Positions 1-64,000 of a stretch of 64,000 nt of DNA are shown here, one piece after another. Below the pieces are notes generated by a model, which saw only the letters and a program-made list of their open reading frames with translations, had not been told where the DNA came from and did no database searches. The position numbers and the translations under genes are program-made. Position 1 is the stretch's first letter. Each line of letters opens with the position of its first letter. This DNA comes from Bacillota bacterium (GTDB lineage: Bacteria > Bacillota > SHA-98 > Ch115 > JABLXJ01), in assembly GCA_013178125.1 (NCBI GenBank), contig JABLXJ010000011.1, positions 1 to 64,000 of the forward strand, written 5' to 3'.

Positions 1-112
1 GCAAGAGCGGAGGGGAAACACCTGTACCCATTCCGAACACAGAAGTTAAGCCCTCCAGCGCCGATGGTACTGCACTGGCAACGGTGCGGGAGAGTAGGCC
101 GCTGCCGGATGC
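1..112 (+). rRNA. rrf: 5S ribosomal RNA, 5' end cut off by the window
   Basis: The first ~110 bases match the conserved body and 3' half of bacterial 5S rRNA: the loop region with CCCATTCCGAACAC, then GAAGTTAAGCCC, the GATGGTACTGC segment and the GGGAGAGTAGG loop E/stem region. Roughly the first 10 nucleotides lie outside the window. A short T run (112-118) directly after the 3' end looks like the end of an rRNA transcription unit. No 16S, 23S or tRNA gene is visible downstream, so the window begins just past an rRNA locus. Confidence 0.93.
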
Positions 113-155
113 TTTTTTATGTACATCACATCGAAGGAAAGGGGTTGCAGAGTTT

Positions 156-506
156 ATGATCCGGGAAGCGAAGGAGATGGCGAGGGAGATCCGCGAGAGG
201 ATGCGCGATGGGAAGGGTTCGGTGGAGATCACCCACATATTCAAGCAGGATGAGCTCAGGGGGAAGGCACGCCTGGTCGCCAGGGTCACCATACCGCCCG
301 GCGCATCTATCGGTTTCCATGAGCATAATGAAGAAGAGGAGATATACTACATAATATCCGGCAAAGGCCTCGCTAATGATAACGGGACCACAAAGCTCGT
401 CGGCCCGGGGGATGCTATCCTCACGGGCGGGGGCGCTGGTCATGCCATCGAGAATGCAGGGGACGAGCCCCTGGAGATGGTGGCTGTGATCCTCCTTTTC
501 GCTTAG
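156..506 (+). CDS. Small single-domain cupin protein
   Basis: A 116-residue single cupin beta-barrel. It shows motif 1 (PPG...HxHNEEEE..YYIISG, with HxH and a following Glu as metal ligands) and motif 2 (PGDAILTGGGAGHAIEN, with the last His ligand). Small cupins of this type bind a metal and serve as sugar isomerases, epimerases, dioxygenases or ligand sensors; the sequence does not say which. The reading frame is open from base 84, but that start lies inside the 5S rRNA gene. ATG 156, preceded by AAAGGGG, is more sensible. The gene stands alone between the rRNA and the FetAB pair. Family call is secure, function unknown. Confidence 0.85.
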   Translation: MIREAKEMAREIRERMRDGKGSVEITHIFKQDELRGKARLVARVTIPPGASIGFHEHNEEEEIYYIISGKGLANDNGTTKLVGPGDAILTGGGAGHAIENAGDEPLEMVAVILLFA

Positions 507-589
507 ATTCGGCGTAGATATCTGCCTGTTTTCGAGGTCGAGCGAATATCGTCGGGTGGGGGCGACCAATTATCTACAAGCTCGAGCTG

Positions 590-1411
590 GTGAATATATA
601 TAAGCGGAAACTTATCGCTATTTCCGGCAGGTTAAATGAGGTGGAGGTCCTCCGCGATGTCTCCTTCGGGGTAAGGGGAGGGGAGGTTACGGCGCTCCTC
701 GGCCCATCCGGATCCGGGAAGTCAACAGTTCTCAGAATCCTCAACCGCCTCGAGGATCCCTCTTCGGGTCAGGTCTTGCTTGATGGTGTGGACACGTGCT
801 CACTGGATGTCCGCGCCCTGCGCCAGAGGGTGGGGATGGTCTTCCAGGTGCCGGCGCTCCTTGGCGGCACCGTTCGGGATAATATTCTCTATGGGCCCCG
901 TATGAGACAGCGTCGCTGCGATGTGGCCATGTATCTCGACATGGTCGGCCTGGAGCGCGAGTTGCAGGACCGGCCCGCGACGGCCCTCTCCGTTGGCCAG
1001 CAGCAGCGAGTGGCCATTGCGCGGGCTCTCGCCAACGAGCCCGAGGTTCTCCTCCTCGACGAACCGACGTCCGCCCTGGACGGGAAGGCTGCGCACAATA
1101 TTCTCGACCTCATTCTGAGGTTCAACTCATCTCTAGGGCTTACTGTGGTGATCGTTACGCATATACTCGAGCACGCCCGCGCGGTGGCTGACCATGTCGT
1201 GTTGCTCGTTGCTGGCAGAAAGATCGAGGACGGACCTGCGGCCAAATTTTTCCAGCCGCCTTCGATCGAGATCGGCCGGGGGTACCTCGAGGGGAATCTC
1301 GAGGTGAATGAGACGGGTTCCGAAAAAAGCTCCGAAAAGAACTCCGGAGAAAATCACGAAGCGCAGCCCGAAGGGGGTTTCAGGGGAAACTCGAAGGGAA
1401 CGCGGATATAA
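590..1411 (+). CDS. fetA: ABC transporter ATP-binding protein, FetA/YbbL type
   Basis: A 273-residue ATPase with Walker A (GPSGSGKST), Q-loop (VFQ), signature (LSVGQQQRVAIARAL, slightly changed from LSGGQ) and Walker B plus catalytic Glu (LLLDEPTSALD). Directly downstream lies a UPF0014-family permease, the partner of FetA in the FetAB system linked to iron export and peroxide tolerance in E. coli; FetA is therefore the best name, substrate inferred. The GTG start at 590 has a weak binding site. In-frame codons upstream from 569 read IIYKLEL, which resembles the first beta strand of ABC ATPases, so translation may begin earlier, perhaps at ATT 569 behind a G-rich tract. The last ~35 residues are Ser/Glu/Asn-rich, repetitive, and not part of the fold. 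Confidence 0.82.
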   Translation: MNIYKRKLIAISGRLNEVEVLRDVSFGVRGGEVTALLGPSGSGKSTVLRILNRLEDPSSGQVLLDGVDTCSLDVRALRQRVGMVFQVPALLGGTVRDNILYGPRMRQRRCDVAMYLDMVGLERELQDRPATALSVGQQQRVAIARALANEPEVLLLDEPTSALDGKAAHNILDLILRFNSSLGLTVVIVTHILEHARAVADHVVLLVAGRKIEDGPAAKFFQPPSIEIGRGYLEGNLEVNETGSEKSSEKNSGENHEAQPEGGFRGNSKGTRI

Positions 1412-1492
1412 AGGTGAGGTAAGGGTAAAGGCGGGGAAGGTAGTCAGGACGCAAGAGGCGACAGAATCGAGGCGACGGAATAGATAGCAGGT

Positions 1493-2338
1493 ATGACAGA
1501 CTCGAATTCGGTAAACTCCTATATCCACATAACATATCTCGACCTCCTCATTGCGCTAGCCCTCATTGCCATTGCAGCGGCGATCTCGCGATGGCAACGG
1601 CTCGGTATGGAACGGGACATGGCCGTCGGGACTGTGCGTGCATTCGTGCAGCTCCTCGCGGTCGGCCTCGTGCTCCAACAAATATTCAACGCTGCCCGCT
1701 GGTACTGGGTTATCCTCGCCCTGGCTGTGATGACCTCGGTGGCGGGGTGGAATGCGATGCAACGGCAGGCCGGGCCGCGCCGCGGGGTGTTCCCGCTGAT
1801 GGCCGGGGCCATAGCCATCGGGAGCGCGCTTGCGCTGGCTATCGTCATCGGTGTCGTCCTGCGCGTCCGGCCATGGTACCAACCGCAATATGTGATCCCC
1901 ATAGCCGGAATGGTTATAGGCAATGCGATGAATGGTGCGGCTCTGGTGGTTGGGAGGCTCCGTTCCGAGATACTGAACCGGCGTAATGAGGTGGAGGCTG
2001 CTCTCGCGCTCGGGGCCTCGGCCCGCGTGGCTTCTGAGTCTGCGCTGCGCGAGGCCTTGCGCGCGGCCATGGTACCAACCATCAACTCGCTCATGACGGT
2101 CGGCATAGTCCAGCTTCCCGGGATGATGACGGGGCAAATAATCTCCGGGGCCAGGCCCGCGGATGCGGTGCGCTACCAAATAGTCGTGCTGCTCATGATC
2201 GCGGCGGCTACCGCAATCACCGCAATGGCCGCCGGGTTTGGCGCGTTTTCGCTCTTCTTTACGCCGGCCCACCAGATATCGCCCTACATGGAACTCGGCC
2301 GGGACGGAGGTAGGTACAGGACAAAGTGTAGGGGATAA
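1493..2338 (+). CDS. fetB: ABC transporter permease of the FetB/UPF0014 family
   Basis: A 281-residue polytopic membrane protein. Hydrophobic segments include LLIALALIAIAAAI near residue 20, VRAFVQLLAVGLVL, WVILALAVMTSVAG, a helix near 105-125, and two or three in the C-terminal third. Family hallmarks are the RAFVQLL region, IPIAGMVIGNAMNGAAL, the EVEAALALGAS coupling-helix segment and TVGIVQLPGMMTGQI. It forms the membrane half of the exporter whose ATPase is encoded just upstream, 81 bases away on the same strand. Heavy-metal or iron export is known for E. coli FetAB and is inferred here. Length is about normal for the family. Confidence 0.86.
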   Translation: MTDSNSVNSYIHITYLDLLIALALIAIAAAISRWQRLGMERDMAVGTVRAFVQLLAVGLVLQQIFNAARWYWVILALAVMTSVAGWNAMQRQAGPRRGVFPLMAGAIAIGSALALAIVIGVVLRVRPWYQPQYVIPIAGMVIGNAMNGAALVVGRLRSEILNRRNEVEAALALGASARVASESALREALRAAMVPTINSLMTVGIVQLPGMMTGQIISGARPADAVRYQIVVLLMIAAATAITAMAAGFGAFSLFFTPAHQISPYMELGRDGGRYRTKCRG

Positions 2339-2430
2339 AATAAAATGGATGCTCCAAATGACGCGGAAAGGTGGACTTCCCGAGGGCTCTCGTAGCTTGG
2401 GGGAGTATGAGAAGGAGGGTGGCAACGTCC

Positions 2431-3201
2431 ATGCGTATAGGGGTTATCGGGGATATTCACGGCAACTTCTTCGCCCTGGAGGCTATAACCACGGATGCCG
2501 CCTCTCAGGGGCTCGATGGCTGGATATCCGTGGGGGACCTGGCATTCAAGGGGCCGATGCCGGAGGAGGTTCTGGCGTCCCTCATGAGCCTCGGGCCGGT
2601 CGCGATGGTGATGGGCAACACCGACGAGTGGTTGGTTCGCGGTTTCCCCACATCGTTTAACCCGGGTCCCGATAAGCTGGCCAGGTTCAATAAATACAGG
2701 GAATGGGCGCTCGAGAGGCTTACACAGCGGGGGATTGGCTTGCTTTCGGGGCAAAAGGCATCGCATGAAATGCAGCTAGGGGGCCAGAAGGTGTTATTCG
2801 TTCACTCAACCCCGCGATCCATGGCAGACTGGATTCCATCTTCGTCCCCGGACCAGGATATGGCGCCGATGCTGGCTGGCCATGATGCCGGTGTCGTAGT
2901 CTGCGGTCATATCCATACCCCGTATCTCCGGCGGGTCGAGGGGCGGACCATAATCAACACGGGGAGTGCTGGTAACCCGTTTGACGGCGACCCGCGCGCA
3001 TCATACCTCGTGCTGGAGTTCGGAGGCGAAGCCGATTCCGGTCCTGATGGCCCCGATGGTCCTGATGCCGGCCTCGGTTTCGCGGCGAGCATTCGACGGG
3101 TATCCTATGATGTCGATCGGACCGTGGTCGCCGCCAGGGAGCGGGGATTCCCATGGGTTGAAGAGTATGCCGAGGTATTGCGAAGGGGCCGGGGGTTTTA
3201 G
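2431..3201 (+). CDS. YfcE/MJ0936-type metallophosphoesterase
   Basis: A 256-residue calcineurin-like phosphoesterase with its dinuclear metal motifs in order: GDIHGN (residues ~7-12), VGDLAFKGP, GNTDEW, GHIHTP and the closing NTGSAGNP. Related proteins hydrolyse phosphodiesters in vitro; the physiological substrate is unknown. ATG 2431 starts exactly at the first beta strand and follows AAGGAGG by 12 bases; in-frame ATGs at 2371 and 2407 are less likely. An unusual loop near residue 207 is made of Gly-Pro-Asp repeats encoded by 9-bp units around base 3045. The gene ends 20 bases before the convergent PLP enzyme. Confidence 0.85.
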   Translation: MRIGVIGDIHGNFFALEAITTDAASQGLDGWISVGDLAFKGPMPEEVLASLMSLGPVAMVMGNTDEWLVRGFPTSFNPGPDKLARFNKYREWALERLTQRGIGLLSGQKASHEMQLGGQKVLFVHSTPRSMADWIPSSSPDQDMAPMLAGHDAGVVVCGHIHTPYLRRVEGRTIINTGSAGNPFDGDPRASYLVLEFGGEADSGPDGPDGPDAGLGFAASIRRVSYDVDRTVVAARERGFPWVEEYAEVLRRGRGF

Positions 3202-3221
3202 TTAGTCGCCCCGTCAGGGGT

Positions 3222-4187
3222 TCAGCAGGGATAGAGATCGGTGCTCAGGTATTTCAGGCCGCAATCATTAATAGTCAGGGCTACGGATTTGCCTTTCTCT
3301 TGTGTCGTAAGCAGGGTCCGGGCCGCGGCAACGTTTGCGCCGGAAGAGAAGCCGGCAAAAATACCCTCTACTCTGGCCAGGTCTCGCGCGGCTTTGGTCG
3401 CTTCCTCGTCGGTCACCGTCACGTAGCCGTCCACGAGCTCCCGGTCGAGGAGGGTGAGGTCCCTGCAGTAACCGCCGCCCTGGATCTTGTGATTTGGGGA
3501 CGTTACGGGTCCGCCGGACAGATAAGGCGCCGCGGCCGGTTCCACAATGTAGCAGCGGACACCAGGATTGTGCCTCTTCAGAGCCCGGGCACATCCAACG
3601 AACGTCCCTCCTGTCCCGACGAAGTCGACATAGGCGTCAACCGCTCCCCCCGATTGCGCCCAGATTTCCTCGCCGGTATGGTGTTCATGCGCGCGGATGT
3701 TGGCCTTGTTGCCAAACTGGTCGGCAAAGAAGGCATTCCTCTCCCGCGCGATCGCCTTTGCCTTCTCTTCGACGAGGGCGAGATCCTCCCCGGATACGTA
3801 GCCGGGCCGGGCACCTGGCGCTTGATCCACAAGGATGACCTCTCCGCCCAGGGCCTGTATCATGCGGGCCCTTTCAGGGGAATTCCCCTTTGACATGACT
3901 GCCACGAATGGGTAGCCCTTTACCGTGCAGACGATCGCGAGGCCGGTGCCGGTATTGCCGCTGGTAACCTCGACAACGGGCTGACCTGGCTTCAAGGTCC
4001 CGTTCCTTTCGGCCTCCTCGATGATTTGCAATGCGATCCTGTCCTTCTTGCTGAAGCCGGGGTTAAGGTATTCCAGTTTAGCCAGGATCCGACCCTGGAT
4101 TTGCCACAGCCTGACCAACCGGGATAGTTCGATCATAGGGGTTTGACCTATGGCCTCATAGATTCCTGATAGTATTTTACTCGGCAT
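3222..4187 (-). CDS. Cysteine synthase / cystathionine beta-synthase family PLP enzyme
   Basis: A 321-residue fold-type II PLP protein. It has the N-terminal IGQTPMIEL strand, the Schiff-base lysine in NPGFSKKDR, the phosphate-side Asn loop SGNTGTGLA and the glycine-rich PLP phosphate loop GTGGT. It most resembles O-acetylserine sulfhydrylases (CysK/CysM), which make cysteine from O-acetylserine and sulfide, but some CBS-like enzymes share these motifs. Start ATG 4187 has AAGGAG 11 bases upstream (on the minus strand); an upstream in-frame ATG at 4268 lacks such a site. It faces the phosphoesterase gene and diverges from the DeoR regulator. Confidence 0.86.
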   Translation of the reverse strand: MPSKILSGIYEAIGQTPMIELSRLVRLWQIQGRILAKLEYLNPGFSKKDRIALQIIEEAERNGTLKPGQPVVEVTSGNTGTGLAIVCTVKGYPFVAVMSKGNSPERARMIQALGGEVILVDQAPGARPGYVSGEDLALVEEKAKAIARERNAFFADQFGNKANIRAHEHHTGEEIWAQSGGAVDAYVDFVGTGGTFVGCARALKRHNPGVRCYIVEPAAAPYLSGGPVTSPNHKIQGGGYCRDLTLLDRELVDGYVTVTDEEATKAARDLARVEGIFAGFSSGANVAAARTLLTTQEKGKSVALTINDCGLKYLSTDLYPC

Positions 4188-4393
4188 TATGCAAAGGCTC
4201 CTTGGTTTCCTCAAACTTAGGATAGGCCCTAACCGGTGAAACTCACGCGCTGGATGCTTATATGTCACATATTCTAGGATTACCGCCCGATCAATGCTTA
4301 ATACCTCGTCATTACCGAGCTTGGGTACACCAGCGCCTATGTTAGTTGAAGGGAAAATATCTTAGAATTCAGATGGTTATCTGCCCAGAAATG

Positions 4394-4422
4394 TAGAAAA
4401 AGTATAGGTTTTATGATATAAT
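4394..4422 (+). promoter_or_regulatory. Probable sigma-70-type promoter for the DeoR/FGGY operon
   Basis: A consensus -10 box TATAAT (4417-4422) stands 17 bases after TAGAAA (4394-4399), a moderate -35 match. It lies about 70 bases before the DeoR-family gene, in an AT-rich stretch between two divergent genes. Confidence 0.55.
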
Positions 4423-4493
4423 CGTTGCCGATTATGTATTTGTTTTGGGTTGGATGCCTCAGATGATCTACATGGAGGGAGAGCGGGGTCGCC

Positions 4494-5273
4494 ATGCTTG
4501 CCGAAGAACGTCGCAGGGAAATATTAAATTTGCTGAATACTAAGGGTATTCTTAGAACGGCGGAATTATGCTCGATGTTCGATGTATCCAAGGAAACCAT
4601 TCGTCGAGACCTCAGGGTGCTACAGGAAGAGGGCCATATTAAAAAGGTTTACGGGGGCGTAATTTACCCGGGAGGTCCTGAGAGAGTCGAGACGCCATTT
4701 ATGTACAGGGAGAGGGAGAATAGGGAGGAGAAGAGGAAGATCGGGGTCGCCACGGCCCAATTAATAGGGGACAGGGAAACTATTATAATAGATACGGGTA
4801 CTACGCTTAGGGAGGTTGCCCGGCATATTAGGGCGAGCTACTTAAATGTGTTCACAAACTCAATCCCCGTTGCCCTGGAGTTGCTGGAGAAACCTAATGT
4901 CGAGGTTTATCTTATAGGAGGCAAGCTCCGGGCAGGTGAATTGTCATTGTCCGGGCATATAGCGGAGGAAATTTTAATGGAATTTCATGTTGATAAAGCG
5001 ATAGTGGGTGCGGGTGGTTTATCTATACGCGAGGGGCTGACCGACTACCATATAGAGGAGGCAAGCATAAGACGATTCATGATCAAAGCTTCCTCAAAGG
5101 TAATTGTTGCAACAGATCACACCAAACTTGGCAAAGTAGCCCTCGCCAATGTGGCACCGTTATCTAGTATTCATGTTTTGGTTACTGACAGCGGCATATC
5201 CCCTGAGGATAAAGCGAAATTTACGGAGGCGGGGATACAGGTCATAATCGCTGACTATGTTATAAACTCATGA
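4494..5273 (+). CDS. DeoR/GlpR-family transcriptional regulator
   Basis: A 259-residue repressor-type protein. The N-terminal winged helix-turn-helix (residues 1-57) contains RRREIL, the recognition helix VSKETIRRDL and the wing KKVYGGV. The C-terminal DeoR sensor domain, related to sugar-phosphate isomerases, shows IDTGTT (about 99-104), FTNSIPVAL and GGKLR. Members bind a phosphorylated sugar or glycerol-3-phosphate and leave the operator. It is immediately upstream of the glycerol-kinase-like gene, so that gene is its likely target and the kinase product its likely inducer. ATG 4494 follows GGAGGGAG. Confidence 0.9.
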   Translation: MLAEERRREILNLLNTKGILRTAELCSMFDVSKETIRRDLRVLQEEGHIKKVYGGVIYPGGPERVETPFMYRERENREEKRKIGVATAQLIGDRETIIIDTGTTLREVARHIRASYLNVFTNSIPVALELLEKPNVEVYLIGGKLRAGELSLSGHIAEEILMEFHVDKAIVGAGGLSIREGLTDYHIEEASIRRFMIKASSKVIVATDHTKLGKVALANVAPLSSIHVLVTDSGISPEDKAKFTEAGIQVIIADYVINS

Positions 5274-5348
5274 TTTATTTCGACCTGTGATGTAATAGAT
5301 GGCAAGGGCATATCTCCCGGTAATTAGATTTTTGGAGGGGTTTACAAG

Positions 5349-6848
5349 GTGAAAAAGTATATTCTCTCGATCGATCATGGGACGACTGGCACAAGGGCTA
5401 TATTGTTTGATCGATCTGGAGCAGCCATCGCGCGGGCGTACAGGGAATTATCTCAAATTTATCCGCAGCCTGGTTGGGTTGAGCACAATCCCGAAGAAAT
5501 CTGGAATATCACTGCCTTTGTGATCAAGGAAGTATTGAAACAGGCTCAGGTTGGGCCCGCGGATATAGCGGCTATAGGTATCGCAAATCAAGGTGAGACA
5601 GTAGTCGTTTGGAACCGTTTCACTGGTAAGCCTATCTATAATGCAATCGTGTGGCAGTGCCGCAGAACGTCATCACTATGTAGCAAGTTGGTTGAAGAGG
5701 GGTATCAGGATAAGATACAGTCGAAAACGGGGCTTGTCATCGATCCATATTTTTCCGCGACCAAGGTTCAATGGATCCTCGATAACGTGCCCAATGCTAG
5801 GGTGCAGGCGGAGAACGGTGAATTGCTCTTGGGAACTACGGATACATGGCTTGTCTGGAAGTTAACCGCAGGCCGGGCCCACCTTACAGATTACTCTACT
5901 GCATCAAGAACTATGATGTTTAATATCCATTCGCTTGAATGGGATCAGGAGATATTGGACCTTTTATCGATACCTCGAGTGATGCTTCCTAAGGTCGTTT
6001 CGTCAAGCGGAGTATGTGCTAAGACAGATCCTTTTTTATTTGATGGACAGAGCATGATAATCGCCGGGTTGGCAGTAGATCAGCAAGCCGCTTTGTTTGG
6101 GCAGGGATGTTATGAACGTGGAATGCTCAAATGTACCTATGGCACGGGGAGCTTTATGCTAATGAATACAGGAGAGTCCCCCGTCAAATCCACCCATGGC
6201 CTTCTAAGCTCGATAGCATGGAATATAAACGGCAGGATAAATTATGTGCTTGACGGAGCAATCTATGTAGCCGGGGCTGCCGTCCAATGGCTCAGGGATG
6301 GACTCCGGATCATAGAGAATGCGTCTCAAACGGACGAGCTTGCCTCTAAGGTGCCAGATACCGGAGGAGTATATTTCGTGCCTGCCTTTGCCGGATTGGC
6401 CGCCCCATATTGGGATACCAATGCTCGTGGCACTATAGTTGGTCTCACCAGGGGTACTACCCGGGAACATCTCGTCAGGGCGACCCTTGAGTCTATTGCT
6501 TATAGAGTGCGGGACGTGGTTGCTGCGATGCAGGAGGATTCAGGTATCAAGATAGAGAAATTGAGAGTAGATGGAGGGGTAACGGCCAATAAATTTTTGA
6601 TGCAGTTTCAAGCCGATATTTTGGGTATTCCTGTGGAATTACCGCCAATCGTCGAGACCACTGCTCTAGGGGTTGCTTACCTGGCCGGTCTGGCTGTCGG
6701 ATATTGGGATGGCATAGATGAGATTAAATCCCGGTGGAGAGCAAGGGAGAGATTTGTTCCTAATATGGGCGAGGAACAGCGTAGTAAGCTATATGCAGAG
6801 TGGAAGAGGGCCTTGAACCGAGCGAAGGGGTGGGCGGTTGATATTTGA
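5349..6848 (+). CDS. Glycerol-kinase-like FGGY carbohydrate kinase
   Basis: A 499-residue FGGY kinase very close in length and sequence to GlpK, which phosphorylates glycerol with ATP. The phosphate loop IDHGTTGTR, GlpK segments IVWQCRR, IDPYFS, TYGTG.FMLMNTG and VPAFAGLAAPYWD, and the catalytic Asp in AVDQQAALFG are all present. One key residue differs: GlpK's NQRET motif reads NQGET, so the substrate-contacting Arg (Arg83 in E. coli) is Gly82 here, while the equivalents of Trp103, Tyr135, Asp245 and Phe270 are kept. It may therefore act on a larger polyol or related substrate. GTG 5349 has GGAGGGG upstream. It is co-directional with the DeoR regulator and ends before a clear terminator. Confidence 0.85.
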   Translation: MKKYILSIDHGTTGTRAILFDRSGAAIARAYRELSQIYPQPGWVEHNPEEIWNITAFVIKEVLKQAQVGPADIAAIGIANQGETVVVWNRFTGKPIYNAIVWQCRRTSSLCSKLVEEGYQDKIQSKTGLVIDPYFSATKVQWILDNVPNARVQAENGELLLGTTDTWLVWKLTAGRAHLTDYSTASRTMMFNIHSLEWDQEILDLLSIPRVMLPKVVSSSGVCAKTDPFLFDGQSMIIAGLAVDQQAALFGQGCYERGMLKCTYGTGSFMLMNTGESPVKSTHGLLSSIAWNINGRINYVLDGAIYVAGAAVQWLRDGLRIIENASQTDELASKVPDTGGVYFVPAFAGLAAPYWDTNARGTIVGLTRGTTREHLVRATLESIAYRVRDVVAAMQEDSGIKIEKLRVDGGVTANKFLMQFQADILGIPVELPPIVETTALGVAYLAGLAVGYWDGIDEIKSRWRARERFVPNMGEEQRSKLYAEWKRALNRAKGWAVDI

Positions 6849-6898
6849 ACCCCCATACCGCCTACATAATATGATTTTTGTTACATAATGTGATTTCG

Positions 6899-6930
6899 AT
6901 CTCTCAGCAGCATTGCTGAGAGATTTTTTG
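6899..6930 (+). terminator. Rho-independent terminator after the FGGY kinase
   Basis: A perfect 11-bp stem (ATCTCTCAGCA at 6899-6909, complement at 6914-6924) with a GCAT loop runs into six Ts. It closes the DeoR/kinase transcript. Confidence 0.93.
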
Positions 6931-7191
6931 TTGTTTCGTTTGGCAATCGTGCCCTCAATAATGCATATGTTGTATTGGGGCTTAAAATGTCTGGTGCATC
7001 CATGAGCAAAAAATATTGTAATGCGGCAGGAATTAAGAGCACAACGTCAAATATAATACAATAGATATGGGCATAAAGAATAAGTACATCCACACAAATT
7101 TAACATAATAATATCACAAAGCCAGGTTGTTGAGATAGTTTTATTTCTCGTCCTCTGGCTGTATTTCATGCTATGGGAGGTCATTAATAAA

Positions 7192-8349
7192 ATGTACGGC
7201 AAAAAGTATCTTTTTAGCCCGGGTCCAGTCCTGGTATCCCAACGAGTCAAAAATTCTCTTCTGCATCCTGATATATGCCACAGAGGGCCCGATTTCATGG
7301 CGATGATGGATTCGATTCAGGAGAAGCTTATCCGCTTATTTAGGGCTGATAGCGAGTATGTAGGCCTGGTAGTAAGCGGATCGGGGACGGCCGCAAATGA
7401 GGCTGTTTTATCATCAATCCTAACCGAGGGGGAGAAGATCCTACTTATAACCAATGGCGAGTTTGGCGAGAGGTTGGACGAAATCGTAGAAAAACATAAT
7501 ATTCCCAAGACCATCTTGCGCTACAAGTGGGGCGGATATCCGAAGGTGGCTGATGTAGAGGAGGCATTAAAGGCCGATCCGGCGATTGGGCTCGTGGCGA
7601 TGGTTTTCCACGAGACCAGCACCGGGATGATAAACCCTGTCCACGAGGTAGGAGAGGTTGTTGCACGTTACGGGCGCAACCTCATGATTGATGCTGTAAG
7701 CGCCATTGGCGGCGAAGATGTCAACGTCCTAAGAGACAACATAGATTTCTGTACAGGGGTTGCTAATAAAGCAGTCGGCGGGCTGCCCGGAACCTCGTTT
7801 ATATGCGCCCGAAGGAGCGTACTGGAAAAGCGGAGGGCAGCGGCGAGACCCAGGACGGTCTACTTGGATATATATAAACATCTTGATTTCTTTGACCAGA
7901 TGAGACAAACACCCAATACCCCGAATGTGTCCCTATTTTTTGCGCTCGATGCTGCCCTGGAGGAGATCCTTAGCGAAGGATTGGAAAACAGGTTCGCACG
8001 TTACAGAAGGTGTGCGGAGATTCTCCGTAGTGGAATCAAGGAACTTGGACTGAAGCTCCTGCTTTCGGACGAGCATACTTCTAACACTGTAACCTCGGCG
8101 TTTCTCCCGGAAGGTATTGAGATCGATGAGTTTTGCGAGTTAATGGAGAAGAAGGGTATAGTGATTTACCCCGGCAAGAGGCACCTGAAGGCGGAAAACA
8201 TGTTCCAAGTGGCCAACATGGGGACTATCGATGAACGGCTGTGCAGGATGTTTCTCATCATCCTCAGGGAGACCCTGGAGGAGCTCGGCTACGAAATCAA
8301 GGAACCGGAGGAACAAGAACTTCGGTCAATAAAGGTTGCGGCTAGCTAA
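7192..8349 (+). CDS. Class V aminotransferase, PhnW / alanine-glyoxylate type
   Basis: A 385-residue fold-type I PLP enzyme. The opening FSPGPV...CHRGPDF, the SGSGTAANEA loop, the PLP-ring Asp in MIDAVSAIGG and the lysine in ANKAVGGLPGTSF place it with 2-aminoethylphosphonate-pyruvate and alanine/serine-glyoxylate aminotransferases. PhnW moves the amino group of 2-aminoethylphosphonate to pyruvate; no phosphonatase or phosphonate transporter is nearby, so the real amino donor is open. ATG 7192 follows GGGAGG by 12 bases; ATG 7168 lacks a site. It sits 53 bases before a glutamate-type dehydrogenase, suggesting coupled transamination and oxidative deamination. Confidence 0.8.
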   Translation: MYGKKYLFSPGPVLVSQRVKNSLLHPDICHRGPDFMAMMDSIQEKLIRLFRADSEYVGLVVSGSGTAANEAVLSSILTEGEKILLITNGEFGERLDEIVEKHNIPKTILRYKWGGYPKVADVEEALKADPAIGLVAMVFHETSTGMINPVHEVGEVVARYGRNLMIDAVSAIGGEDVNVLRDNIDFCTGVANKAVGGLPGTSFICARRSVLEKRRAAARPRTVYLDIYKHLDFFDQMRQTPNTPNVSLFFALDAALEEILSEGLENRFARYRRCAEILRSGIKELGLKLLLSDEHTSNTVTSAFLPEGIEIDEFCELMEKKGIVIYPGKRHLKAENMFQVANMGTIDERLCRMFLIILRETLEELGYEIKEPEEQELRSIKVAAS

Positions 8350-8402
8350 TCCATCAATAATAATAGGGCCCTATTAGGCCTACTTCGGAGAGGTGGTAAA
8401 TC

Positions 8403-9728
8403 ATGCCCGATAGCATGATGCTCAATCATGACATGGAAGGTCTCATCGGAAGCCGAGAGCCTGATAACATCTCAGGCGAGCTCATAAGGCGGGCTGGCGC
8501 CAGGCTCGGGCTATCCCGGGAGGCTATAGGGGAGCTCATAAAGCCCCAGAACATATATGCCTTTCGCCTGCCCGTGTTGCTGTATGGCAGGGTGGTCAAT
8601 ATATGGGGCTGCGTTGTCCTACATAACAATGCAAGGGGTCCGTATAAGGGCGGGGTGAGGCTTGCCCCTGATGTTGATATATGGGAGACAACAGAGCTTG
8701 CAAGGCTCATGACTCTTAAGACCGCTGTCACCGATATAGAGTTCGGCGGGGGGAAGACCGGTATAAGGCTTGATATGAGTAGACTGTATAAGATATATGG
8801 CAGGACCCCTAGGGATCCCGAATTCGAGACGAACGTAAAGAGGAATGTACTCAGGGACTTCGGTCTTGAGTTCAAGGACATATTCACGAGGCACATCTAC
8901 ATCCCAGCACCGGACATGGGTACAGGGCCCCTTGAGATGACCCAGATATATAACGCAACCATGGATCCTGCATCTGTGACAGGTAAGCCCCAGGGCATCC
9001 AGGGATGGCTCCCTGGAAGAAAAGAGAGCACAGGGTACGGAGTAGCTGCTAGCACCCTGAAGGCTATAGACATCCTGGGTCTTGACCCAAAGAGCGTCAA
9101 GGTTGCGATCCAGGGGTTCGGGAATGTTGGCTCCCATACAGCCATGTTTCTTCATGAGAAGGGGATAAAGATAGTTGGAATCACGGATATAAACGGAGGA
9201 GTGTATAACAAGGATGGGCTTGATATAGAGAAGCTGCTAGAGTATGCAGAGAAGACAATGACAGTGGCGGGGTTCGATGGAGGGGTGCCGCTGACGAATG
9301 AGGAGCTATTCTCCCTTGATGTAGACATCCTGATACCCGCAGCGACGGGCCATGTAATAAACAAGGATACAGCGCCCATCATAAAGGCGAAGGCAGTAGT
9401 AGGGGCAGCCAACATGCCGGTGACCCCGGATGGGATGGAGATACTCGAGAGCAAGGGGATAATGTTCTTCCCGGATATCATAGCAAACGCAGGGGGCGTC
9501 ATAGCATCGCAGCTGGAGTATTCAGGGTCTTTGAGCGCCCGGCAGAGGACGAAGGAGAGGGTGCTTGAGATAGTGGGAGAGAAGATAGAGGATGCATTTG
9601 AGCGCACGGTTGAGATAGCAAGACAAGAGAAGGTTAATCTCACAGAGGCGGCGATTCAGCTTGCTGTAATGAGAGTTCACGATGCTATGATGCAGAGGGG
9701 ATGGGTAAGTACAACTACAATTGCATGA
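8403..9728 (+). CDS. Glu/Leu/Phe/Val-type dehydrogenase (glutamate dehydrogenase family)
   Basis: A 441-residue NAD(P)-dependent amino-acid dehydrogenase. The N-terminal catalytic domain shows GPYKGGVRL, LMTLKTAVTDIEFGGGKTG (catalytic Lys region) and the Asp-containing PAPDMGTG. The C-terminal Rossmann domain begins near VKVAIQGFGNVGSHTA. Length and order fit glutamate dehydrogenase, which interconverts glutamate with 2-oxoglutarate and ammonium; specificity for another amino acid cannot be excluded. It has a GAGAGGTGG site 5' of ATG 8403 and follows the aminotransferase, to which it could supply or from which it could recover amino groups. Next comes an oxidoreductase only 15 bases later. 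Confidence 0.88.
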   Translation: MPDSMMLNHDMEGLIGSREPDNISGELIRRAGARLGLSREAIGELIKPQNIYAFRLPVLLYGRVVNIWGCVVLHNNARGPYKGGVRLAPDVDIWETTELARLMTLKTAVTDIEFGGGKTGIRLDMSRLYKIYGRTPRDPEFETNVKRNVLRDFGLEFKDIFTRHIYIPAPDMGTGPLEMTQIYNATMDPASVTGKPQGIQGWLPGRKESTGYGVAASTLKAIDILGLDPKSVKVAIQGFGNVGSHTAMFLHEKGIKIVGITDINGGVYNKDGLDIEKLLEYAEKTMTVAGFDGGVPLTNEELFSLDVDILIPAATGHVINKDTAPIIKAKAVVGAANMPVTPDGMEILESKGIMFFPDIIANAGGVIASQLEYSGSLSARQRTKERVLEIVGEKIEDAFERTVEIARQEKVNLTEAAIQLAVMRVHDAMMQRGWVSTTTIA

Positions 9729-9743
9729 GGGGAGACGAGCAAA

Positions 9744-10805
9744 ATGCGCTTAAGAGTTGGAGTTGTCGGGCTAGGGCGAAGCGGCATGGAGCTTCATTGC
9801 GATCCCTTGAGCAAGATGGAAGACCAATATGAACTTGTGGCCGTCTGTGATCAGAGCGAGAAGCGGCTTGAGATAGCAAGGCAGTCTTTTGGGGTAAAAA
9901 CATTCACGAACTACGCTGACCTGCTCTCTGAGCCTGGTATTGATCTTGTAGTTATCTGCACTCCTCCAAATTATCATAGCTCCATGGCGATCCAGGCCAT
10001 GGAGGCAGGTAAACACGTGGTCGTCGAGAAGCCTATGTGTCTTGGTGTCGACGAGGCGGATAAGATGATAAAATGCGCTAAGGATCGTGGGGTCATCCTC
10101 ACAGTATTCCAGAACCGGCGCTGGGATCCTGATTTCGAGACTGTAAAGCAGGCTATCCAATCCGGGCTCATAGGGGATCTCTTTGTGATCGAAGCAAGGG
10201 TTATGTCGTATGGCGAGGAATGGACGAAATATGGGGTAGCCGAATTCAGGCCCTCATGGCGGCTTGAAAAGAAATATGGGGGAGGCCAGCTGCTTGACTG
10301 GGGTGCGCACCTCATAGACCATACCTTGCAGATCGTGCAGAGCCGCGTTATCGATGTATATTGCGACCTACAGTCCAGGTTATGGACGGAGGAGGTTGAC
10401 GATCATTTCAAGTGCATGATTCGTTTTGAAAACGGCGTAATAGCCCATGTTGAATCGAGCAATAATGCAAGGCTGGTTCTTCCTCGATGGTATGCCATAG
10501 GAAGCAAGGGCACGCTATATGGGAACGGCGAGTGGGGGAGATGGGAAGATATCACCATAAGGACCAAGGTGGGCTATATGGATGTTACCTTGAAACCATC
10601 GCCGAAGATCGCGGCGACCTCAGGGGTCAAGGCGCTCGATGTGAATATATCGAATGCTTTGAGGTTCTACGGCAATATCCGCGAAGTTATCGAGGGGAAG
10701 GCCGAACTCGCGATAAAGCCCGAGGAAGCGAGACAGACGATAAGCGTCATAGAGGCGGCGAGGAAATCAAGCGAGATGAGTCAGGTGGTGAACCTAAAGT
10801 CTTAA
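9744..10805 (+). CDS. Gfo/Idh/MocA-family oxidoreductase
   Basis: A 353-residue NAD(P)-dependent dehydrogenase. The N-terminal Rossmann fold starts with VGVVGLGRSG (the GxGxxG nucleotide loop), followed by ICTPPNYH and the hallmark EKPMCLGVDEA, whose Lys is the usual catalytic residue. The C-terminal alpha/beta substrate domain contains LLDWGAHLIDH with its conserved His. Relatives oxidise sugars, inositols or amino sugars. It lies 15 bases before the first of two CUT1 permeases, so it most likely acts on the imported compound. The substrate cannot be read from the sequence. Confidence 0.87.
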   Translation: MRLRVGVVGLGRSGMELHCDPLSKMEDQYELVAVCDQSEKRLEIARQSFGVKTFTNYADLLSEPGIDLVVICTPPNYHSSMAIQAMEAGKHVVVEKPMCLGVDEADKMIKCAKDRGVILTVFQNRRWDPDFETVKQAIQSGLIGDLFVIEARVMSYGEEWTKYGVAEFRPSWRLEKKYGGGQLLDWGAHLIDHTLQIVQSRVIDVYCDLQSRLWTEEVDDHFKCMIRFENGVIAHVESSNNARLVLPRWYAIGSKGTLYGNGEWGRWEDITIRTKVGYMDVTLKPSPKIAATSGVKALDVNISNALRFYGNIREVIEGKAELAIKPEEARQTISVIEAARKSSEMSQVVNLKS

Positions 10806-10820
10806 GATAGGATTCAAGGG

Positions 10821-11714
10821 GTGATGGGAAAGATGTGGTTGAGCATGAAAACTAGAAAGCACCTAACATCTTACATTTTTTTGACGCCCTACGCCCTCCC
10901 CTATATCATTTTTTTACTTGTGCCGGTTATTTGGTCGTTTTATATAAGCCTATCGCAAGGGGGTATTCTTACAGGCACGACTTTTGTTGGTTTACAGAAC
11001 TATAAGAAAATATGGGGTGACGCGTTATTCATTAAGTGCTTCAAAAATACGGTCTTTTACACCGTCATGGTTGTACCAATATGTATGGTTGTCTCTTTTT
11101 TGGTTGCCCTCCTTCTTAATAGTATTATGCGACTACAGAACTTTATTAAGCTATCTATATTCTTCCCTTTGCTGAGTCCAGTTGTTTCTCTAGCGATTAT
11201 ATGGAAGGTGTTGCTTTTACCCGGAAATGATGGTCCCATAAACTACCTTATAAGTAGGGTTGGGCTTCATCCCCAAAATTGGTTAGGCAGCCCTGCGACT
11301 GTTATCCCGACGCTTGTATGGTTTGAAATGTGGAGGGGTTATGGGTTTTGGGTGCTCATGATACTTGCCGGACTTCAGGCCCTCCCTAAAGATGTTTATG
11401 AATCGGCAAGGATTGATGGTGCCACTGGCTGGAGGGAACTCGTACATATAACACTTCCTCTGATGAAGCCTACTTTATTGTTTTTGTTGGTCATGGGAGT
11501 AATATGGAATTTCCAATTGTTTGATGCTGTATATATTATGACTTTCGGAGGGCCAGCCGATTCAAGTGCGACAGTGGTTTGGTATGTCTATCGCAATGCA
11601 TTCCATTTCGAAAGGATAGGGTATGCCTCGACGATGGGCTTCGTGGTTCTTGTAGTATTATTAGTGGCATCCATATTTCAAATGAAGTTCTTGAGGTCGG
11701 GTTTTGAATACTGA
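10821..11714 (+). CDS. CUT1 sugar ABC transporter permease, MalF/UgpA type
   Basis: A ~297-residue inner-membrane protein with about six hydrophobic helices, the first near residues 18-40 (SYIFLTPYALPYIIF). The EAA coupling loop, ESARIDGAT...ITLPLMKP near 190-215, contacts the transporter ATPase. The start is uncertain: GTG 10821, ATG 10824 and ATG 10833 all lie just after AAGGGG. Partner genes are the second permease and, separated by two amidohydrolases, the binding protein at 14445. No ATPase gene is nearby, so a shared MsmX/UgpC-type ATPase elsewhere is likely. The block is visibly more AT-rich than its left neighbours. Confidence 0.88.
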   Translation: MMGKMWLSMKTRKHLTSYIFLTPYALPYIIFLLVPVIWSFYISLSQGGILTGTTFVGLQNYKKIWGDALFIKCFKNTVFYTVMVVPICMVVSFLVALLLNSIMRLQNFIKLSIFFPLLSPVVSLAIIWKVLLLPGNDGPINYLISRVGLHPQNWLGSPATVIPTLVWFEMWRGYGFWVLMILAGLQALPKDVYESARIDGATGWRELVHITLPLMKPTLLFLLVMGVIWNFQLFDAVYIMTFGGPADSSATVVWYVYRNAFHFERIGYASTMGFVVLVVLLVASIFQMKFLRSGFEY

Positions 11715-11742
11715 AAGATGTGGTTGTCAGGGAGGTACCAGA

Positions 11743-12615
11743 ATGCGTACTGACTTACTACTCGTAAAGGACAGCAAGAAATTGGCAAAAAAGAAAAAGC
11801 AATTAGGTAGAAGAACGATAATATATTGCATCCTGCTTATTATTGCCTTTATATCCTTGGGGCCTTTTGCATTTATGTTTCTTATTTCAATTCAGCATAC
11901 CAGTTTTATATCGGGGAACCCGACCCGTTGGTTACCCCACACCCCAACTTTAGGTACGTATATCCATGTTTTTAAGAGCTCTAATTTCTTCCGTTGGTTG
12001 ATAAATAGCTGTTTAGTTGGGGGTGGCGTTACGCTCTTGACCTTACTTATACATTCGATGAGTGGGTATGTCTTTGCAAAAAGACAATTCCCGGGGCGGG
12101 ATATTATATTTCTAATTATTCTTTCCAGTATAATGGTACCCAGGGCCGTTACAATTCTACCTCAGTTTCTAATCGTTACAAGGTTTCACTGGCTCAATAC
12201 TTATCTTGCTCTAATAATGCCTCCTCTTTCCCTACCTATAGGTGTTTTTATGATGAAGCAATTTATCTCAACATTACCCTCGGAGTTAGAGGAAGCGGCT
12301 AGGCTAGATGGGTGTAGTGACTTTGGGATCTTTGGGAGAGTAATTCTGCCGCTCTCGAAACCGGGTTTGGTTGTTCTGGGTATTTACACCTTTATGGAAC
12401 AGTGGAGAGATTTTATTTGGCCTTTGATTGTGACAACGGTCGATGAAATGAAAACTTTACCTGTTGGATTATCCACATTTCATACTGAGTTTCAGACAGA
12501 CTATGGGGTAATGATGGCCGGGGTTATGTTGAGTATTTTACCTATTTCTGTAGTTTTCCTGTTTGGACAGCGATATTTCGTTAAAGGGTTAACGTTGGGT
12601 GCCGTAAAGGGCTAG
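11743..12615 (+). CDS. CUT1 sugar ABC transporter permease, MalG/UgpE type
   Basis: A 290-residue permease with six predicted helices, starting near residue 28 after a Lys-rich cytoplasmic tail (KDSKKLAKKKK). The coupling loop EEAARLDGCS...ILPLSKPG lies near 200-225, and the C-terminus FVKGLTLGAVKG is typical of MalG homologs. ATG 11743 has GGAGG seven bases upstream; an in-frame TTG at 11704 overlaps the preceding gene and has no site. It completes the transmembrane pair of this importer. Confidence 0.89.
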   Translation: MRTDLLLVKDSKKLAKKKKQLGRRTIIYCILLIIAFISLGPFAFMFLISIQHTSFISGNPTRWLPHTPTLGTYIHVFKSSNFFRWLINSCLVGGGVTLLTLLIHSMSGYVFAKRQFPGRDIIFLIILSSIMVPRAVTILPQFLIVTRFHWLNTYLALIMPPLSLPIGVFMMKQFISTLPSELEEAARLDGCSDFGIFGRVILPLSKPGLVVLGIYTFMEQWRDFIWPLIVTTVDEMKTLPVGLSTFHTEFQTDYGVMMAGVMLSILPISVVFLFGQRYFVKGLTLGAVKG

Positions 12616-12741
12616 ATACCTATACATTAGTGCGCCACTATAGAAAATAAAGATGGGATATCAAAATAGAGACCCATGTCATCAATGGATAAGAGTACGA
12701 GCTTTACCAGTACTACGAGCCTGAAAGGCGGAGGTAAAGTT

Positions 12742-13479
12742 ATGGAGATAATTGACTGCCATTGCCATATAGGAGAGCATCTAGAATTTGGACAGACCCC
12801 GGAAGAACTTCTGAGAATTATGGACGAATATTCCATTGCACAAGCTGTAATCGGACCCATGGGACGTTCTTTGTTACTAAATATACGTCAGGCTAACGAA
12901 ATAATTGCGCGGACTGTTGAACGATACCCTAATAGGTTTATAGGGTTCGGGACGGTAAATCCATGGTACGACAACGTCCTTGACGAATTAGATTATGCGA
13001 TTAAGGCTTTGGGACTAAGAGGTATATTACTCGAGCCTGCTCTCCAGGGTTTTCCTGTCAACCATGCGATGGTTTACCCTCTTATGCAAAGGGTTGTCGA
13101 ATTAGGGGTTCCTATTCATATCCAGGTAGGGTCTCCGGAATATTCTCTTTCAGGACAGATTTCCGATCTAGCGGACCATTTCCCCGATGCCAAGATAATT
13201 ATTGGGAGCATGCGCTCAGATTTCTGGTTTGACGTTAGGTCGTCGGTAGAACGTGTCAATAACATCTGGCTTGAAACATCGTGTTGCGTGGTCGAGACAG
13301 AGCTAAAAGCTATTCTCAAGTCTATCGATTCTGAACGGGTTCTATTTGGTACAGATCTACCTTACTATTCTATCGCTGCGCTTATGGCGAGAGTAGAGTT
13401 GCTTGGCCTAGATGGTATCGACGCAGAGAATGTTTATTATCGAAATATCACTCGGCTGTTAGCATTAGAGGGGTGCTGA
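12742..13479 (+). CDS. Amidohydrolase-2 family TIM-barrel protein, with one metal-site His missing
   Basis: A 245-residue member of the amidohydrolase-2 (ACMSD-like) family, whose enzymes hydrolyse lactones or decarboxylate with one divalent metal. The first-strand HxH motif (DCHCHIGE) and the late Asp in LFGTDLP are present. At the strand normally reading 'HMG', this protein has IIIGSMRSDF, so a usually conserved His is replaced by Ser. ATG 12742 follows GGCGGAGG; an upstream ATG at 12676 adds a low-complexity Ser/Thr tail and lacks a site. The next gene, three bases away, is a paralog with the His intact. Confidence 0.8.
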   Translation: MEIIDCHCHIGEHLEFGQTPEELLRIMDEYSIAQAVIGPMGRSLLLNIRQANEIIARTVERYPNRFIGFGTVNPWYDNVLDELDYAIKALGLRGILLEPALQGFPVNHAMVYPLMQRVVELGVPIHIQVGSPEYSLSGQISDLADHFPDAKIIIGSMRSDFWFDVRSSVERVNNIWLETSCCVVETELKAILKSIDSERVLFGTDLPYYSIAALMARVELLGLDGIDAENVYYRNITRLLALEGC

Positions 13480-13482
13480 CAA

Positions 13483-14229
13483 ATGATTATCGACGCACAT
13501 GCGCATCTAATGATGGATGCCAAGGGAGAATTTGCCTCCTCACGAAGCGATAACGGCACCGAAGTATTACTTAGAAATATGAATGAGTGTGGGATTGACA
13601 AATCCGTAATTTTTACCATAGATTTCAGGACTCCTTCGTATAAAACCAATAATAGGATTGCCGAGGTAGTGAGGGAAAATCCCCATCGCTTTATCGGTTT
13701 CGGTACTGTTCACCCATTTGACGGTGGAAGGGCGATCAAAGAAGTCGAACGTTGTGTGGCGGAGTTAGGGCTGAAAGGTCTTAAGTTCCATCCGTGGGTC
13801 CAGGCCTTTAGGGGGGATGATCCGTCCTTAGACCCTATTATTCATAAAGCTATACAGCTGGAGTTGCCGGTATTCTTTCATACAGGTACTCTCCCCTACA
13901 CTCATCCTTTCCAGATCGCCGTATGGGCGGAGAAATATCCTAAACTTATTTTGATAATGGGACATATGGGCCTCGGAAGCTATTGGAGAGATGCCTTACA
14001 CGCAGCAGAAAAGTTTCCTAACATATATCTTGAGACATGCGGTTTACCATATGGGAAGCCGGTGAAAATTGCCTTAGAACGAATAGGTGCTCATCGAATA
14101 GTATTCGGTTCAGATAATTCCCTTTTACACCCACGACCAGAGGTTGCCAAGATTCGATCGTTAGAGATTTCAGAGAAAGATAAGATATCAATTATGGGTG
14201 GCAATATGAAAAGGCTTTTGTGTCTATAG
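13483..14229 (+). CDS. Amidohydrolase-2 family TIM-barrel hydrolase
   Basis: A 248-residue paralog of the preceding protein, with a complete set of expected residues: HxH (DAHAHLM), FHTGTLP with the next His, GHMG, and the terminal Asp in FGSDN. In a sugar-acid or inositol-like pathway such enzymes open lactones; the true substrate is unknown. It starts three bases after the stop of the preceding gene, so the two are translationally coupled and may form a heteromer. It is the last gene before the 215-base leader of the binding protein. Confidence 0.82.
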   Translation: MIIDAHAHLMMDAKGEFASSRSDNGTEVLLRNMNECGIDKSVIFTIDFRTPSYKTNNRIAEVVRENPHRFIGFGTVHPFDGGRAIKEVERCVAELGLKGLKFHPWVQAFRGDDPSLDPIIHKAIQLELPVFFHTGTLPYTHPFQIAVWAEKYPKLILIMGHMGLGSYWRDALHAAEKFPNIYLETCGLPYGKPVKIALERIGAHRIVFGSDNSLLHPRPEVAKIRSLEISEKDKISIMGGNMKRLLCL

Positions 14230-14444
14230 GGTTGGAGAAAGAAATATAGGAGTAGCATTTTGTCTTATGAATTCACATAGGGTATGGGATACCAGCATAG
14301 TCCTAGGGTTAAGGGGGGATGCACCTAGATAGAACATAGAGAGAATATGATATCGGAAGATAAGATTAGAAACCTACAAGTAGAGGATTGGGATCTTTAG
14401 GCTGATTTGAATCAAGTATTATTATAGTTAGGAGGAGACTGTAG

Positions 14445-15740
14445 ATGAAGGGTATAAGTCGTTTGCTGAGGCATAGAACCAGTTTGTTGTTTTTCGTTTT
14501 GGTGGTTTTGTTTCTTGGATTATCGCTCCCAGTTGGGGCTAAGAAAATAACTATTACTTTTTGGAAGGCGGCTCATGGAGCAGATGTAGAACTCTACACT
14601 CCCATTATTGAGAAGTTTCAAAGCCAGAATCCAGATATTGAAATAAAGTTTCTTTCCCATCCGTGGGAGGGTTGGGACGAGAGATATGGTTCGGCGTTTG
14701 CTGCGGGAACCCCCCCAGATATTTCCTATATGCCGGATGAGTTTTACCCTAAATTTGCTGAAGCGGGCCTATTGGCCAAGTTAGACGAGGTGTTCCCCGA
14801 TGCCATGAAGAAAATGGCCAAAGACTACCCACCCAACTTCTGGGCTAAGGGTGCTTATGGGGGACATCAATATGGTGTACCATATCTGTTTGTAGCAGTC
14901 GCGCTTTTCTATAATAAAGACATTTTCAAGACAGCCGGAATTAAGGAGCCTCCATCCGATATGCAAGCTGCTAAAGGATGGACATGGGGAGAATTTGCTG
15001 AGGTCGCGCAGAAACTGACCGCGAGGGAGAAAGACCGTTGGGGTTATAGTTGGAGTGCCGCCTATCGCGATCCTAACTACCTCTATCCATATTTCTGGCA
15101 AGCAGGTATGGATATCTTAGACTTAAATAACAACAGGGCTGGCTTTGGTGGTGAAGGGGGTGTAAAGGCGGTACAATTCCTAGTGGATCTTGTACACAAA
15201 TATAGGGTTGTACCCGCAGACGGAATGCATCCGAATTTTCAGCAAGTATTTTACGAAGGGCGAGCTGCAATGGCTCCCGTTGAGTCCTTTTCTGTCCCGA
15301 TCGTGAGGCGCCAATATCCGAAACTTAATGTAGGCGCTGCACTAAATCCCCAGGGCCCCGGAATTCAGTTCTTCGAAGGGCGTGGGACCTTTGGCAACCT
15401 CGGTTTCATGGTTGTTTCGAAGTCTGCCATAAGTTCTTCGACCAAGAAAGAAGCTGTATTAAAGTTTCTAGAATTCCTATGCAATAAAGAAAACGCTCAG
15501 ACATATGTAGGTGGAGTTTCGCTTTTTGGTGCTAGGAAAGATTTTGTTATGGAGCCTGACCCCCTTTATTCAGTATTTCAGAAAACCATCCCATTCCTGG
15601 TTGGCTATCCACTTCATCCGAAGCTCAGGCAAGTTCACCCGATTGTCATATCGGAGGTCCAGTCAGCAATCCTTAAACAAAAGTCACCTAAGCAAGCCGT
15701 TGATGATGCTGTAAGACGCGTTAATGAACTCCTAAAGTAG
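14445..15740 (+). CDS. Extracellular solute-binding protein of a CUT1 sugar importer
   Basis: A 431-residue family 1 binding protein. The signal peptide has a basic start (KGISRLLRHR), a hydrophobic core and a likely cleavage around LPVGA|KK (residue ~31). There is no lipobox cysteine, so the protein should be free in a periplasm. The mature part begins with the usual ITITFWKAAHG strand, and GWDERYGSAFAAGTPPDI is typical of sugar-binding members. Its permeases lie upstream (10821-12615), an unusual gene order. A stem-loop follows the stop codon at 15813-15863. ATG 14445 follows AGGAGGAG. Confidence 0.9.
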   Translation: MKGISRLLRHRTSLLFFVLVVLFLGLSLPVGAKKITITFWKAAHGADVELYTPIIEKFQSQNPDIEIKFLSHPWEGWDERYGSAFAAGTPPDISYMPDEFYPKFAEAGLLAKLDEVFPDAMKKMAKDYPPNFWAKGAYGGHQYGVPYLFVAVALFYNKDIFKTAGIKEPPSDMQAAKGWTWGEFAEVAQKLTAREKDRWGYSWSAAYRDPNYLYPYFWQAGMDILDLNNNRAGFGGEGGVKAVQFLVDLVHKYRVVPADGMHPNFQQVFYEGRAAMAPVESFSVPIVRRQYPKLNVGAALNPQGPGIQFFEGRGTFGNLGFMVVSKSAISSSTKKEAVLKFLEFLCNKENAQTYVGGVSLFGARKDFVMEPDPLYSVFQKTIPFLVGYPLHPKLRQVHPIVISEVQSAILKQKSPKQAVDDAVRRVNELLK

Positions 15741-15812
15741 AGTGACATGAGTGAACTAAGTCTGGGTACTGGGTATATGGTAGAAATGTGAAGACGTGAA
15801 AAGTAAGGTAGA

Positions 15813-15863
15813 AGCGAGGCCGGCATATGATCTTGGTATTTGGTCGCAATTGCTGGCCTCGCT
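15813..15863 (+). promoter_or_regulatory. Stem-loop after the binding-protein gene, no U tract
   Basis: A 13-bp stem with one G-U pair (AGCGAGGCCGGCA at 15813-15825, complement at 15851-15863) encloses a 25-base loop. It is followed by AAAAG rather than Ts, so it is more likely an mRNA 3'-end stabiliser or processing site than a classic terminator. Confidence 0.6.
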
Positions 15864-15972
15864 AAAAGAGGGTAATTCCCCTTACCATGGAAGTAACTTG
15901 TGGGATTTGCTAGCCTATCCCCTTATGAGGCCTATAAATTGTCATTGGTTTGTTCCCGAGTTTAAGGACTAA

Positions 15973-16068
15973 AGGCTTATATTTGTTGTAGCGCTAGGGC
16001 TTATAGTCTTTTCAATTCTCGGACCTCTTGAATTGCGCCAGTACAAAAGTCAATTAATGAGGGGATAA
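15973..16068 (+). pseudogene. Possible C-terminal remnant of a membrane protein
   Basis: An open frame of 31 codons plus stop without a proper start reads as a hydrophobic helix (LIFVVALGLIVFSILG) followed by a short basic tail ending LMRG. It directly follows an in-frame stop. This is what a decayed membrane-protein gene would leave, but 31 codons could also arise by chance. Confidence 0.25.
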
Positions 16069-16187
16069 GTGCGTGGTAACTATAAAACAGACCCGAGTTA
16101 GTTAGTCTTGAAAGAATCTACAGGATGATTTTGATTTTTCACGTACATCATGCTGCCGTGTTCGCTTTCTGGAGGGGCTCAAGACAG

Positions 16188-17006
16188 ATGTATAAACAGA
16201 ATGGGGGTAAGAAGATTATGGAGAGGCGATTAGAGTATATGAGACCAAGTCAGATCCTGGCTGAGAAGGAGCGGTGTTCGGTTATATATGTACCTGTTGC
16301 CCCACTTGAGTGGCATGGCCCCCATCTACCTCTAGGAACCGACCCCCTCCGTGCCCGGGAAGTTGCTCTTAGGGCTGCGGCGATAACAGGGGGGGTGGTT
16401 ATGCCTACTTTGTTTTGGGGTACTGAAAGGGAAAGAAGCCCTGAACTTCTGAAGAGTATAGGTTTTAAGGGAGACGAGTGGATTATAGGGATGGACTTTC
16501 CTAATAATGCTATGAAGAGCCTATACGCCAAGGAGGAATTCTTTAGCATAGTCGTGAGGGAAACGCTTAATCTCCTTGTCAAGCAAGGTTACAGAGTAAT
16601 AGCTATTGTAAATGGGCATGGTGCAGAGAATCATATGGCTGTTTTGAAGAGGCTAGCTGCAGAATTCACTGCAGAGAGCCCAGCCACGGTTATATATAGC
16701 TTTGTTGCTGTGGAGGATGGCAATGTCCAGCTGAACTTTGGACATGCTGACAGAGAAGAGACATCCGTAATGATGGCATTATGTCCTGAGAATGTTGACT
16801 TAGGCACTCTCCCGCCCAAGGGCCAACCTCTTTACAATTTGGATTGGGCTATTGTAGATGACCAGACCTTCCGTCTTAACCCTAGCCCAGATTTTACCGT
16901 TAGGGATGACCCTCGTAACGCGTCTCCCCAGGAAGGGGAAGAGAATATCAGGGCAGGGGCTAATCATGTAGCCCTAAAGGTTAAAGAGGCCCTGGAAAAG
17001 CTGTAA
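16188..17006 (+). CDS. Creatininase-family metal-dependent amidohydrolase
   Basis: A protein of about 272 residues with creatininase family motifs: PLEWHGPHLPLGTD (metal-binding Glu and His), VNGHGAENH and HADREETSVMM. Family members open cyclic amides (creatininase), deformylate (MftE, FAPy deformylase ArfB) or cleave related C-N bonds. Here the context of sugar importer, xylose-isomerase-like and PIG-L genes suggests an N-substituted sugar or lactam-like substrate, but this is inference. ATG 16188 follows GGAGGGG by 10 bases; ATG 16218 would also be plausible. Confidence 0.85.
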   Translation: MYKQNGGKKIMERRLEYMRPSQILAEKERCSVIYVPVAPLEWHGPHLPLGTDPLRAREVALRAAAITGGVVMPTLFWGTERERSPELLKSIGFKGDEWIIGMDFPNNAMKSLYAKEEFFSIVVRETLNLLVKQGYRVIAIVNGHGAENHMAVLKRLAAEFTAESPATVIYSFVAVEDGNVQLNFGHADREETSVMMALCPENVDLGTLPPKGQPLYNLDWAIVDDQTFRLNPSPDFTVRDDPRNASPQEGEENIRAGANHVALKVKEALEKL

Positions 17007-17104
17007 GTGCGGTAGTGTTCGCCGATCATTCCAGGGGATCAAGTGGTCAAAGCTAGCCTTTAATGGTGGAGGAGCTTCAAATTCAAGAAGGGAGATGGGA
17101 ATAG

Positions 17105-18178
17105 ATGGTGGAGGCAAAGGTTACGCAAAAAGATGCTGTAACCGGAGGAGTATATAGATTCTCCGCAGGCCCATGGAACATCCACGAGGGGGCGGATCCC
17201 TTTGGCCCTGCGGTTAGAGAGCCCTTCACATTTGAGGAGAAGATAAGGTTCTTAAAGGATTTAGGCTTCGATGGCGTCCAGTTTCATGATGATGACGCGG
17301 TTCCCGGGCTTGCTAGCATGTCCACCTCTGAAATACTGGCGCGCGCCCGGCAGGTTAAAAAGCTATTAGATGATGCCGGTCTTGTAGCGGAGTTCGTGGC
17401 CCCAAGGCTTTGGGAGGCGAGGGAGTTCGTAGATGGGGCTTATACTGCGAATGATCCTAAGGTGAGGGAGCTAGCCATGAATCGTTCTCTTACGGCAGTA
17501 GATATAGCCCGGGAGCTCGGGACGAGAAATATCGTTCTCTGGCTTGCAAGGGAAGGTACCTATATCAGGGAAGCTAAGTCGTCCAGGAGATCAGTGAAGT
17601 ACATCCTTGATGCGATAAACAGGATGCTTGAGCATGATAAGGAAATCCGGATTCTCATTGAACCTAAGCCAAATGAGCCTATGGATCACGCGTATATTCC
17701 CACTATAGGTCATGCCCTGGCCCTTGCATACATGAGTGCCGACCCAGCTAGGGTCGGGGGTCTAATTGAGAGCGCTCATACTATCCTCGCGGGTCTTGAC
17801 CCTTCCGATGAGATGGGGTATGCCCTGGCTCATGGTAAGCTTTGGAGCGTCCACCTAAACGGGCAGAACGGGTTGAAGTACGACCAGGATAAGTCCTTTG
17901 GCAGCGATAACCTGAGGGTAGCGTTTAACCAGGTCCGTGTCTTGGATGAGAATGGGTACGGCAGAAACGGTGAGTTTGTGGGCCTTGACGTGAAAGTGAT
18001 GAGGACTCAACCCAGGGACATGTCTACCAAGCACCTTGCCAACAGCATAAGACTTTTCAAATATCTCCTTGAGAAAGTCAGAACTCTAGATCGAGACCTT
18101 GAACAGCGATTAATAGCTACCAGGGATTACGAGGAACTAGATCTCTACATGAATGAACACCTCCTAGGGGTGCGCTAA
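17105..18178 (+). CDS. Xylose-isomerase-like sugar isomerase with altered metal site
   Basis: A 357-residue TIM barrel that aligns along its length with Actinobacterial-type xylose isomerases, which convert aldoses to ketoses with two divalent metals. Seen: catalytic His61 in FHDDD, Trp146, Glu186 and Lys188 in EPKPNEP, Glu222 and His225, Asp260 and Asp262 in KYDQD, Asp295. Two changes stand out. The metal ligand Asp of the usual HIDLNGQ is His250 (SVHLNGQ), and WGGREG reads WLAREG. A His at that place recalls the Glu/Asp/His/Asp site of rhamnose isomerases. Substrate probably not xylose. ATG 17105 follows GGGAGATGGG. Confidence 0.82.
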   Translation: MVEAKVTQKDAVTGGVYRFSAGPWNIHEGADPFGPAVREPFTFEEKIRFLKDLGFDGVQFHDDDAVPGLASMSTSEILARARQVKKLLDDAGLVAEFVAPRLWEAREFVDGAYTANDPKVRELAMNRSLTAVDIARELGTRNIVLWLAREGTYIREAKSSRRSVKYILDAINRMLEHDKEIRILIEPKPNEPMDHAYIPTIGHALALAYMSADPARVGGLIESAHTILAGLDPSDEMGYALAHGKLWSVHLNGQNGLKYDQDKSFGSDNLRVAFNQVRVLDENGYGRNGEFVGLDVKVMRTQPRDMSTKHLANSIRLFKYLLEKVRTLDRDLEQRLIATRDYEELDLYMNEHLLGVR

Positions 18179-18430
18179 ACTCTAGGTTGTCAATTGGTCT
18201 ACTGGGTAATATCGCGTGTGGATATTCATTCTAAGAATCGGGGGAGCATTAGAGGCTACTGCCCACTATTTTAAGCGCCGCTAGACATGGAAAGTGAAGG
18301 AGGGTATAGTGACTCGGTCATTCTGGGCTACTGAGAACACCATATGTAGCTTCGAATAGAAGCATCGCGGACCAACAAAATTGCTTGGTGAAAAAGGGTT
18401 GTAGATGTGAATAATAGGGGGATTTTGGGG

Positions 18431-19738
18431 ATGGCACGTCCTAAGATTGGTCTCGCGACGATAGTGAATCCGTTTGAAGTCGGCGCTGAGAGAGCTAGTG
18501 ATATCCAGGCTGAAGGTTCAATGCGGATAAGTAAGCTTCCTGCTGACCTGGTTGTGGCTTCCGCCATCGTAGAGGATGAGAATAGTGCGTGGCAGGTTGC
18601 TGAAGAGTTAAGATGTTCCGATATCGACGTTCTATGCGTTCTGGTCGGGACCTGGAGCGAGGATCACCTAGTCCTCGAGATTCTTGAGCGGCTCAGGGTG
18701 CCTCTTGTAACCTGGGCAATGCCGGGGATTCATACCGGGTCATTGTCCGGCTCTCAGCAAATCTGCTCGGTCTTAAATGAACTTGGATTCCCATATAAGT
18801 TTATCTACGGCAAGCTTTCGGATTCCCATGCGTATAATTCTCTAATGGTGTACGCCAGGGCCGTCGCGCTGAGGAATCGATTGCGTCTAGCTCGTTTTGG
18901 GCTTATTGGGACGCATGTGAAGGGAATGACCGAGGTTACATTCGATGAAATTGAGCTAAAAGCGCTTTTCGGATGCTCGGTGGTTTCAGCGAATGTTCAG
19001 GACCTTGAGCAATGGACACAGGAGATATCTATGGATGATGCGACCTCCATATGGGAGGGAGTTAAGGGTCGGGTTGGAAGTGTGAACGTGGATGATGAGG
19101 AAGGGTTGGCATCTTGCAGAGTATACCTTGGTCTCAAGAAGTTTGCTGAAAAGGAGCACCTGGCCGGGTTGGCCATCCAATGCTACCCGACCCTTATGGG
19201 CAAGGTTTGCCTGGCTTATTCTCTCCTCAGTGAGGAGGGAATCGTAGCTGGATGTGAAGGTGATATGAATTCGACTGTGGCCATGTATATGTTACATATG
19301 CTGACAGGTCAGCCTGTGCATAACACGGATCTACTAGCTGTAGATGAAAAGGAGCATACTATGGTCCTGTCACACTGCGGGTCAGGCGGATTCTCTTTAG
19401 CTTATCGACCTGATGACATCACACTCGGCCCTGTTAGATTGGCCGAAAGTGGCCTATGTGTCCTATTCCCTGCGAAGCCCGGGCCTGTTACCATGGTAAA
19501 TCTCATCGGCCGCCGGGGGACATACCGGATGTGTACACTTTGTAGTCAGGCGCTTCCTACCCACATGGTGTTTCCGGGTAACCCTATTAAGGTACGAAGC
19601 CCTATGAATATAGGAGATCTCCTTGATAAAATAGCGAGTTATGGTTTCGGTCACCACTGGATGATTGGATATGGTCATGTGGGAAATGAGCTGAAGGAAC
19701 TGAGTAGGCTTCTGAAGATCACATACATCAGTTATTGA
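18431..19738 (+). CDS. L-fucose/L-arabinose isomerase-fold protein (1 of 3)
   Basis: A ~435-residue protein of the fucose/arabinose isomerase superfamily, enzymes that interconvert aldoses and ketoses with Mn2+. The C-terminal half carries AIQCYPTLMGKVCLAYSLLSEEGIVAGCEGD, a long conserved region whose CEGD glutamate/aspartate pair is typical, then LTGQPVHNTD and LSHCGSGG. It is shorter than FucI (about 590) and closer to the broad uncharacterised family. An alternative GTG start at 18407 exists; ATG 18431 follows AGGGGG. It probably acts with the preceding isomerase-like enzyme on the same imported compound. Confidence 0.78.
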   Translation: MARPKIGLATIVNPFEVGAERASDIQAEGSMRISKLPADLVVASAIVEDENSAWQVAEELRCSDIDVLCVLVGTWSEDHLVLEILERLRVPLVTWAMPGIHTGSLSGSQQICSVLNELGFPYKFIYGKLSDSHAYNSLMVYARAVALRNRLRLARFGLIGTHVKGMTEVTFDEIELKALFGCSVVSANVQDLEQWTQEISMDDATSIWEGVKGRVGSVNVDDEEGLASCRVYLGLKKFAEKEHLAGLAIQCYPTLMGKVCLAYSLLSEEGIVAGCEGDMNSTVAMYMLHMLTGQPVHNTDLLAVDEKEHTMVLSHCGSGGFSLAYRPDDITLGPVRLAESGLCVLFPAKPGPVTMVNLIGRRGTYRMCTLCSQALPTHMVFPGNPIKVRSPMNIGDLLDKIASYGFGHHWMIGYGHVGNELKELSRLLKITYISY

Positions 19739-19741
19739 TGT

Positions 19742-19784
19742 CGACCGCATAGTTCTACCGAGTTTGGTCTCGGCTGGTCTTTTT
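19742..19784 (+). terminator. Probable rho-independent terminator
   Basis: CCGAG (19758-19762) pairs with CTCGG across a TTTGGT loop, and GACC upstream can pair with the GGTC before a T5 run (19780-19784). It lies four bases after the fucose-isomerase-fold gene. Confidence 0.45.
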
Positions 19785-19956
19785 ATAGTGACAGGAGAGG
19801 AGAAGTGGGAGCCACTCCTTCCTGTTTCAAAATGGGTGCTTAGTAGGGGTTCATGTATGGAAATTGCATCAATTAGTTGCTTGCTCTTGCTTTACAAGGT
19901 TTATCAGGAGAGTAGTGAAGAATAAGATCAATTCTGGTTGGACGGAGGATGATTTT

Positions 19957-20667
19957 ATGCGTGTACTAGCTGTGGGTGCTCATCCGGATGACCTAGAGCT
20001 TTTCTGTGGGGGGACCCTCGCCAAATATGCACAACGGGGTGACGAAGTGTTCATGGCTATTGCCACCAATGGCGAAGCGGGTTCCGCGGTTCACGGGAAA
20101 CAAGAGATTGCCAATATACGATATAGGGAAGCCAAAGAAAGCGCGGCGGTAATTGGTGCAACCCTTATCTGGATGGGATATCCGGATGAATTTCTCTTCA
20201 GTAATGAGGAGACTAGATTAAGGTTTATAGATTTGATCCGCGAAGTCAAACCGGATGTAATTTTTGGGCACTACCCCGAAGATCTATATAATCCTGATCA
20301 TTCGACTGCTGGCCAAATTCTTAACGATGTAGCTATTATGGTCACCGTTCCTAACATAAAGACAGGGCATCCACCCTGTGATAAGATTGTTCCGATGTAT
20401 TTCACTGAGTCTCATTGCGGGGTAAATTTCCTTCCTGACGAGTACGTTGATATTTCATCTACCATCGAGATCAAGAAGACCATGATGAGCAAGCACCAAA
20501 GCCAAGTTGCTTGGCTAGAGAATCAATATGATATGACTCCTCTCGATTTTATCGAGATTACCGGGCGATATCGCGGCCTGCAAGCTGGCGTTAAATATGC
20601 CGAAGTATTCAAGCGTGTCCGTGCATGGCCACGTGAATTCCCTGGTAGTCTACTTCCGCATGATTAA
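19957..20667 (+). CDS. PIG-L family deacetylase
   Basis: A 236-residue zinc-dependent N-acetyl-sugar deacetylase. The hallmark AHPDDLELFCGG motif is at residues ~8-19, and a later His region HYPEDLYNPDHS completes the zinc site. Relatives remove acetyl groups from GlcNAc-containing lipids, mycothiol/bacillithiol precursors or chitobiose. ATG 19957 follows GGAGG and starts directly at the first strand; an open frame from 19864 has no site. Its presence with a creatininase-family hydrolase suggests an N-acylated sugar as pathway substrate. No signal peptide is seen, so it acts in the cytoplasm. Confidence 0.87.
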   Translation: MRVLAVGAHPDDLELFCGGTLAKYAQRGDEVFMAIATNGEAGSAVHGKQEIANIRYREAKESAAVIGATLIWMGYPDEFLFSNEETRLRFIDLIREVKPDVIFGHYPEDLYNPDHSTAGQILNDVAIMVTVPNIKTGHPPCDKIVPMYFTESHCGVNFLPDEYVDISSTIEIKKTMMSKHQSQVAWLENQYDMTPLDFIEITGRYRGLQAGVKYAEVFKRVRAWPREFPGSLLPHD

Positions 20668-20735
20668 CTTGGTTATAGATTGTGGGTGGGTTAGGACATT
20701 GAAGGAGAATTTTTAAAGGAGGCGAACCGAAGCGT

Positions 20736-20777
20736 GTGAATGTTCTAGAAAAGATTATTGTAGCCCATAAGATGTGA
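20736..20777 (+). pseudogene. Thirteen-codon reading frame behind a full Shine-Dalgarno site
   Basis: AAAGGAGG (20715-20722) precedes GTG 20736, which opens only 13 codons (VNVLEKIIVAHKM) before TGA. The peptide looks like the start of a longer enzyme and sits in a stretch of decayed genes, so it is probably the surviving front end of a lost gene. A leader peptide is the alternative. Confidence 0.3.
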
Positions 20778-20843
20778 ACTATCTCTATTATTTCTCATGT
20801 ATAAATCTAGAGGCGGAGTAACTAACTGCTAGAGGGCAGGAAG

Positions 20844-20876
20844 AAAAAAGGCCGGAAACAGCTATGGTCTTTTTTA
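20844..20876 (+). terminator. Probable bidirectional terminator hairpin
   Basis: AAAAAAGGCC (20844-20853) pairs with GGTCTTTTTT (20866-20875), with one G-U pair and a 12-base loop. A-stem/T-tail symmetry is typical of a terminator working in either direction. It lies just before the truncated gene at 20896. Confidence 0.5.
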
Positions 20877-20895
20877 ATGATGGGGTGAGGGGGCC

Positions 20896-21234
20896 ATGAG
20901 TGTAAGGGTTGATTTTAAGCGAAGTCACTGGGGATTTCAAGTATTAATGGTTGAGAATGAAATATTCCGGGTGACGATTTTCCTAGAGGTTGGAGGGAAA
21001 ATTTGGGATTTATATTATAAACCTGCAGGTTGTAATTTCCTCTGGCATAACCCTCGTGTGGAGCTACGGAGGGTGACATCTAGCGCGAATTTTGATGATG
21101 TTTGGCCCGGAGGGTGGGATGAAGTCTTCCCTAATGATTCACCTGATAGGTCTCAGGGAGAGGATTATCCAGATCATGGTGAACTATAAGTCAAGGTGTA
21201 TCCCGGTGGGAATATCGAGGTCGATCTCCGGGGG
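20896..21234 (+). pseudogene. Truncated sugar-mutarotase-like gene with internal deletion
   Basis: The frame 20896-21189 encodes 97 residues that look like the N-terminal beta-sandwich strands of a galactose-mutarotase-like protein (VEVGGKIWDLYY, then a GGWDEVFPND segment and PDHGEL). It stops at TAA 21187-21189. The next codons, to 21234, read as a short beta strand (VYPGGNIEVDL) before another stop, like the last strand of the same domain. The middle and most of the catalytic half are missing, so this is probably a decayed gene rather than a functional protein. Confidence 0.5.
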
Positions 21235-21397
21235 TAAAATTATTATAGCTTGAGCCATATCTTATAGAAGGAGAAGTCACGCTAATAGCGAATTATTGTG
21301 ATTAGGAATGTTCCAGGAACGTTTCCATGAGGTAGGACCCGATGCTATAAAAGTAATATAGGCAAAGAGAATCTGAGATAAGGAGAATCATAGCAGC

Positions 21398-22504
21398 GTG
21401 GGCGATAGAAACATTACGATCAAAGACGTAGCCAGGATGGCAAAAGTAAGCAAATCTACAGTATCCAGGGTTGTAAATAACCAGGGTGGGGTCAAGTCTG
21501 AGACCGAAAAAGCAGTTTGGGAGGCCGTGAGGCGACTTGGATATAAACCGAACATAGCTGCCCAGCGTCTGGTGCGCGGGGAAAATGGACCTGGCCCCAC
21601 GCAGGAACCTAATAGTGTGGCCTTGTTGCTTAGTAGCGATGCGCATTTCTATGGGGTTCATTTCTTTAGTGAGCTAATCAACGCAACTACGAACATTTTA
21701 TCGGAGAAAGGTTTACATTTCTACATCCTCAAAATTAATAGAGAGCAGGACCCTGAGCTTATAATCCGCAGACTAACTGAGGTAAACACTCTTGGTGTAC
21801 TGAAGATGAGTCTCGCCGCCCCTGAGAGAGAGTTTGTAGAAGGAGTTCTCGCCAGGGAGTTCCCAGTTGTAGTCGTGGATCACCTCGCATCGGAGCTTGA
21901 GGTCAATTGCGTCTGCCCAGATTATTATCATGGAGCATATGAGATGACCCGGTACCTCATAGGGCTTGGGCATCAGCGGATAGGGGTAATAGCGGGGCCA
22001 AAAGGGGAAATCGAGGGTTCTTTTGGGGCAAACGCCCTAAGGGGTTACCAGAGGGCGCTCGAGGATGCAGGTCTAGACTTTGACGAGGGGATCATAGTGC
22101 ACGGGGATTACCGCGCCGTAGGTGGCCATGACGCTATGATGAAGCTCATTCAAATGGATGAAAGACCTACAGCAGTCTTCGTATTGGGCGATGAGGTCGC
22201 TGTGGGTGCCATCCAAGCCGTAGCAAAGAGCGGTCTCAGCATCCCGGACGATATATCCATAGCTGGCTTCGATGACCTCGAGATATCCGAGGATTTGCAT
22301 CCTGCGCTTACTACAGTCCACGTACCCAAGAAAGAGCTCGGCAATATAGCTGTGAATCGATTGATCGCCATTTCCCGCGGCGACGACGATCTTCCCCTTA
22401 AAATAATCCTCCCGACTCGGGTTGTTGTCCGGGATTCTTGCCGGGCTCTTGACCAACGCGGGAGGGGCTCCAGTGAAAGGGAATCTGTCTCGGCCATGGC
22501 GTAA
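21398..22504 (+). CDS. LacI-family transcriptional regulator
   Basis: A 368-residue repressor. The N-terminal helix-turn-helix (ITIKDVARMAKVSKSTVSRVVN, given in parts: ITIKDVARM and SKSTVSRVVN) is followed by the hinge GYKPNIAAQRL and a periplasmic-binding-protein-like sensor (GLGHQRIGVIAG, PTAVFVLGDEVAVGA, IAGFDDLEIS). It should bind a sugar or sugar-like inducer. GTG 21398 follows AAGGAG. A 12-bp perfect palindrome with a central CG, the usual LacI-family operator form, lies 25 bases after its stop codon, upstream of the DegT-Hyi-MttB genes that it presumably controls. Confidence 0.92.
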   Translation: MGDRNITIKDVARMAKVSKSTVSRVVNNQGGVKSETEKAVWEAVRRLGYKPNIAAQRLVRGENGPGPTQEPNSVALLLSSDAHFYGVHFFSELINATTNILSEKGLHFYILKINREQDPELIIRRLTEVNTLGVLKMSLAAPEREFVEGVLAREFPVVVVDHLASELEVNCVCPDYYHGAYEMTRYLIGLGHQRIGVIAGPKGEIEGSFGANALRGYQRALEDAGLDFDEGIIVHGDYRAVGGHDAMMKLIQMDERPTAVFVLGDEVAVGAIQAVAKSGLSIPDDISIAGFDDLEISEDLHPALTTVHVPKKELGNIAVNRLIAISRGDDDLPLKIILPTRVVVRDSCRALDQRGRGSSERESVSAMA

Positions 22505-22505
22505 A

Positions 22506-22529
22506 TGATCACCTTACTAGAGGTGATCA
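22506..22529 (+). promoter_or_regulatory. Inverted repeat after the LacI gene
   Basis: TGATCACCT (22506-22514) and its exact complement (22521-22529) flank a 6-base spacer. It abuts the palindrome at 22529-22540. There is no T run after it, so it may be a protein-binding site or an inefficient terminator. Confidence 0.5.
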
Positions 22530-22540
22530 GAAGCGCTTCT
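22529..22540 (+). promoter_or_regulatory. LacI-family operator palindrome
   Basis: AGAAGCGCTTCT is a perfect 12-bp palindrome with a central CG step, matching the form of LacI/PurR/CcpA-type sites. It lies between the LacI gene and the -35 box of the next operon. Confidence 0.75.
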
Positions 22541-22546
22541 CAAAAC

Positions 22547-22575
22547 TTAACAAACTCTTATACTGGAATTATATA
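22547..22575 (+). promoter_or_regulatory. Probable promoter of the DegT-Hyi-MttB operon
   Basis: TTAACA (22547-22552, five of six -35 matches) is followed after 17 bases by TATATA (22570-22575). The LacI-type palindrome lies seven bases upstream of the -35 box, well placed for repression. Confidence 0.5.
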
Positions 22576-22613
22576 ACAATAAAATATAACAATAAAACTT
22601 GGAGGGATTCCAA

Positions 22614-23879
22614 ATGTCAAAGAATGATGTCACAACGGTAAAAGGTGCACCAATCCATGGGCAAGATGTCTTCCCTGGAGGAGAAAATATAGGGGAGGAA
22701 GAGAAGCGCGCGGTAGTCGAGGTCATTGAGAGTAAATCCTTGTTCCGCTATTACGGACTGAACCTTCTCAACAAGGTAAAAGAGTTTGAGCAAGAGTTCG
22801 CCAAGACCATGGGAGTAAAATACGCGCTCGGCGTAAGTTCAGGCACCGGTGCCCTCTATGTGGCCATGAACGCCCTCGGGATAGGGCCTGGCGATGAAGT
22901 CATCGTTCCGGGCTATACGTTCATAGCGTCTATGGAGGTCATACCGGCGGTTAAGGCGATCCCGGTTATTTGCGACATAAATGAATCCCTAAATCTGGAT
23001 CCCGAGGAGTTCGAGCGACGAATAACCCCGAGAACCAAGGCTGTAGTCGTTGTTCACATGCGCGGAATACCGGCCGACATGGATCCCATTCTTGAGATCG
23101 CAAGACGACACAACATTAAAGTTCTCGAAGATTGTGCCCAGGCTACGGGAGCAAGCTATAAAGGCAAGCGGGTTGGCTCAATGGGGGATATAGCAGCCTT
23201 TAGCCTCCAGTACCACAAGATCATCACCTCGGGCGAGGGCGGGGTCGTAGCTACTAACGACTTTGATCTCTACAAGCGCGCTATCCGCTTCCATGACCAC
23301 GGATACATGCGATTTGAGGAATATGGCAGCGAAGAGCAGGTCAATGAACCCCTCTATCTCGGCTTGAATTTTAGGATGAGCGAGCTCGTAGGCGCGCTCG
23401 CCCTGGCTCAACTACGCAAGCTCGATTCCATACTTACTGCCCTCCGTAGAAATAAAGCTAAGATTATGGATGGTATCCGAGATATCAGGGGTATAACCTT
23501 CCGCAAGATCCCGGATCCATCCGGAGAGGCTGGATCGACGATAGTGTTCTTTACCGATTCGGCAGAGAAGACGGCTCGATTTGCCGAGATGCTAAACGCC
23601 AAGAAGGTGGCTGCTTTCATTCCTTACTACAGCGGCCCACATGTTTATGCACACTGGAGACAGCTCCTAGAAAAAGCTGTCATCCATAACACCGTCAAGT
23701 GCCCGTTCGAAGGGTGTCCTCACAACAAGAGCGATGTGAAATATGAGGTCGGGATGCTGCCGAAAACGGACGACATCCTCAAGCGGGCGATCCATATCGA
23801 CGTATCTCCATTCTTAACGGACGAGGCAGCAGACCAGATCATATCCGCGATACGGAGCACAGCAGAGGCTGTCCTTTAA
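22614..23879 (+). CDS. DegT/DnrJ/EryC1-family aminotransferase
   Basis: A 421-residue PLP aminotransferase of the sugar/cyclitol type. It shows the SSGTGALYVAMNALGIGPGDEVI region, the PLP-stacking EDCAQATGASYKG segment and the Schiff-base lysine in QYHKIITSGEGGV. Members aminate keto-sugars or inosose intermediates using Glu or Gln. A Cys-rich stretch near residue 368 (CPFEGCPHN) is unusual and also seen in some inosose-type relatives. ATG 22614 follows GGAGGG by 8 bases; TTG 22599 overlaps the binding site. First gene of a three-gene operon with an isomerase-like and an MttB-like protein. Confidence 0.87.
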   Translation: MSKNDVTTVKGAPIHGQDVFPGGENIGEEEKRAVVEVIESKSLFRYYGLNLLNKVKEFEQEFAKTMGVKYALGVSSGTGALYVAMNALGIGPGDEVIVPGYTFIASMEVIPAVKAIPVICDINESLNLDPEEFERRITPRTKAVVVVHMRGIPADMDPILEIARRHNIKVLEDCAQATGASYKGKRVGSMGDIAAFSLQYHKIITSGEGGVVATNDFDLYKRAIRFHDHGYMRFEEYGSEEQVNEPLYLGLNFRMSELVGALALAQLRKLDSILTALRRNKAKIMDGIRDIRGITFRKIPDPSGEAGSTIVFFTDSAEKTARFAEMLNAKKVAAFIPYYSGPHVYAHWRQLLEKAVIHNTVKCPFEGCPHNKSDVKYEVGMLPKTDDILKRAIHIDVSPFLTDEAADQIISAIRSTAEAVL

Positions 23880-23966
23880 TCAACTTTAATTAACTCTGCC
23901 TCGATATCCTAATTGATAATACTCTAAATAACAAATAACGCATATCCCAAATGGGGGGTCATAGCG

Positions 23967-24761
23967 GTGAAACTTTCGGCATGTATAGAGATGCTTTATA
24001 CAGAGTTCCCTTTTGAGGAGAGGATCGTAAGGGCAGCTGAAGATGGGTTTGAGGCTATCGAGTTCTGGGATTGGGAAAACAAGAACCTCGGGATGGTAAC
24101 CGAAAGGGCGATGGCCGCTGGGGTTGAGATCGCCTGTTTTCAAGGGAATCGCGTAGGCTACCTGACATACCCATCCGCGAGGGAGCGAACCATAGCAGAT
24201 GTGAGAAAATCGATTGCCAAGGCAAAGGAGAGCGGGGTGAGGAGGTTGATACTCCTCACGGACGAGCTTGGCGAAGACCGGTGCGTGAGGCCTTTCGGGC
24301 CCTCGCGCCCGGAGGATGAGCGATGGGAGAGCAAGTGGGAGAGCGTGCTCGAGGGTGCCAGGATCCTCGCGAAAATAGCAGAAGATGAGGGCGTGATACT
24401 CCTCCTGGAGGCCTTGAATACAAAGGTGGATCATAAAGGCTACTTCCTCGATCACTCCGGGCCTGGTTTCCAGATCATCAAGGAGGTCGGGAGTCCCAAT
24501 CTCCGCTTGTTATTTGATATATATCATATGCAGGTAATGGAGGGTAATCTAATATCAACTATCCGAGAGAATATTGAGCTCATAGGGCATATTCACGTCG
24601 CTGACGTCCCGGGTCGGCATGAACCTGGCACTGGTGAGATCAACTACAAGAATGTATTCTCAGCCATAGAGGAGTCGGGATATGCCGGTTTCGTTGGCAT
24701 GGAGTTTCAGCCAGCATCCGGCACCCACATAGCTATTACTTCGCTAAAGAAACTATTGTGA
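23967..24761 (+). CDS. Hydroxypyruvate-isomerase-like TIM-barrel protein
   Basis: A 264-residue xylose-isomerase-like AP-endonuclease-2-fold protein, closest to the Hyi/OtnI group that isomerises hydroxypyruvate or 2-oxo-tetronates. The metal ligands appear in LLEALNTKVDHKGYFL (Glu), LLFDIYHMQ (Asp, His), IGHIHVADVPGRHEPGTG (His) and VGMEFQP (Glu). The full ADVPGRHEPGTGEINY motif is characteristic. GTG 23967 follows a GGGGGG tract. It probably works on the same carbon skeleton as the aminotransferase before it. True substrate unknown. Confidence 0.82.
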   Translation: MKLSACIEMLYTEFPFEERIVRAAEDGFEAIEFWDWENKNLGMVTERAMAAGVEIACFQGNRVGYLTYPSARERTIADVRKSIAKAKESGVRRLILLTDELGEDRCVRPFGPSRPEDERWESKWESVLEGARILAKIAEDEGVILLLEALNTKVDHKGYFLDHSGPGFQIIKEVGSPNLRLLFDIYHMQVMEGNLISTIRENIELIGHIHVADVPGRHEPGTGEINYKNVFSAIEESGYAGFVGMEFQPASGTHIAITSLKKLL

Positions 24762-24792
24762 AATATATAGGCTGCCGTAAGGAGGGCATCAT

Positions 24793-26250
24793 ATGCCAAT
24801 AAGAGCGTTGAAGGGTGGACAGTTCAAGCCTCTATCCGACGGTGATATTCGCAGCATTCACTGGGCCGTTCTTGAAGTCCTTGAGGAAGTAGGGGTACGC
24901 GTGGAGTACCGACCTGCGCTCGAACTCTTCCGAGACCACGGATGTAACGTGGATTTTGAGGGGCGAATCGTCAAAATCCCCGAGCACATCCTGAGGAGGG
25001 CTCTTAGCACGGCGCCAAGTCGCTTCACTTTGTGCGGCAAGACCCCTGAATATGATGTTAGGGTGGATACAGATAGTGTCTATACGATAGGCGGTTCATC
25101 AGCTTTATACGTGCTCGATCTTGACGGTAGGCGCCGGGAGGCCACGCTTCAGGATCTGGCCGATCTGACGCGCCTTCAGGATGCGCTGGAGAATCTGCAT
25201 ATAATACATGCTATCGTTGATCCGCAAAATATCCAAAGGGAGGCCTTTGATAGAATACTCTTCTCTACTGTTGTACGGAATACCTATCGAAATTACTACT
25301 CTCAAGGGCAAGGAGGACAATCGGTCCGTGACCAGGTGGAACTCGCGTCTATAATCGTCGGTGGCACAGAGGAGGTTCGCAGGCGCCCGATTTTCACTAT
25401 GGTCACGTGCCTTATAAGTCCACTCGTTCAATCTCGCGAGCGGGTTGAAGAGATAATGGAGGCTGCCAAGTACGGGGTTCCCCTTTATATAGAGGTAGAT
25501 GCCCAGCAGGGAAGCACCACGCCTGTGACCATTGCGGGGACTCTGGTGGAAGAATGCGCAAATGTGCTGTGCGGGATCACTCTGGCCCAGCTTGTGAACC
25601 CGGGGACGCCATGCATTTTTGCTATCGCATCTGGCCTCATGGAGATGCAATCGGGAGGATACTGCGGGGCTGCGCCGGAGGTAGCCCTGCTGCATGCGGC
25701 TACGGCGCAAATGGCGCACTTCTATAACCTTCCCTTCCAGGGTGGCACGGGGATCGATGCTAAGCTTCCCGATGCCCAAGCTGGCTACGAGCGAGCTCTG
25801 CAGGTGTTGACGTGCGCTCTCGGCGGGGTGAATTTCATCCATCTATCGGTGGGGATGATGGACCAGATGCTCCTTGCGAGCTATGAACAATGCGTAATAG
25901 ATGATGAAATATTGGGGGCGGCGTTCAGGATCGTGCGGGGTATTGAGGTAAACAGCGAGACCATAGGCCTGGATGTCTTAAAACGCGTCGGCCCGGGCGG
26001 GCACTTCCTGGACCAGGAACATACAGTCAGGCACTTGCGACGGGAGGTCTGGATACCGCGGCTGACTAATCGTAACAGGTGGGAGATATGGGAGCAGCAG
26101 GGGGCGCGGGATATGCGTTCGGCTGCCAACGAGCGGGCCCGGCAGATCTTGCGTGATCACCATCCAAAACCCCTTACCCCGGAGCAGGAGAGGGAGCTTG
26201 ACCGGTGTCTTGAGGCTCAGATCAGGCGTCTCGTACAGCGCGCAGGGTGA
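24793..26250 (+). CDS. Non-pyrrolysine MttB-family corrinoid methyltransferase
   Basis: A 485-residue member of the trimethylamine methyltransferase (MttB) superfamily, seen in AVLEVLEEVGVRVEY at the N-terminus, GGSSALYVLDLDGRRREATLQDL, the central TIM-barrel strands and LDQEHTVRHLR near the end. The frame is uninterrupted, with no internal TAG, so it is not the pyrrolysine form. Characterised relatives (MtgB, MtpB, MtcB) remove a methyl group from glycine betaine, proline betaine or carnitine and load it onto a corrinoid protein. No corrinoid protein, activator or MtaA-like partner lies directly beside it. ATG 24793 follows AAGGAGGG. Confidence 0.88.
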   Translation: MPIRALKGGQFKPLSDGDIRSIHWAVLEVLEEVGVRVEYRPALELFRDHGCNVDFEGRIVKIPEHILRRALSTAPSRFTLCGKTPEYDVRVDTDSVYTIGGSSALYVLDLDGRRREATLQDLADLTRLQDALENLHIIHAIVDPQNIQREAFDRILFSTVVRNTYRNYYSQGQGGQSVRDQVELASIIVGGTEEVRRRPIFTMVTCLISPLVQSRERVEEIMEAAKYGVPLYIEVDAQQGSTTPVTIAGTLVEECANVLCGITLAQLVNPGTPCIFAIASGLMEMQSGGYCGAAPEVALLHAATAQMAHFYNLPFQGGTGIDAKLPDAQAGYERALQVLTCALGGVNFIHLSVGMMDQMLLASYEQCVIDDEILGAAFRIVRGIEVNSETIGLDVLKRVGPGGHFLDQEHTVRHLRREVWIPRLTNRNRWEIWEQQGARDMRSAANERARQILRDHHPKPLTPEQERELDRCLEAQIRRLVQRAG

Positions 26251-26460
26251 GAATTGCTTTGAGTGAGAGAGTAGTTTGATAAGAAAGCTTTGGTTGACCG
26301 GAACGCTATTAGATTACGAGGTAGACAAGCCTGGAAGGGGGGATGGGATTTACGTGACTGGAGACTAATGCAATGCTAATGCCAACTATTGGTGCTAACT
26401 GATGTCGTATCCATAACGGGTCATTTGAATGGCATGTCATTTGAAGGGAGGGTTTGGAAT

Positions 26461-27768
26461 ATGGTGTGCCAGAGGTTTAGAATATCGGTGAGGGCGTTTG
26501 TCGTTGTTGTGGTCGTTACGTTATCGCTTGTAGCATGGGCTGCTCAGGGTATACTTGGCGCCTCGAAGATTACCATAAGCTTTCACAGCTGGATGGCCGC
26601 TGAAAAAACCTCCGGCGGCGTGGGGGTGCTGGAGTATGCGGAGAAGCTCTATGAAAAAGAGCATCCCAACATAGATATCAACACGGTTCCCCTACCCTAT
26701 GAGGAAACGCTCAACCAGTTTACAGTTATGTCCGCAGCTGGAAATGCACCAGATATTACCTTGATTGATGTTGCCTGGCTTGCTCAGATCGCCGCTATGG
26801 GAAATGTAGAGACTCTCGATGAATACCTACCGAAGTCCATGGTAGATGACATGTTCCCTTCCACCCTGGCAGAGGGGCGTATCCGGGGAAAGCTCTATGC
26901 TCTTCCATGGAACCAGAACCCTAATTGCATGGTATACAATAAGACCCTGATGAAAAAGGCTGGTCTCGATCCCGAAACCGCACCGCGTACGATGGATGAG
27001 CTAGATAAAGCTATCGCTGCGATCGGCAACCTGGGACCAGATATTCAAGGTATTGCCCTTAACGGGACATTGGATGCATTCTCGGCGGATTACCTCCACC
27101 CGTGGTTGTGGAACTTTGGAGGGGAAGTGCTTGATACCAAGGGCAACGTAATTATCAACCAGGAGGGTGGGGTTAAGACCTTTAAGTGGTTGAAGAATCT
27201 TGTCGATAAGAAGTATATGAAGGCGGGCCTTGGCATCAGGGAGATCAGGGTGTTGTTTGCTCAGGAAAAGGTCGGTTTTATGTTGGAGGGGCCGTGGATA
27301 AAAGGCATCCTTGAGAATTTAAGTGAAAAAGGAACGGAATTCAATAAAGAATGGGCCATGGTGCCGATCCCAAAGGGTCCAGCGATCAAAGGCGAGTATG
27401 GTTATGCGAACCCAAGCTCTCATATGCTGGTGCTCTCAAAGGCGAGCAAGCATAAGAAAGAAGCATTTGATTATATGAAGTTCCTCGTTACGGATCCAAG
27501 GGTTACCAGGGACTACTTTGCAAATACGGGCCTAATGCCCATCCTGAAGTCTCAACTTATGTCATGGAGCGAATTCAAGTCCCCATTTGCGCAGGCTGCC
27601 CTTCTGCAAATGCAGTACACGCGCATCCCGAATGCGTGGGGTCCCAAGTGGCAGGGGCTCGGCACTGCAATTATGAAGGCCACGCAGAAGGTTCTCATGG
27701 AAAACGCCGATGTTATTACAACTTTGAATGCGCTTGCTAAAGAGCTCCAGCGCATGCTCAAGCAGTAG
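26461..27768 (+). CDS. Sugar-binding protein of importer cluster A
   Basis: A 435-residue solute-binding protein. Its long hydrophobic signal (FVVVVVVTLSLVAWAAQG, residues ~13-30) precedes ITISFHSWMAAEK, the first mature strand. No lipobox cysteine is present; cleavage is likely near ILGA|SK. APDITLIDVAWLAQIAAMG and ALPWNQNPNCMVYNK are typical of CUT1 binding proteins. ATG 26461 follows AAGGGAGGG; an open frame from 26389 adds residues before the signal peptide. It heads a cluster with two permeases and a URO-D-like protein. A GC-rich hairpin lies in the 115-base gap before the first permease. Confidence 0.91.
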   Translation: MVCQRFRISVRAFVVVVVVTLSLVAWAAQGILGASKITISFHSWMAAEKTSGGVGVLEYAEKLYEKEHPNIDINTVPLPYEETLNQFTVMSAAGNAPDITLIDVAWLAQIAAMGNVETLDEYLPKSMVDDMFPSTLAEGRIRGKLYALPWNQNPNCMVYNKTLMKKAGLDPETAPRTMDELDKAIAAIGNLGPDIQGIALNGTLDAFSADYLHPWLWNFGGEVLDTKGNVIINQEGGVKTFKWLKNLVDKKYMKAGLGIREIRVLFAQEKVGFMLEGPWIKGILENLSEKGTEFNKEWAMVPIPKGPAIKGEYGYANPSSHMLVLSKASKHKKEAFDYMKFLVTDPRVTRDYFANTGLMPILKSQLMSWSEFKSPFAQAALLQMQYTRIPNAWGPKWQGLGTAIMKATQKVLMENADVITTLNALAKELQRMLKQ

Positions 27769-27819
27769 CGCCGTAGGATACGGGATGAGCGGGATGGTCG
27801 TCTGAGGATATTTTGGGGT

Positions 27820-27852
27820 GGGGGTGCCCGGATGTCTGGGTGGGGTGCCCCC
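27820..27852 (+). promoter_or_regulatory. Intercistronic stem-loop after the binding-protein gene (cluster A)
   Basis: GGGGGTGCCC (27820-27829) pairs with GGGTGCCCCC (27843-27852) through ten pairs, two of them G-U, around a 13-base loop. No U run follows. It sits between the binding-protein and permease genes. Confidence 0.65.
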
Positions 27853-27883
27853 TTCCATCAGAATTTGGAAGGAGAGCTTTCCT

Positions 27884-28834
27884 ATGGGGGAGAATACTGT
27901 TATAGCCGCTGGCGAACAGAGAAGCCTCCGCGTAAGCGGGATGCACGTCTCCGTGCACGGACGAGAAAGGCGCTTTTTCACATCCCTGATATTGCCGGCA
28001 TTGGTCATAATGGCATTTACAATAGGCTTCCCCTTGGCGAGCGGAGTGCGCCTTGGTTTTTTTCGGTATTTTTTGACTGATATAACCGGCGAGAATCGCT
28101 TCATCGGCCTGGGGAACTTCGCGAACCTCTTAAGGGACCGGGCATTCTATGTTTCCTTCTACAGGACAGTTGAGTATGCTGCAGGGGTCGTAGTCTTATC
28201 TTTTATCATAGGTTTTGCGCTTGCCCTGCTCCTAAACCAGGATATACATATGAGAGGCGTTTTTCGGAGCCTATTTCTAGTGCCGTGGATTGTTCCATAC
28301 GTTGTGGTTTCCTTGCTCTTTATGTGGATCCTGAATGCCAATTACGGGGTATTCAATGTGATCTTATCTAACATTGGATTGATCAAGCATTTTCGCGGGT
28401 GGCTTATAGAGCCCCGCTTGGCAATGCCTTCGGTTATCTTGGCAACGGCGTGGAAGACCTATCCCTTCTTTATGTTGATGCTCCTGGCCGGGCTTCAGAC
28501 GGTCCCCGCGGAGCAGTATGAGGCAGCGACTATTGACGGGGCTGGCGTCATACAGCGTTTTCTCTATGTCACCTGGCCAAACCTGCGCGAGATTATAATG
28601 ATTGTAACGTTACTGGAATTCATATGGGAGTTTCAGAATTTTACACTTATCTGGGTGCTGACGAAAGGCGGGCCAATTGACGCCACCAATATATGGCCTG
28701 TGCACATTTACAAGACCGCGTTTAAGGAATTCAACATGGGATACGGGAGTGCCATGGGTGTCCTATGGCTCGTTTTCCTCCTGATTTTTAGCCTCGGCTA
28801 TATACGCGTAGTCGGGGGAAAGGAGGCGGAGTAG
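27884..28834 (+). CDS. CUT1 permease, MalF type (cluster A)
   Basis: A 316-residue permease. Helices begin near residue 31 (LILPALVIMAFTIGFPLASG), and the coupling loop YEAATIDGAG...VTWPNLREI lies about residues 206-230. The Gly of the EAA---G core is present. ATG 27884 follows AAGGAG by 10 bases; upstream codons from 27818 overlap the GC-rich hairpin and lack a site. It pairs with the MalG-type permease immediately downstream and needs an ATPase encoded elsewhere. Confidence 0.89.
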   Translation: MGENTVIAAGEQRSLRVSGMHVSVHGRERRFFTSLILPALVIMAFTIGFPLASGVRLGFFRYFLTDITGENRFIGLGNFANLLRDRAFYVSFYRTVEYAAGVVVLSFIIGFALALLLNQDIHMRGVFRSLFLVPWIVPYVVVSLLFMWILNANYGVFNVILSNIGLIKHFRGWLIEPRLAMPSVILATAWKTYPFFMLMLLAGLQTVPAEQYEAATIDGAGVIQRFLYVTWPNLREIIMIVTLLEFIWEFQNFTLIWVLTKGGPIDATNIWPVHIYKTAFKEFNMGYGSAMGVLWLVFLLIFSLGYIRVVGGKEAE

Positions 28835-29710
28835 ATGGCAGTTTGGATGCTTACTCTGGCTAGGCGAAAGCGGCTACTGGCCAAGGTGGGAACCTACGCT
28901 GCGCTGGTGGCAATGCTGGTTATAATCTATTTCCCTGTCTACTGGATGGTAATTACATCTATAAAGCACCATAATGTGTTATTTAAGCTCCCGCCAGAGT
29001 GGTTTCCCCGGAAGCCCACGCTCCTTCCCTATTATAACGTTATCGCCTCTGGGCAAGCTGAGGCGCTCAACTTTCTCGCGTACTTCCGGAATAGCATTAT
29101 AGTCAGCGCCTCAACGGTATTCTTAAGCATTATCCTAGCCACTATGGCCGGCTATGCATTCTCGCGTTTCCGGTATGCGGGAAGGAGGACGACGTTGACA
29201 GCGATCCTAATAACCCAAATGTTTCCCCTTCCTATGCTTCTTATATCGTTTTACATTATGTTTTGGCGCCTGCGGCTGTTAAATACTTATACAGGGCTAA
29301 TTATCTCTTATACAAGTTTCGCCCTGCCTTTTTGCATATGGATGTTGAAGGGTTTTTTTGATAAGATCCCAGGAGAACTTGAGGAAGCCGCCCTCATTGA
29401 CGGGTGTAGCCGGCTCCAGGCGTTATGCAAAGTCATCCTTCCGCTGGCCCTGCCCGGGGTACTGGCGGTGGGGGTATTCTCCTTTCTAGTTGCTTGGGAT
29501 GAGTTTATGTTTGCCCTGACTCTAATGTCCCAGGATAGCATGCGGACGATCCCACCTGGCGTAATCTTATCTTTTGTGGGAGAGTTTGACATAAGATGGG
29601 AAGACATGATGGCCGCATCGATAATTGTAACGGTTCCGGTGGTTGTAATATTTCTTGGGCTGCAGAAATATTTGATCCAGGGCCTGACTGCTGGAGCTGT
29701 TAAGGGCTAA
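28835..29710 (+). CDS. CUT1 permease, MalG type (cluster A)
   Basis: A 291-residue six-helix permease. The first helix (YAALVAMLVIIYFPVYWMVI) leads to the periplasmic loop KHHNVLFKLPPEWFP, and the EAA coupling loop LEEAALIDGCS...ILPLALPG lies near residues 182-210. The C-terminus ends in the usual LIQGLTAGAVKG. The start codon immediately follows the stop of the upstream permease, with AAGGAGG inside that gene, so the two are translationally coupled. Confidence 0.91.
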   Translation: MAVWMLTLARRKRLLAKVGTYAALVAMLVIIYFPVYWMVITSIKHHNVLFKLPPEWFPRKPTLLPYYNVIASGQAEALNFLAYFRNSIIVSASTVFLSIILATMAGYAFSRFRYAGRRTTLTAILITQMFPLPMLLISFYIMFWRLRLLNTYTGLIISYTSFALPFCIWMLKGFFDKIPGELEEAALIDGCSRLQALCKVILPLALPGVLAVGVFSFLVAWDEFMFALTLMSQDSMRTIPPGVILSFVGEFDIRWEDMMAASIIVTVPVVVIFLGLQKYLIQGLTAGAVKG

Positions 29711-29775
29711 TCTGGAGATTGTTGTTTTGGAGCCGCAGAGGACAAAGTATGTATGTATGAAAGGGCTGTATCCTT

Positions 29776-30951
29776 ATGAAATTGGATTTTGAGATAGATA
29801 CTTGTGAGGTTGAGCACCGTAAACAACAAATACGAGATGTATGGGCATATAGAAAAGTTGATCATATTCCAATAATGATGAGCATACGTGCTAATCCGTG
29901 GGGATATACAGTCACTGAACAAATGATAAACATGGAGAAGCAGCTAGAGGTGGCATTAGCCGGTGTTAAACTCAGTTGGGAGAGGATCCCGGATGATTAT
30001 ATCCCCGCAATGAGGCCTGATGTCGGTTGTATCGTCCTTGCCAGTGCCTTTGGGGCAGAGGTTATATATGGTGAACACCCCGATCAGACGCCTTACATCA
30101 AGGGGCCGGTCCTGGATGACGTTGAAGACGTGGATGATCTTGAGCTGCCCGATCCGACGGTAGATGGTCTGATGCCAGAGGGGCTGCGGCGGATAAAGTA
30201 TTTCGCAGAGGAGACTGACCACAGGATATATCTATCTCTCTTGGATATGGGCGGGCCGATGAATGCAGCCATGGACCTTCTGGGTTCTACTCGCTTCTTC
30301 ACAGCAATGTACGATTTCCCTGAGGCATTTCGGCGGCTTTTAGATTTACTCACTGAGACATTTATTCTATTTGCAGATGTCTCAATTGAGGCCGCAGGAG
30401 GAATTGACTTTATTACATGTACTGATTTCCCCGATATCTGGTCCCCTGAGGGTCATAAGGGTCACGTAAGCGATGATACATGCGCTGCCTATTCTCCGGA
30501 GTTTTTCCGGCGTTTTAGCATGCCTGTAAATAACAAAATCTTTGCAAAATACGGGGGAGGGATGTTACATAATTGTGGGCCAAATCCCGCGGCCGATGAT
30601 TACCTCTGGCATACTCCGAGGATATATGCGGTTGATCTCTCTTACCGTTGTTCAAGGGGCGACCTGACAAAGCTGAAATCTGCGTTTGCTCATGAAGGCG
30701 TTATCTATTTCGGGTTTGAAGGCCCTTTAGAAACGGCCCTTAATGACTATAAGCATGTGATGGAAGTAATGACTCCGGATGTAATAGTAATACCATGCGT
30801 GGAACTAAGTCCCGATGACGATGCGAATTATGCCTATAATGAGTTCCTTAAGATCTCCAGGGAATATGCTCTCAGGATGGACTGGTCGAAGAGGTCGTCC
30901 AACGGGAGGCGGCCAGAAAAGCCCAAATTTGAGGACGTCCGTGGACAATAG
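29776..30951 (+). CDS. URO-D/MtaA-superfamily protein, HxC...C type (cluster A)
   Basis: A 391-residue member of the uroporphyrinogen decarboxylase superfamily. It lacks the haem-enzyme N-terminal Arg-rich signature. It does carry His265-x-Cys267 (LHNCG) and Cys341 (IPCVEL), the zinc-thiolate pattern of MtaA/MtbA-type methyltransferases, which move methyl groups from corrinoids to thiols. The N-terminal part RDVWAYRKVDHIPI is longer than in the other paralogs. It is the last gene of importer cluster A and ends 47 bases before a terminator, so it belongs to the transport unit. The link to sugar metabolism is inferred from position. Confidence 0.83.
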   Translation: MKLDFEIDTCEVEHRKQQIRDVWAYRKVDHIPIMMSIRANPWGYTVTEQMINMEKQLEVALAGVKLSWERIPDDYIPAMRPDVGCIVLASAFGAEVIYGEHPDQTPYIKGPVLDDVEDVDDLELPDPTVDGLMPEGLRRIKYFAEETDHRIYLSLLDMGGPMNAAMDLLGSTRFFTAMYDFPEAFRRLLDLLTETFILFADVSIEAAGGIDFITCTDFPDIWSPEGHKGHVSDDTCAAYSPEFFRRFSMPVNNKIFAKYGGGMLHNCGPNPAADDYLWHTPRIYAVDLSYRCSRGDLTKLKSAFAHEGVIYFGFEGPLETALNDYKHVMEVMTPDVIVIPCVELSPDDDANYAYNEFLKISREYALRMDWSKRSSNGRRPEKPKFEDVRGQ

Positions 30952-30998
30952 AAGCGATTCCTTTGGGTCGATTCTGGAAATCCTCCATATGCTATAGC

Positions 30999-31035
30999 GA
31001 TTTACCAGCGGGACTGTCGCCAGGTAGATTTTTTT
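30999..31035 (+). terminator. Rho-independent terminator of cluster A
   Basis: A stem of ATTTACC plus GCG pairs with CGC plus GGTAGAT around a 7-base loop and is followed by seven Ts (31029-31035). Confidence 0.72.
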
Positions 31036-31048
31036 GTGTCGAAGCAGG

Positions 31049-31071
31049 AATTCGTTAGATTATGACGAATT
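31049..31071 (+). promoter_or_regulatory. Inverted repeat, possible ROK operator
   Basis: AATTCGT (31049-31055) and ACGAATT (31065-31071) are exact complements around a 9-base spacer, about 180 bases before the ROK regulator. Wide-spaced AT-rich inverted repeats of this kind are used by XylR/NagC-type regulators. Confidence 0.4.
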
Positions 31072-31253
31072 AATAAATCGAGTTTAATAAATAATTGGGC
31101 GCTATTATGAAACGGCATCTTCAATATATCTCAATGTTACTGTAAAAATGTAATAGTCTCGTTGCCGGCATCGGTCCGTTCGGGTGCCATTTGAGTATCG
31201 CCTACCTAAAGGAGCACGTTCGGAGCCCTGACCGGTCGGGAGGAGCATCAGTA

Positions 31254-32516
31254 GTGGATGGGATTCGGTCCGGGAGCAACATGAGCGATGTGAGAGGGGT
31301 AAACCGCTCAATAGTCTTTGAAGCGATCAGGAATCTCGGTCCAATTTCCAGGTCTGAGATCGCCGTGATGACGAAGTTGACACCGACTACCATAACCAAA
31401 ATAGTGAATGAGCTGTTGCGTGAGCGTCTAATTATGGAGAGCGGCAAGGAAGGGAATCCTGGCCCGGGGCGGAATCGTATTCTGCTCAGGCTGAACCCGA
31501 AAGCCGCCTATGTAGTAGGTGTGGGATTTGATCGAACGGGTATTACAACAGCCGTCACGGATCTCGATGCGCATGTTGTAAGTGGGCCAGAAGTCAGGAT
31601 CTCAGCAGGGAGGGAGGTCGTGTCCCCCCTTGACCTTATGGCCTCCATCAGAAATGCAATTCACCTATCGAAGGTAGATAGGCAGAAGATTATAGGGATT
31701 GGCGTGGCGGCGCCCGGGCCCCTTGATGTCGCCAGGGGGATTATAGAATCTCCCCCTAACCTCAAGGGTTGGACCGGTGTGAAACTGCGCGAGATGGTTG
31801 AGGATGAATTTGGCGTTCCCATGTATCTCGAAAACGACGCGAATGCGTGTGCCCTCGCGGAAAGATGGTTCGGATGTGCAACTAACGTCTCCAATTTTGT
31901 ATATATAAGGACAACATCAGGCATTGGCGGCGGTGTCTTCATAGGGGGTGAGCTTTACAGGGGCGAGACCGGGGGTGCCGGAGAAATCGGGCATATTACG
32001 ATAGATATCAACGGACCTCGATGTGAATGTGGAAATCGAGGATGTGTTGAGTTGTATGCCAGCACCTCCTTAATTATGAGAAGAGTAATAAATGCGATAC
32101 AGGGTGGGCAGACGACGCGTATAGCCGATTTTCTAGATACCCACTCGGAGTCTGGAGGCCTTAGCCTGGAGATGATAGGGAAAGCTGCACGCGAGGGTGA
32201 TGAGTTTGCAAAGCAGGTTATATCCGAAGTCGCCGGGGCCCTCGGTGTGGCGGCGGTTAATGCAGTTAATCTCTTTAATCCGGAGCTCGTAGTTTTCGGG
32301 GGTGAACTCTCTGATGCGTGGGATGATCTTCTGATTCGGCCAATTGCAGAAATAGTGAGAGACCGAGGATGGGGAGATTCTGCAAGAATTGTGAGAGTGG
32401 TTCGGGGCGCTCTGGGCAAAGAGGCGTTGATTATCGGGGCGGCGACCATGGCTATTCGGGAGCTAGTGAGGCGCCCGACGCTTGGAGTATCGAGGGCATT
32501 GGTCGCGGGGAGGTAA
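31254..32516 (+). CDS. ROK-family transcriptional regulator (cluster B)
   Basis: A ~420-residue NagC/XylR-type regulator. The N-terminal winged HTH (FEAIRNLGPISRSEIAVMTKL, in parts: FEAIRNLGPIS and LTPTTITKIVNELL) precedes the ROK kinase-like domain: ENDANACALAERWFG, then GETGGAGEIGHITI and the zinc motif CECGNRGCVE. GTG 31254 has GGGAGGAG eight bases upstream; TTG 31191 and ATG 31281 are alternatives. It probably senses the sugar brought in by the importer that follows. Confidence 0.9.
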   Translation: MDGIRSGSNMSDVRGVNRSIVFEAIRNLGPISRSEIAVMTKLTPTTITKIVNELLRERLIMESGKEGNPGPGRNRILLRLNPKAAYVVGVGFDRTGITTAVTDLDAHVVSGPEVRISAGREVVSPLDLMASIRNAIHLSKVDRQKIIGIGVAAPGPLDVARGIIESPPNLKGWTGVKLREMVEDEFGVPMYLENDANACALAERWFGCATNVSNFVYIRTTSGIGGGVFIGGELYRGETGGAGEIGHITIDINGPRCECGNRGCVELYASTSLIMRRVINAIQGGQTTRIADFLDTHSESGGLSLEMIGKAAREGDEFAKQVISEVAGALGVAAVNAVNLFNPELVVFGGELSDAWDDLLIRPIAEIVRDRGWGDSARIVRVVRGALGKEALIIGAATMAIRELVRRPTLGVSRALVAGR

Positions 32517-32661
32517 GGAGAGCCTATAGTCACAATTCCTATTGCGTCACCAAGTGTTGGTCTGACTAGGTAGATATGGGGGTGATTGAAGGGGAAAGAC
32601 GGAGGTATAGATGCACAGCGAAAAGTCTGGGGGTTTCGTAGGTGTATACGTGAGAGAGTAC

Positions 32662-32682
32662 AAAGGTTTTCCGAAAACTTTT
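32662..32682 (+). promoter_or_regulatory. Imperfect inverted repeat just upstream of the cluster B binding protein
   Basis: AAAGGTTTT (32662-32670) and AAAACTTTT (32674-32682) pair at eight of nine positions around a CCG centre. It ends 27 bases before the start codon of the binding protein, a likely place for a ROK or other regulator to bind. Confidence 0.4.
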
Positions 32683-32709
32683 ATTAAATGAAGTGGAGGA
32701 GGAATTCTG

Positions 32710-33996
32710 ATGACAAAGGCTCAGAAAGTTATAATTTTAATATCGACTCTGATCCTTGTTTTTTCCACGGCTGCCTTTGCAGCATCGGCTATAACGATTG
32801 AGATATGGCGACCAGCAGGGGCTGCGGTTCCTGCTGAAAGGGCTGGAAGGTGGTGGGACGACGACGGGGAGATACTTAAGAAATTCCAAGAGACCCATCC
32901 TAATATCAAGGTTAAGATCGAAGATATTCCATTTGAGCAATTTGATAACAAGGAGCTCACGGCCCTGAGGGCTGGCATCGCACCCGATGTGGTCTTCGTT
33001 AACCATGTAACTGTTGGGGCCGCTGTGGGCACGGGAGGGCTAGAACAACTCGACGATTTCATTGCCAAATCTAAGGTCATAAAATCAGAAGACTTCATCC
33101 CAGGCCTCTGGAAGATAGGGAATATAAGAGGTAAGCAATATACGATTCCCTGGGATACTGATACGCGTATTCTATGGTACAATAAAAAGATTCTAAAGGA
33201 CGTAGGAGTCGCCCAGCCACCGCGTACTTGGGACGAGTGGCTTAATGTCCTAAACAAGATCAAGACTCTCAACAAGAGGAATATTTTTGGGTATGGTTTC
33301 TTTGGGGCAAGTTACTGGGGTGTACTTTACCAGGATGTAGGACCCTATCTAGTTATGAAAGATACTTCGTTCTTGACCCCTGATGGTGCCAACTCCGCTG
33401 CGTTAAGCCCCAAGACTATCGATGCATTTGAATTTGCTGTAAAATTAGCCAAATTCGCGCCTGAGGCGGCTGTAACATACACTGATAGTGATCTAGACAA
33501 TATCTTTGCTCAGGGCAAGCAAGCCTTTTACGTATGGGGGATGTGGTATAAGGACACGCTACGCGGCCTTAGACCCGACTGGAAGCTCGATGTCGATTAT
33601 GGTATCTCGCTTCTTCCTGGGCCGGAGCCAGGAAAGACGGGATCGTCAAACGGGGGCTGGCACCTCGCTATCCCCAAAGCTGCAAAGCATAAAAAAGAAG
33701 CCTGGGCCTTCCTAGAATTTCTGTACCAGCCCGATATAATGGCTCTTGGAACAAGATTCCACATTCCGACACGCATTTCAGTGATGGACTATCCTTATTT
33801 CAAAGGCGATCCATTCGTTGAGCTTTCACTCCAGCAGGCCAAATTTGGGCGTCCACCTGTCCCGTGTGTGGCTCAGTTGCCGGAAATTGCTCAGATCGTT
33901 CAACGGCAGTACTTACGCGCTGTAAGGGGTGAGATTACATCAGAGGCTGCACTTAAAGAAATTGACCGCAGGATAATTGATGCTCTCAAGAAATAA
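32710..33996 (+). CDS. Sugar-binding protein of importer cluster B
   Basis: A 428-residue family 1 binding protein. A classical signal peptide (VIILISTLILVFSTAAFA|A, residues ~8-26) has an Ala-x-Ala cleavage site and no lipobox. The mature start ITIEIWRPAG and the motif YTIPWDTDTRILWYNKK are typical. ATG 32710 has GGAGGAGG upstream. It is followed by a hairpin, two permeases, two URO-D-like genes and a GH38 mannosidase. The latter suggests a mannose-containing glycoside as ligand, which is inference. Confidence 0.91.
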   Translation: MTKAQKVIILISTLILVFSTAAFAASAITIEIWRPAGAAVPAERAGRWWDDDGEILKKFQETHPNIKVKIEDIPFEQFDNKELTALRAGIAPDVVFVNHVTVGAAVGTGGLEQLDDFIAKSKVIKSEDFIPGLWKIGNIRGKQYTIPWDTDTRILWYNKKILKDVGVAQPPRTWDEWLNVLNKIKTLNKRNIFGYGFFGASYWGVLYQDVGPYLVMKDTSFLTPDGANSAALSPKTIDAFEFAVKLAKFAPEAAVTYTDSDLDNIFAQGKQAFYVWGMWYKDTLRGLRPDWKLDVDYGISLLPGPEPGKTGSSNGGWHLAIPKAAKHKKEAWAFLEFLYQPDIMALGTRFHIPTRISVMDYPYFKGDPFVELSLQQAKFGRPPVPCVAQLPEIAQIVQRQYLRAVRGEITSEAALKEIDRRIIDALKK

Positions 33997-34010
33997 TCCA
34001 GTGTTTTTAC

Positions 34011-34037
34011 GGGGCGGTGCCTCCTAGATGCCGCCCC
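34011..34037 (+). promoter_or_regulatory. Intercistronic stem-loop after the binding-protein gene (cluster B)
   Basis: GGGGCGG (34011-34017) pairs exactly with CCGCCCC (34031-34037). The sequence after it is CT-rich but lacks a T run, so transcription can continue into the permease genes. Confidence 0.65.
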
Positions 34038-34082
34038 TCTTCCCTCGCGTAAAATAAACGAAAAGAATCTGGAGGTGTACCG

Positions 34083-34988
34083 ATGAAGGATACCGTCGCC
34101 CCGCGGCTTAGGGTTGGTAAATACGTTTTGCCGTATGCTTTACTCCTTCCAGCCATGGTCTTGATTTTAGCCATTCTGATATACCCTATTTTCGATACCC
34201 TACGATTAAGCTTCTATAATGTCAAACTCACTTCGATAGAACAACCTTTTATAGGCTTAGATAACTATAGAGCAGTCCTGTCTGAGAGGCTCCTGAGGGT
34301 CGTTCTCAAGAACTCTTTCATCTGGACCCTTGGTTCCATACTAGTTCAATTTCTCCTTGGCTTCGGTACAGCTTTGATCCTGGATCGGAGTGGGAGGTTG
34401 GGGAGTATCATTAGAGGGTTACTCTTGGTTCCATGGGTAATGCCAGGTATTGTCATAGCATTCATATGGCGTTGGATTTTGAGCCCTGATTGGGGTGTTC
34501 TTAACTTCACAATGACACGTCTCGGTCTTATCGATTCCTACCAACCTTGGCTCGCCCGTCCCACAAGTGCCATGATATCTTTAGTTATTGCTAACGGATG
34601 GAAAGGTTTTCCTTTCTGGATGATCATGATCACGGCAGGCTGCAAAGCCATAAACCAGGAAATCTATGATGCTGCAGCTGTTGACGGTGCTGCGGGCTGG
34701 CGCATGATTTGGTATATCATACTACCCCTTTTGAAGCTCCCCCTTTTCGTCACGTCAACATTGGCCTTTATATGGACGTTTAATTACTTTGACCTCGTTT
34801 TTGCTCTAACACGTGGTGGTCCTGTAGATGCCACTCGAACCGTACCACTTTACATCTATGATACAGCTTTTACGGCCTTTCGGATGGGTGAGGCTTCGGC
34901 AACATCTGTCCTCCTCCTTGCGCTAATGAGCGTGGCTATTTTCCTTTATATTAGACTCTTAAGAATCCAAGGGGGACACTTATCATGA
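34083..34988 (+). CDS. CUT1 permease, MalF type (cluster B)
   Basis: A 301-residue permease with six predicted helices. The first (YALLLPAMVLILAILIYP) spans roughly residues 19-36, and the coupling loop IYDAAAVDGAA...ILPLLKLP lies near 198-222. The long periplasmic segment typical of E. coli MalF is absent, as is usual for this subfamily. It overlaps the next permease by four bases (ATGA), a sign of translational coupling. Confidence 0.9.
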   Translation: MKDTVAPRLRVGKYVLPYALLLPAMVLILAILIYPIFDTLRLSFYNVKLTSIEQPFIGLDNYRAVLSERLLRVVLKNSFIWTLGSILVQFLLGFGTALILDRSGRLGSIIRGLLLVPWVMPGIVIAFIWRWILSPDWGVLNFTMTRLGLIDSYQPWLARPTSAMISLVIANGWKGFPFWMIMITAGCKAINQEIYDAAAVDGAAGWRMIWYIILPLLKLPLFVTSTLAFIWTFNYFDLVFALTRGGPVDATRTVPLYIYDTAFTAFRMGEASATSVLLLALMSVAIFLYIRLLRIQGGHLS

Positions 34989-35833
34989 GAACCTGGAGAT
35001 GGTATACTCGTTTAATCATGAAACATGGACCAGCAGCTATTTTTATAGTCTTGGTCATTATATTTGCCTTCTTTCCCTTTTATTGGATGATCATAACTTC
35101 ATTCAAGCCACCTTCGGAGATTTTTCGTGATCCACCGACCTTTATACCGCAAAACCTTTATTTGGGTGGCTACAGGAAGCTCCTTGTGGACCCGGCCTTC
35201 GTAGGTTATATGAAGAATAGCACTATTGTTGCAGGAGGTACTGCCCTAATTGCCACATTTGTGGCGAGTTTCGCAGCATATTCATTTTCGAAGTTCAGAT
35301 TTCCCGGTAATAGGGTAATGTCATTTTCCCTGTTTCTTACGCAGCTCTTCCCGCAGTCCGTCATCCTAGTACCTTTATTCATTGTCTTTCAACACTACCG
35401 CCTCTACGATACTTATGCTGCTTTGATATTGAGCAATCTCGCTTTTAGTGTACCCGTCTCAATATGGCTCATGATCGGCTTTTTCGAGGCTATTCCACAA
35501 GAGTTGGGTGACGCAGCGCTTATTGATGGGTGCAGTCGACTCGGAGTGCTTTTTAGGATTATTCTTCCAATAGCAAGAACAGGCGTAGTGGCTACAGCTA
35601 TGTATATTTTCATTTCAGCATGGAGTGAATTGCTTTTTGCACTTACATTTACAACGTCTAAGACAATCAGGACGTTACCTGTCGCCCTTTCCATGTTTAT
35701 TGGCCAGTACACAGCTGATTGGTCGGGCCTTCTCGCCGCAGCAACGCTTACATGCCTTCCCGTGGCGATTATATTCCTCGTACTTCAAAGGTACTTTATC
35801 GAGGGCATGACAAGCGGAGCTATGAAGGAATAA
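34985..35833 (+). CDS. CUT1 permease, MalG type (cluster B)
   Basis: A 282-residue permease. The first helix is AAIFIVLVIIFAFFPFYWMII, split here as AAIFIVLVIIFAFFP and FYWMII, and the next loop is FKPPSEIFRDPPTFIP. The EAA loop LGDAALIDGCS...ILPIARTG lies near residues 176-200, and the C-terminus FIEGMTSGAMKE is standard. The start overlaps the stop of the previous gene. Both permeases need an ATPase not encoded here. Confidence 0.9.
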   Translation: MRTWRWYTRLIMKHGPAAIFIVLVIIFAFFPFYWMIITSFKPPSEIFRDPPTFIPQNLYLGGYRKLLVDPAFVGYMKNSTIVAGGTALIATFVASFAAYSFSKFRFPGNRVMSFSLFLTQLFPQSVILVPLFIVFQHYRLYDTYAALILSNLAFSVPVSIWLMIGFFEAIPQELGDAALIDGCSRLGVLFRIILPIARTGVVATAMYIFISAWSELLFALTFTTSKTIRTLPVALSMFIGQYTADWSGLLAAATLTCLPVAIIFLVLQRYFIEGMTSGAMKE

Positions 35834-35854
35834 CGCTGAAGGGAGAGATTACCG

Positions 35855-36865
35855 ATGACATCAAGGGAGCGAGTAATCGCCGCACTCCATTTCCAGCCCG
35901 TCGATCGTGTACCTAGGGATCTCTGGACATTGCCGGGGGTAAAGATGTTTCGCTCAGGTGAACTAGCAGAGGTAACTAGCAAGTTTCCCTTGGATTTTGT
36001 GGAGCCACGTTACCGTTACGGGGAAGGGCGTCGTGCACGAGGAGAGGTTGGAATAGTAGGCGAATATGTTGATGCCTGGGGCTCTGTATGGAAAGTAGGG
36101 GAACCAGGAGTAGCTGGCGAAGTCAAGAATTACCCTCTAGCCGACTGGGCAGTCCTAGATACCTATAGACTGCCGTGGGAGCTATTGGAGGAAGCTGACC
36201 TTTCGCAAGTGAACAAGAGCTGTGCGGAAACCGATAAGTTTGTTAAAGTAGGGACGGAGACGCGTCCATTTGAACGTATGCAGTTTCTGCGGGGAACGGA
36301 GAACCTTTTCATAGATCTTGCTTATGGGACCCGGGAAGTATACCGCCTCCGAGAAATGCTTCATGATTTTTTTACAAGGGAGATGGAGATGTGGGCTCAT
36401 ACAGATGTGGACGCGGTATCATTTATGGATGATTGGGGCTCGCAGAAAGGCCTCTTGATCTCTCCTGATATGTGGAGGGCCTTTTTCAAGCCTCTCTATA
36501 AGGATTACTGCGATATCCTTCATTCCCACGGGAAGTTCGTATTTTTTCATTCTGATGGCAATATCGAAGCTATCTATCCTGACCTCATTGAGCTTGGCAT
36601 TGATGCCCTCAACTCTCAGCTTTTCTGCATGAATATAGAGGAGCTAGGGCGTGCATACCGTGGGAAGATCACCTTCTATGGCGAGATAGACCGCCAGCAT
36701 CTGCTCCCCTTCGGAACGCCGCAAGATGTTAGAGATGCGGTGTGGAGGGTACGACGAGCTTTAGATGGCAAAAATGGGGGTGTGATTGCCCAGTGTGAAT
36801 GGGGGGTTAAGGATCCCCGCGAGAATATCGAGGCCGTCTTTGAGGCGTGGCTGGAGGAGGGTTGA
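35855..36865 (+). CDS. URO-D/MtaA-superfamily protein, HxD...C type (cluster B, first of pair)
   Basis: A 336-residue superfamily member opening with MTSRERVIAALHFQPVDRVP, the usual first helix. The family region DDWGSQKGLLISP is present. The usual HxC pair is His232-x-Asp234 (FHSDG), while the later cysteine is kept as Cys314 (AQCEWG). It thus resembles MtaA-type zinc methyltransferases with one thiolate changed to carboxylate. It lies 21 bases after the importer permeases and 115 bases before a second, HxC-type paralog, which suggests a two-subunit enzyme. Confidence 0.83.
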   Translation: MTSRERVIAALHFQPVDRVPRDLWTLPGVKMFRSGELAEVTSKFPLDFVEPRYRYGEGRRARGEVGIVGEYVDAWGSVWKVGEPGVAGEVKNYPLADWAVLDTYRLPWELLEEADLSQVNKSCAETDKFVKVGTETRPFERMQFLRGTENLFIDLAYGTREVYRLREMLHDFFTREMEMWAHTDVDAVSFMDDWGSQKGLLISPDMWRAFFKPLYKDYCDILHSHGKFVFFHSDGNIEAIYPDLIELGIDALNSQLFCMNIEELGRAYRGKITFYGEIDRQHLLPFGTPQDVRDAVWRVRRALDGKNGGVIAQCEWGVKDPRENIEAVFEAWLEEG

Positions 36866-36980
36866 CTAAGAAAAGAATCACCTAGAGTGATCGGGGAATC
36901 TTCAAGGAGACTCACCGCTCATCATAATGGAGGCGGATTTGATACAGGTAAGAGATGCAAAGGATCCTGGAGGTGGGACT

Positions 36981-38054
36981 ATGACCTCAAGGGAGCGCGT
37001 TCTGGCCAGTATTGAGTATCGTAAGCCGGATCGTCCACCTTACAGTTTTTCGGCGATGCCCGAGTTGTGTGAGCGGCTGAAGAGGGATTTTGGTTTGGAT
37101 GACGCCGGAATGAAAGAGAAGTTCGGTGGCGATATTCGCTGGGTTCGGCCAAAGTCTAAGGTAGAGGCAAGTGATATAAGATACGCGGATCCCACTATTG
37201 AGTTGACCCCGGATGGCTTATATCGTGACATTTGGGGAGTGGATTTTAGGAAGGTGGAACACTCCACCGGGGCCTATGTGGATCTGGCTCGGAATCCGCT
37301 CCGGGATATCACCTCAGTCGATGAGCTGGCAGGTTACCGTTACTGGCCATCGGCTGACATGTGGGATTATTCCACCATCGAGGAACAATGCATTGAATAC
37401 GCTGATTATGCTACCATCGGGCACACGCGCGGTTTCTTCGAGATCAGCTGGTTTATGAGGGGAATGGACAATTTCCTCAGCGATCTCCTAATAGATCCTG
37501 GGTTGGCATGTGGCGTAATGGACCTGGTGCTGGAATACCTGATTGAGCGCATGAATCGCGTGCTTTCGGCAGCAGGCGGGAAACTGGCTATGTTCGAGAT
37601 CAATGATGATGTAGGCACGCAAAACGGCCTTCTGATGAGCCCGGATCTTTGGCGCAGATATATCAAGCCGCGTTTGAAGCGCCAGGTGGACGTCTGCAAG
37701 CGGTATGGGGTTAAGGTGCAATATCATTCATGCGGCAGCGTGCGGGCCATCATTCCCGACCTTATTGAGATAGGGATCGAAGTGCTAAATCCTGTTCAGG
37801 CTCTCGCAAGGGATATGGATCCCCTCGAGTTGAAACGGGAATTTGGGAGCCAGCTTACATTCCATGGTGGCGTGGATGAACAAGAGCTTTTGCCTCATGC
37901 CACTCCTGGCAAGGTGAGAGATTATGTCAAACGGCTTGTGGAAGAGGTAGGGAAAGACGGCGGCCTCATTGTGGCTCCATGCCATACCATTCAGCCCGAC
38001 ACACCCACAGAGAATGTCTTGGCTATGTATGGGGTACTCTGGGAACCGTATTGA
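36981..38054 (+). CDS. URO-D/MtaA-superfamily protein, HxC...C type (cluster B, second of pair)
   Basis: A 357-residue protein beginning MTSRERVLASIEYRKPDRPP. It has the family segment DDVGTQNGLLMSP, His249-x-Cys251 (YHSCG) and Cys334 (APCHTIQPD), so the zinc-thiolate pattern is complete. ATG 36981 follows GGAGG; an upstream ATG at 36927 has no site. It should use methyl, carboxyl or related chemistry on a small substrate. The residues do not match haem-synthesis HemE, and no porphyrin genes are near. Next comes the GH38 glycosidase. Confidence 0.84.
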   Translation: MTSRERVLASIEYRKPDRPPYSFSAMPELCERLKRDFGLDDAGMKEKFGGDIRWVRPKSKVEASDIRYADPTIELTPDGLYRDIWGVDFRKVEHSTGAYVDLARNPLRDITSVDELAGYRYWPSADMWDYSTIEEQCIEYADYATIGHTRGFFEISWFMRGMDNFLSDLLIDPGLACGVMDLVLEYLIERMNRVLSAAGGKLAMFEINDDVGTQNGLLMSPDLWRRYIKPRLKRQVDVCKRYGVKVQYHSCGSVRAIIPDLIEIGIEVLNPVQALARDMDPLELKREFGSQLTFHGGVDEQELLPHATPGKVRDYVKRLVEEVGKDGGLIVAPCHTIQPDTPTENVLAMYGVLWEPY

Positions 38055-38111
38055 TCAAATCTCCCCATAGGTAGCTTTCCCTTATAGATTTTCCCATAGA
38101 AAGATAAAAGG

Positions 38112-40592
38112 ATGTCGATGAAAATGAGCGACAGTGCGGGACCTAAGGCTCATACTTTACGTATGGTCGGAAATGCCCACATTGACCCTGTCTGGCTCTG
38201 GCAGTGGCCTGAAGGGCTCGAGTCGGCTCGTTCCACTTTCAAATCTGCCCTCGATAGGATGGAGGAGACTCCAGAATTCATTTTCACTTGCAGTTCTGCC
38301 GTAGTCTATCAATGGATTGAAAAGACAGACCCTGCGCTTTTTGAGCGCATCAAGGAGGCTGTTGAGTCTGGTAAATGGTGTATAGTGGGTGGCTGGTGGA
38401 TAGAACCGGATTGCAACATTCCTTCAGGGGAGTCCTTCGCCCGCCAAAGCTTATATGGTCAGAGATATTTCAAAGAGAAATTCGGAGTAATGGCCAGGGC
38501 AGGATATAATATCGACTCATTTGGCCATAATGGCATGCTGCCACAAATCCTGAAAAAGAGCGGCATGGACTATTATGTATTCATGCGACCCATGTCCCAT
38601 GAGAAAGCTCTGCCTCCATTATTCTGGTGGGAAAGCGATGACGGTTCAAGGGTTCTCACCTATCGTATCCCGATAGCCTATAACTCAGAGGATGGGCACC
38701 TAGGGAAGAGAGTGGAGAGATTTCTTGAAGAGGTCCAGCCCCTCTGGCCAGATATGATGATCTTTTATGGGGTTGGAAACCATGGGGGTGGGCCGACGAA
38801 GGAGGCAATCACCAGCATCATTGAGATGAATGCTGATCCCAATATGCCCAGGCTTGAATTCAGTAATCCTGATCGTTTCTTCCAAGAGGTTGAGAAGCAG
38901 GAATTAAACTTGCCGGTGGTTCATGGTGAGCTTCAACATCATGCGAGCGGGTGTTACTCGGTGATGTCAGAGATAAAGCGTAATAATCGCAAGGCCGAAA
39001 ACACCCTCCTTGTTGCTGAGAAATTCTCCGTAATCGCAGATATCCTTGTGGGAAGAAAGTACCCCAGGGGCGCATTCACCCAGGCATGGCATGACCTCCT
39101 CTTTAATCAATTTCATGATATCATGGGTGGGACATGCATACCGGAGGCCTATGAAGATGCCAGAAACCTCCACGGTCGTTGCCTGCAAGTGGGTACAGAG
39201 GAACTAACCTTCTCAACCCAGGCTATTGCAAGCAGGATTGATACCTCCGGGGTTGACCCCGTTCTGATAGTATTCAACCCCCATTCCTGGAGAGTGAAAG
39301 TACCCATAGAGTTCCGGCCGTCTCTGGATGGTCTCGAGGATGACGATGGTAAGTCTGTGCTCCATCAGAAAGTGAAGAACCTAAATATTATAACGCAGAG
39401 GGAGAGGAGTGCGGCGGTTGTCGAGGTGCCTCCCTTGGGTTACCAGGTCTATCGTAACAGTAAGAAGGCCCTTTCGCGAGATGAGGTCGAAGCTCGCGGG
39501 ACCTTGAGTGCTACCGCGACTACACTGGAAAATAGGTGGCTCAGGCTCGATATCGAATCTCGGACGGGATATATCAGCGAGCTTTTTGATAAGGTCAATG
39601 GAATACGGGTTTTCTCAGATCGCAGTGCGGTTCCTGTCGTAATAGATGACCCTAGCGACACCTGGAGTCATGGGGTTTTTGAGTTCAAGGATGAATGTGC
39701 AAGGTTCACAGACGCCCGCGTGAGTCTTATGGAGAGCGGTCCGGTAAGGGCCCGCCTCCGTGTAGAGAGCAGATACAATAATTCAAACATATGCCAGGAT
39801 TTCATCCTCCACAGAGAGCTTGCCTATGTGGAATCCCGGGTGACCGTGGACTGGCGTGAGAGTTATAAGATGTTGAAGTTGAGGTTTGCAGTTAATGTGG
39901 AGGAGCCTGAGGTAACTTATGAGATACCCTTTGGACACATAGTGAGGCCTGCCAATGGAGAGGAGGAGCCCGGACAAAATTGGGTGGATGTGACAGGACA
40001 AGCTACGACCACATATGGAGAGCGCATCCGGTACGGCGTGAGCCTGCTCAATGATTGTAAATACAGCTACGATGTTAGGAACGCAGAGATAGGGTTCACA
40101 ATCCTCCGGAGTCCTTCTTATGCTGATCACCAGACCAATGGGGACCTGCCGGGAGTGACCTATCAGAGTATCGATAATGGGATTCAAACGTTTAAATATC
40201 TAATTCTACCTCACAGGGATACCTGGCGTGAGGCAGGAACCGTGCATCTGGGCTGGGAACTCAACCAACCGCCAGTTTGGATTGTTGAATCCAACCATAG
40301 TGGGTATCTTCCGGAGAGAATGTCGTTTATTGAAATTAGCCCGGGCAATATCTTGCTTTCCGCGTTAAAAAAACATGAGGATTCGGAAGATCTTATAGTG
40401 AGGGTTTATGAGGCGGAGGGAGAGGCCACCGTTGCTACAATCAAGCTGCCATTTCTTGACCGTGAGTGGAGTGCAAAACTTGGGCCCTGCGAGATAAAGA
40501 CTTTTAGAATCTCCAGAGACAAGACGATGCCGGTATGTGAAGTAGATTTGCTGGAACGATCGTGTCACGAGCGGAACGGGGGTTCCCAGTAG
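38112..40592 (+). CDS. GH38-family alpha-mannosidase
   Basis: An 826-residue retaining glycosidase of family GH38, which cleaves terminal alpha-mannosides with a bound zinc ion. The opening NAHIDPVWLWQW gives zinc ligands His23 and Asp25, and the nucleophile Asp135 stands in NIDSFGHNGMLPQ. The HGGGPT motif near residue 220 is also present. The C-terminal two thirds match the mid-helical and beta-sandwich domains. No signal peptide is seen, so hydrolysis takes place in the cytoplasm after import of the glycoside. It fits downstream of the importer and upstream of an isomerase and kinase. Confidence 0.9.
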   Translation: MSMKMSDSAGPKAHTLRMVGNAHIDPVWLWQWPEGLESARSTFKSALDRMEETPEFIFTCSSAVVYQWIEKTDPALFERIKEAVESGKWCIVGGWWIEPDCNIPSGESFARQSLYGQRYFKEKFGVMARAGYNIDSFGHNGMLPQILKKSGMDYYVFMRPMSHEKALPPLFWWESDDGSRVLTYRIPIAYNSEDGHLGKRVERFLEEVQPLWPDMMIFYGVGNHGGGPTKEAITSIIEMNADPNMPRLEFSNPDRFFQEVEKQELNLPVVHGELQHHASGCYSVMSEIKRNNRKAENTLLVAEKFSVIADILVGRKYPRGAFTQAWHDLLFNQFHDIMGGTCIPEAYEDARNLHGRCLQVGTEELTFSTQAIASRIDTSGVDPVLIVFNPHSWRVKVPIEFRPSLDGLEDDDGKSVLHQKVKNLNIITQRERSAAVVEVPPLGYQVYRNSKKALSRDEVEARGTLSATATTLENRWLRLDIESRTGYISELFDKVNGIRVFSDRSAVPVVIDDPSDTWSHGVFEFKDECARFTDARVSLMESGPVRARLRVESRYNNSNICQDFILHRELAYVESRVTVDWRESYKMLKLRFAVNVEEPEVTYEIPFGHIVRPANGEEEPGQNWVDVTGQATTTYGERIRYGVSLLNDCKYSYDVRNAEIGFTILRSPSYADHQTNGDLPGVTYQSIDNGIQTFKYLILPHRDTWREAGTVHLGWELNQPPVWIVESNHSGYLPERMSFIEISPGNILLSALKKHEDSEDLIVRVYEAEGEATVATIKLPFLDREWSAKLGPCEIKTFRISRDKTMPVCEVDLLERSCHERNGGSQ

Positions 40593-40647
40593 GTGTGAAT
40601 TTGTTAGGGAGAGGCGTAACGACAGCTTCATACCCTTGGGAGGCGGA

Positions 40648-42423
40648 ATGACTTTATCGCAACCAATTATCTACAACGATAAACCAAAAGTCGGTGTAGT
40701 GACGTTCACAGATCCAAGGGCAGGGAATACGAGCCTGGCCCGGGAGCGCGAGGTATTCAACGCTCGGAAGCACTTTGAGCTCGTAAAACTACTTAAGGAG
40801 AACGGGTTTGAGGTAATAGACCCGATAGCCTATATGTCGTCCCAGGGCGCCGGAAATCACCCCGGCGAAGATGGGGAGGGAAGTGCCAGTGCTGGGAGTG
40901 CCAGCATCAATAATAGAAGCATCCACGACGGAGGCCTCACTGAAAGCTTAGGAACTAGCTTTGGGATAGGCTCCCCCCGTGATATCGAGCCTTGCGCCCG
41001 CATCCTGAAGCAAGCCGGCGCGGAATGCCTGATCATGGGTTGCTGGGTTTGGACCGACTCCATGCTCCCGGTCTACCTGCAGCGCGAGATGAATCTCCCC
41101 ACGCTTCTGTACGCCGAGAGGGACCCGTCGAGGCCCGATGCGGGTGTGACGTGCCTGGCCGCTGTAGGTTGCTCGCTTTGGGAGGAGGCGCCCAACCGGC
41201 ACGCTATTACCCACAGGCGCCTGCGCGATGATAGGGATGGTGTTATCAGGTGGGTGCGAGGCGTCTCAGCCTATCAGAAACTCAGGCGCAGCACATTGCT
41301 CCTCTGGGGCGGCTCGTGCGCGCTCCGTATGGAGCACCTGCTGGACGATATCCCGCGTTTGAAGTCCTTCCTGATCGGTGAGGTTCTAACCGAGGACCAG
41401 TACATGCTCGTTAAGAGGGCGGACCGCATCCTCGCCCGGGAGCCGGGGAGGGTTGATAGCTTCTTGAAGTGGCTCGAGACGGGCGGGGCGAAGATCGTGT
41501 ATGATCCTGTGATGGTGACCCGCGAATCACTTTCTAAACAGGTTGCCTTGTACCTTGCTGCCCGCGACAGGTTGAAGGAACTCGAGGATGAAAGGATAAT
41601 TGGAGTGTCAATCAAATGCCAGCCGGAGCTTTCCTGCGAATACGGGGCGACGGCGTGCTTCCTGCCGGCATTCCTGCCGTTCGGGGTTGATGCGGAGGGC
41701 CCCCGGGATGTCATCGCCACGGTATGCGAGGGTGATATCAAAGGACTTATTTCATCTGTATTATTACAAAAGGTTGCCAGTAACGGGATTGACGCGGGAG
41801 ATGGAGCCTGGGACGAGAGCTCTCGGGGAGTGATGTCAGGTTCAATTGGTGGTACACTTGGTTGTAGAGTTTGTGACAGGCTTAGCCGCGTGGTCGGTGG
41901 CGAAGTGCCAGCGCTTTTCGGTGATTTCAACGATTATGCGCCAGGGTACATCGTGATCTCCAACTGCGGCGCTTCGTCTGTGTATTATGCGGCGAATTCG
42001 GCAAGGCCTGAGGATGTGCTCGGACGCCTTACGATCTCGGCGCAGTGCCAGGGGGTTGCGGGCGCGGCCATTGGCTACTTCGCCCCCGAGGCCAGAGTAA
42101 CGGTGGCTCGCCTGTCGCGCGTCAACGGGCGGTATTTCCTGCAGCTTGGCGTTGGCCGTAGCGTGCGCATGCCCGATGAGGCCGTCCGCGAGGTCGCCTG
42201 GGGCAGGAGCTGGCCCAGGATGGCGGTGGACCTCGGCATCCGGACCGAGCTCCTGCTCGACGTCGCCAGCGGAAACCATTTCTCGATAATCCCTGGCGAT
42301 TATTCACAGGAAGTGATACATGCATGTCGCGAGGCGGGCATACCTGTCATGCGAATCGACAGGGGGGAGGAGTTGGTGAAGGGCAGGGAGTTTGTCGAGA
42401 GTCTTGAATATCGAAATCCTTGA
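40648..42423 (+). CDS. L-fucose-isomerase-like protein (2 of 3)
   Basis: A 591-residue protein, the same length as E. coli FucI, which isomerises L-fucose and D-arabinose. Visible features are KVGVVTFTDPR at the N-terminus, SIKCQPELSCEYGATACFLPAFL and CEGDIKGL (metal ligands Glu/Asp) in the centre, and SGNHFSIIPGDY (the late metal His) near the C-terminus. Residues ~50-95 form a Ser/Gly/Ala/Asn-rich insertion built from short repeats. ATG 40648 follows GGGAGGCGG; TTG 40636 overlaps that site. Cluster position suggests isomerisation of the imported sugar before the kinase that follows. Confidence 0.82.
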   Translation: MTLSQPIIYNDKPKVGVVTFTDPRAGNTSLAREREVFNARKHFELVKLLKENGFEVIDPIAYMSSQGAGNHPGEDGEGSASAGSASINNRSIHDGGLTESLGTSFGIGSPRDIEPCARILKQAGAECLIMGCWVWTDSMLPVYLQREMNLPTLLYAERDPSRPDAGVTCLAAVGCSLWEEAPNRHAITHRRLRDDRDGVIRWVRGVSAYQKLRRSTLLLWGGSCALRMEHLLDDIPRLKSFLIGEVLTEDQYMLVKRADRILAREPGRVDSFLKWLETGGAKIVYDPVMVTRESLSKQVALYLAARDRLKELEDERIIGVSIKCQPELSCEYGATACFLPAFLPFGVDAEGPRDVIATVCEGDIKGLISSVLLQKVASNGIDAGDGAWDESSRGVMSGSIGGTLGCRVCDRLSRVVGGEVPALFGDFNDYAPGYIVISNCGASSVYYAANSARPEDVLGRLTISAQCQGVAGAAIGYFAPEARVTVARLSRVNGRYFLQLGVGRSVRMPDEAVREVAWGRSWPRMAVDLGIRTELLLDVASGNHFSIIPGDYSQEVIHACREAGIPVMRIDRGEELVKGREFVESLEYRNP

Positions 42424-42682
42424 ATCTGGTCACGTCTGTGTCCACCATGCCAAGGCGCTATGTCAAGGCGTCAAGGGTCAAGGCGTGTGGTTCGTCATGC
42501 TTGATCCCCGGCTTTTGTCACGATTGATCCCCTGATCCAGAAGGATATCATTAGCCGCGCGGAGAATGAATTATGAATTAAGTCAATATACGAAAGTTCG
42601 CCGGACTTTTTCAGCCAGTATCAGCCAGTAATTGAGGCAATGATGCAAAATGCCAGGATAGATGGATGGGGGATCGAAGGAG

Positions 42683-44308
42683 ATGCAGTATCTACTGGGT
42701 ATCGATCTTGGAACATCGAGCGTGCGATCCATTCTAATAGATACGGATGGTAATATTCTCGGCCTCGCGGGTGAGGAATATCCCATATTGATCCCGAAGC
42801 CGGACTATGCCGAGCAGGACCCTGGAGCCTGGTGGGATGCGACGAAGCGGACCATCGGGCGGGTGCTGGCCAAATCAGGCATTGACCCGCGGAATATAAA
42901 GGGGATCGGGCTATCAGGCCAGATGCACGGCACGGTGTTTGTTGATGAAGCCGGCCATCCCCTGAGGCCGGCTATCATCTGGCCAGATAAGAGGAGCGCG
43001 CGTGAATGCCGGGAGCTCAATGAGAGGGTTGGCGTCGAGCGGCTTTATGAGATTGCGGGCCTGCCTACGGCCACGGGCTTCATGGCCCCTTCGGTCTTCT
43101 GGGTCAAGCGTAACGAGCCGGATGTCACCAGGAGGGCCTCGAAGGTCCTCCTGCCCAAGGATTACATTCGCTTGAAGCTCACGGGGAAGATGGCAACGGA
43201 CGTGACCGATGCCACGGGCACGCTCTTCCTGGACATCACGAAGAGGGCGTGGTCAGCGGAGGTTATGGCGGCGGTTGGTGTCGCGCCAGATATCCTACCG
43301 GACCTCCTCGAAGCGTCCGATGTTGCAGGCGAGGTGACGCCGCAGGCGGCCGGCGAGACGGGGCTTGCGTCCGGGACCCCTGTTATCGCGGGCGGCGCGG
43401 ATCAGGCCATGGGCGCCATTGGTAGCGGGGTCGTGCGTGATGGCATCGCCGCCTCGACGATCGGGACAGGAGGGCAGCTGATCACGTGTATATCCAGGCC
43501 CATCCTCGACCCGAAGCGGCGGGTGCATACCTTGTGCCACGCCGTCCCGGGGAAGTGGATCTTGATGGGCGCGATGCTGGCGGCGGGGCTCTCGCTGCGC
43601 TGGTTCAGGGATAACCTCGGGCAGCTGGAAAAGCTCTCAGGTGGCTTCAGCGGCGCTGATCCATATGAGATCGTGTCGAGGGAAGCGGAGAAGGTCCCTG
43701 CGGGCTCCGACGGCCTGGTGTTCCTGCCTTATCTATCAGGCGAGCGCACGCCCCACATGGACCCGCGAGCCCGCGGCGTCTTCATTGGGCTTACGCTCCA
43801 GCATGGCAGGGGACACATGATCCGCGCCATCATGGAGGGCGTGAGCTTCGCCATGAGGGAATCATTGGACATATTCAAGGAGCTCGGCGTATCTGTCGAC
43901 ACGATGCTCTGCTCGGGCGGAGGGGCCAGGAGCCCGGTTTGGCGGCAGATACAGGCGGATATCTATGAGATGCCTGTTATCACGGTTAGCAATGAAGAAC
44001 ATTCATCCTATGGGTGCGCCCTTCTTGCGGGGGTCGGAGTTGGCATATACCGTGATGTCGATGAGGCGTGCAGGGGAAGGGTACGATACACGGGAATGAC
44101 GCAACCCCAGACGCAATCCCGCGAGGCATGCCCTGGCGATCGCCTCTTTGGTGCTTTTGGTGCTGGTGAGGCCGGCGGGGATAGGGCCGGGAACAACGAG
44201 GCAGGGGAGGCAAACGCTGAAGTAGCTGGCCGGTACCGGATGTTGTTTGAGGTATATAAATCGCTTTATCCGCGGTTGAAGGATGTGTTCCATAAGCTCG
44301 GGAGCTAG
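42683..44308 (+). CDS. xylB: Xylulokinase-type FGGY kinase
   Basis: A ~541-residue FGGY kinase. The N-terminal phosphate loop (GIDLGTSSVRS), the xylulose-contact motif GQMHG intact, the catalytic Asp in GGADQAMGAIG and the C-terminal CSGGGARSPVWRQ are all canonical. It phosphorylates D-xylulose or a close ketose. ATG 42683 begins at the first strand with GGGGGAT upstream; ATG 42662 is an alternative. Around residues 470-510 a Gly/Ala/Glu/Asn-rich repeat insertion interrupts the C-terminal domain. Last gene of cluster B. Confidence 0.85.
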   Translation: MQYLLGIDLGTSSVRSILIDTDGNILGLAGEEYPILIPKPDYAEQDPGAWWDATKRTIGRVLAKSGIDPRNIKGIGLSGQMHGTVFVDEAGHPLRPAIIWPDKRSARECRELNERVGVERLYEIAGLPTATGFMAPSVFWVKRNEPDVTRRASKVLLPKDYIRLKLTGKMATDVTDATGTLFLDITKRAWSAEVMAAVGVAPDILPDLLEASDVAGEVTPQAAGETGLASGTPVIAGGADQAMGAIGSGVVRDGIAASTIGTGGQLITCISRPILDPKRRVHTLCHAVPGKWILMGAMLAAGLSLRWFRDNLGQLEKLSGGFSGADPYEIVSREAEKVPAGSDGLVFLPYLSGERTPHMDPRARGVFIGLTLQHGRGHMIRAIMEGVSFAMRESLDIFKELGVSVDTMLCSGGGARSPVWRQIQADIYEMPVITVSNEEHSSYGCALLAGVGVGIYRDVDEACRGRVRYTGMTQPQTQSREACPGDRLFGAFGAGEAGGDRAGNNEAGEANAEVAGRYRMLFEVYKSLYPRLKDVFHKLGS

Positions 44309-44445
44309 TGATTAATATCTAATGATTGAGTGACCGAACCAATAACAATAACCGAGCCGGGTAGGCGGCCTATTTTCGGTCAGGCCCTTAGGTATGGCAT
44401 TAGGTATGACAAACTAAGTGTGAGTTCGAAAATTATCGCCGTTTT

Positions 44446-44569
44446 CCCTGGGGTTGCCAGTGTTGCGTTCCGGGGACGGCGCGCTTGCGGCGCGCCTCCG
44501 TTGAAATTTGGCGCGAGGGCATTGCCAAATTTCAAAGGCCCCGTCACGCAAGCACTGGCAACCCCAGGG
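44446..44569. repeat. Compound inverted-repeat element of 124 bp
   Basis: CCCTGGGGTTGCCAGTG (44446-44462) is the exact complement of 44553-44569. Inside it, TTGCGT pairs with ACGCAA (44546-44551), and two more hairpins follow: GGCGCGC/GCGCGCC around 44480, and the 12-bp perfect stem TTGAAATTTGGC/GCCAAATTTCAA near 44500-44535. The design resembles small non-coding mobile elements (REP/BIME or MITE type) or a structured RNA. No transposase or clear target duplication is visible. Confidence 0.7.
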
Positions 44570-44724
44570 ACGTGCTGGTAAACTGGCAGAAATTAAGGAA
44601 CCTATACTTAGTATTAGCAGGGGTTTTGGCCTCAGCGGCCGGGGCGTTTATGGCTAATTCGTTAGATTTTTTACCTTGCTAAGAAGGAATTAAGGAATCT
44701 AGGGAGAATATTAATGTATATGAA

Positions 44725-44748
44725 GCAATCGATTGCGCAAACGATTGC
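44725..44748 (+). promoter_or_regulatory. Two adjoining LacI-type operators upstream of the ribose-type importer
   Basis: GCAATCGATTGC (44725-44736) is a perfect palindrome. Directly abutting is GCAAACGATTGC (44737-44748), palindromic except for one position. Both have the central CG usual for LacI-family sites. The LacI gene at 49022 is the most likely binder. Confidence 0.75.
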
Positions 44749-45065
44749 TAATCTTCGGGTCTTCGGGCCCCCCCTCGGGTCTTTTGGTCTTTCTTTTTTC
44801 TCCTCTTCCTAGCCTAGTTTGTCCAGTTATTCCCAGAGGCATTTTCATCCTCTGTGGCGCCGCATCGCGGCATGAATGACTTCTCCTTTAACGATCCCAA
44901 CTGGCGTTGGGGAGGTGAATATAAGAAAGATGGCTAGGATAGATACGAGACATGGAGGTGGTAGGTATAGCGAAGGACAAAGTCAGGATCAAGGCTTAAG
45001 GTTAGGGTTGAAGCTGAGACTCAGATTGAGGTAGGAGAGATTTACAATTCAAGGAGGCGGGGTCG

Positions 45066-46040
45066 ATGAGAAACTTCAATAAGATTCTGCGTGTGGTTTG
45101 CCTGTTGGCTCTGGCATTGGTCATGTGCGTGACGCTTATCACAATGGGCGGGAGCGCAGCCTCAAAGAAGCTTGTCGTTGGATATGCAACCAAGTCCGCC
45201 ACAAACCAGGGTTGGATATTAATCAATAACGGCGCGAAACAAGCGGCGAAGGACCTGGGGGTCGATTTGATTATGCTTGGGCCCCCAAAGGAGAACGATA
45301 TCGCGGGACAGCTTGCGGTCGTTGAGGACCTAATCAACAGGAAGGTTGATGCTTTGGCTATAGCGCCCTGCGATTCAACGGGAATAGCCCCGGCTGTGGA
45401 GAAGGCGAATCGCCTCGGCATCCCGGTTGTGGCGGTAGACACAGCGATTTATGGCGCCAAGGTTACCAGTTTTGTTGCTACTGACAATCTCAAGGCGGCG
45501 GCATCAGCCGCTAAGTGGGTCGGCGAGAAGCTCGGTGGCAAGGGCAATATCGTGATGATAAATGGCATGATCGCCCAGCAAACGGGGAAGGATCGCCGGG
45601 ATGGCTTCTATAACTATATCAAGGAACATTATCCAAATATGAAAATCGTCGCAGAAGTCCCGGCCGAGTGGCAAACCGAGAAGGCCTTGAGCGGCATGGA
45701 GGATGCCCTACGGGCTAACGACCAGATCGATGCTGTATTCTGCGCGTGGGATGGCGGCACGATCGGCGCGCTGCAGGCGCTTGAAGCTGCAAAGAGAAAG
45801 AGCAAGACACTACTGGTCGGCTTTGACGCCGCCCCCGATGCCCTCAAGGCGATGAGACAGGGCAAGGTGGACGCGGATATTGCCCAGTTCCTCTTCAAGA
45901 TCGGGTATGAGGGGATCGCCACGGCTGTCAAGGCCGCCCGCGGCGAGAAGGTCCCGGAGCGGGTCGATACGGGGTCGATGGTTGTTACGCCTGAGAATCT
46001 CGAGAAGTTCATAAAGGATAACCATATCCCGGTGCGTTAG
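45066..46040 (+). CDS. rbsB: Ribose-type (CUT2) periplasmic sugar-binding protein (cluster C)
   Basis: A 324-residue family 4 (RbsB-like) binding protein. The signal peptide (residues ~1-32) has no clean lipobox; cleavage is likely near GSAAS. The mature part starts KLVVGYATK, with NNGAKQAAKDLGVDL, APCDSTGIAPAVEKA and FCAWDGGTIGALQALEA, all standard features of the periplasmic-binding-protein type I fold. It heads the RbsB-RbsA-RbsC set. The ligand is a pentose or similar sugar by family. AAGGAGG precedes ATG 45066. A GC hairpin separates it from the ATPase gene. Confidence 0.9.
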   Translation: MRNFNKILRVVCLLALALVMCVTLITMGGSAASKKLVVGYATKSATNQGWILINNGAKQAAKDLGVDLIMLGPPKENDIAGQLAVVEDLINRKVDALAIAPCDSTGIAPAVEKANRLGIPVVAVDTAIYGAKVTSFVATDNLKAAASAAKWVGEKLGGKGNIVMINGMIAQQTGKDRRDGFYNYIKEHYPNMKIVAEVPAEWQTEKALSGMEDALRANDQIDAVFCAWDGGTIGALQALEAAKRKSKTLLVGFDAAPDALKAMRQGKVDADIAQFLFKIGYEGIATAVKAARGEKVPERVDTGSMVVTPENLEKFIKDNHIPVR

Positions 46041-46103
46041 ACTTGCTAGAGCATTTTCTAGATCGAGAATTATCGTTTTGAAGCGAGATCGGTTAGCTGC
46101 GGC

Positions 46104-46145
46104 GGGCGAGGTCGGGCCGCGATTGGTCGACGTCTGGCCTCGCCC
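46104..46145 (+). promoter_or_regulatory. Intercistronic stem-loop after the binding-protein gene (cluster C)
   Basis: GGGCGAGG (46104-46111) pairs exactly with CCTCGCCC (46138-46145) around a 26-base loop. There is no T run after it. It lies between the binding-protein and ATPase genes. Confidence 0.6.
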
Positions 46146-46250
46146 ACCAGAGCGAAGCATTCATTTTAGTGGCAAGATCGACTACGTGGTGTAGTTGCGC
46201 GCGTAGCTATGCTATGTGGTATAGCCAGGTAGCTGGGTGGTGAGTTAGGC

Positions 46251-47885
46251 GTGCGGCGTGATAAGGTTCGCGACAAGGTTCGCGATGGGGTTTGCGGTAG
46301 GAGCGCGGAGGGCACAGGTAGTACCGGTAATAACGGTAATAACAGCTGGGGTGCTACCAGGGGTGTTACCGGGGAAGTCATCCTCGAAATGAAGGACATC
46401 ACGAAACGCTTCCCGGGTGTGCTGGCTCTGAACAAAGTTCGCTTCCAATTGCGCAGGGGAGAAGTGCACGTTCTGCTTGGCGAGAACGGCGCCGGTAAAT
46501 CTACGTTGATCAAGATCTTGACAGGTGCCTATAAACCGGATGAAGGAACGATCCTCCTGCGCGGCGAGGAGATACGAATAGATAACCCTGCTCATGCTCA
46601 GGCGCTGGGAATCAGTGCGGTATATCAGGAATTCAATTTGATTCCTCACCTGGATGCGGGGAAGAACATCTTCCTTGGCAGGGAGCCTCTCAAGGAAGAC
46701 GTAGTCAAGATCATCGACAAGCGCGCAATTTATGAGAGAAGCTCCAACCTCCTGGAGAGCCTCGGCGCAAAGATCGACCCGCGCATCCCTGTGAAAAGGC
46801 TGGGTGTAGCTTCTCAGCAGATGGTAGAGATCGCCAAGGCGCTTGCGGCTAACGCCGAGATCCTTGTACTTGACGAGCCGACGGCGGTGCTGACGGAGGA
46901 GGAGACCGAGCGGCTATTCTCCGTGGTTCGAAATTTGACGGCGCGCGGGGTCGCCGTGATATATATTTCCCACCGTCTTGAGGAGGTCGCCCAGATCGGA
47001 GATCGCGCAACGGTCTTTCGCGATGGCGAATACGTCGCCACCGTTGATCTAAAGGGTGCTGATATTGACATTGATTATCTAATTCAGCTGATGGTGGGAC
47101 GGAGGCTCGATGAGAAATTCCCGAAGGCAAGGGTGGAGCCAGGTTGTGAGGTGCTGCGAGTTACCAATCTCTCTCGAAAGGGAGTGCTGCACGATATAAG
47201 TTTCTCGCTTCGCTCCGGTGAGATACTCGGCCTTGCGGGCCTCGTCGGCGCGGGAAGAACCGAGCTTGCGAGGGCTATCTTCGGAGCGGATCCGATTGAT
47301 GGCGGGGAGATTTATGTCGAAGGGCGACTTGTTCGCATCCGTTCGCCTCGCGATGCGATTGCATTGCAGATCGGGCTGGCGCCTGAGGATAGGAAAACCG
47401 AAGGTCTCGTCCAGCTATTGCCTGTTGACAGGAATATAATCCTGGCGAGCGCGGGCAGGGTCTCCCATAGAGGCATTCTTAACCTGAGAAGGCAGAGCGA
47501 GGTCTCATGGGATTTGGTAAGAAGCCTCAGGATAGTTACCCCAAACTTGAAGCAAAAGGTCATGTACCTTAGCGGCGGCAATCAACAAAAGGTTGTCCTT
47601 GCAAAGTGGTTGGCGTCGCAATCAAGAATAATAATCTTTGATGAGCCTACTCGAGGTATAGATGTTGGCGCCAAGGTCGAGGTTTATCAGTTGATGAATG
47701 AGCTTGTGCGTCGAGGAGTGGGCATTATTATGATTTCCTCGGAGCTTCCAGAGATACTCGCGATGAGCGACCGGATATTAGTTCTGCATGAAGGGCGTAT
47801 CACAGCGGAATTAACCAGGGAGGAAGCTACGCAAGAGAAGATTCTTCGTTATGCTGCTGGAGGTGGAGAACGTGCAGCTATCTGA
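46251..47885 (+). CDS. rbsA: Sugar ABC transporter ATPase with two nucleotide domains (RbsA/MglA type)
   Basis: A ~544-residue tandem ATPase. Domain 1 has Walker A (GENGAGKST), LGVASQQMVEIAKAL in place of the classical signature, and Walker B (LVLDEPTAVL). Domain 2 has the degenerate Walker A (GLVGAGRTEL), LSGGNQQKVVLAKWL and IIFDEPTRGIDVG. It powers the permease encoded next. The first ~45 residues (Arg/Asp-Lys-Val-Arg repeats then Gly/Asn-rich) are outside the fold and encoded by 9- and 12-bp repeats; GTG 46251 is the only good start ahead of VILEMKDI. ATG 46389 would remove the first strand. Confidence 0.9.
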   Translation: MRRDKVRDKVRDGVCGRSAEGTGSTGNNGNNSWGATRGVTGEVILEMKDITKRFPGVLALNKVRFQLRRGEVHVLLGENGAGKSTLIKILTGAYKPDEGTILLRGEEIRIDNPAHAQALGISAVYQEFNLIPHLDAGKNIFLGREPLKEDVVKIIDKRAIYERSSNLLESLGAKIDPRIPVKRLGVASQQMVEIAKALAANAEILVLDEPTAVLTEEETERLFSVVRNLTARGVAVIYISHRLEEVAQIGDRATVFRDGEYVATVDLKGADIDIDYLIQLMVGRRLDEKFPKARVEPGCEVLRVTNLSRKGVLHDISFSLRSGEILGLAGLVGAGRTELARAIFGADPIDGGEIYVEGRLVRIRSPRDAIALQIGLAPEDRKTEGLVQLLPVDRNIILASAGRVSHRGILNLRRQSEVSWDLVRSLRIVTPNLKQKVMYLSGGNQQKVVLAKWLASQSRIIIFDEPTRGIDVGAKVEVYQLMNELVRRGVGIIMISSELPEILAMSDRILVLHEGRITAELTREEATQEKILRYAAGGGERAAI

Positions 47886-48867
47886 TACCCCTGTGGCGAA
47901 AACCGCTACACCCAGGGAGACGTCTTTTACCCAGTTTAGGCAGGCATTTTCAAGCCAACTGAGCTCGATCCTGGCTCTTATCGGCCTGAGTGTTATATTG
48001 AGCTTTCTGTCGCCGCACTTTCTAACATCGGGCAACCTGTTAACGGTGTTGCTTCAATCATCAATAAATAGCATTCTCGCGGTGGGGGAAACCTTTATCA
48101 TTTTAACGGGCGGCATCGATCTATCGGTCGGCTCCGTGGTTGCTTTTTCTTCGGCGATCATGGGCGAACTGGTCGTGAATTATGGGCTCAATCCGTATCT
48201 CGGGATTTTGCTCGGGCTCGTCCTTGGCACTCTTACGGGCCTCTTGCATGGTGTCATCATAACTAAGATAGGCATACCCCCCTTCATCGTTACCCTCGGC
48301 GCGATGTCGATATGGCGGGGGCTTGCGCTGCAGCTAACCGGGGGAACTCATACCTATGGTTTGCCTTCCGTCATCCTCTGGCTCGGGCAAGGCTACATTG
48401 GACCGGTTCCCGTCCCGTTTGTCGTCGCGCTCGCTGTGTATGTGGTCTCCTGGTTTATCCTCGATCGCACCCAGCTAGGCCTCTACACCTATGCAATAGG
48501 CGGAAATGAGCAGGCGACTCGCCTCTCTGGGATTAACATACACCGTTATAAGGTATACCTCTACGCTATATGTGGTTTCCTCTCGGGCCTTGCGGGCGTG
48601 ATATTGGCGGGGCGTCTCAATAGCACGGCCGGTGTAGTGGGCGTGGGGTTTGAGCTTGACGCGATCGCGGCTGTCGTCATCGGCGGGACCTCCCTATTCG
48701 GGGGTGAGGGCATCGTGTGGGGTTCGCTCCTCGGCGCGGTCCTTATGGGCGTGATCAGGAATGGTCTGAACCTCCTGAATGTGTCTGCATACTACCAGAT
48801 GGTAGTGATCGGAGCGGTGATCGTCGCGGCAGTCGGTGTCGATGCTTTAAGGCGAAAGAAAATTTGA
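47872..48867 (+). CDS. rbsC: Ribose-type (CUT2) sugar permease
   Basis: A ~331-residue permease with around eight or more hydrophobic segments. The RbsC-family signature is clear: GETFIILTGGIDLSVGSV near residue 72, GVIITKIGIPPFIVTLG, YAIGGNEQATRLSGI and AAVVIGGTSLFGGEG. GTG 47872 has GGAGGT seven bases upstream, giving a 14-base overlap with the ATPase gene; the upstream ATG 47851 is possible. Together with RbsB and RbsA it completes the cluster C importer. Confidence 0.92.
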   Translation: MQLSDTPVAKTATPRETSFTQFRQAFSSQLSSILALIGLSVILSFLSPHFLTSGNLLTVLLQSSINSILAVGETFIILTGGIDLSVGSVVAFSSAIMGELVVNYGLNPYLGILLGLVLGTLTGLLHGVIITKIGIPPFIVTLGAMSIWRGLALQLTGGTHTYGLPSVILWLGQGYIGPVPVPFVVALAVYVVSWFILDRTQLGLYTYAIGGNEQATRLSGINIHRYKVYLYAICGFLSGLAGVILAGRLNSTAGVVGVGFELDAIAAVVIGGTSLFGGEGIVWGSLLGAVLMGVIRNGLNLLNVSAYYQMVVIGAVIVAAVGVDALRRKKI

Positions 48868-48941
48868 TCCGATGCGCGGGGAAAGCGGGAAAGCGAGCGA
48901 AGAAGCCACAGCGTCTTGTGAGATTGCTATTGAGGGCGCAA

Positions 48942-49020
48942 TGAATCAGAAAAGCAGTGAATCAGAAACATGGAGTATTGTGACATAACATGGAGTACTG
49001 TGACATGGAGCATTGTGAAC
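48942..49020 (+). repeat. Short tandem repeats ahead of the LacI gene
   Basis: TGAATCAGAAA occurs at 48942-48952 and 48958-48968. Three variants of CATGGAGTATTGTGA follow at about 48969, 48989 and 49004. Each unit contains ATGGAG, so the last also serves as the ribosome binding site of the LacI gene. Confidence 0.7.
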
Positions 49021-49021
49021 C

Positions 49022-50056
49022 ATGAGATCTTCGACTATGAAAGACGTGGCGCGATTGGCTGGTGTCTCGCCCACAACGGTTTCTCACATTATTAACAAGA
49101 GCAGATTTGTCTCGGAGGAGACGAGACATAGGGTCCTGGAGGCGATGCGGGAGCTAAACTATCAGCCCAATGCCATCGCCAGGAGCCTGCGGCGCAAGGC
49201 CACGCACACGATCGGGCTCGTCATTTCGGATATATCAAACCCCTTCTTTACGGGGCTGGTCCGGGGAAGCGAGGACGTTGCCAACAAGCATGGCTACAGC
49301 ATAATCCTCTGCAATACCGATGAGGATCCCGAGAAGGAGCGCATGTATGTAGCTGTCTTACATCAGAAGCAGATAGACGGCCTCATCATCGCCCCGGCGG
49401 CCGGTGATCATGGCTACCTTTGTAAGCTGATCGAAGACGGCTATCCGGTTGTATTTGTGGACCGGTACCTTGAGGCAGTCCCGGCAGACGCGGTCGTGGT
49501 AGATAACGAGTGCGCCGCTTACGAGGCTGTTATGCACCTGATCAGACTCGGCCACAGGCGAATCGGTATGATCGGGGGAGTCCCCGGCATCAGCAGCACC
49601 ACTGAGCGGGCGAGCGGCTACGAGAGGGCGCTAAGGGAAAGCGGCATTCCAGTCGACAGGGCCTTGATCATAGAGGGGAACTCTCGGGTGAACGGCGGAT
49701 ATAATGGTCTTACGGCTCTTCTTAGCGGGCCACAGCCACCCACCGCCGTGTTTGTCGTGAATAACCTCATGACCATCGGCGCCATGCTCGCCATTCGGGA
49801 TAAAGGCTTAAGATGCCCCGAGGATATCGCTGTGGTTGGTTTTGACGATTTTGAGTGGGCCTCCGCCTTTAGACCATACCTTACGGTAGTAGCGCAGCCA
49901 GTTTACAAGCTCGGGGAGACCGCGACCCAGGTCTTGATTGATAGAATAAGAGGCAGGCGCAGGCGCCCCCAAAAGACCGTGTTGCCAGCGAAGTTAGTTG
50001 TAAGGGAGTCATGCGGAGCAGCCCCCTATGCTGCGGTGCGGCGCCACAGAGAATGA
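49022..50056 (+). CDS. LacI-family transcriptional regulator (cluster C)
   Basis: A 344-residue repressor. The HTH (TMKDVARLAGVSPTTVSHIIN, here TMKDVARLAGVS and TTVSHIIN) begins at residue 5; the hinge YQPNAIARSLR is followed by the ligand domain GLVISDISNPFF, HRRIGMIGG, AVFVVNNLMTIGAM and VVGFDDFEWA. It is of the RbsR kind by similarity and position after RbsC. The two abutting LacI-type operators upstream of rbsB are its probable targets. A kinase and a URO-D-like gene follow on the same strand. Confidence 0.92.
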   Translation: MRSSTMKDVARLAGVSPTTVSHIINKSRFVSEETRHRVLEAMRELNYQPNAIARSLRRKATHTIGLVISDISNPFFTGLVRGSEDVANKHGYSIILCNTDEDPEKERMYVAVLHQKQIDGLIIAPAAGDHGYLCKLIEDGYPVVFVDRYLEAVPADAVVVDNECAAYEAVMHLIRLGHRRIGMIGGVPGISSTTERASGYERALRESGIPVDRALIIEGNSRVNGGYNGLTALLSGPQPPTAVFVVNNLMTIGAMLAIRDKGLRCPEDIAVVGFDDFEWASAFRPYLTVVAQPVYKLGETATQVLIDRIRGRRRRPQKTVLPAKLVVRESCGAAPYAAVRRHRE

Positions 50057-50176
50057 AAATGCTGCCTGGGAATAGCTGGGCAATACGAACCCCAGCCTGC
50101 AAGGCTCCGGCTGTTCGGGATTAGAGCTAAAGAGGGTCCACGCCGGGACGGACCCGTTGGACCCATTGGGATTGTT

Positions 50177-51781
50177 GTGAAGGGGCTGGTCTCTTTGGGC
50201 AATTTGAATAATCTGAGTCATAACCTGAATCCGAATGACCCGGATAATAAATACATACTCGCTCATGACCTGGGGACCTCAGGCAATAAGGCATCACTGT
50301 ATGACGCGTCCGGAAGGCTTATCGCCTCGTCATTTTATGGTTATGAGCCGGTCTACCTTAGTGCTACGTGGGTTGAGGAGGACCCGGGGGATTGGTGGAA
50401 GGCTATATGCAGTTCTACGCGAGCTTTGCTGAGCGACTCGGGAATCCCGCCGAGCGCCATATCTTGTATCACATTTAGCGGTCAGATGATGGGGTGCCTG
50501 CCGGTGGACGTGGGGTCGAGGCCATTAAGAAGGGCTATAATCTGGGCTGATCATCGAGCAACTGAGCAGGCGATGAGGCTCGAGGATTCCCTGGGAGGGA
50601 TCGAGGCTATTTACGTCCTGACGGGGCACAGGGTGAGCCCGGGCTATTCCATTCCCAAGATCATGTGGATACGAGATAACGAGCCTGACGTTTACGCCAA
50701 GGCTCGTAAATTCCTCAATGCTAAGGATTTCATCGTCGCGAAGCTGACTGGCAGGTTTGCGACAGATTACTCTGATGCATCCGGTATGGGTGCTCTTGAC
50801 CTCAGGACCAGGAGCTGGTCTGTGCAGGTCCTTGACGCGGCTCATATTGACGCTGACAAGCTGCCTGATCTCCATGCTTCCAGGGATGTCGTCGGCGAGG
50901 TCACGGCGGGCGCGGCGGAGGAAACGGGGCTTGCGCCGGGGACCCCTGTTGTGATCGGTGGAGGCGACGGCGTGTGCGCGACGGCGGGTGCGGGTGTGGT
51001 CCGCGAAGGGGAAGGCTATATCTGCATTGGCTCCTCCTCATGGGCTGCTCTCGCGACTGGTGAGCCGATACTGGATGCCAGGATGCGGACCTTCACCTTT
51101 GTGCATCTGGACGATAGGATGTATTCACCCTGCGGCCCTATGCAGGCGGGTGGCGGATCATATAATTGGGCCCGGCACGTCCTGTCGCCTGTGGAGAGCG
51201 TTGTTGCGGCGGATCTGGGGTTGAGCCCCTATGAGGTTATGAATGAGGAGGCCAGGACCGTGCCGGCCGGTGCGGAGAGGTTGGTCTACCTGCCTCACCT
51301 GATGGGCGAGCGCAGCCCCTATTGGAATCCGCAAGCCCGCGGGGCCTTTGTAGGGTTGACCTCAAAACATGGGCGACCTCATATGATAAGGGCTATTTTG
51401 GAGGGTGTTGCATTTCATTTGCGAATGATCATGGATGCCTTTGAGGAATATACGCATGTGGACAGGGTGCGCGTGATCGGCGGCGGGGCGAGGAGTGAGC
51501 TCTGGCGGCAGATCATGGCGGATGTTTTCAAGAAGCCGGTGCTGAGGCCGAGGTTTCTGGAGGAGGCCACCTCCCTGGGGGCGGCCATCGCCGGGGGCGT
51601 CGGAGTTGGGATTTTCAAGGATTTCAGCGTGGCTGAGGATTTGGTTGAGATAGTTGATATTCAGGAACCAAATCGTGATAATGAAGAAATCTATGATGGC
51701 CTTTACGGGGTCTTCAAGGATACATACCGGGCGCTGGAGCCGATTTACCGGGAGCTTGCGGAGCTTCCAGCGACCTGCTAA
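50177..51781 (+). CDS. FGGY-family kinase, xylulokinase-like with altered sugar motif
   Basis: A 534-residue FGGY kinase. It has the phosphate loop AHDLGTSGNKAS, the catalytic Asp in GGGDGVCATAG and the C-terminal VIGGGARSELWRQ. The xylulokinase sugar motif GQMHG reads GQMMG here, so the substrate-contacting His (His78 in E. coli XylB) is Met, pointing to another ketose or polyol. GTG 50177 has only a weak binding site. It follows the LacI gene of cluster C and should act on the imported pentose or its isomer. Confidence 0.83.
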   Translation: MKGLVSLGNLNNLSHNLNPNDPDNKYILAHDLGTSGNKASLYDASGRLIASSFYGYEPVYLSATWVEEDPGDWWKAICSSTRALLSDSGIPPSAISCITFSGQMMGCLPVDVGSRPLRRAIIWADHRATEQAMRLEDSLGGIEAIYVLTGHRVSPGYSIPKIMWIRDNEPDVYAKARKFLNAKDFIVAKLTGRFATDYSDASGMGALDLRTRSWSVQVLDAAHIDADKLPDLHASRDVVGEVTAGAAEETGLAPGTPVVIGGGDGVCATAGAGVVREGEGYICIGSSSWAALATGEPILDARMRTFTFVHLDDRMYSPCGPMQAGGGSYNWARHVLSPVESVVAADLGLSPYEVMNEEARTVPAGAERLVYLPHLMGERSPYWNPQARGAFVGLTSKHGRPHMIRAILEGVAFHLRMIMDAFEEYTHVDRVRVIGGGARSELWRQIMADVFKKPVLRPRFLEEATSLGAAIAGGVGVGIFKDFSVAEDLVEIVDIQEPNRDNEEIYDGLYGVFKDTYRALEPIYRELAELPATC

Positions 51782-51920
51782 ACGACAATCCGTGAGAGCA
51801 AGTGAGGTTTGTGACCAAGCATTGCGAGAATCGCCGAAAGCTCAACTTGCTGGGAATATGCTGGGAATATATAAATCGGCGTAAATTGCTAAACGAACGG
51901 AAATTGGGGAGGGGGAGCGT

Positions 51921-53045
51921 ATGACTCCGAAGGAGAGGCTGCTTCGCGCGTTGAATCGTGAGAAGCCTGATAGATTACCCGCTACAGTTCATAGCTGGAT
52001 GACTTATTATTTGAACCATTATCTGGGGGGAGTCGATCAATTTGAGGCCTACAGGCGGTTTGGCCTGGATCCCGTGATTTATTATACGAAATTTAAGGAA
52101 GCGCCGGTGGGTCCATCGTTGGAGCTGCTATTCTTTGAGCTGTTTGAGGGGCCGAACTGGCATGTCGCGTATCAAATGATAAGGCAGGAAGGCGATATTA
52201 CGGAGTACGCTTTTGAGATCGAGACGCCCGGCGGCAAGCTCACCAAGAAGATGGCCACCAACCAGTATACCGCCTGGGTTACGGAGTACCCGATCAAGGA
52301 GCTTGAGCAGATAGAGATCGTCAGGAAGTATATGCCAGTCCCGGAGCTTGATAAGGAAGCCATCAACGCAGTATACGATAAACTGGGCGACGACGGGATA
52401 TTGCGGAGTTACGTCGCAGGAAACCAGCCAGGCATCTGGCAGGATGCATGCACGATGGTGGGCACCCAGGAGATGATCTTTCACGCGATTGACAATCCCG
52501 GTTGGGTTCACGAGTTCTTGAGAATCCTCCTTGAGCGAAAGCTCGCCTTTGTCGAGAGCATGAAAGGCGTGAAATACGATCTTATCGAGAACGGTGGGGG
52601 CGATGCATCGTCCACAGTTATCTCACCAAAGATGTTTGAGGAGTTTTGCCTGCCCTACGACCGGCAGGTGCATAAGGCGCTCCACGACCTGGGTTTCAAG
52701 GTTACGTATCATACGTGCGGTGGGATGATGCCTATCCTCGAGAAGATCGTGGCAAACGGTTGCGATGCCTCCGAAACCCTCTCCCCACCCGATATGGGTG
52801 GCGATGTCGACCTCAGAGAGGTGAAGCGCAGGATCGGTGACAAGGTTTGTTTGATAGGGGGCATGGACCAGTACAATATCCTCGGCAGGGGGACTCCCGA
52901 GATGGTTCGCGCCGCAGTTAGGAAGTGCTTTGAGGAGGCGGGGCCGGGCGGGGGCTACATAATGATGCCGTGCGACCATTTCTTCCATGCACCTGTGGAG
53001 AATATCCAGGCCTACGCTGATGCGGCGCGGGAGTGCGAGTACTAG
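51921..53045 (+). CDS. URO-D/MtaA-superfamily protein, HxC...C type (cluster C)
   Basis: A 374-residue protein beginning MTPKERLLRALNREKPDRLP. It has His264-x-Cys266 (YHTCG) and Cys351 (MPCDHFFH), the full zinc-thiolate pattern of MtaA-like methyltransferases, but lacks the DD.GTQ segment of the paired paralogs (reads ENGGGDASSTVISP). It is the only URO-D gene in cluster C, as in cluster A. ATG 51921 follows GGAGGGGGAG. No corrinoid-binding protein is adjacent. Confidence 0.84.
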   Translation: MTPKERLLRALNREKPDRLPATVHSWMTYYLNHYLGGVDQFEAYRRFGLDPVIYYTKFKEAPVGPSLELLFFELFEGPNWHVAYQMIRQEGDITEYAFEIETPGGKLTKKMATNQYTAWVTEYPIKELEQIEIVRKYMPVPELDKEAINAVYDKLGDDGILRSYVAGNQPGIWQDACTMVGTQEMIFHAIDNPGWVHEFLRILLERKLAFVESMKGVKYDLIENGGGDASSTVISPKMFEEFCLPYDRQVHKALHDLGFKVTYHTCGGMMPILEKIVANGCDASETLSPPDMGGDVDLREVKRRIGDKVCLIGGMDQYNILGRGTPEMVRAAVRKCFEEAGPGGGYIMMPCDHFFHAPVENIQAYADAARECEY

Positions 53046-53058
53046 AAGCGGAGTGCAA

Positions 53059-53103
53059 GAATCGCTTAGACTCCTCGTGATTTTTGAAGCCTAATTTTTT
53101 CAG
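53059..53103. repeat. Degenerate 45-bp direct repeat, left copy
   Basis: This stretch matches 53999-54043 at 38 of 45 positions. Read on the minus strand it encodes LKKLGFKNHEESKRFL, so it is the decayed copy of the end of the small frame at 53963-54088. Confidence 0.75.
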
Positions 53104-53327
53104 GGTCCATCGTTAAAAGTTGCCTGGCTTAATAGTCTCTGTGGGCGTCTATTAGGGGCTTTACTTTTTGGAGCAATCTATGGCCAAATCTAGGGAGGTA
53201 ATGATATAATAAAAAATAGAATAGAAACTGCGGTATTGATAAACTGCGGAGTTAATGGACTTACGTTAATTATGGTGGTGGTACGTGGCCAAGATCAGGT
53301 CAGTATATGACGCCGGGGGCGATAAAT

Positions 53328-53597
53328 ATGACGATTCAGATTCAGAAGCGGTTTCTAGTCCGTATCCCGCCCGATGTTCGCAAGGAGCTCGGCCTCAAGG
53401 AGGGTGATCATCTCGAGGCTCGGGTGGAAGGGGGACGCCTCGTGCTGGTTCCAATGAAAACCCTACCTGCCGATCAGGCTTGGTTTTGGACTGAGGAATG
53501 GCAAAAGGGAGAGAGAGAGGCGGACGAAGATATACGTTTAGGCCGGGTAATCAAGTGCAAGAGCGTGAATGATCTAGTTCGTGAACTCGAGAGATAG
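53328..53597 (+). CDS. AbrB/MazE-like antitoxin
   Basis: An 89-residue protein with an N-terminal swapped-hairpin AbrB domain (IQIQKRFLVRIPPDVRKEL, in parts: IQIQKRFLVRIPPDV and KELGLKEGDHLEA) for DNA binding and a charged helical C-terminus ending NDLVRELER that would wrap the toxin. ATG 53328 starts at the first strand, with GGGGG upstream; an in-frame ATG at 53307 also exists. The toxin gene begins three bases after its stop, the classic antitoxin-toxin order, and the pair presumably represses its own promoter. Confidence 0.85.
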   Translation: MTIQIQKRFLVRIPPDVRKELGLKEGDHLEARVEGGRLVLVPMKTLPADQAWFWTEEWQKGEREADEDIRLGRVIKCKSVNDLVRELER

Positions 53598-53600
53598 GCT

Positions 53601-53861
53601 ATGCAGTTCGAATTCACGGAACGCTTTAAGAGGGAATATAAGAAGCTGTCGTCTGAGGTTAGGAAACAGGCTCAGCAACAATTTCAGCGCCTATTAGATG
53701 ATCCGACGCACCCATCTCTTCGAGTTAAAAGAGTGCAGGGAACCGACAACATATGGGAGGCCAGCGTCAATATGTCGGTGCGCTTCACTTTCCATGTTCG
53801 AGGAGACTCCTACGTCCTACGGACGATCGGTGACCATAAGCGTGTATTCCGGCAGCCCTGA
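53601..53861 (+). CDS. RelE/ParE-superfamily toxin
   Basis: An 86-residue protein with the compact RelE/ParE fold: FEFTERFKREYKKLS helix, then HPSLRVKRVQGTDNIWEASVN and VRFTFHVRGDSYVLRTIGDHKRVF, split here to LRVKRVQGTDNIWEAS and YVLRTIGDHKRV. Its Arg/Lys-rich core and final GDHK resemble mRNA-cutting RelE-type toxins. Activity is blocked by the upstream antitoxin. Pairing an AbrB-type antitoxin with a RelE-type toxin is a known mixed arrangement. Confidence 0.85.
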   Translation: MQFEFTERFKREYKKLSSEVRKQAQQQFQRLLDDPTHPSLRVKRVQGTDNIWEASVNMSVRFTFHVRGDSYVLRTIGDHKRVFRQP

Positions 53862-53962
53862 GGAGAGGAGAGCCATTGCTTCACTTTTCGTAAGACCTCT
53901 GGATCAAGAGCGTTCATACTTTCTGAGATATATTCAAGCTAGACAAAATCAGTCTGGATATA

Positions 53963-54088
53963 TCATTCGTCCTCTTCTTTACTGCTTTTAATTCTCAGGA
54001 ATCGCTTAAAATCCTCGTGATTTTTGAAACCCAGTTTCTTAAGCTGTCTGTTGTACCATTCGGTGCCTGTATCTCGGCCCCCTGGCAT
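53963..54088 (-). CDS. Possible small protein of 41 residues
   Basis: A minus-strand frame from ATG 54088 to TGA 53963 encodes a charged, helix-like peptide: GTEWYNRQLKKLGFKNHEDF and then KRFLRIKSSKEEDE. There is no good ribosome binding site, so it may instead be the 3' end of a lost gene. A degenerate copy of its last third lies on the other side of the toxin-antitoxin pair. Family not recognised. Confidence 0.35.
   Translation of the reverse strand: MPGGRDTGTEWYNRQLKKLGFKNHEDFKRFLRIKSSKEEDE
53999..54043. repeat. Degenerate 45-bp direct repeat, right copy
   Basis: Matches 53059-53103 at 38 of 45 positions. It lies inside the small minus-strand frame. The two copies bracket the toxin-antitoxin pair. 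Confidence 0.75.
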
Positions 54089-54205
54089 GCATATGAATAT
54101 CGATTCTCAGCAGGTTGCCATGTCCCAAAATCCCAAAATACCATCTTTACAGCCGTGCAGTCGCGTATTATAATAAAAATGGCGCAGGTGACCTCGTAGA
54201 GAAGA

Positions 54206-54232
54206 GCGGGGGATAGGGGATGGAACCCCCGC
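54206..54232 (-). terminator. GC-rich hairpin, possible end of the cluster D transcript
   Basis: GCGGGGG (54206-54212) and CCCCCGC (54226-54232) form a 7-bp stem. On the minus strand it is followed by the pyrimidine-rich TCTTCTCT, not a true T run. It is about 125 bases beyond the last gene of cluster D. Confidence 0.4.
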
Positions 54233-54355
54233 CACGCATCTGATCAGTCGTTCCCCCTTGAGGCCCTGCGCCGCTTGGTTTACGCTTGGTTTATCTACCC
54301 TTGCCGGGGCTCAATCGAGTTCCATTCCTAATTATCTTGTCGACCCTTATGGCTT

Positions 54356-55816
54356 TCAGCCTTCACCTCTCAACCATGCGGCGATCTCTTCTTCACCAGG
54401 ATCTACCGGGTCTGCCTTAAGGCCGGGTATATACCTTGTAGCCTCGTAGAGGACCGGCGCAACATTCCCGTGGACGCACGCCACATGGTGTATGTACGGC
54501 CCCTTTATGAATTTCTCTTCCCACTTAGGCCAGTCGTTGACCTCGACCCAAACGTAGGTGCCCCTGGTCATCGGCCCGTCCACACCGCGGCCGTGGCCCA
54601 TAAGGAGCGAGTACTGGCCGCCGTCGCCGTCGAACCTGGTTATCGTGATGTCACCGCCCCTGATCTGCCACTCGCAAACACCAGGGCATCCATTCTCCTG
54701 GGTGTAGTTTCTATCTACCCTCGCATGGGGGGAATTCTCCGCCTTAAGAGAGAGCGGGAACGGCCCACAATGCCATATCAGTTCAGCGTTATCATTATCA
54801 GGGTGCCTGATCGTAAGATCTGCGAAGAATATAGGGGTCTCGCCCATCCGGGCGGCCTGGGCCATGATCGCCGACACTGCACCATGAATATCTGTCTCAC
54901 ATACGACAGGAAGTCCCGCATCAGTAAGCTCCGCGTTGGCGAAACAAGGCATGATGCCGAGCGCGTCCTGAAGCGCACTCCAGCATTGAATTGCAATCGC
55001 GCTGCACCCTTCCCCGGTTGCCCATTCTTCCATAGTGAGCTTTAGGGCCGCGATTCGTTTGATAATCTCATCGTCAATGTTGTGAAATTCAACTTTGCCC
55101 TTGAACTCTTCTACAGTTGTCTTCAGATTAGTATCGTTCTTTGCGATTCTAGAGTTGACGGAATTTACGATCTCCACTAGACTGATGGGCACAATTTCTA
55201 TCCCGAAGCGTTCCAGGAGCTCTCCCTCGTTGACCATGACGGTCCAGAAAGCTGCGGGTCTTGTGCTTATTTGACCGATCCTCAGGTTTCTAAATGCCTT
55301 CACAACGGCTGACGCAGCCAAGAAATTCTTGACGCCCCTCTCAAATACAGGGTCATTTAGCCGGCTGTTGACGATGTATGTGAACGGAACGCGAAGCCTG
55401 CGAAGGATCTTGCTCGTCGCAAACAGGCCGCACTGGGTGTCCCTCAGCCTCATACCGTCCGGAAGCGGGGCCTCGTCGCGCGGCCCCCAGAGGAGAAAAG
55501 GCTTGCCCATAATCTTTGCAAGCTTCGCTACGGCATCCTCCGTGCCAAAGTTGCAGTGGGGGCTGAAGACAGCATCCACGTTTTCCTCCTTAAAGCGTTG
55601 CGCTATTTTGGGGGCGTCCGCCGCATCATATAACAAGCCTTCCTCGTTCAGCCAATCGATGGTTATGAGCTCTATCCCCCAGCCCTTGAGTTTTTCCTCC
55701 GTGAGCCGCTTGTATTTCGCTGCGTCCTCCTTGCTAAATATGTTTCGACGAGTGGGTGCATATCCGAGCTTGATCTTGTGACGATTAGCAGTTAGACGTG
55801 TAGCATATGTAGCCAT
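54356..55816 (-). CDS. L-fucose/L-arabinose isomerase-fold protein (3 of 3)
   Basis: A 486-residue protein with the superfamily's central region AIAIQCWSALQDALGI, then FANAELTDAGLPVVCETDIHG, carrying the metal-ligand Glu in CETD. HCGPFPLSL and a late VHGN follow. It is smaller than FucI and belongs to the broad uncharacterised isomerase group. On the minus strand ATG 55816 has GAGGAGG 11 bases before it. It is the last gene of cluster D, 93 bases after the URO-D pair, and likely converts the imported sugar or a product of the URO-D step. Confidence 0.8.
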   Translation of the reverse strand: MATYATRLTANRHKIKLGYAPTRRNIFSKEDAAKYKRLTEEKLKGWGIELITIDWLNEEGLLYDAADAPKIAQRFKEENVDAVFSPHCNFGTEDAVAKLAKIMGKPFLLWGPRDEAPLPDGMRLRDTQCGLFATSKILRRLRVPFTYIVNSRLNDPVFERGVKNFLAASAVVKAFRNLRIGQISTRPAAFWTVMVNEGELLERFGIEIVPISLVEIVNSVNSRIAKNDTNLKTTVEEFKGKVEFHNIDDEIIKRIAALKLTMEEWATGEGCSAIAIQCWSALQDALGIMPCFANAELTDAGLPVVCETDIHGAVSAIMAQAARMGETPIFFADLTIRHPDNDNAELIWHCGPFPLSLKAENSPHARVDRNYTQENGCPGVCEWQIRGGDITITRFDGDGGQYSLLMGHGRGVDGPMTRGTYVWVEVNDWPKWEEKFIKGPYIHHVACVHGNVAPVLYEATRYIPGLKADPVDPGEEEIAAWLRGEG

Positions 55817-55909
55817 TATTCATAGTCCTCCTCGATGTTTTACCTCAGTTTTATCTTAATGTTTTATGTTTTATAAGGTAGCCTTTGAAAATATAAGCTA
55901 CTGGAATTG

Positions 55910-56947
55910 CTATTGGGATCGTGCGATCTCTATTAGCGCAACAATATTTTCAACGGGTACATCGGCCGGAATGGCGCCCGCCGAACTTAAGATATACCCG
56001 CCACCGTCCCCCAGCATATGCATGACTTCTCTAGCCGTCTTTCGGACATCATCACTGCTCCCATACCTCAACGTACTTTGGGCGCCGATACCACCAAAGA
56101 GGCAAATATCTTTTCCCCACCGCCTCTTTATTTCATACACATCCATACATTCGGGTTGCACGGGATTAATGACGTCCACCTCAAGCTCAACGATATCTTC
56201 GAATATTTCAAATACGTCCCCACATGTATGGATGAATACGGGGAGGCCCGCCTTGTGGACTTCCGCATACATCATCCGGAGTCTAGGTTTCAAATACCTG
56301 CACCAGTAAGTGGGCCCCATGATCAGGCCCTTCTGCTGTCCCCAGTCTTCCACGAAGCGTATCCCGTCAATATTGAATCTGGAAAGCTCCCTGATTAGGG
56401 CGATATTGAACTCAAGGGCCATATCAAGCAGGTCATTTACGAAGGTAGCGTTTCCCCCAAAATCGCAGAGCAGGTTCTCAAATCCGCGAACATGCCATGC
56501 TAGATCAAAAAGGCCGAGCAAGCTTACCACGACCATCCTGTCTTGGTGTGCTTGAATAAAGCTGGGTAGATGTTCAAACCGTTTAGGATCTCGCGGGTCT
56601 GGGAGTTTGAAGGTGCTAAGATCAGGTTCCTTCAAGGGGAAGTCAATGATGCCTCCCCAGTCTCCCATGTCACGCCACTGACCTTCCTTACGCCAGGTGA
56701 CGCCGAATTCGTCGCGCACAAGGTCTGGATCCTCTGGGCGCGTAGTGGAGTCGCCCGAACTCGTCGAAGCTTCGGCGATGTCAACTCTAGCAAGATGATT
56801 ACCAATGAAATCTTCTACGTCATGAATAGGTACTCCGTAGTACGCCGCGATTCTTCTTGCAGTAGCTCGGGTGAGGTCGATATGATACGGAATTATGTCA
56901 GAGGTCTCGTGTTTTATGGCTCGCTTCACCCTTTCCTTCGGGAGCAT
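55910..56947 (-). CDS. URO-D/MtaA-superfamily protein, HxC type, late Cys absent (cluster D)
   Basis: A 345-residue protein starting MLPKERVKRAIKHETSD. It has the family segment EDWGQQKGLIMGP and His240-x-Cys242 (IHTCG). The later conserved cysteine is missing: where paralogs have 'PC', this one reads LSSAG, so metal binding must differ. ATG 56947 follows AAGGAG by eight bases; GTG 56956 is too close to that site. It is the second of a pair, 53 bases after the HxD-type partner. Confidence 0.83.
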   Translation of the reverse strand: MLPKERVKRAIKHETSDIIPYHIDLTRATARRIAAYYGVPIHDVEDFIGNHLARVDIAEASTSSGDSTTRPEDPDLVRDEFGVTWRKEGQWRDMGDWGGIIDFPLKEPDLSTFKLPDPRDPKRFEHLPSFIQAHQDRMVVVSLLGLFDLAWHVRGFENLLCDFGGNATFVNDLLDMALEFNIALIRELSRFNIDGIRFVEDWGQQKGLIMGPTYWCRYLKPRLRMMYAEVHKAGLPVFIHTCGDVFEIFEDIVELEVDVINPVQPECMDVYEIKRRWGKDICLFGGIGAQSTLRYGSSDDVRKTAREVMHMLGDGGGYILSSAGAIPADVPVENIVALIEIARSQ

Positions 56948-57000
56948 TTTTCTCACTCCTTCCCATGAGCAAGTCTTACCTCGCCCGATTATACAATGAC

Positions 57001-58068
57001 TTAGAGTTTCGTGCCCTCGACAGCTTCAAAGAAGGCCAATATATTCTCCCAGGGTACGTCGGGTTCGAGTACGTGAGTCGGGGCAATCACATAACCTCCG
57101 CCAGCCCCCAGTATCTCAATAGCCTCTCTTACCTTAAACCTTACTTCATCCGGAGTCCCAAAAGGCATGGTAGTCTGAGTCCCAATCCCTCCCCAGAAGC
57201 TTAAATCCCTTCCATATCTCCTTTTCAAGTTCGCTATAGACATGCATTCAGGCTGGATCGGGTTGAGTATATTTACACCAATCTCGATAAGGTCGGGGAT
57301 CACGGGTTCGATATATCCATCACTATGATAAGAGATAAAAACCCTGGGGTTAACCTTCTTGGCAGATTCAATGACTCTCAGAAGTCTGGGCTTAAACCAT
57401 TCTCTCCACATTTTCGGGCTCATTAGCATTCCCCTCTGGGTCCCGATATCGTCACCGACCCTTATAATATCCACCCCCGACTCTGCATAGCGTCGAGCCA
57501 TCTGACAACGTATCTCCGTGATTTTTTCAAGCAATACAGTCGCAAAATCCGGGTTAAAGGCTATATCCTCAAAGAGCCTATCCATCCCTCTCATATGCCA
57601 TGCTATTTCAAAGATAGTCCATTCCATGTAACCAATAACCGCGAGGCCCTGATTCTTATAGCGCTCAACCTCGGCATCGAGGTGAGCATGTCTATAATCC
57701 GCCATGATATCAGGGAAGGGGTATTCTTCAAGCTCTTTAACGGAACGCAACTTCGTCATCGGGTGTACAATATGGATGAAGTGATATTCCGATCCGGGAA
57801 TCTGGCCTACTCCCCATTCACCGATCTCCCACCCCGGATTATTTGGCATCGGTGGAACTTCGTCGTAGTATTTACTAAAATCCGCGGTCTCCCTGGGAGG
57901 TTTGAAATAAACCTCTCGCATTTCCATATTAAAATAGGTCGCCGGATCATCCGAGCCGGTCTTTGCTTTGAAAATATCAAGAAGAGGGGGCGTGAACTTC
58001 GCCTCCTTTGGCATTTTCTTGACAGTCTCATGATTTAGCACGGATAAAACCAATTCCCTCCCAGTAAT
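57001..58068 (-). CDS. URO-D/MtaA-superfamily protein, HxD type, probable ATT start (cluster D)
   Basis: A protein of about 355 residues with DDIGTQRGMLMSP, His248-x-Asp250 (YHSDG) and Thr in place of the late Cys (APTHVLEP). The first ATG-like frame start found by usual rules is TTG 58053, but the in-frame codons before it read TGREL, matching the MTSRER/MTPKER start of the paralogs. The codon in the start position is ATT (58068), nine bases after GGAGG; an in-frame TGA lies just upstream. ATT initiation therefore fits best. It is the first of the URO-D pair, right behind the permeases. Confidence 0.8.
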   Translation of the reverse strand: MTGRELVLSVLNHETVKKMPKEAKFTPPLLDIFKAKTGSDDPATYFNMEMREVYFKPPRETADFSKYYDEVPPMPNNPGWEIGEWGVGQIPGSEYHFIHIVHPMTKLRSVKELEEYPFPDIMADYRHAHLDAEVERYKNQGLAVIGYMEWTIFEIAWHMRGMDRLFEDIAFNPDFATVLLEKITEIRCQMARRYAESGVDIIRVGDDIGTQRGMLMSPKMWREWFKPRLLRVIESAKKVNPRVFISYHSDGYIEPVIPDLIEIGVNILNPIQPECMSIANLKRRYGRDLSFWGGIGTQTTMPFGTPDEVRFKVREAIEILGAGGGYVIAPTHVLEPDVPWENILAFFEAVEGTKL

Positions 58069-58085
58069 GGCCGTTCACCTCCATG

Positions 58086-58952
58086 TTAACCCTTAATAGC
58101 ACCGGACATAATGCCTTCAACGAATTGCCTTTGAAAGGCAAGGAATAGAATAATTAGGATTGACGCCCCGAGGAAGCTTCCCGCCAGAATCGGACCGTAT
58201 TGAATTTCTCTGTGGAGGCCTACTAACTTGGTGAGAGCCAGCGGTACCGTGAACATTCGGTCCTCGCTAAGCACTATAAGAGGCCACATGAAATTGTTCC
58301 AGCTGCTCATAAATAATATCAAGCCTAAAACAGTCAGCGCTGGCCGGCTTACGGGCACAATTATTCTATAATAAAGGCCAAAATCTGAGCACCCATCTAT
58401 ACGACCGGCATCAACAAGCTCATCTGGTATCGAATTCATGTACTGACGCATGAGGAATATACCAAATGGGTTGGCAAGGAATGGGACGATGAGTGGATAA
58501 TAAGTATTTGCCCAACCTAACTTGGCGGTAATAACAAACAATGGAACTACAATAGCCTGGAAAGGAAGCATCATGGTCGCTAGCATCAAGAAGAATAACG
58601 CATTACGCCCAGGAAAGCGATATTTAGAGAACCCGAAACCACCCATGGAGCAAAAAAGTAATGTCAAGGCGGTATATGTAGAGGATACAATTGAGCTATT
58701 CAGGACTGCCCTTCCAAACTTGGTTACCTCTAGTAACGTTTTGTAATTGGTCAATTTGAAACCCTCGCGAGGGAAAAAGGTGGGGTGCACAGAAAATATT
58801 TCGCTTGTATCTTTGAAAGAGCCGAGAAACATAAAGAGAAAGGGGTAGAGGAAGATTATACAACCCAGGATAAGCACCGCGTGTAGAGCAATTTTTGTTG
58901 CCAGGCTTTTGACTCGGTCTACCCGATTATATCCTGTCCTTATCGTCATCAT
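58086..58952 (-). CDS. CUT1 permease, MalG type (cluster D)
   Basis: A 288-residue six-helix permease. Helix 1 is ALHAVLILGCIIFLYPFLFMF, here ALHAVLILGCIIF and LYPFLFMF; the loop GSFKDTSEIFSVHPTFFP follows. The EAA loop (VDAGRIDGCS...IVPVSRPA) has a changed start but keeps the Gly-Cys-Ser core. The C-terminus FVEGIMSGAIKG is standard. ATG 58952 follows GGAGGAG; the in-frame ATG 58970 overlaps that site. Only 17 bases separate it from the probable ATT start of the next gene. Confidence 0.9.
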   Translation of the reverse strand: MMTIRTGYNRVDRVKSLATKIALHAVLILGCIIFLYPFLFMFLGSFKDTSEIFSVHPTFFPREGFKLTNYKTLLEVTKFGRAVLNSSIVSSTYTALTLLFCSMGGFGFSKYRFPGRNALFFLMLATMMLPFQAIVVPLFVITAKLGWANTYYPLIVPFLANPFGIFLMRQYMNSIPDELVDAGRIDGCSDFGLYYRIIVPVSRPALTVLGLILFMSSWNNFMWPLIVLSEDRMFTVPLALTKLVGLHREIQYGPILAGSFLGASILIILFLAFQRQFVEGIMSGAIKG

Positions 58953-58988
58953 GATTGCTAGCTCCTCCATTTTGGCTCTTTGATTGCC

Positions 58989-59876
58989 TCAGCCTCGCTC
59001 TTGAAATAGGATGAATTGAAGATAGCTTAAGAGAAAAACCAAGAACGATATGACAATCGCTATGCTCGAAGCATAACCGAACTTGAAATAGTTGAATGCG
59101 ACATAGTAAAGATAGAGAGTGAGGGGAGTGGAAGAATAATTGGGTCCTCCACCAGTCAGGACGTAAGGTTCGTCAAAAAGCACGCTGAACGTTCCTATAG
59201 TTGACATAATTAGACAAAAAAGTATAGTCGGTTTCATCAAGGGAATAGTTATGCGAAAGAATGACTGAGTTGTCGTTGCGCCGTCTATGCTCGCGGCTTC
59301 GTAAACATCGGGAGGGATCGTCTGTAAACCAGATAACATCAATATCATATTATACCCAACCCATTTCCACGTAACTACAATTATGATCGCCGCCTTTGAC
59401 CAATCCGTGGATAACAGCCACGGAAACCTTGGCAGCCCGATTGTAGCTAGAATGGTATTTATGATGCCGAATTCTTGGTCAAAGAATATGGAGAATACAA
59501 TGGCCACGACTATTGACGCCGTAACATAAGGGAGTAAGTAAATAGTGCGAAATATTGACCTTGCAACTACGAATTTTGAATTAAAGACAAATGCTAGGAT
59601 AAGTGCCAGAAAGGTCATTAATGGTACATTGCCTAGGAATATATAAACGGTATTCCAAAGACTCCTCAAGAAGATAGGGTCCTGAAATAGGTACTGGTAA
59701 TTTGATAACCCAACATATTGCCATTTTCCAAGGCCAACCGATTTTTGTACACTCAATCGCAAGGAATAGAGTATCGGGTATAGCCAAAAGGTAGCGAAGA
59801 GAATATAGAAGGGTGCGATGAACATATAGCCAGCTCGATGGCGCCATAAGGTTTTGATTATCGAGGATTTAGCCAT
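58989..59876 (-). CDS. CUT1 permease, MalF type (cluster D)
   Basis: A 295-residue permease. The first helix (YMFIAPFYILFATFWLYP) spans residues ~17-34; the coupling loop YEAASIDGAT...ITIPLMKP lies near 198-222. The rest shows four or five further hydrophobic segments. It is co-transcribed with the MalG-type partner on the minus strand. The ribosome binding site is poorly defined (AAGGGGGA lies rather far). No transporter ATPase is encoded in the cluster. Confidence 0.89.
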   Translation of the reverse strand: MAKSSIIKTLWRHRAGYMFIAPFYILFATFWLYPILYSLRLSVQKSVGLGKWQYVGLSNYQYLFQDPIFLRSLWNTVYIFLGNVPLMTFLALILAFVFNSKFVVARSIFRTIYLLPYVTASIVVAIVFSIFFDQEFGIINTILATIGLPRFPWLLSTDWSKAAIIIVVTWKWVGYNMILMLSGLQTIPPDVYEAASIDGATTTQSFFRITIPLMKPTILFCLIMSTIGTFSVLFDEPYVLTGGGPNYSSTPLTLYLYYVAFNYFKFGYASSIAIVISFLVFLLSYLQFILFQERG

Positions 59877-59903
59877 GACCTAACCATGTCCCCCTTATCG
59901 AGA

Positions 59904-59934
59904 GGGGAGGGCCACCCATAGGTGTCCTCTCCCC
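59904..59934 (-). promoter_or_regulatory. Intercistronic stem-loop after the binding-protein gene (cluster D)
   Basis: GGGGAG..GG.CACC (59904-59916) pairs with GGTGTCCTCTCCCC (59921-59934) around a CATA loop, with one bulge and one mismatch. It lies between the binding-protein and permease genes on the minus strand and has no T run after it. Confidence 0.65.
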
Positions 59935-59973
59935 ATCTTATGCCGCGGTTCGGCAGGTTGATTTGTCTTTCGT

Positions 59974-61290
59974 CTACTTGTATTGCTTGGCTATATTATT
60001 TAGTCGCTCAATGAGCTTGCTAATAGCTTGATCGACAGGTTCTTTCTCGATCATAACGTCGCCCATAGTCTCGGTGGCCGCCAATATCCCTTCTAGATAC
60101 GCCGGCGGTCGATAATAGGCAACTGGCACTGATGCCTGGAGATCGGCAAACAGCTTGTTTATCTTTTGAGGTCCAAACAAGGGTTCGGTATGATTTAACA
60201 CTTGCGGATCCTTCAATGCGGGTAAATATGCCGGGAATGTACCATAGGCTGCCTGGACTCGCTGTCCCTCCACCGTGGCTACAGCGTGTTCGATAAAGGC
60301 CCATGCGGCATCAACATTCTTGGAGAGTGGACTAATCCCAAGATTGGACCCACCTAGATTACTCGTCCTGACCCCATTAGATCCGAAGCTCGGTAAAGGT
60401 GCGATTCTCCATTCTCCATATCCGCCGTCCCCAGCTTTGATGTAGGACTTATATACGTTAACCATCCAGGCTGCCCCTACGTATGTCACTATACGTCCAT
60501 CGCGCATGGCGCTCCAGAATGCTGGGGTCCAGCCGTTAACATAGCTAGTAGCCCCGGGGTTATAGGTGATCCCGGAATCAAACATATTCTTCAGCAGTGT
60601 CAAGGTTTTTTTCGTCTTTTCCCGATCCAGAGTTACATCCCCTGCACGATTGAATACACTGTTCTCGAGCTGTCTGAACAAGGCTTCTATCCAATATGTG
60701 TCACCAGTGGTAATTAGAGAAGTTATTGCGTAATTCCCTTTGGCCCGGAATTTCTTGCCTACAGCTATGTAATCATTCCATGTTTCCGGAACATTCAAGC
60801 CACATTGCTTGAAGATATCTTGCCGGTAATACAAACCTACAGGACCCACGTCCCACGGTACTGCATACATCCTTCCCGCATCGTCTGCGATCTCGGCCAT
60901 CTTGTATGCGACGAATTTATCCTTAAGCGGCTTCATACGGTCAGTGATGTCAAGCAATACACCTTTCTTTATATAATTTTGAACATGGACACCATCAATG
61001 CCTATGACGTCTGGTGCTCCGGAACCCGCGGTTGAAGCTGCAAGAAACTTTTGAACTATGGGATCACCTGCGGTAATAGCAATAATCTTTACATTCACGT
61101 TCGGATACTTGGCATGGAAGCTGGGTAGGGTTGTCTCAAGCGACTCAACCGCCCCAGGCCAGGCCCACACCGTGATTTGCCCGCCTATATCTTTAGCCAT
61201 GATAGACCCTGTAAAGCAAATCGAGATAGCGACTAAAATAAGGATACACGCCGCGAACAGATTGATTTTCCCGATAATCAGGCGCCGCAT
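59974..61290 (-). CDS. Sugar-binding protein of importer cluster D
   Basis: A ~438-residue family 1 binding protein. The signal peptide hydrophobic core is LFAACILILVAISICFTG, with likely cleavage after SIMA|KD; cysteines in the core do not form a lipobox. The mature start ITVWAWPGAVE and the segment YAVPWDVGPVGLYYR are typical CUT1 features. ATG 61290 follows GAGGAGG by about nine bases (minus strand); ATG 61308 overlaps that site. It heads the importer of cluster D, downstream of the ROK regulator. Confidence 0.91.
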   Translation of the reverse strand: MRRLIIGKINLFAACILILVAISICFTGSIMAKDIGGQITVWAWPGAVESLETTLPSFHAKYPNVNVKIIAITAGDPIVQKFLAASTAGSGAPDVIGIDGVHVQNYIKKGVLLDITDRMKPLKDKFVAYKMAEIADDAGRMYAVPWDVGPVGLYYRQDIFKQCGLNVPETWNDYIAVGKKFRAKGNYAITSLITTGDTYWIEALFRQLENSVFNRAGDVTLDREKTKKTLTLLKNMFDSGITYNPGATSYVNGWTPAFWSAMRDGRIVTYVGAAWMVNVYKSYIKAGDGGYGEWRIAPLPSFGSNGVRTSNLGGSNLGISPLSKNVDAAWAFIEHAVATVEGQRVQAAYGTFPAYLPALKDPQVLNHTEPLFGPQKINKLFADLQASVPVAYYRPPAYLEGILAATETMGDVMIEKEPVDQAISKLIERLNNIAKQYK

Positions 61291-61432
61291 AATAACCTGC
61301 CTCCTCATAGTTTTTGTTCTCTATGCTTTTGTGATCGAGTACTACCGGACAAAGCAAAGCTATCGAGGCGTAAACATTGCCTAGCATATCTGTCGCTTAC
61401 TTCTTCATTATCACTTCACTCTCCTCGTGGCC

Positions 61433-61456
61433 TTAGCTTAGGTCTTAATAAGCTAA
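61433..61456 (-). promoter_or_regulatory. Inverted repeat between ROK and binding-protein genes
   Basis: TTAGCTTA (61433-61440) and TAAGCTAA (61449-61456) are exact complements with an 8-base spacer, just past the ROK stop codon. Without a T run it is more likely an operator for the importer genes than a terminator. Confidence 0.4.
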
Positions 61457-61459
61457 AGG

Positions 61460-62740
61460 TCAAGCCTCTTTTGACATAGCCATGATCGGCGAGATTATGC
61501 CCTGGTCCAGGCTAGAATTCCCTGTCCCAAGGATGCGCTTTAACACAAGCGCGCCGGCCCCGATGGGAGATGAATCCCTTCCCAACCGGGCAAGTTCAAT
61601 CCTTATTGCTCTCTTTGAAACTCCGAATACATGTTGACTACATGACCTCCGCGCCCCTTCTAGCAGTAGTTCACCTCCTTCATAGATTGTATTCCCCCCT
61701 AGAATTACGCACTCTGGATCCAGCTCATTCACGGCACTGGCTATGCCCAGGCCGAGATAATGTGCGAGTTTGTCTATGCTGGACCTGGCGACCTCATCGC
61801 CGGAACGCGCAGCTTCAAATATGATTTGCGATGTGATCATTCGAACATCCCCTCCAGCCATAGATAAAACCTTCGTTTGCGTGCCCGCCAGGACGCGGTT
61901 ACGGACGTCGGCTACCAGGGCCGTCCCTCCAGTGACGGTTTCCAGGCACCCGCTATTGCCACACCGGCACCTCTTTTGAGGATCTCCCATCGGTGAATGC
62001 CCGACCTCTCCGGCGCTTCCATTGGCACCCCTGTAGATTTCGCCGTTTATGATTATGGCGGCTCCAAGCCCCTCATCCATATTGAAGACGACCACATGGC
62101 GGAGCCCTTTCCCGGCCCCGAACCAGAGCTCACCCAGGGCCATAGCCTTTACATCGTTATCCACCATAACCGGCACGCCGAATTCGTTTTCAAGAGTCTG
62201 CTTCACGTTGACGTTCTCCCAGCCGAGGTTCGGAGAGAAGATAGCCACACCGTTTACGGAATCCACCAGCCCGGTTATCCCGACCCCTATTCCTCTGATG
62301 CTTCTTGTGCCTATACCTGCAGACTTCAAGGCCTTCCGTATTAACCTTACAACTCTTTTCATACTGAGCCCCGCTGAAGAGTTAGGGGCATCCTCCAGGG
62401 GAGCTGGGTCTTCGGCCACACGCGATAAGATATTTCCCCTTGCATCCATTACGAGGGATACAAGCTCGTCGCTGAGTAACACCCCAACCATAAGAAACGC
62501 CGGGAGATTCAGCTCGAGTAGAAGGGGCTTCCTCCCGCCTGTAGATTCGCCCAGGTTTGACTCTTTTACGTACTCCCTATCCAGGAAGCTATTGACGATA
62601 TCAGTAATTGTGGAGGGGTTAAGGCCGGTTATCCTGGCCAGGTCGGCCCGGGATATTGGTCCTAGATTCCTGATGGAATTGAGTACAACTAATTCGTTGA
62701 TATTCTTGATTAGATTTAAGTCGCCGGTGATTCTTTTCAC
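61460..62740 (-). CDS. ROK-family transcriptional regulator (cluster D)
   Basis: A ~426-residue NagC/XylR-type regulator. The HTH lies near residues 16-56 (LNSIRNLGPISRADLARITG and PSTITDIVNSFL). The ROK domain carries VDNDVKAMALGELWFG, GSAGEVGHSP and the zinc motif CRCGNSGCLE. GTG 62740 on the minus strand follows AAAGGG; TTG 62797 gives an extra basic tail. It has clear similarity to the ROK protein of cluster B, in line with the similar gene order of the two clusters, and probably controls the importer just downstream. Confidence 0.9.
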   Translation of the reverse strand: MKRITGDLNLIKNINELVVLNSIRNLGPISRADLARITGLNPSTITDIVNSFLDREYVKESNLGESTGGRKPLLLELNLPAFLMVGVLLSDELVSLVMDARGNILSRVAEDPAPLEDAPNSSAGLSMKRVVRLIRKALKSAGIGTRSIRGIGVGITGLVDSVNGVAIFSPNLGWENVNVKQTLENEFGVPVMVDNDVKAMALGELWFGAGKGLRHVVVFNMDEGLGAAIIINGEIYRGANGSAGEVGHSPMGDPQKRCRCGNSGCLETVTGGTALVADVRNRVLAGTQTKVLSMAGGDVRMITSQIIFEAARSGDEVARSSIDKLAHYLGLGIASAVNELDPECVILGGNTIYEGGELLLEGARRSCSQHVFGVSKRAIRIELARLGRDSSPIGAGALVLKRILGTGNSSLDQGIISPIMAMSKEA

Positions 62741-62822
62741 GCTTTTTCCCTTTCTTAAACCACGAAATTGTATGACTTGAAAACTCGCTTTGAACAAACA
62801 GATTTATCTACAAACTATATGG

Positions 62823-62852
62823 AATATATTGAGACTTAATTTCCAGAGACAA
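62823..62852 (-). promoter_or_regulatory. Possible promoter of cluster D
   Basis: On the minus strand TTGTCT (62852-62847) is followed after 18 bases by TATATT (62828-62823). It lies about 85 bases upstream of the ROK start. Confidence 0.4.
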
Positions 62853-63083
62853 TAATTTATTATATTGGCCTATGCTTATATTAATTACCTTCTACGCGGA
62901 TTTAAGCATCGAGGAAAACAATATAACTTTATTGTCGCTTCCAATAAACTTTATTAATATAATTTGACAAGCGATCCGAAAATCCTTCTTCCTCGGGATA
63001 TAAGTTTCTAATTTTTTTGCCACGCATAAGTTCCGGGATAAGAGAGTATCTAATATCAGCTTCATCCGCCGTACATGATGTCT

Positions 63084-63159
63084 GCCATCAGCATCGTCCA
63101 TCAGGGACAGTGCTAGCTATTAGCACTGTCCGCCGGGAACAGTGCTGGCCATCAGCATC
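63084..63159. repeat. 32-bp tandem repeat, two and a half imperfect copies, with an 11-bp hairpin
   Basis: Units 63084-63115 and 63116-63147 differ at nine positions, all transitions; a third begins at 63148 with GCCATCAGCATC, identical to the first. GGACAGTGCTA (63105-63115) and TAGCACTGTCC (63121-63131) form a perfect 11-bp stem across the unit boundary. Confidence 0.7.
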
Positions 63160-63285
63160 ATTACCCATCCCAAGGGTTGCGCGTGCTAAGAGTATTTTGG
63201 GGCATGGGATGGGCGGCGTGTTTTTATGGTTCGTATGAAAGGAATTTGAGATGTCGCGTCGAAATGTTATTACTGGAACAGCAGA

Positions 63286-63299
63286 TATGTAATTACATA
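63286..63299. promoter_or_regulatory. Perfect 14-bp palindrome upstream of the aldolase
   Basis: TATGTAATTACATA (63286-63299) is a perfect AT-rich palindrome 115 bases before the aldolase start. It could be a regulator-binding site. Confidence 0.35.
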
Positions 63300-63413
63300 G
63301 CCACGTGACACTTCAAATCAAATGTGGTCATGGGGCGACATAGGGATTGAATTGCATGCAGCTCGCGCCGGACGACTGCAGACACCGGGTCAGTAGGATG
63401 GGAGGCATATATA

Positions 63414-64000
63414 TTGAGCGATATCGCGCTTAGAGGCACTGCGCTTAGCGATGCAACACTCAGCGATACGACACCCAGGGATATCACACTCAGGGAACTG
63501 CTCTACGCGGCGGATAGAGGCGGCTATGCCATACCCGCGTTCAATTATTCTGATATCTGGGACCTCCTGGCGATTGTCAGGGCGGCGGAGCGGGAGAAGG
63601 CCCCTGTTATCCTGGCCTCGAATCCGCTCGTCGTGGGGCAGATCGGGGCCGAGCTGGTGGGCCCCCTGGGAAAGGCTGTTGAGGATACGGCGGCGGTGCC
63701 GGTCATACACCACCTTGATCATTCAGAAACGGTAGAGCTGTGCCTGAAGGCTATCGATGTCGGGTTTAAGTCGGTGATGATAGACGCGTCAAAGCAACCA
63801 CTCGAGAAGAATATCCGCACGACCCGAAGGGTTGCTGACTATGCCCACCAGCGCGGGGTGAGCGTTGAAGGAGAGCTTGGCCGGATCAAGGGCCGGGGAT
63901 TTGAAGGCGGATCCGGAGATGAGGATTTTCTCATCAGGGTTGACGAGGCCGTGAGGTTCGTCGAGGAAACCCGCGTTGATTCCCTGGCCGTCGGCATCGG
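63414..64000 (+). CDS. Class II fructose/tagatose-bisphosphate aldolase, 3' end outside the window
   Basis: The frame from TTG 63414 runs open to the window end (195 codons). GGAGG stands eight bases before the start. After a repetitive lead (ALSDATLSDTTPRDITLREL), the class II aldolase strands follow: RGGYAIPAFNYSD, the zinc His pair and Asp in IHHLDHSET, MIDASKQPL, and VEGELGRI with the metal-ligand Glu. It should split fructose- or tagatose-1,6-bisphosphate (or a related ketose phosphate) into triose phosphates, the natural end point of the kinase pathways in this window. The N-terminal ~25 residues are built of short repeats and are not usual for the family. Confidence 0.88.
   Translation, partial: MSDIALRGTALSDATLSDTTPRDITLRELLYAADRGGYAIPAFNYSDIWDLLAIVRAAEREKAPVILASNPLVVGQIGAELVGPLGKAVEDTAAVPVIHHLDHSETVELCLKAIDVGFKSVMIDASKQPLEKNIRTTRRVADYAHQRGVSVEGELGRIKGRGFEGGSGDEDFLIRVDEAVRFVEETRVDSLAVGI

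Follow-up and report, generated by a model that had tools for sequence, protein, structure and literature searches.

The window analysed here is the whole stretch of 64,000 nucleotides of contig JABLXJ010000011.1. Its minus strand carries a sugar cluster in which an ABC sugar permease gene is followed by two genes of the URO-D superfamily: gene A, an enzyme gene of the cluster, and gene B. The coordinates of these genes, of the features around the start of gene A, and of a second candidate gene from a related genome are collected in Table 1. The frame of gene A lacks a canonical start codon at its expected N-terminus, where an ATT triplet is found instead.

Table 1. Features of the gene A locus and of the glycosyltransferase gene with a similar start region
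Feature	Position	Strand	Remarks
ABC sugar permease, upstream	58086..58970	-	Stop codon 17 nt before AUU
18-codon out-of-frame ORF from ATG 58084, stop included	58028..58084	-	Weak Shine-Dalgarno pairing, -4.0 kcal/mol
Extended Shine-Dalgarno sequence GGAGGTGA	58075..58082	-	GGAGGT is complementary to ACCUCC at the 16S 3' end; -11.2 kcal/mol
Proposed AUU start codon (read ATT)	58066..58068	-	Initiator column of 70/82 homologs
TTG, first canonical in-frame codon	58051..58053	-	Likely automatic but truncated start; gap of ~2 nt to the end of Shine-Dalgarno pairing
URO-D-superfamily gene A, 355 aa from the proposed AUU, motif YHSDG	57001..58068	-	PF01208, 90.7 bits; pLDDT 95
URO-D-superfamily gene B, downstream, motif HTCG	55910..56947	-	ATG start, strong Shine-Dalgarno sequence, -12.3 kcal/mol
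Isomerase-like protein; SftI, a sulfoquinovose isomerase, is nearest	54356..55816	-	141.6 bits versus a cut-off of 700
Glycosyltransferase L154	L154:268-1503 = G002:C20:27308-28543	minus	Probable AUU start

Read on the minus strand, the start region consists of GGAGGTGA, ACGGCC, ATT and the codons ACT GGG AGG GAA TTG, which encode TGREL. The ATT (58068-58066) sits six bases after GGAGGTGA (58082-58075), with nine bases between it and GGAGG (58082-58078), and opens a frame of 355 codons that reaches 57001. The permease gene ends upstream with TAA (58088-58086). A TGA (58077-58075) lies in frame at codon -3, followed by ACG (58074-58072) and GCC (58071-58069); this stop is not independent evidence for the start, because it arises automatically from GGTGA at the given spacing. 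Between this TGA and TTG 58053, the frame contains only ACG, GCC, ATT, ACT, GGG, AGG and GAA, and thus no ATG, GTG or TTG. The first canonical codon is therefore TTG 58053-58051, and the purine run GGGAGGG (58062-58056) stops two bases short of it. An out-of-frame ATG (58084-58082) opens 18 codons up to a TGA at 58030-58028. All coordinates given in the preliminary description, which had proposed the AUU start, and its short overlapping frame proved correct, base for base.

Gene A matches the URO-D family PF01208 well above its gathering cut-off (90.7 versus 23.9 bits), and scores below the curated cut-offs of both TIGR01463 (MtaA/CmuA methyltransferases; 60.6 versus 235.4 bits) and TIGR01464 (HemE; 21.4 versus 302.95 bits). 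The predicted structure (pLDDT 95) has 4ay7 as its best match among solved structures (TM 0.69). Together, the sequence scores and the model point to an MtaA/UROD fold, with scores short of those required for the named subfamilies. In the alignment, APGCG of MtaA, whose cysteine we take to be a zinc ligand, stands opposite APTHV of gene A, so that the gene A site looks like H-x-D plus His332. This putative metal site, H-x-D...H (residues 248, 250 and 332) versus H-x-C...C in MtaA, is common to most homologs. The genome contains 32 URO-D-superfamily matches, a large expansion within one genome.

The N-terminus of gene A was compared with 82 homologs, comprising the best 80 of 214 loci from genome contigs and two loci from relatives (L101 and L102). 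In 70 of the 82, the column of the ATT holds a canonical start (65 ATG, 2 GTG and 3 TTG), and 11 of the other 12 have an ATG one to six codons upstream, which places a canonical start at or shortly before this column in 81 of these best 80 plus two loci. The single exception, L101, has CTT in the column and no canonical start nearby. The residues encoded upstream of TTG 58053 are also conserved in this set of the best 80 of 214 plus two: Thr2 is present in 49 of the 55 loci where BLAST aligned residue 2, Arg4 in 80 and Glu5 in 70 of the full 82. An AlphaFold model built with 68 sequences predicts a helix at residues 3-11, with a mean pLDDT of 97 over residues 1-10. Initiation upstream of TTG 58053 is well supported by the homolog starts, the three conserved residues and this helix, and no other part of the argument is as strong.

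This URO-D homolog from the same genus (L101/L140, G001:C149, about 6090-6190), which has no canonical start near its N-terminus, was considered as a second rare start and set aside, since a transposase-like frame adjoins it.

The single 16S rRNA gene found in the genome ends in ...GGAATACCTCCTTTCT. As 16S sequence was recovered in only 2 of the 17 class genomes, the anti-Shine-Dalgarno sequence used for pairing rests on this one gene. The usual bacterial 16S 3' end is GGATCACCTCC; at L120 (G000:C15:23614-25144) it reads GGAATACCTCC, either a true variant or an assembly effect. With the genome's own 16S tail, the Shine-Dalgarno pairing for ATT 58068 amounts to -11.2 kcal/mol at a spacing of 6 nt, an energy matched by 1.5% of 3000 random positions. 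The infC gene of the same genome gives nearly identical values (-11.3 kcal/mol, 6 nt), and the ATG of gene B shows -12.3 kcal/mol at 7 nt. As in genes of the infC kind, the Shine-Dalgarno sequence of gene A is thus strong and well spaced, and the homologous N-terminus is occupied by a near-cognate codon instead of a canonical one.

The conventional reading, in which translation starts at TTG 58053 and residues 1-5 are not made, can draw on a canonical codon with GGGAGGG in front of it (-10.7 kcal/mol). Only 2 nt separate this pairing from the TTG, as close as the preliminary description had held when it judged the codon too near to its ribosome site. Among 27 ATG homologs with strong Shine-Dalgarno sequences, spacing is at least 4 nt in 24, while 3 nt or less is found in 3, a precedent for the short distance. 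A start at this TTG would also drop Thr2, the nearly invariant Arg4 and Glu5 and cut the predicted first helix, again in line with the earlier claim, and it would depart from the 81 of 82 homologs that begin at or before the ATT column, the exception being the disturbed L101. We therefore regard the TTG as an improbable start.

Upstream of the TTG, ATT is the only near-cognate codon at a usable distance from the Shine-Dalgarno sequence. ACG 58074 is in frame and one base from ATG, but abuts the Shine-Dalgarno sequence directly (0 nt spacing), and 58084-58066 showed no slippery run or stimulatory structure such as would accompany programmed frameshifting out of the leader that begins at ATG 58084; either of these routes is extremely unlikely. 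RNA folding of 58009-58128 revealed no unusual stability (z = +1.39), so that codon and Shine-Dalgarno sequence are the only features that suggest regulation.

The ATT itself is private to gene A. It occurs at this column in none of the 82 homologs (best 80 of 214 plus two), the nearest of which are only 50-56% identical, and the paralog L002 has ATG there. In the documented cases of the infC kind, orthologs typically share the rare start, although this does not strictly define the group. Genome sampling comprised one further genome for genus and family together and 16 further genomes for the class. Among 398 genomes of the phylum, four, including the genome of gene A, contained a match at E <= 1e-110, and the others had none nearer than 53%. 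The stretches read of G001, G002 and G000-C20 contained no ortholog with conserved gene order.

Because the ATT is private, a sequence error is the main remaining doubt about the AUU start. The true sequence could be ATG 58068, a single substitution away, in which case the ATT would stem from a fault in assembly or sequencing or from a minority variant. Alternatively, a surplus base could hide an in-frame ATG 58084, since deleting a single base close to the ATT would bring this codon into the gene A frame (MEVNGH-TGREL), and 11 of the 82 homologs do start one to six codons upstream of the column. The assembly consists of 54 contigs. Against a surplus base, although not against a substitution, stands the weak pairing of ATG 58084 (-4.0 kcal/mol, 4 nt spacing) compared with the strong and well-spaced pairing of the ATT. 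The rest of gene A is intact, and infC demonstrates that AUY starts exist in the lineage. Overall, an error or variant appears unlikely, if somewhat less so than a start at the TTG.

The infC gene served as a control for rare starts in this class. It was located by tblastn in all 17 class genomes (L104 at G000:C1, start about 147478; L103; L105-L119), with a constant start site: the homologous start is ATC in 17 of 17, preceded in each by GG(G/A)GGTGA and six bases (GGRGGTGA-N6-ATC). Gene A has the same layout with ATT. This control yields a search rule, namely the Shine-Dalgarno pattern followed by AUY at the head of a long frame that offers no canonical start. In the 3.48-Mb genome of gene A, GGRGGTGA-N6-ATH occurs 17 times, versus 7 for a reversed control pattern. 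Of the frames that follow, those of infC (170 codons), gene A (355) and L137 (180) are long, and the other 14 open at most 37 codons. L137 was rejected as a new AUY start, as an ATG lies one codon before the ATH, which leaves infC and gene A as the only 2 of the 17 matches in which the layout leads into a long frame whose beginning carries no canonical start.

Across the 17 genomes, the ATT form of the layout has 26 matches, of which only gene A and L154 open long frames; the other 24 open at most 68 codons. Summed over these genomes, it is hardly commoner than its reversed control (26 versus 23), and in the genome of gene A alone the counts are 2 versus 5. The signal is thus the long frame and not the motif count. 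The ATA/ATC form in G001-G003 gave 21 matches, comprising three infC genes, three frames of 106-199 codons and 15 of at most 81 codons; the three intermediate frames, L182 (199 codons, with ATG at codon 11), L180 (126 codons) and L188 (106 codons), were not counted as new AUY starts.

L154 encodes a glycosyltransferase of 412 codons in a genome of the same order (G002) and reads IRILFVLQDIPYPPDNG ahead of its first canonical codon. Its ATT overlaps the TAG that ends another frame. Of nine plasmid relatives, two align from residue 1, and the annotated starts of both fall exactly at the ATT column, which makes an AUU start of L154 probable. The search rule thus picked gene A and this sister-genome glycosyltransferase out of whole genomes.

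Taken together, the homolog starts, the conserved upstream residues, the predicted helix, the energy and spacing of the Shine-Dalgarno sequence and the infC parallel support the proposed AUU start. We consider it likely that gene A is translated from AUU 58068 with a strong Shine-Dalgarno sequence, giving the N-terminus (M)TGRELVLS through weak, infC-like initiation. Ribosomes finishing the permease gene, or free 30S subunits, would be held by GGAGGT, which would place the AUU in the P site, where the initiator tRNA, though mismatched at the third base, could still decode it as formyl-methionine. The product would then keep its conserved first helix. Ribosomes ending at the permease may help initiation at the AUU, and initiation at so weak a codon is probably reduced and, as at infC, IF3-sensitive.

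Gene A resembles infC, which uses AUU, AUC or AUA starts, in its AUY codon, its strong Shine-Dalgarno sequence and the 6-nt gap after GGRGGTGA in the same lineage. In contrast, the infC start is invariant in the 17 class genomes and infC encodes the regulator itself, whereas the ATT of gene A is private. To our knowledge, very few genes other than infC have a documented AUU start; Binns and Masters reportedly described one in 2002 for E. coli pcnB, a chromosomal gene. Our literature search found no paper that pairs uroporphyrinogen decarboxylase with an AUU start codon. In S. aureus, infC (AUA), cvfC1 (AUU) and ccpN (AUA) combine a rare start with an extended Shine-Dalgarno sequence, and reporters with rare codons give about 10% of AUG output, or up to 30% for ccpN (PMC13009471). 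In cvfC1 and ccpN, as in gene A, an extended Shine-Dalgarno sequence carries the non-canonical start, but their codons are conserved and their initiation was mapped by Ribo-Ret (PMC13009471). In Streptomyces, a GTC start places sigR under repression by IF3; in this gene pair, the rare start keeps one member scarcer than the other (PMC5472188). For sigR, IF3 control and partner excess were both demonstrated, which distinguishes it from gene A (PMC5472188). By analogy with the S. aureus reporters and sigR, a lower output of gene A is expected, and control by IF3 is plausible.

The preliminary description had further suggested that the AUU sets the ratio of HxD to HxC subunits, which our results do not support. 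The aspartate of HxD is the family norm, occurring in 72 of the 82 loci (best 80 of 214 plus two), and a second URO-D-like region was found in the flanks of only at least 18 of the 82 loci, with flanks that vary in length and are often short. On this count, a fixed pairing of genes A and B is not a general feature.

Gene A thus probably joins the documented AUU starts with a strong Shine-Dalgarno sequence, alongside infC, pcnB and staphylococcal cvfC1. Gene finders restricted to ATG, GTG and TTG hide such starts; if the AUU is real, automatic annotation would set the start of gene A five residues too far downstream, losing an arginine that is nearly invariant. More speculatively, and with little likelihood in our estimate, an infC-type initiation module (GGRGGTGA-N6-AUY) may in this class precede a handful of metabolic and surface genes, among them gene A and the L154 glycosyltransferase, which IF3 level or initiation fidelity would tune together with infC; such a small IF3 regulon would escape gene finders. 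For gene A itself, a genuine AUU start would mean that enzyme abundance may hinge on a weak initiation codon and may be lower than usual.
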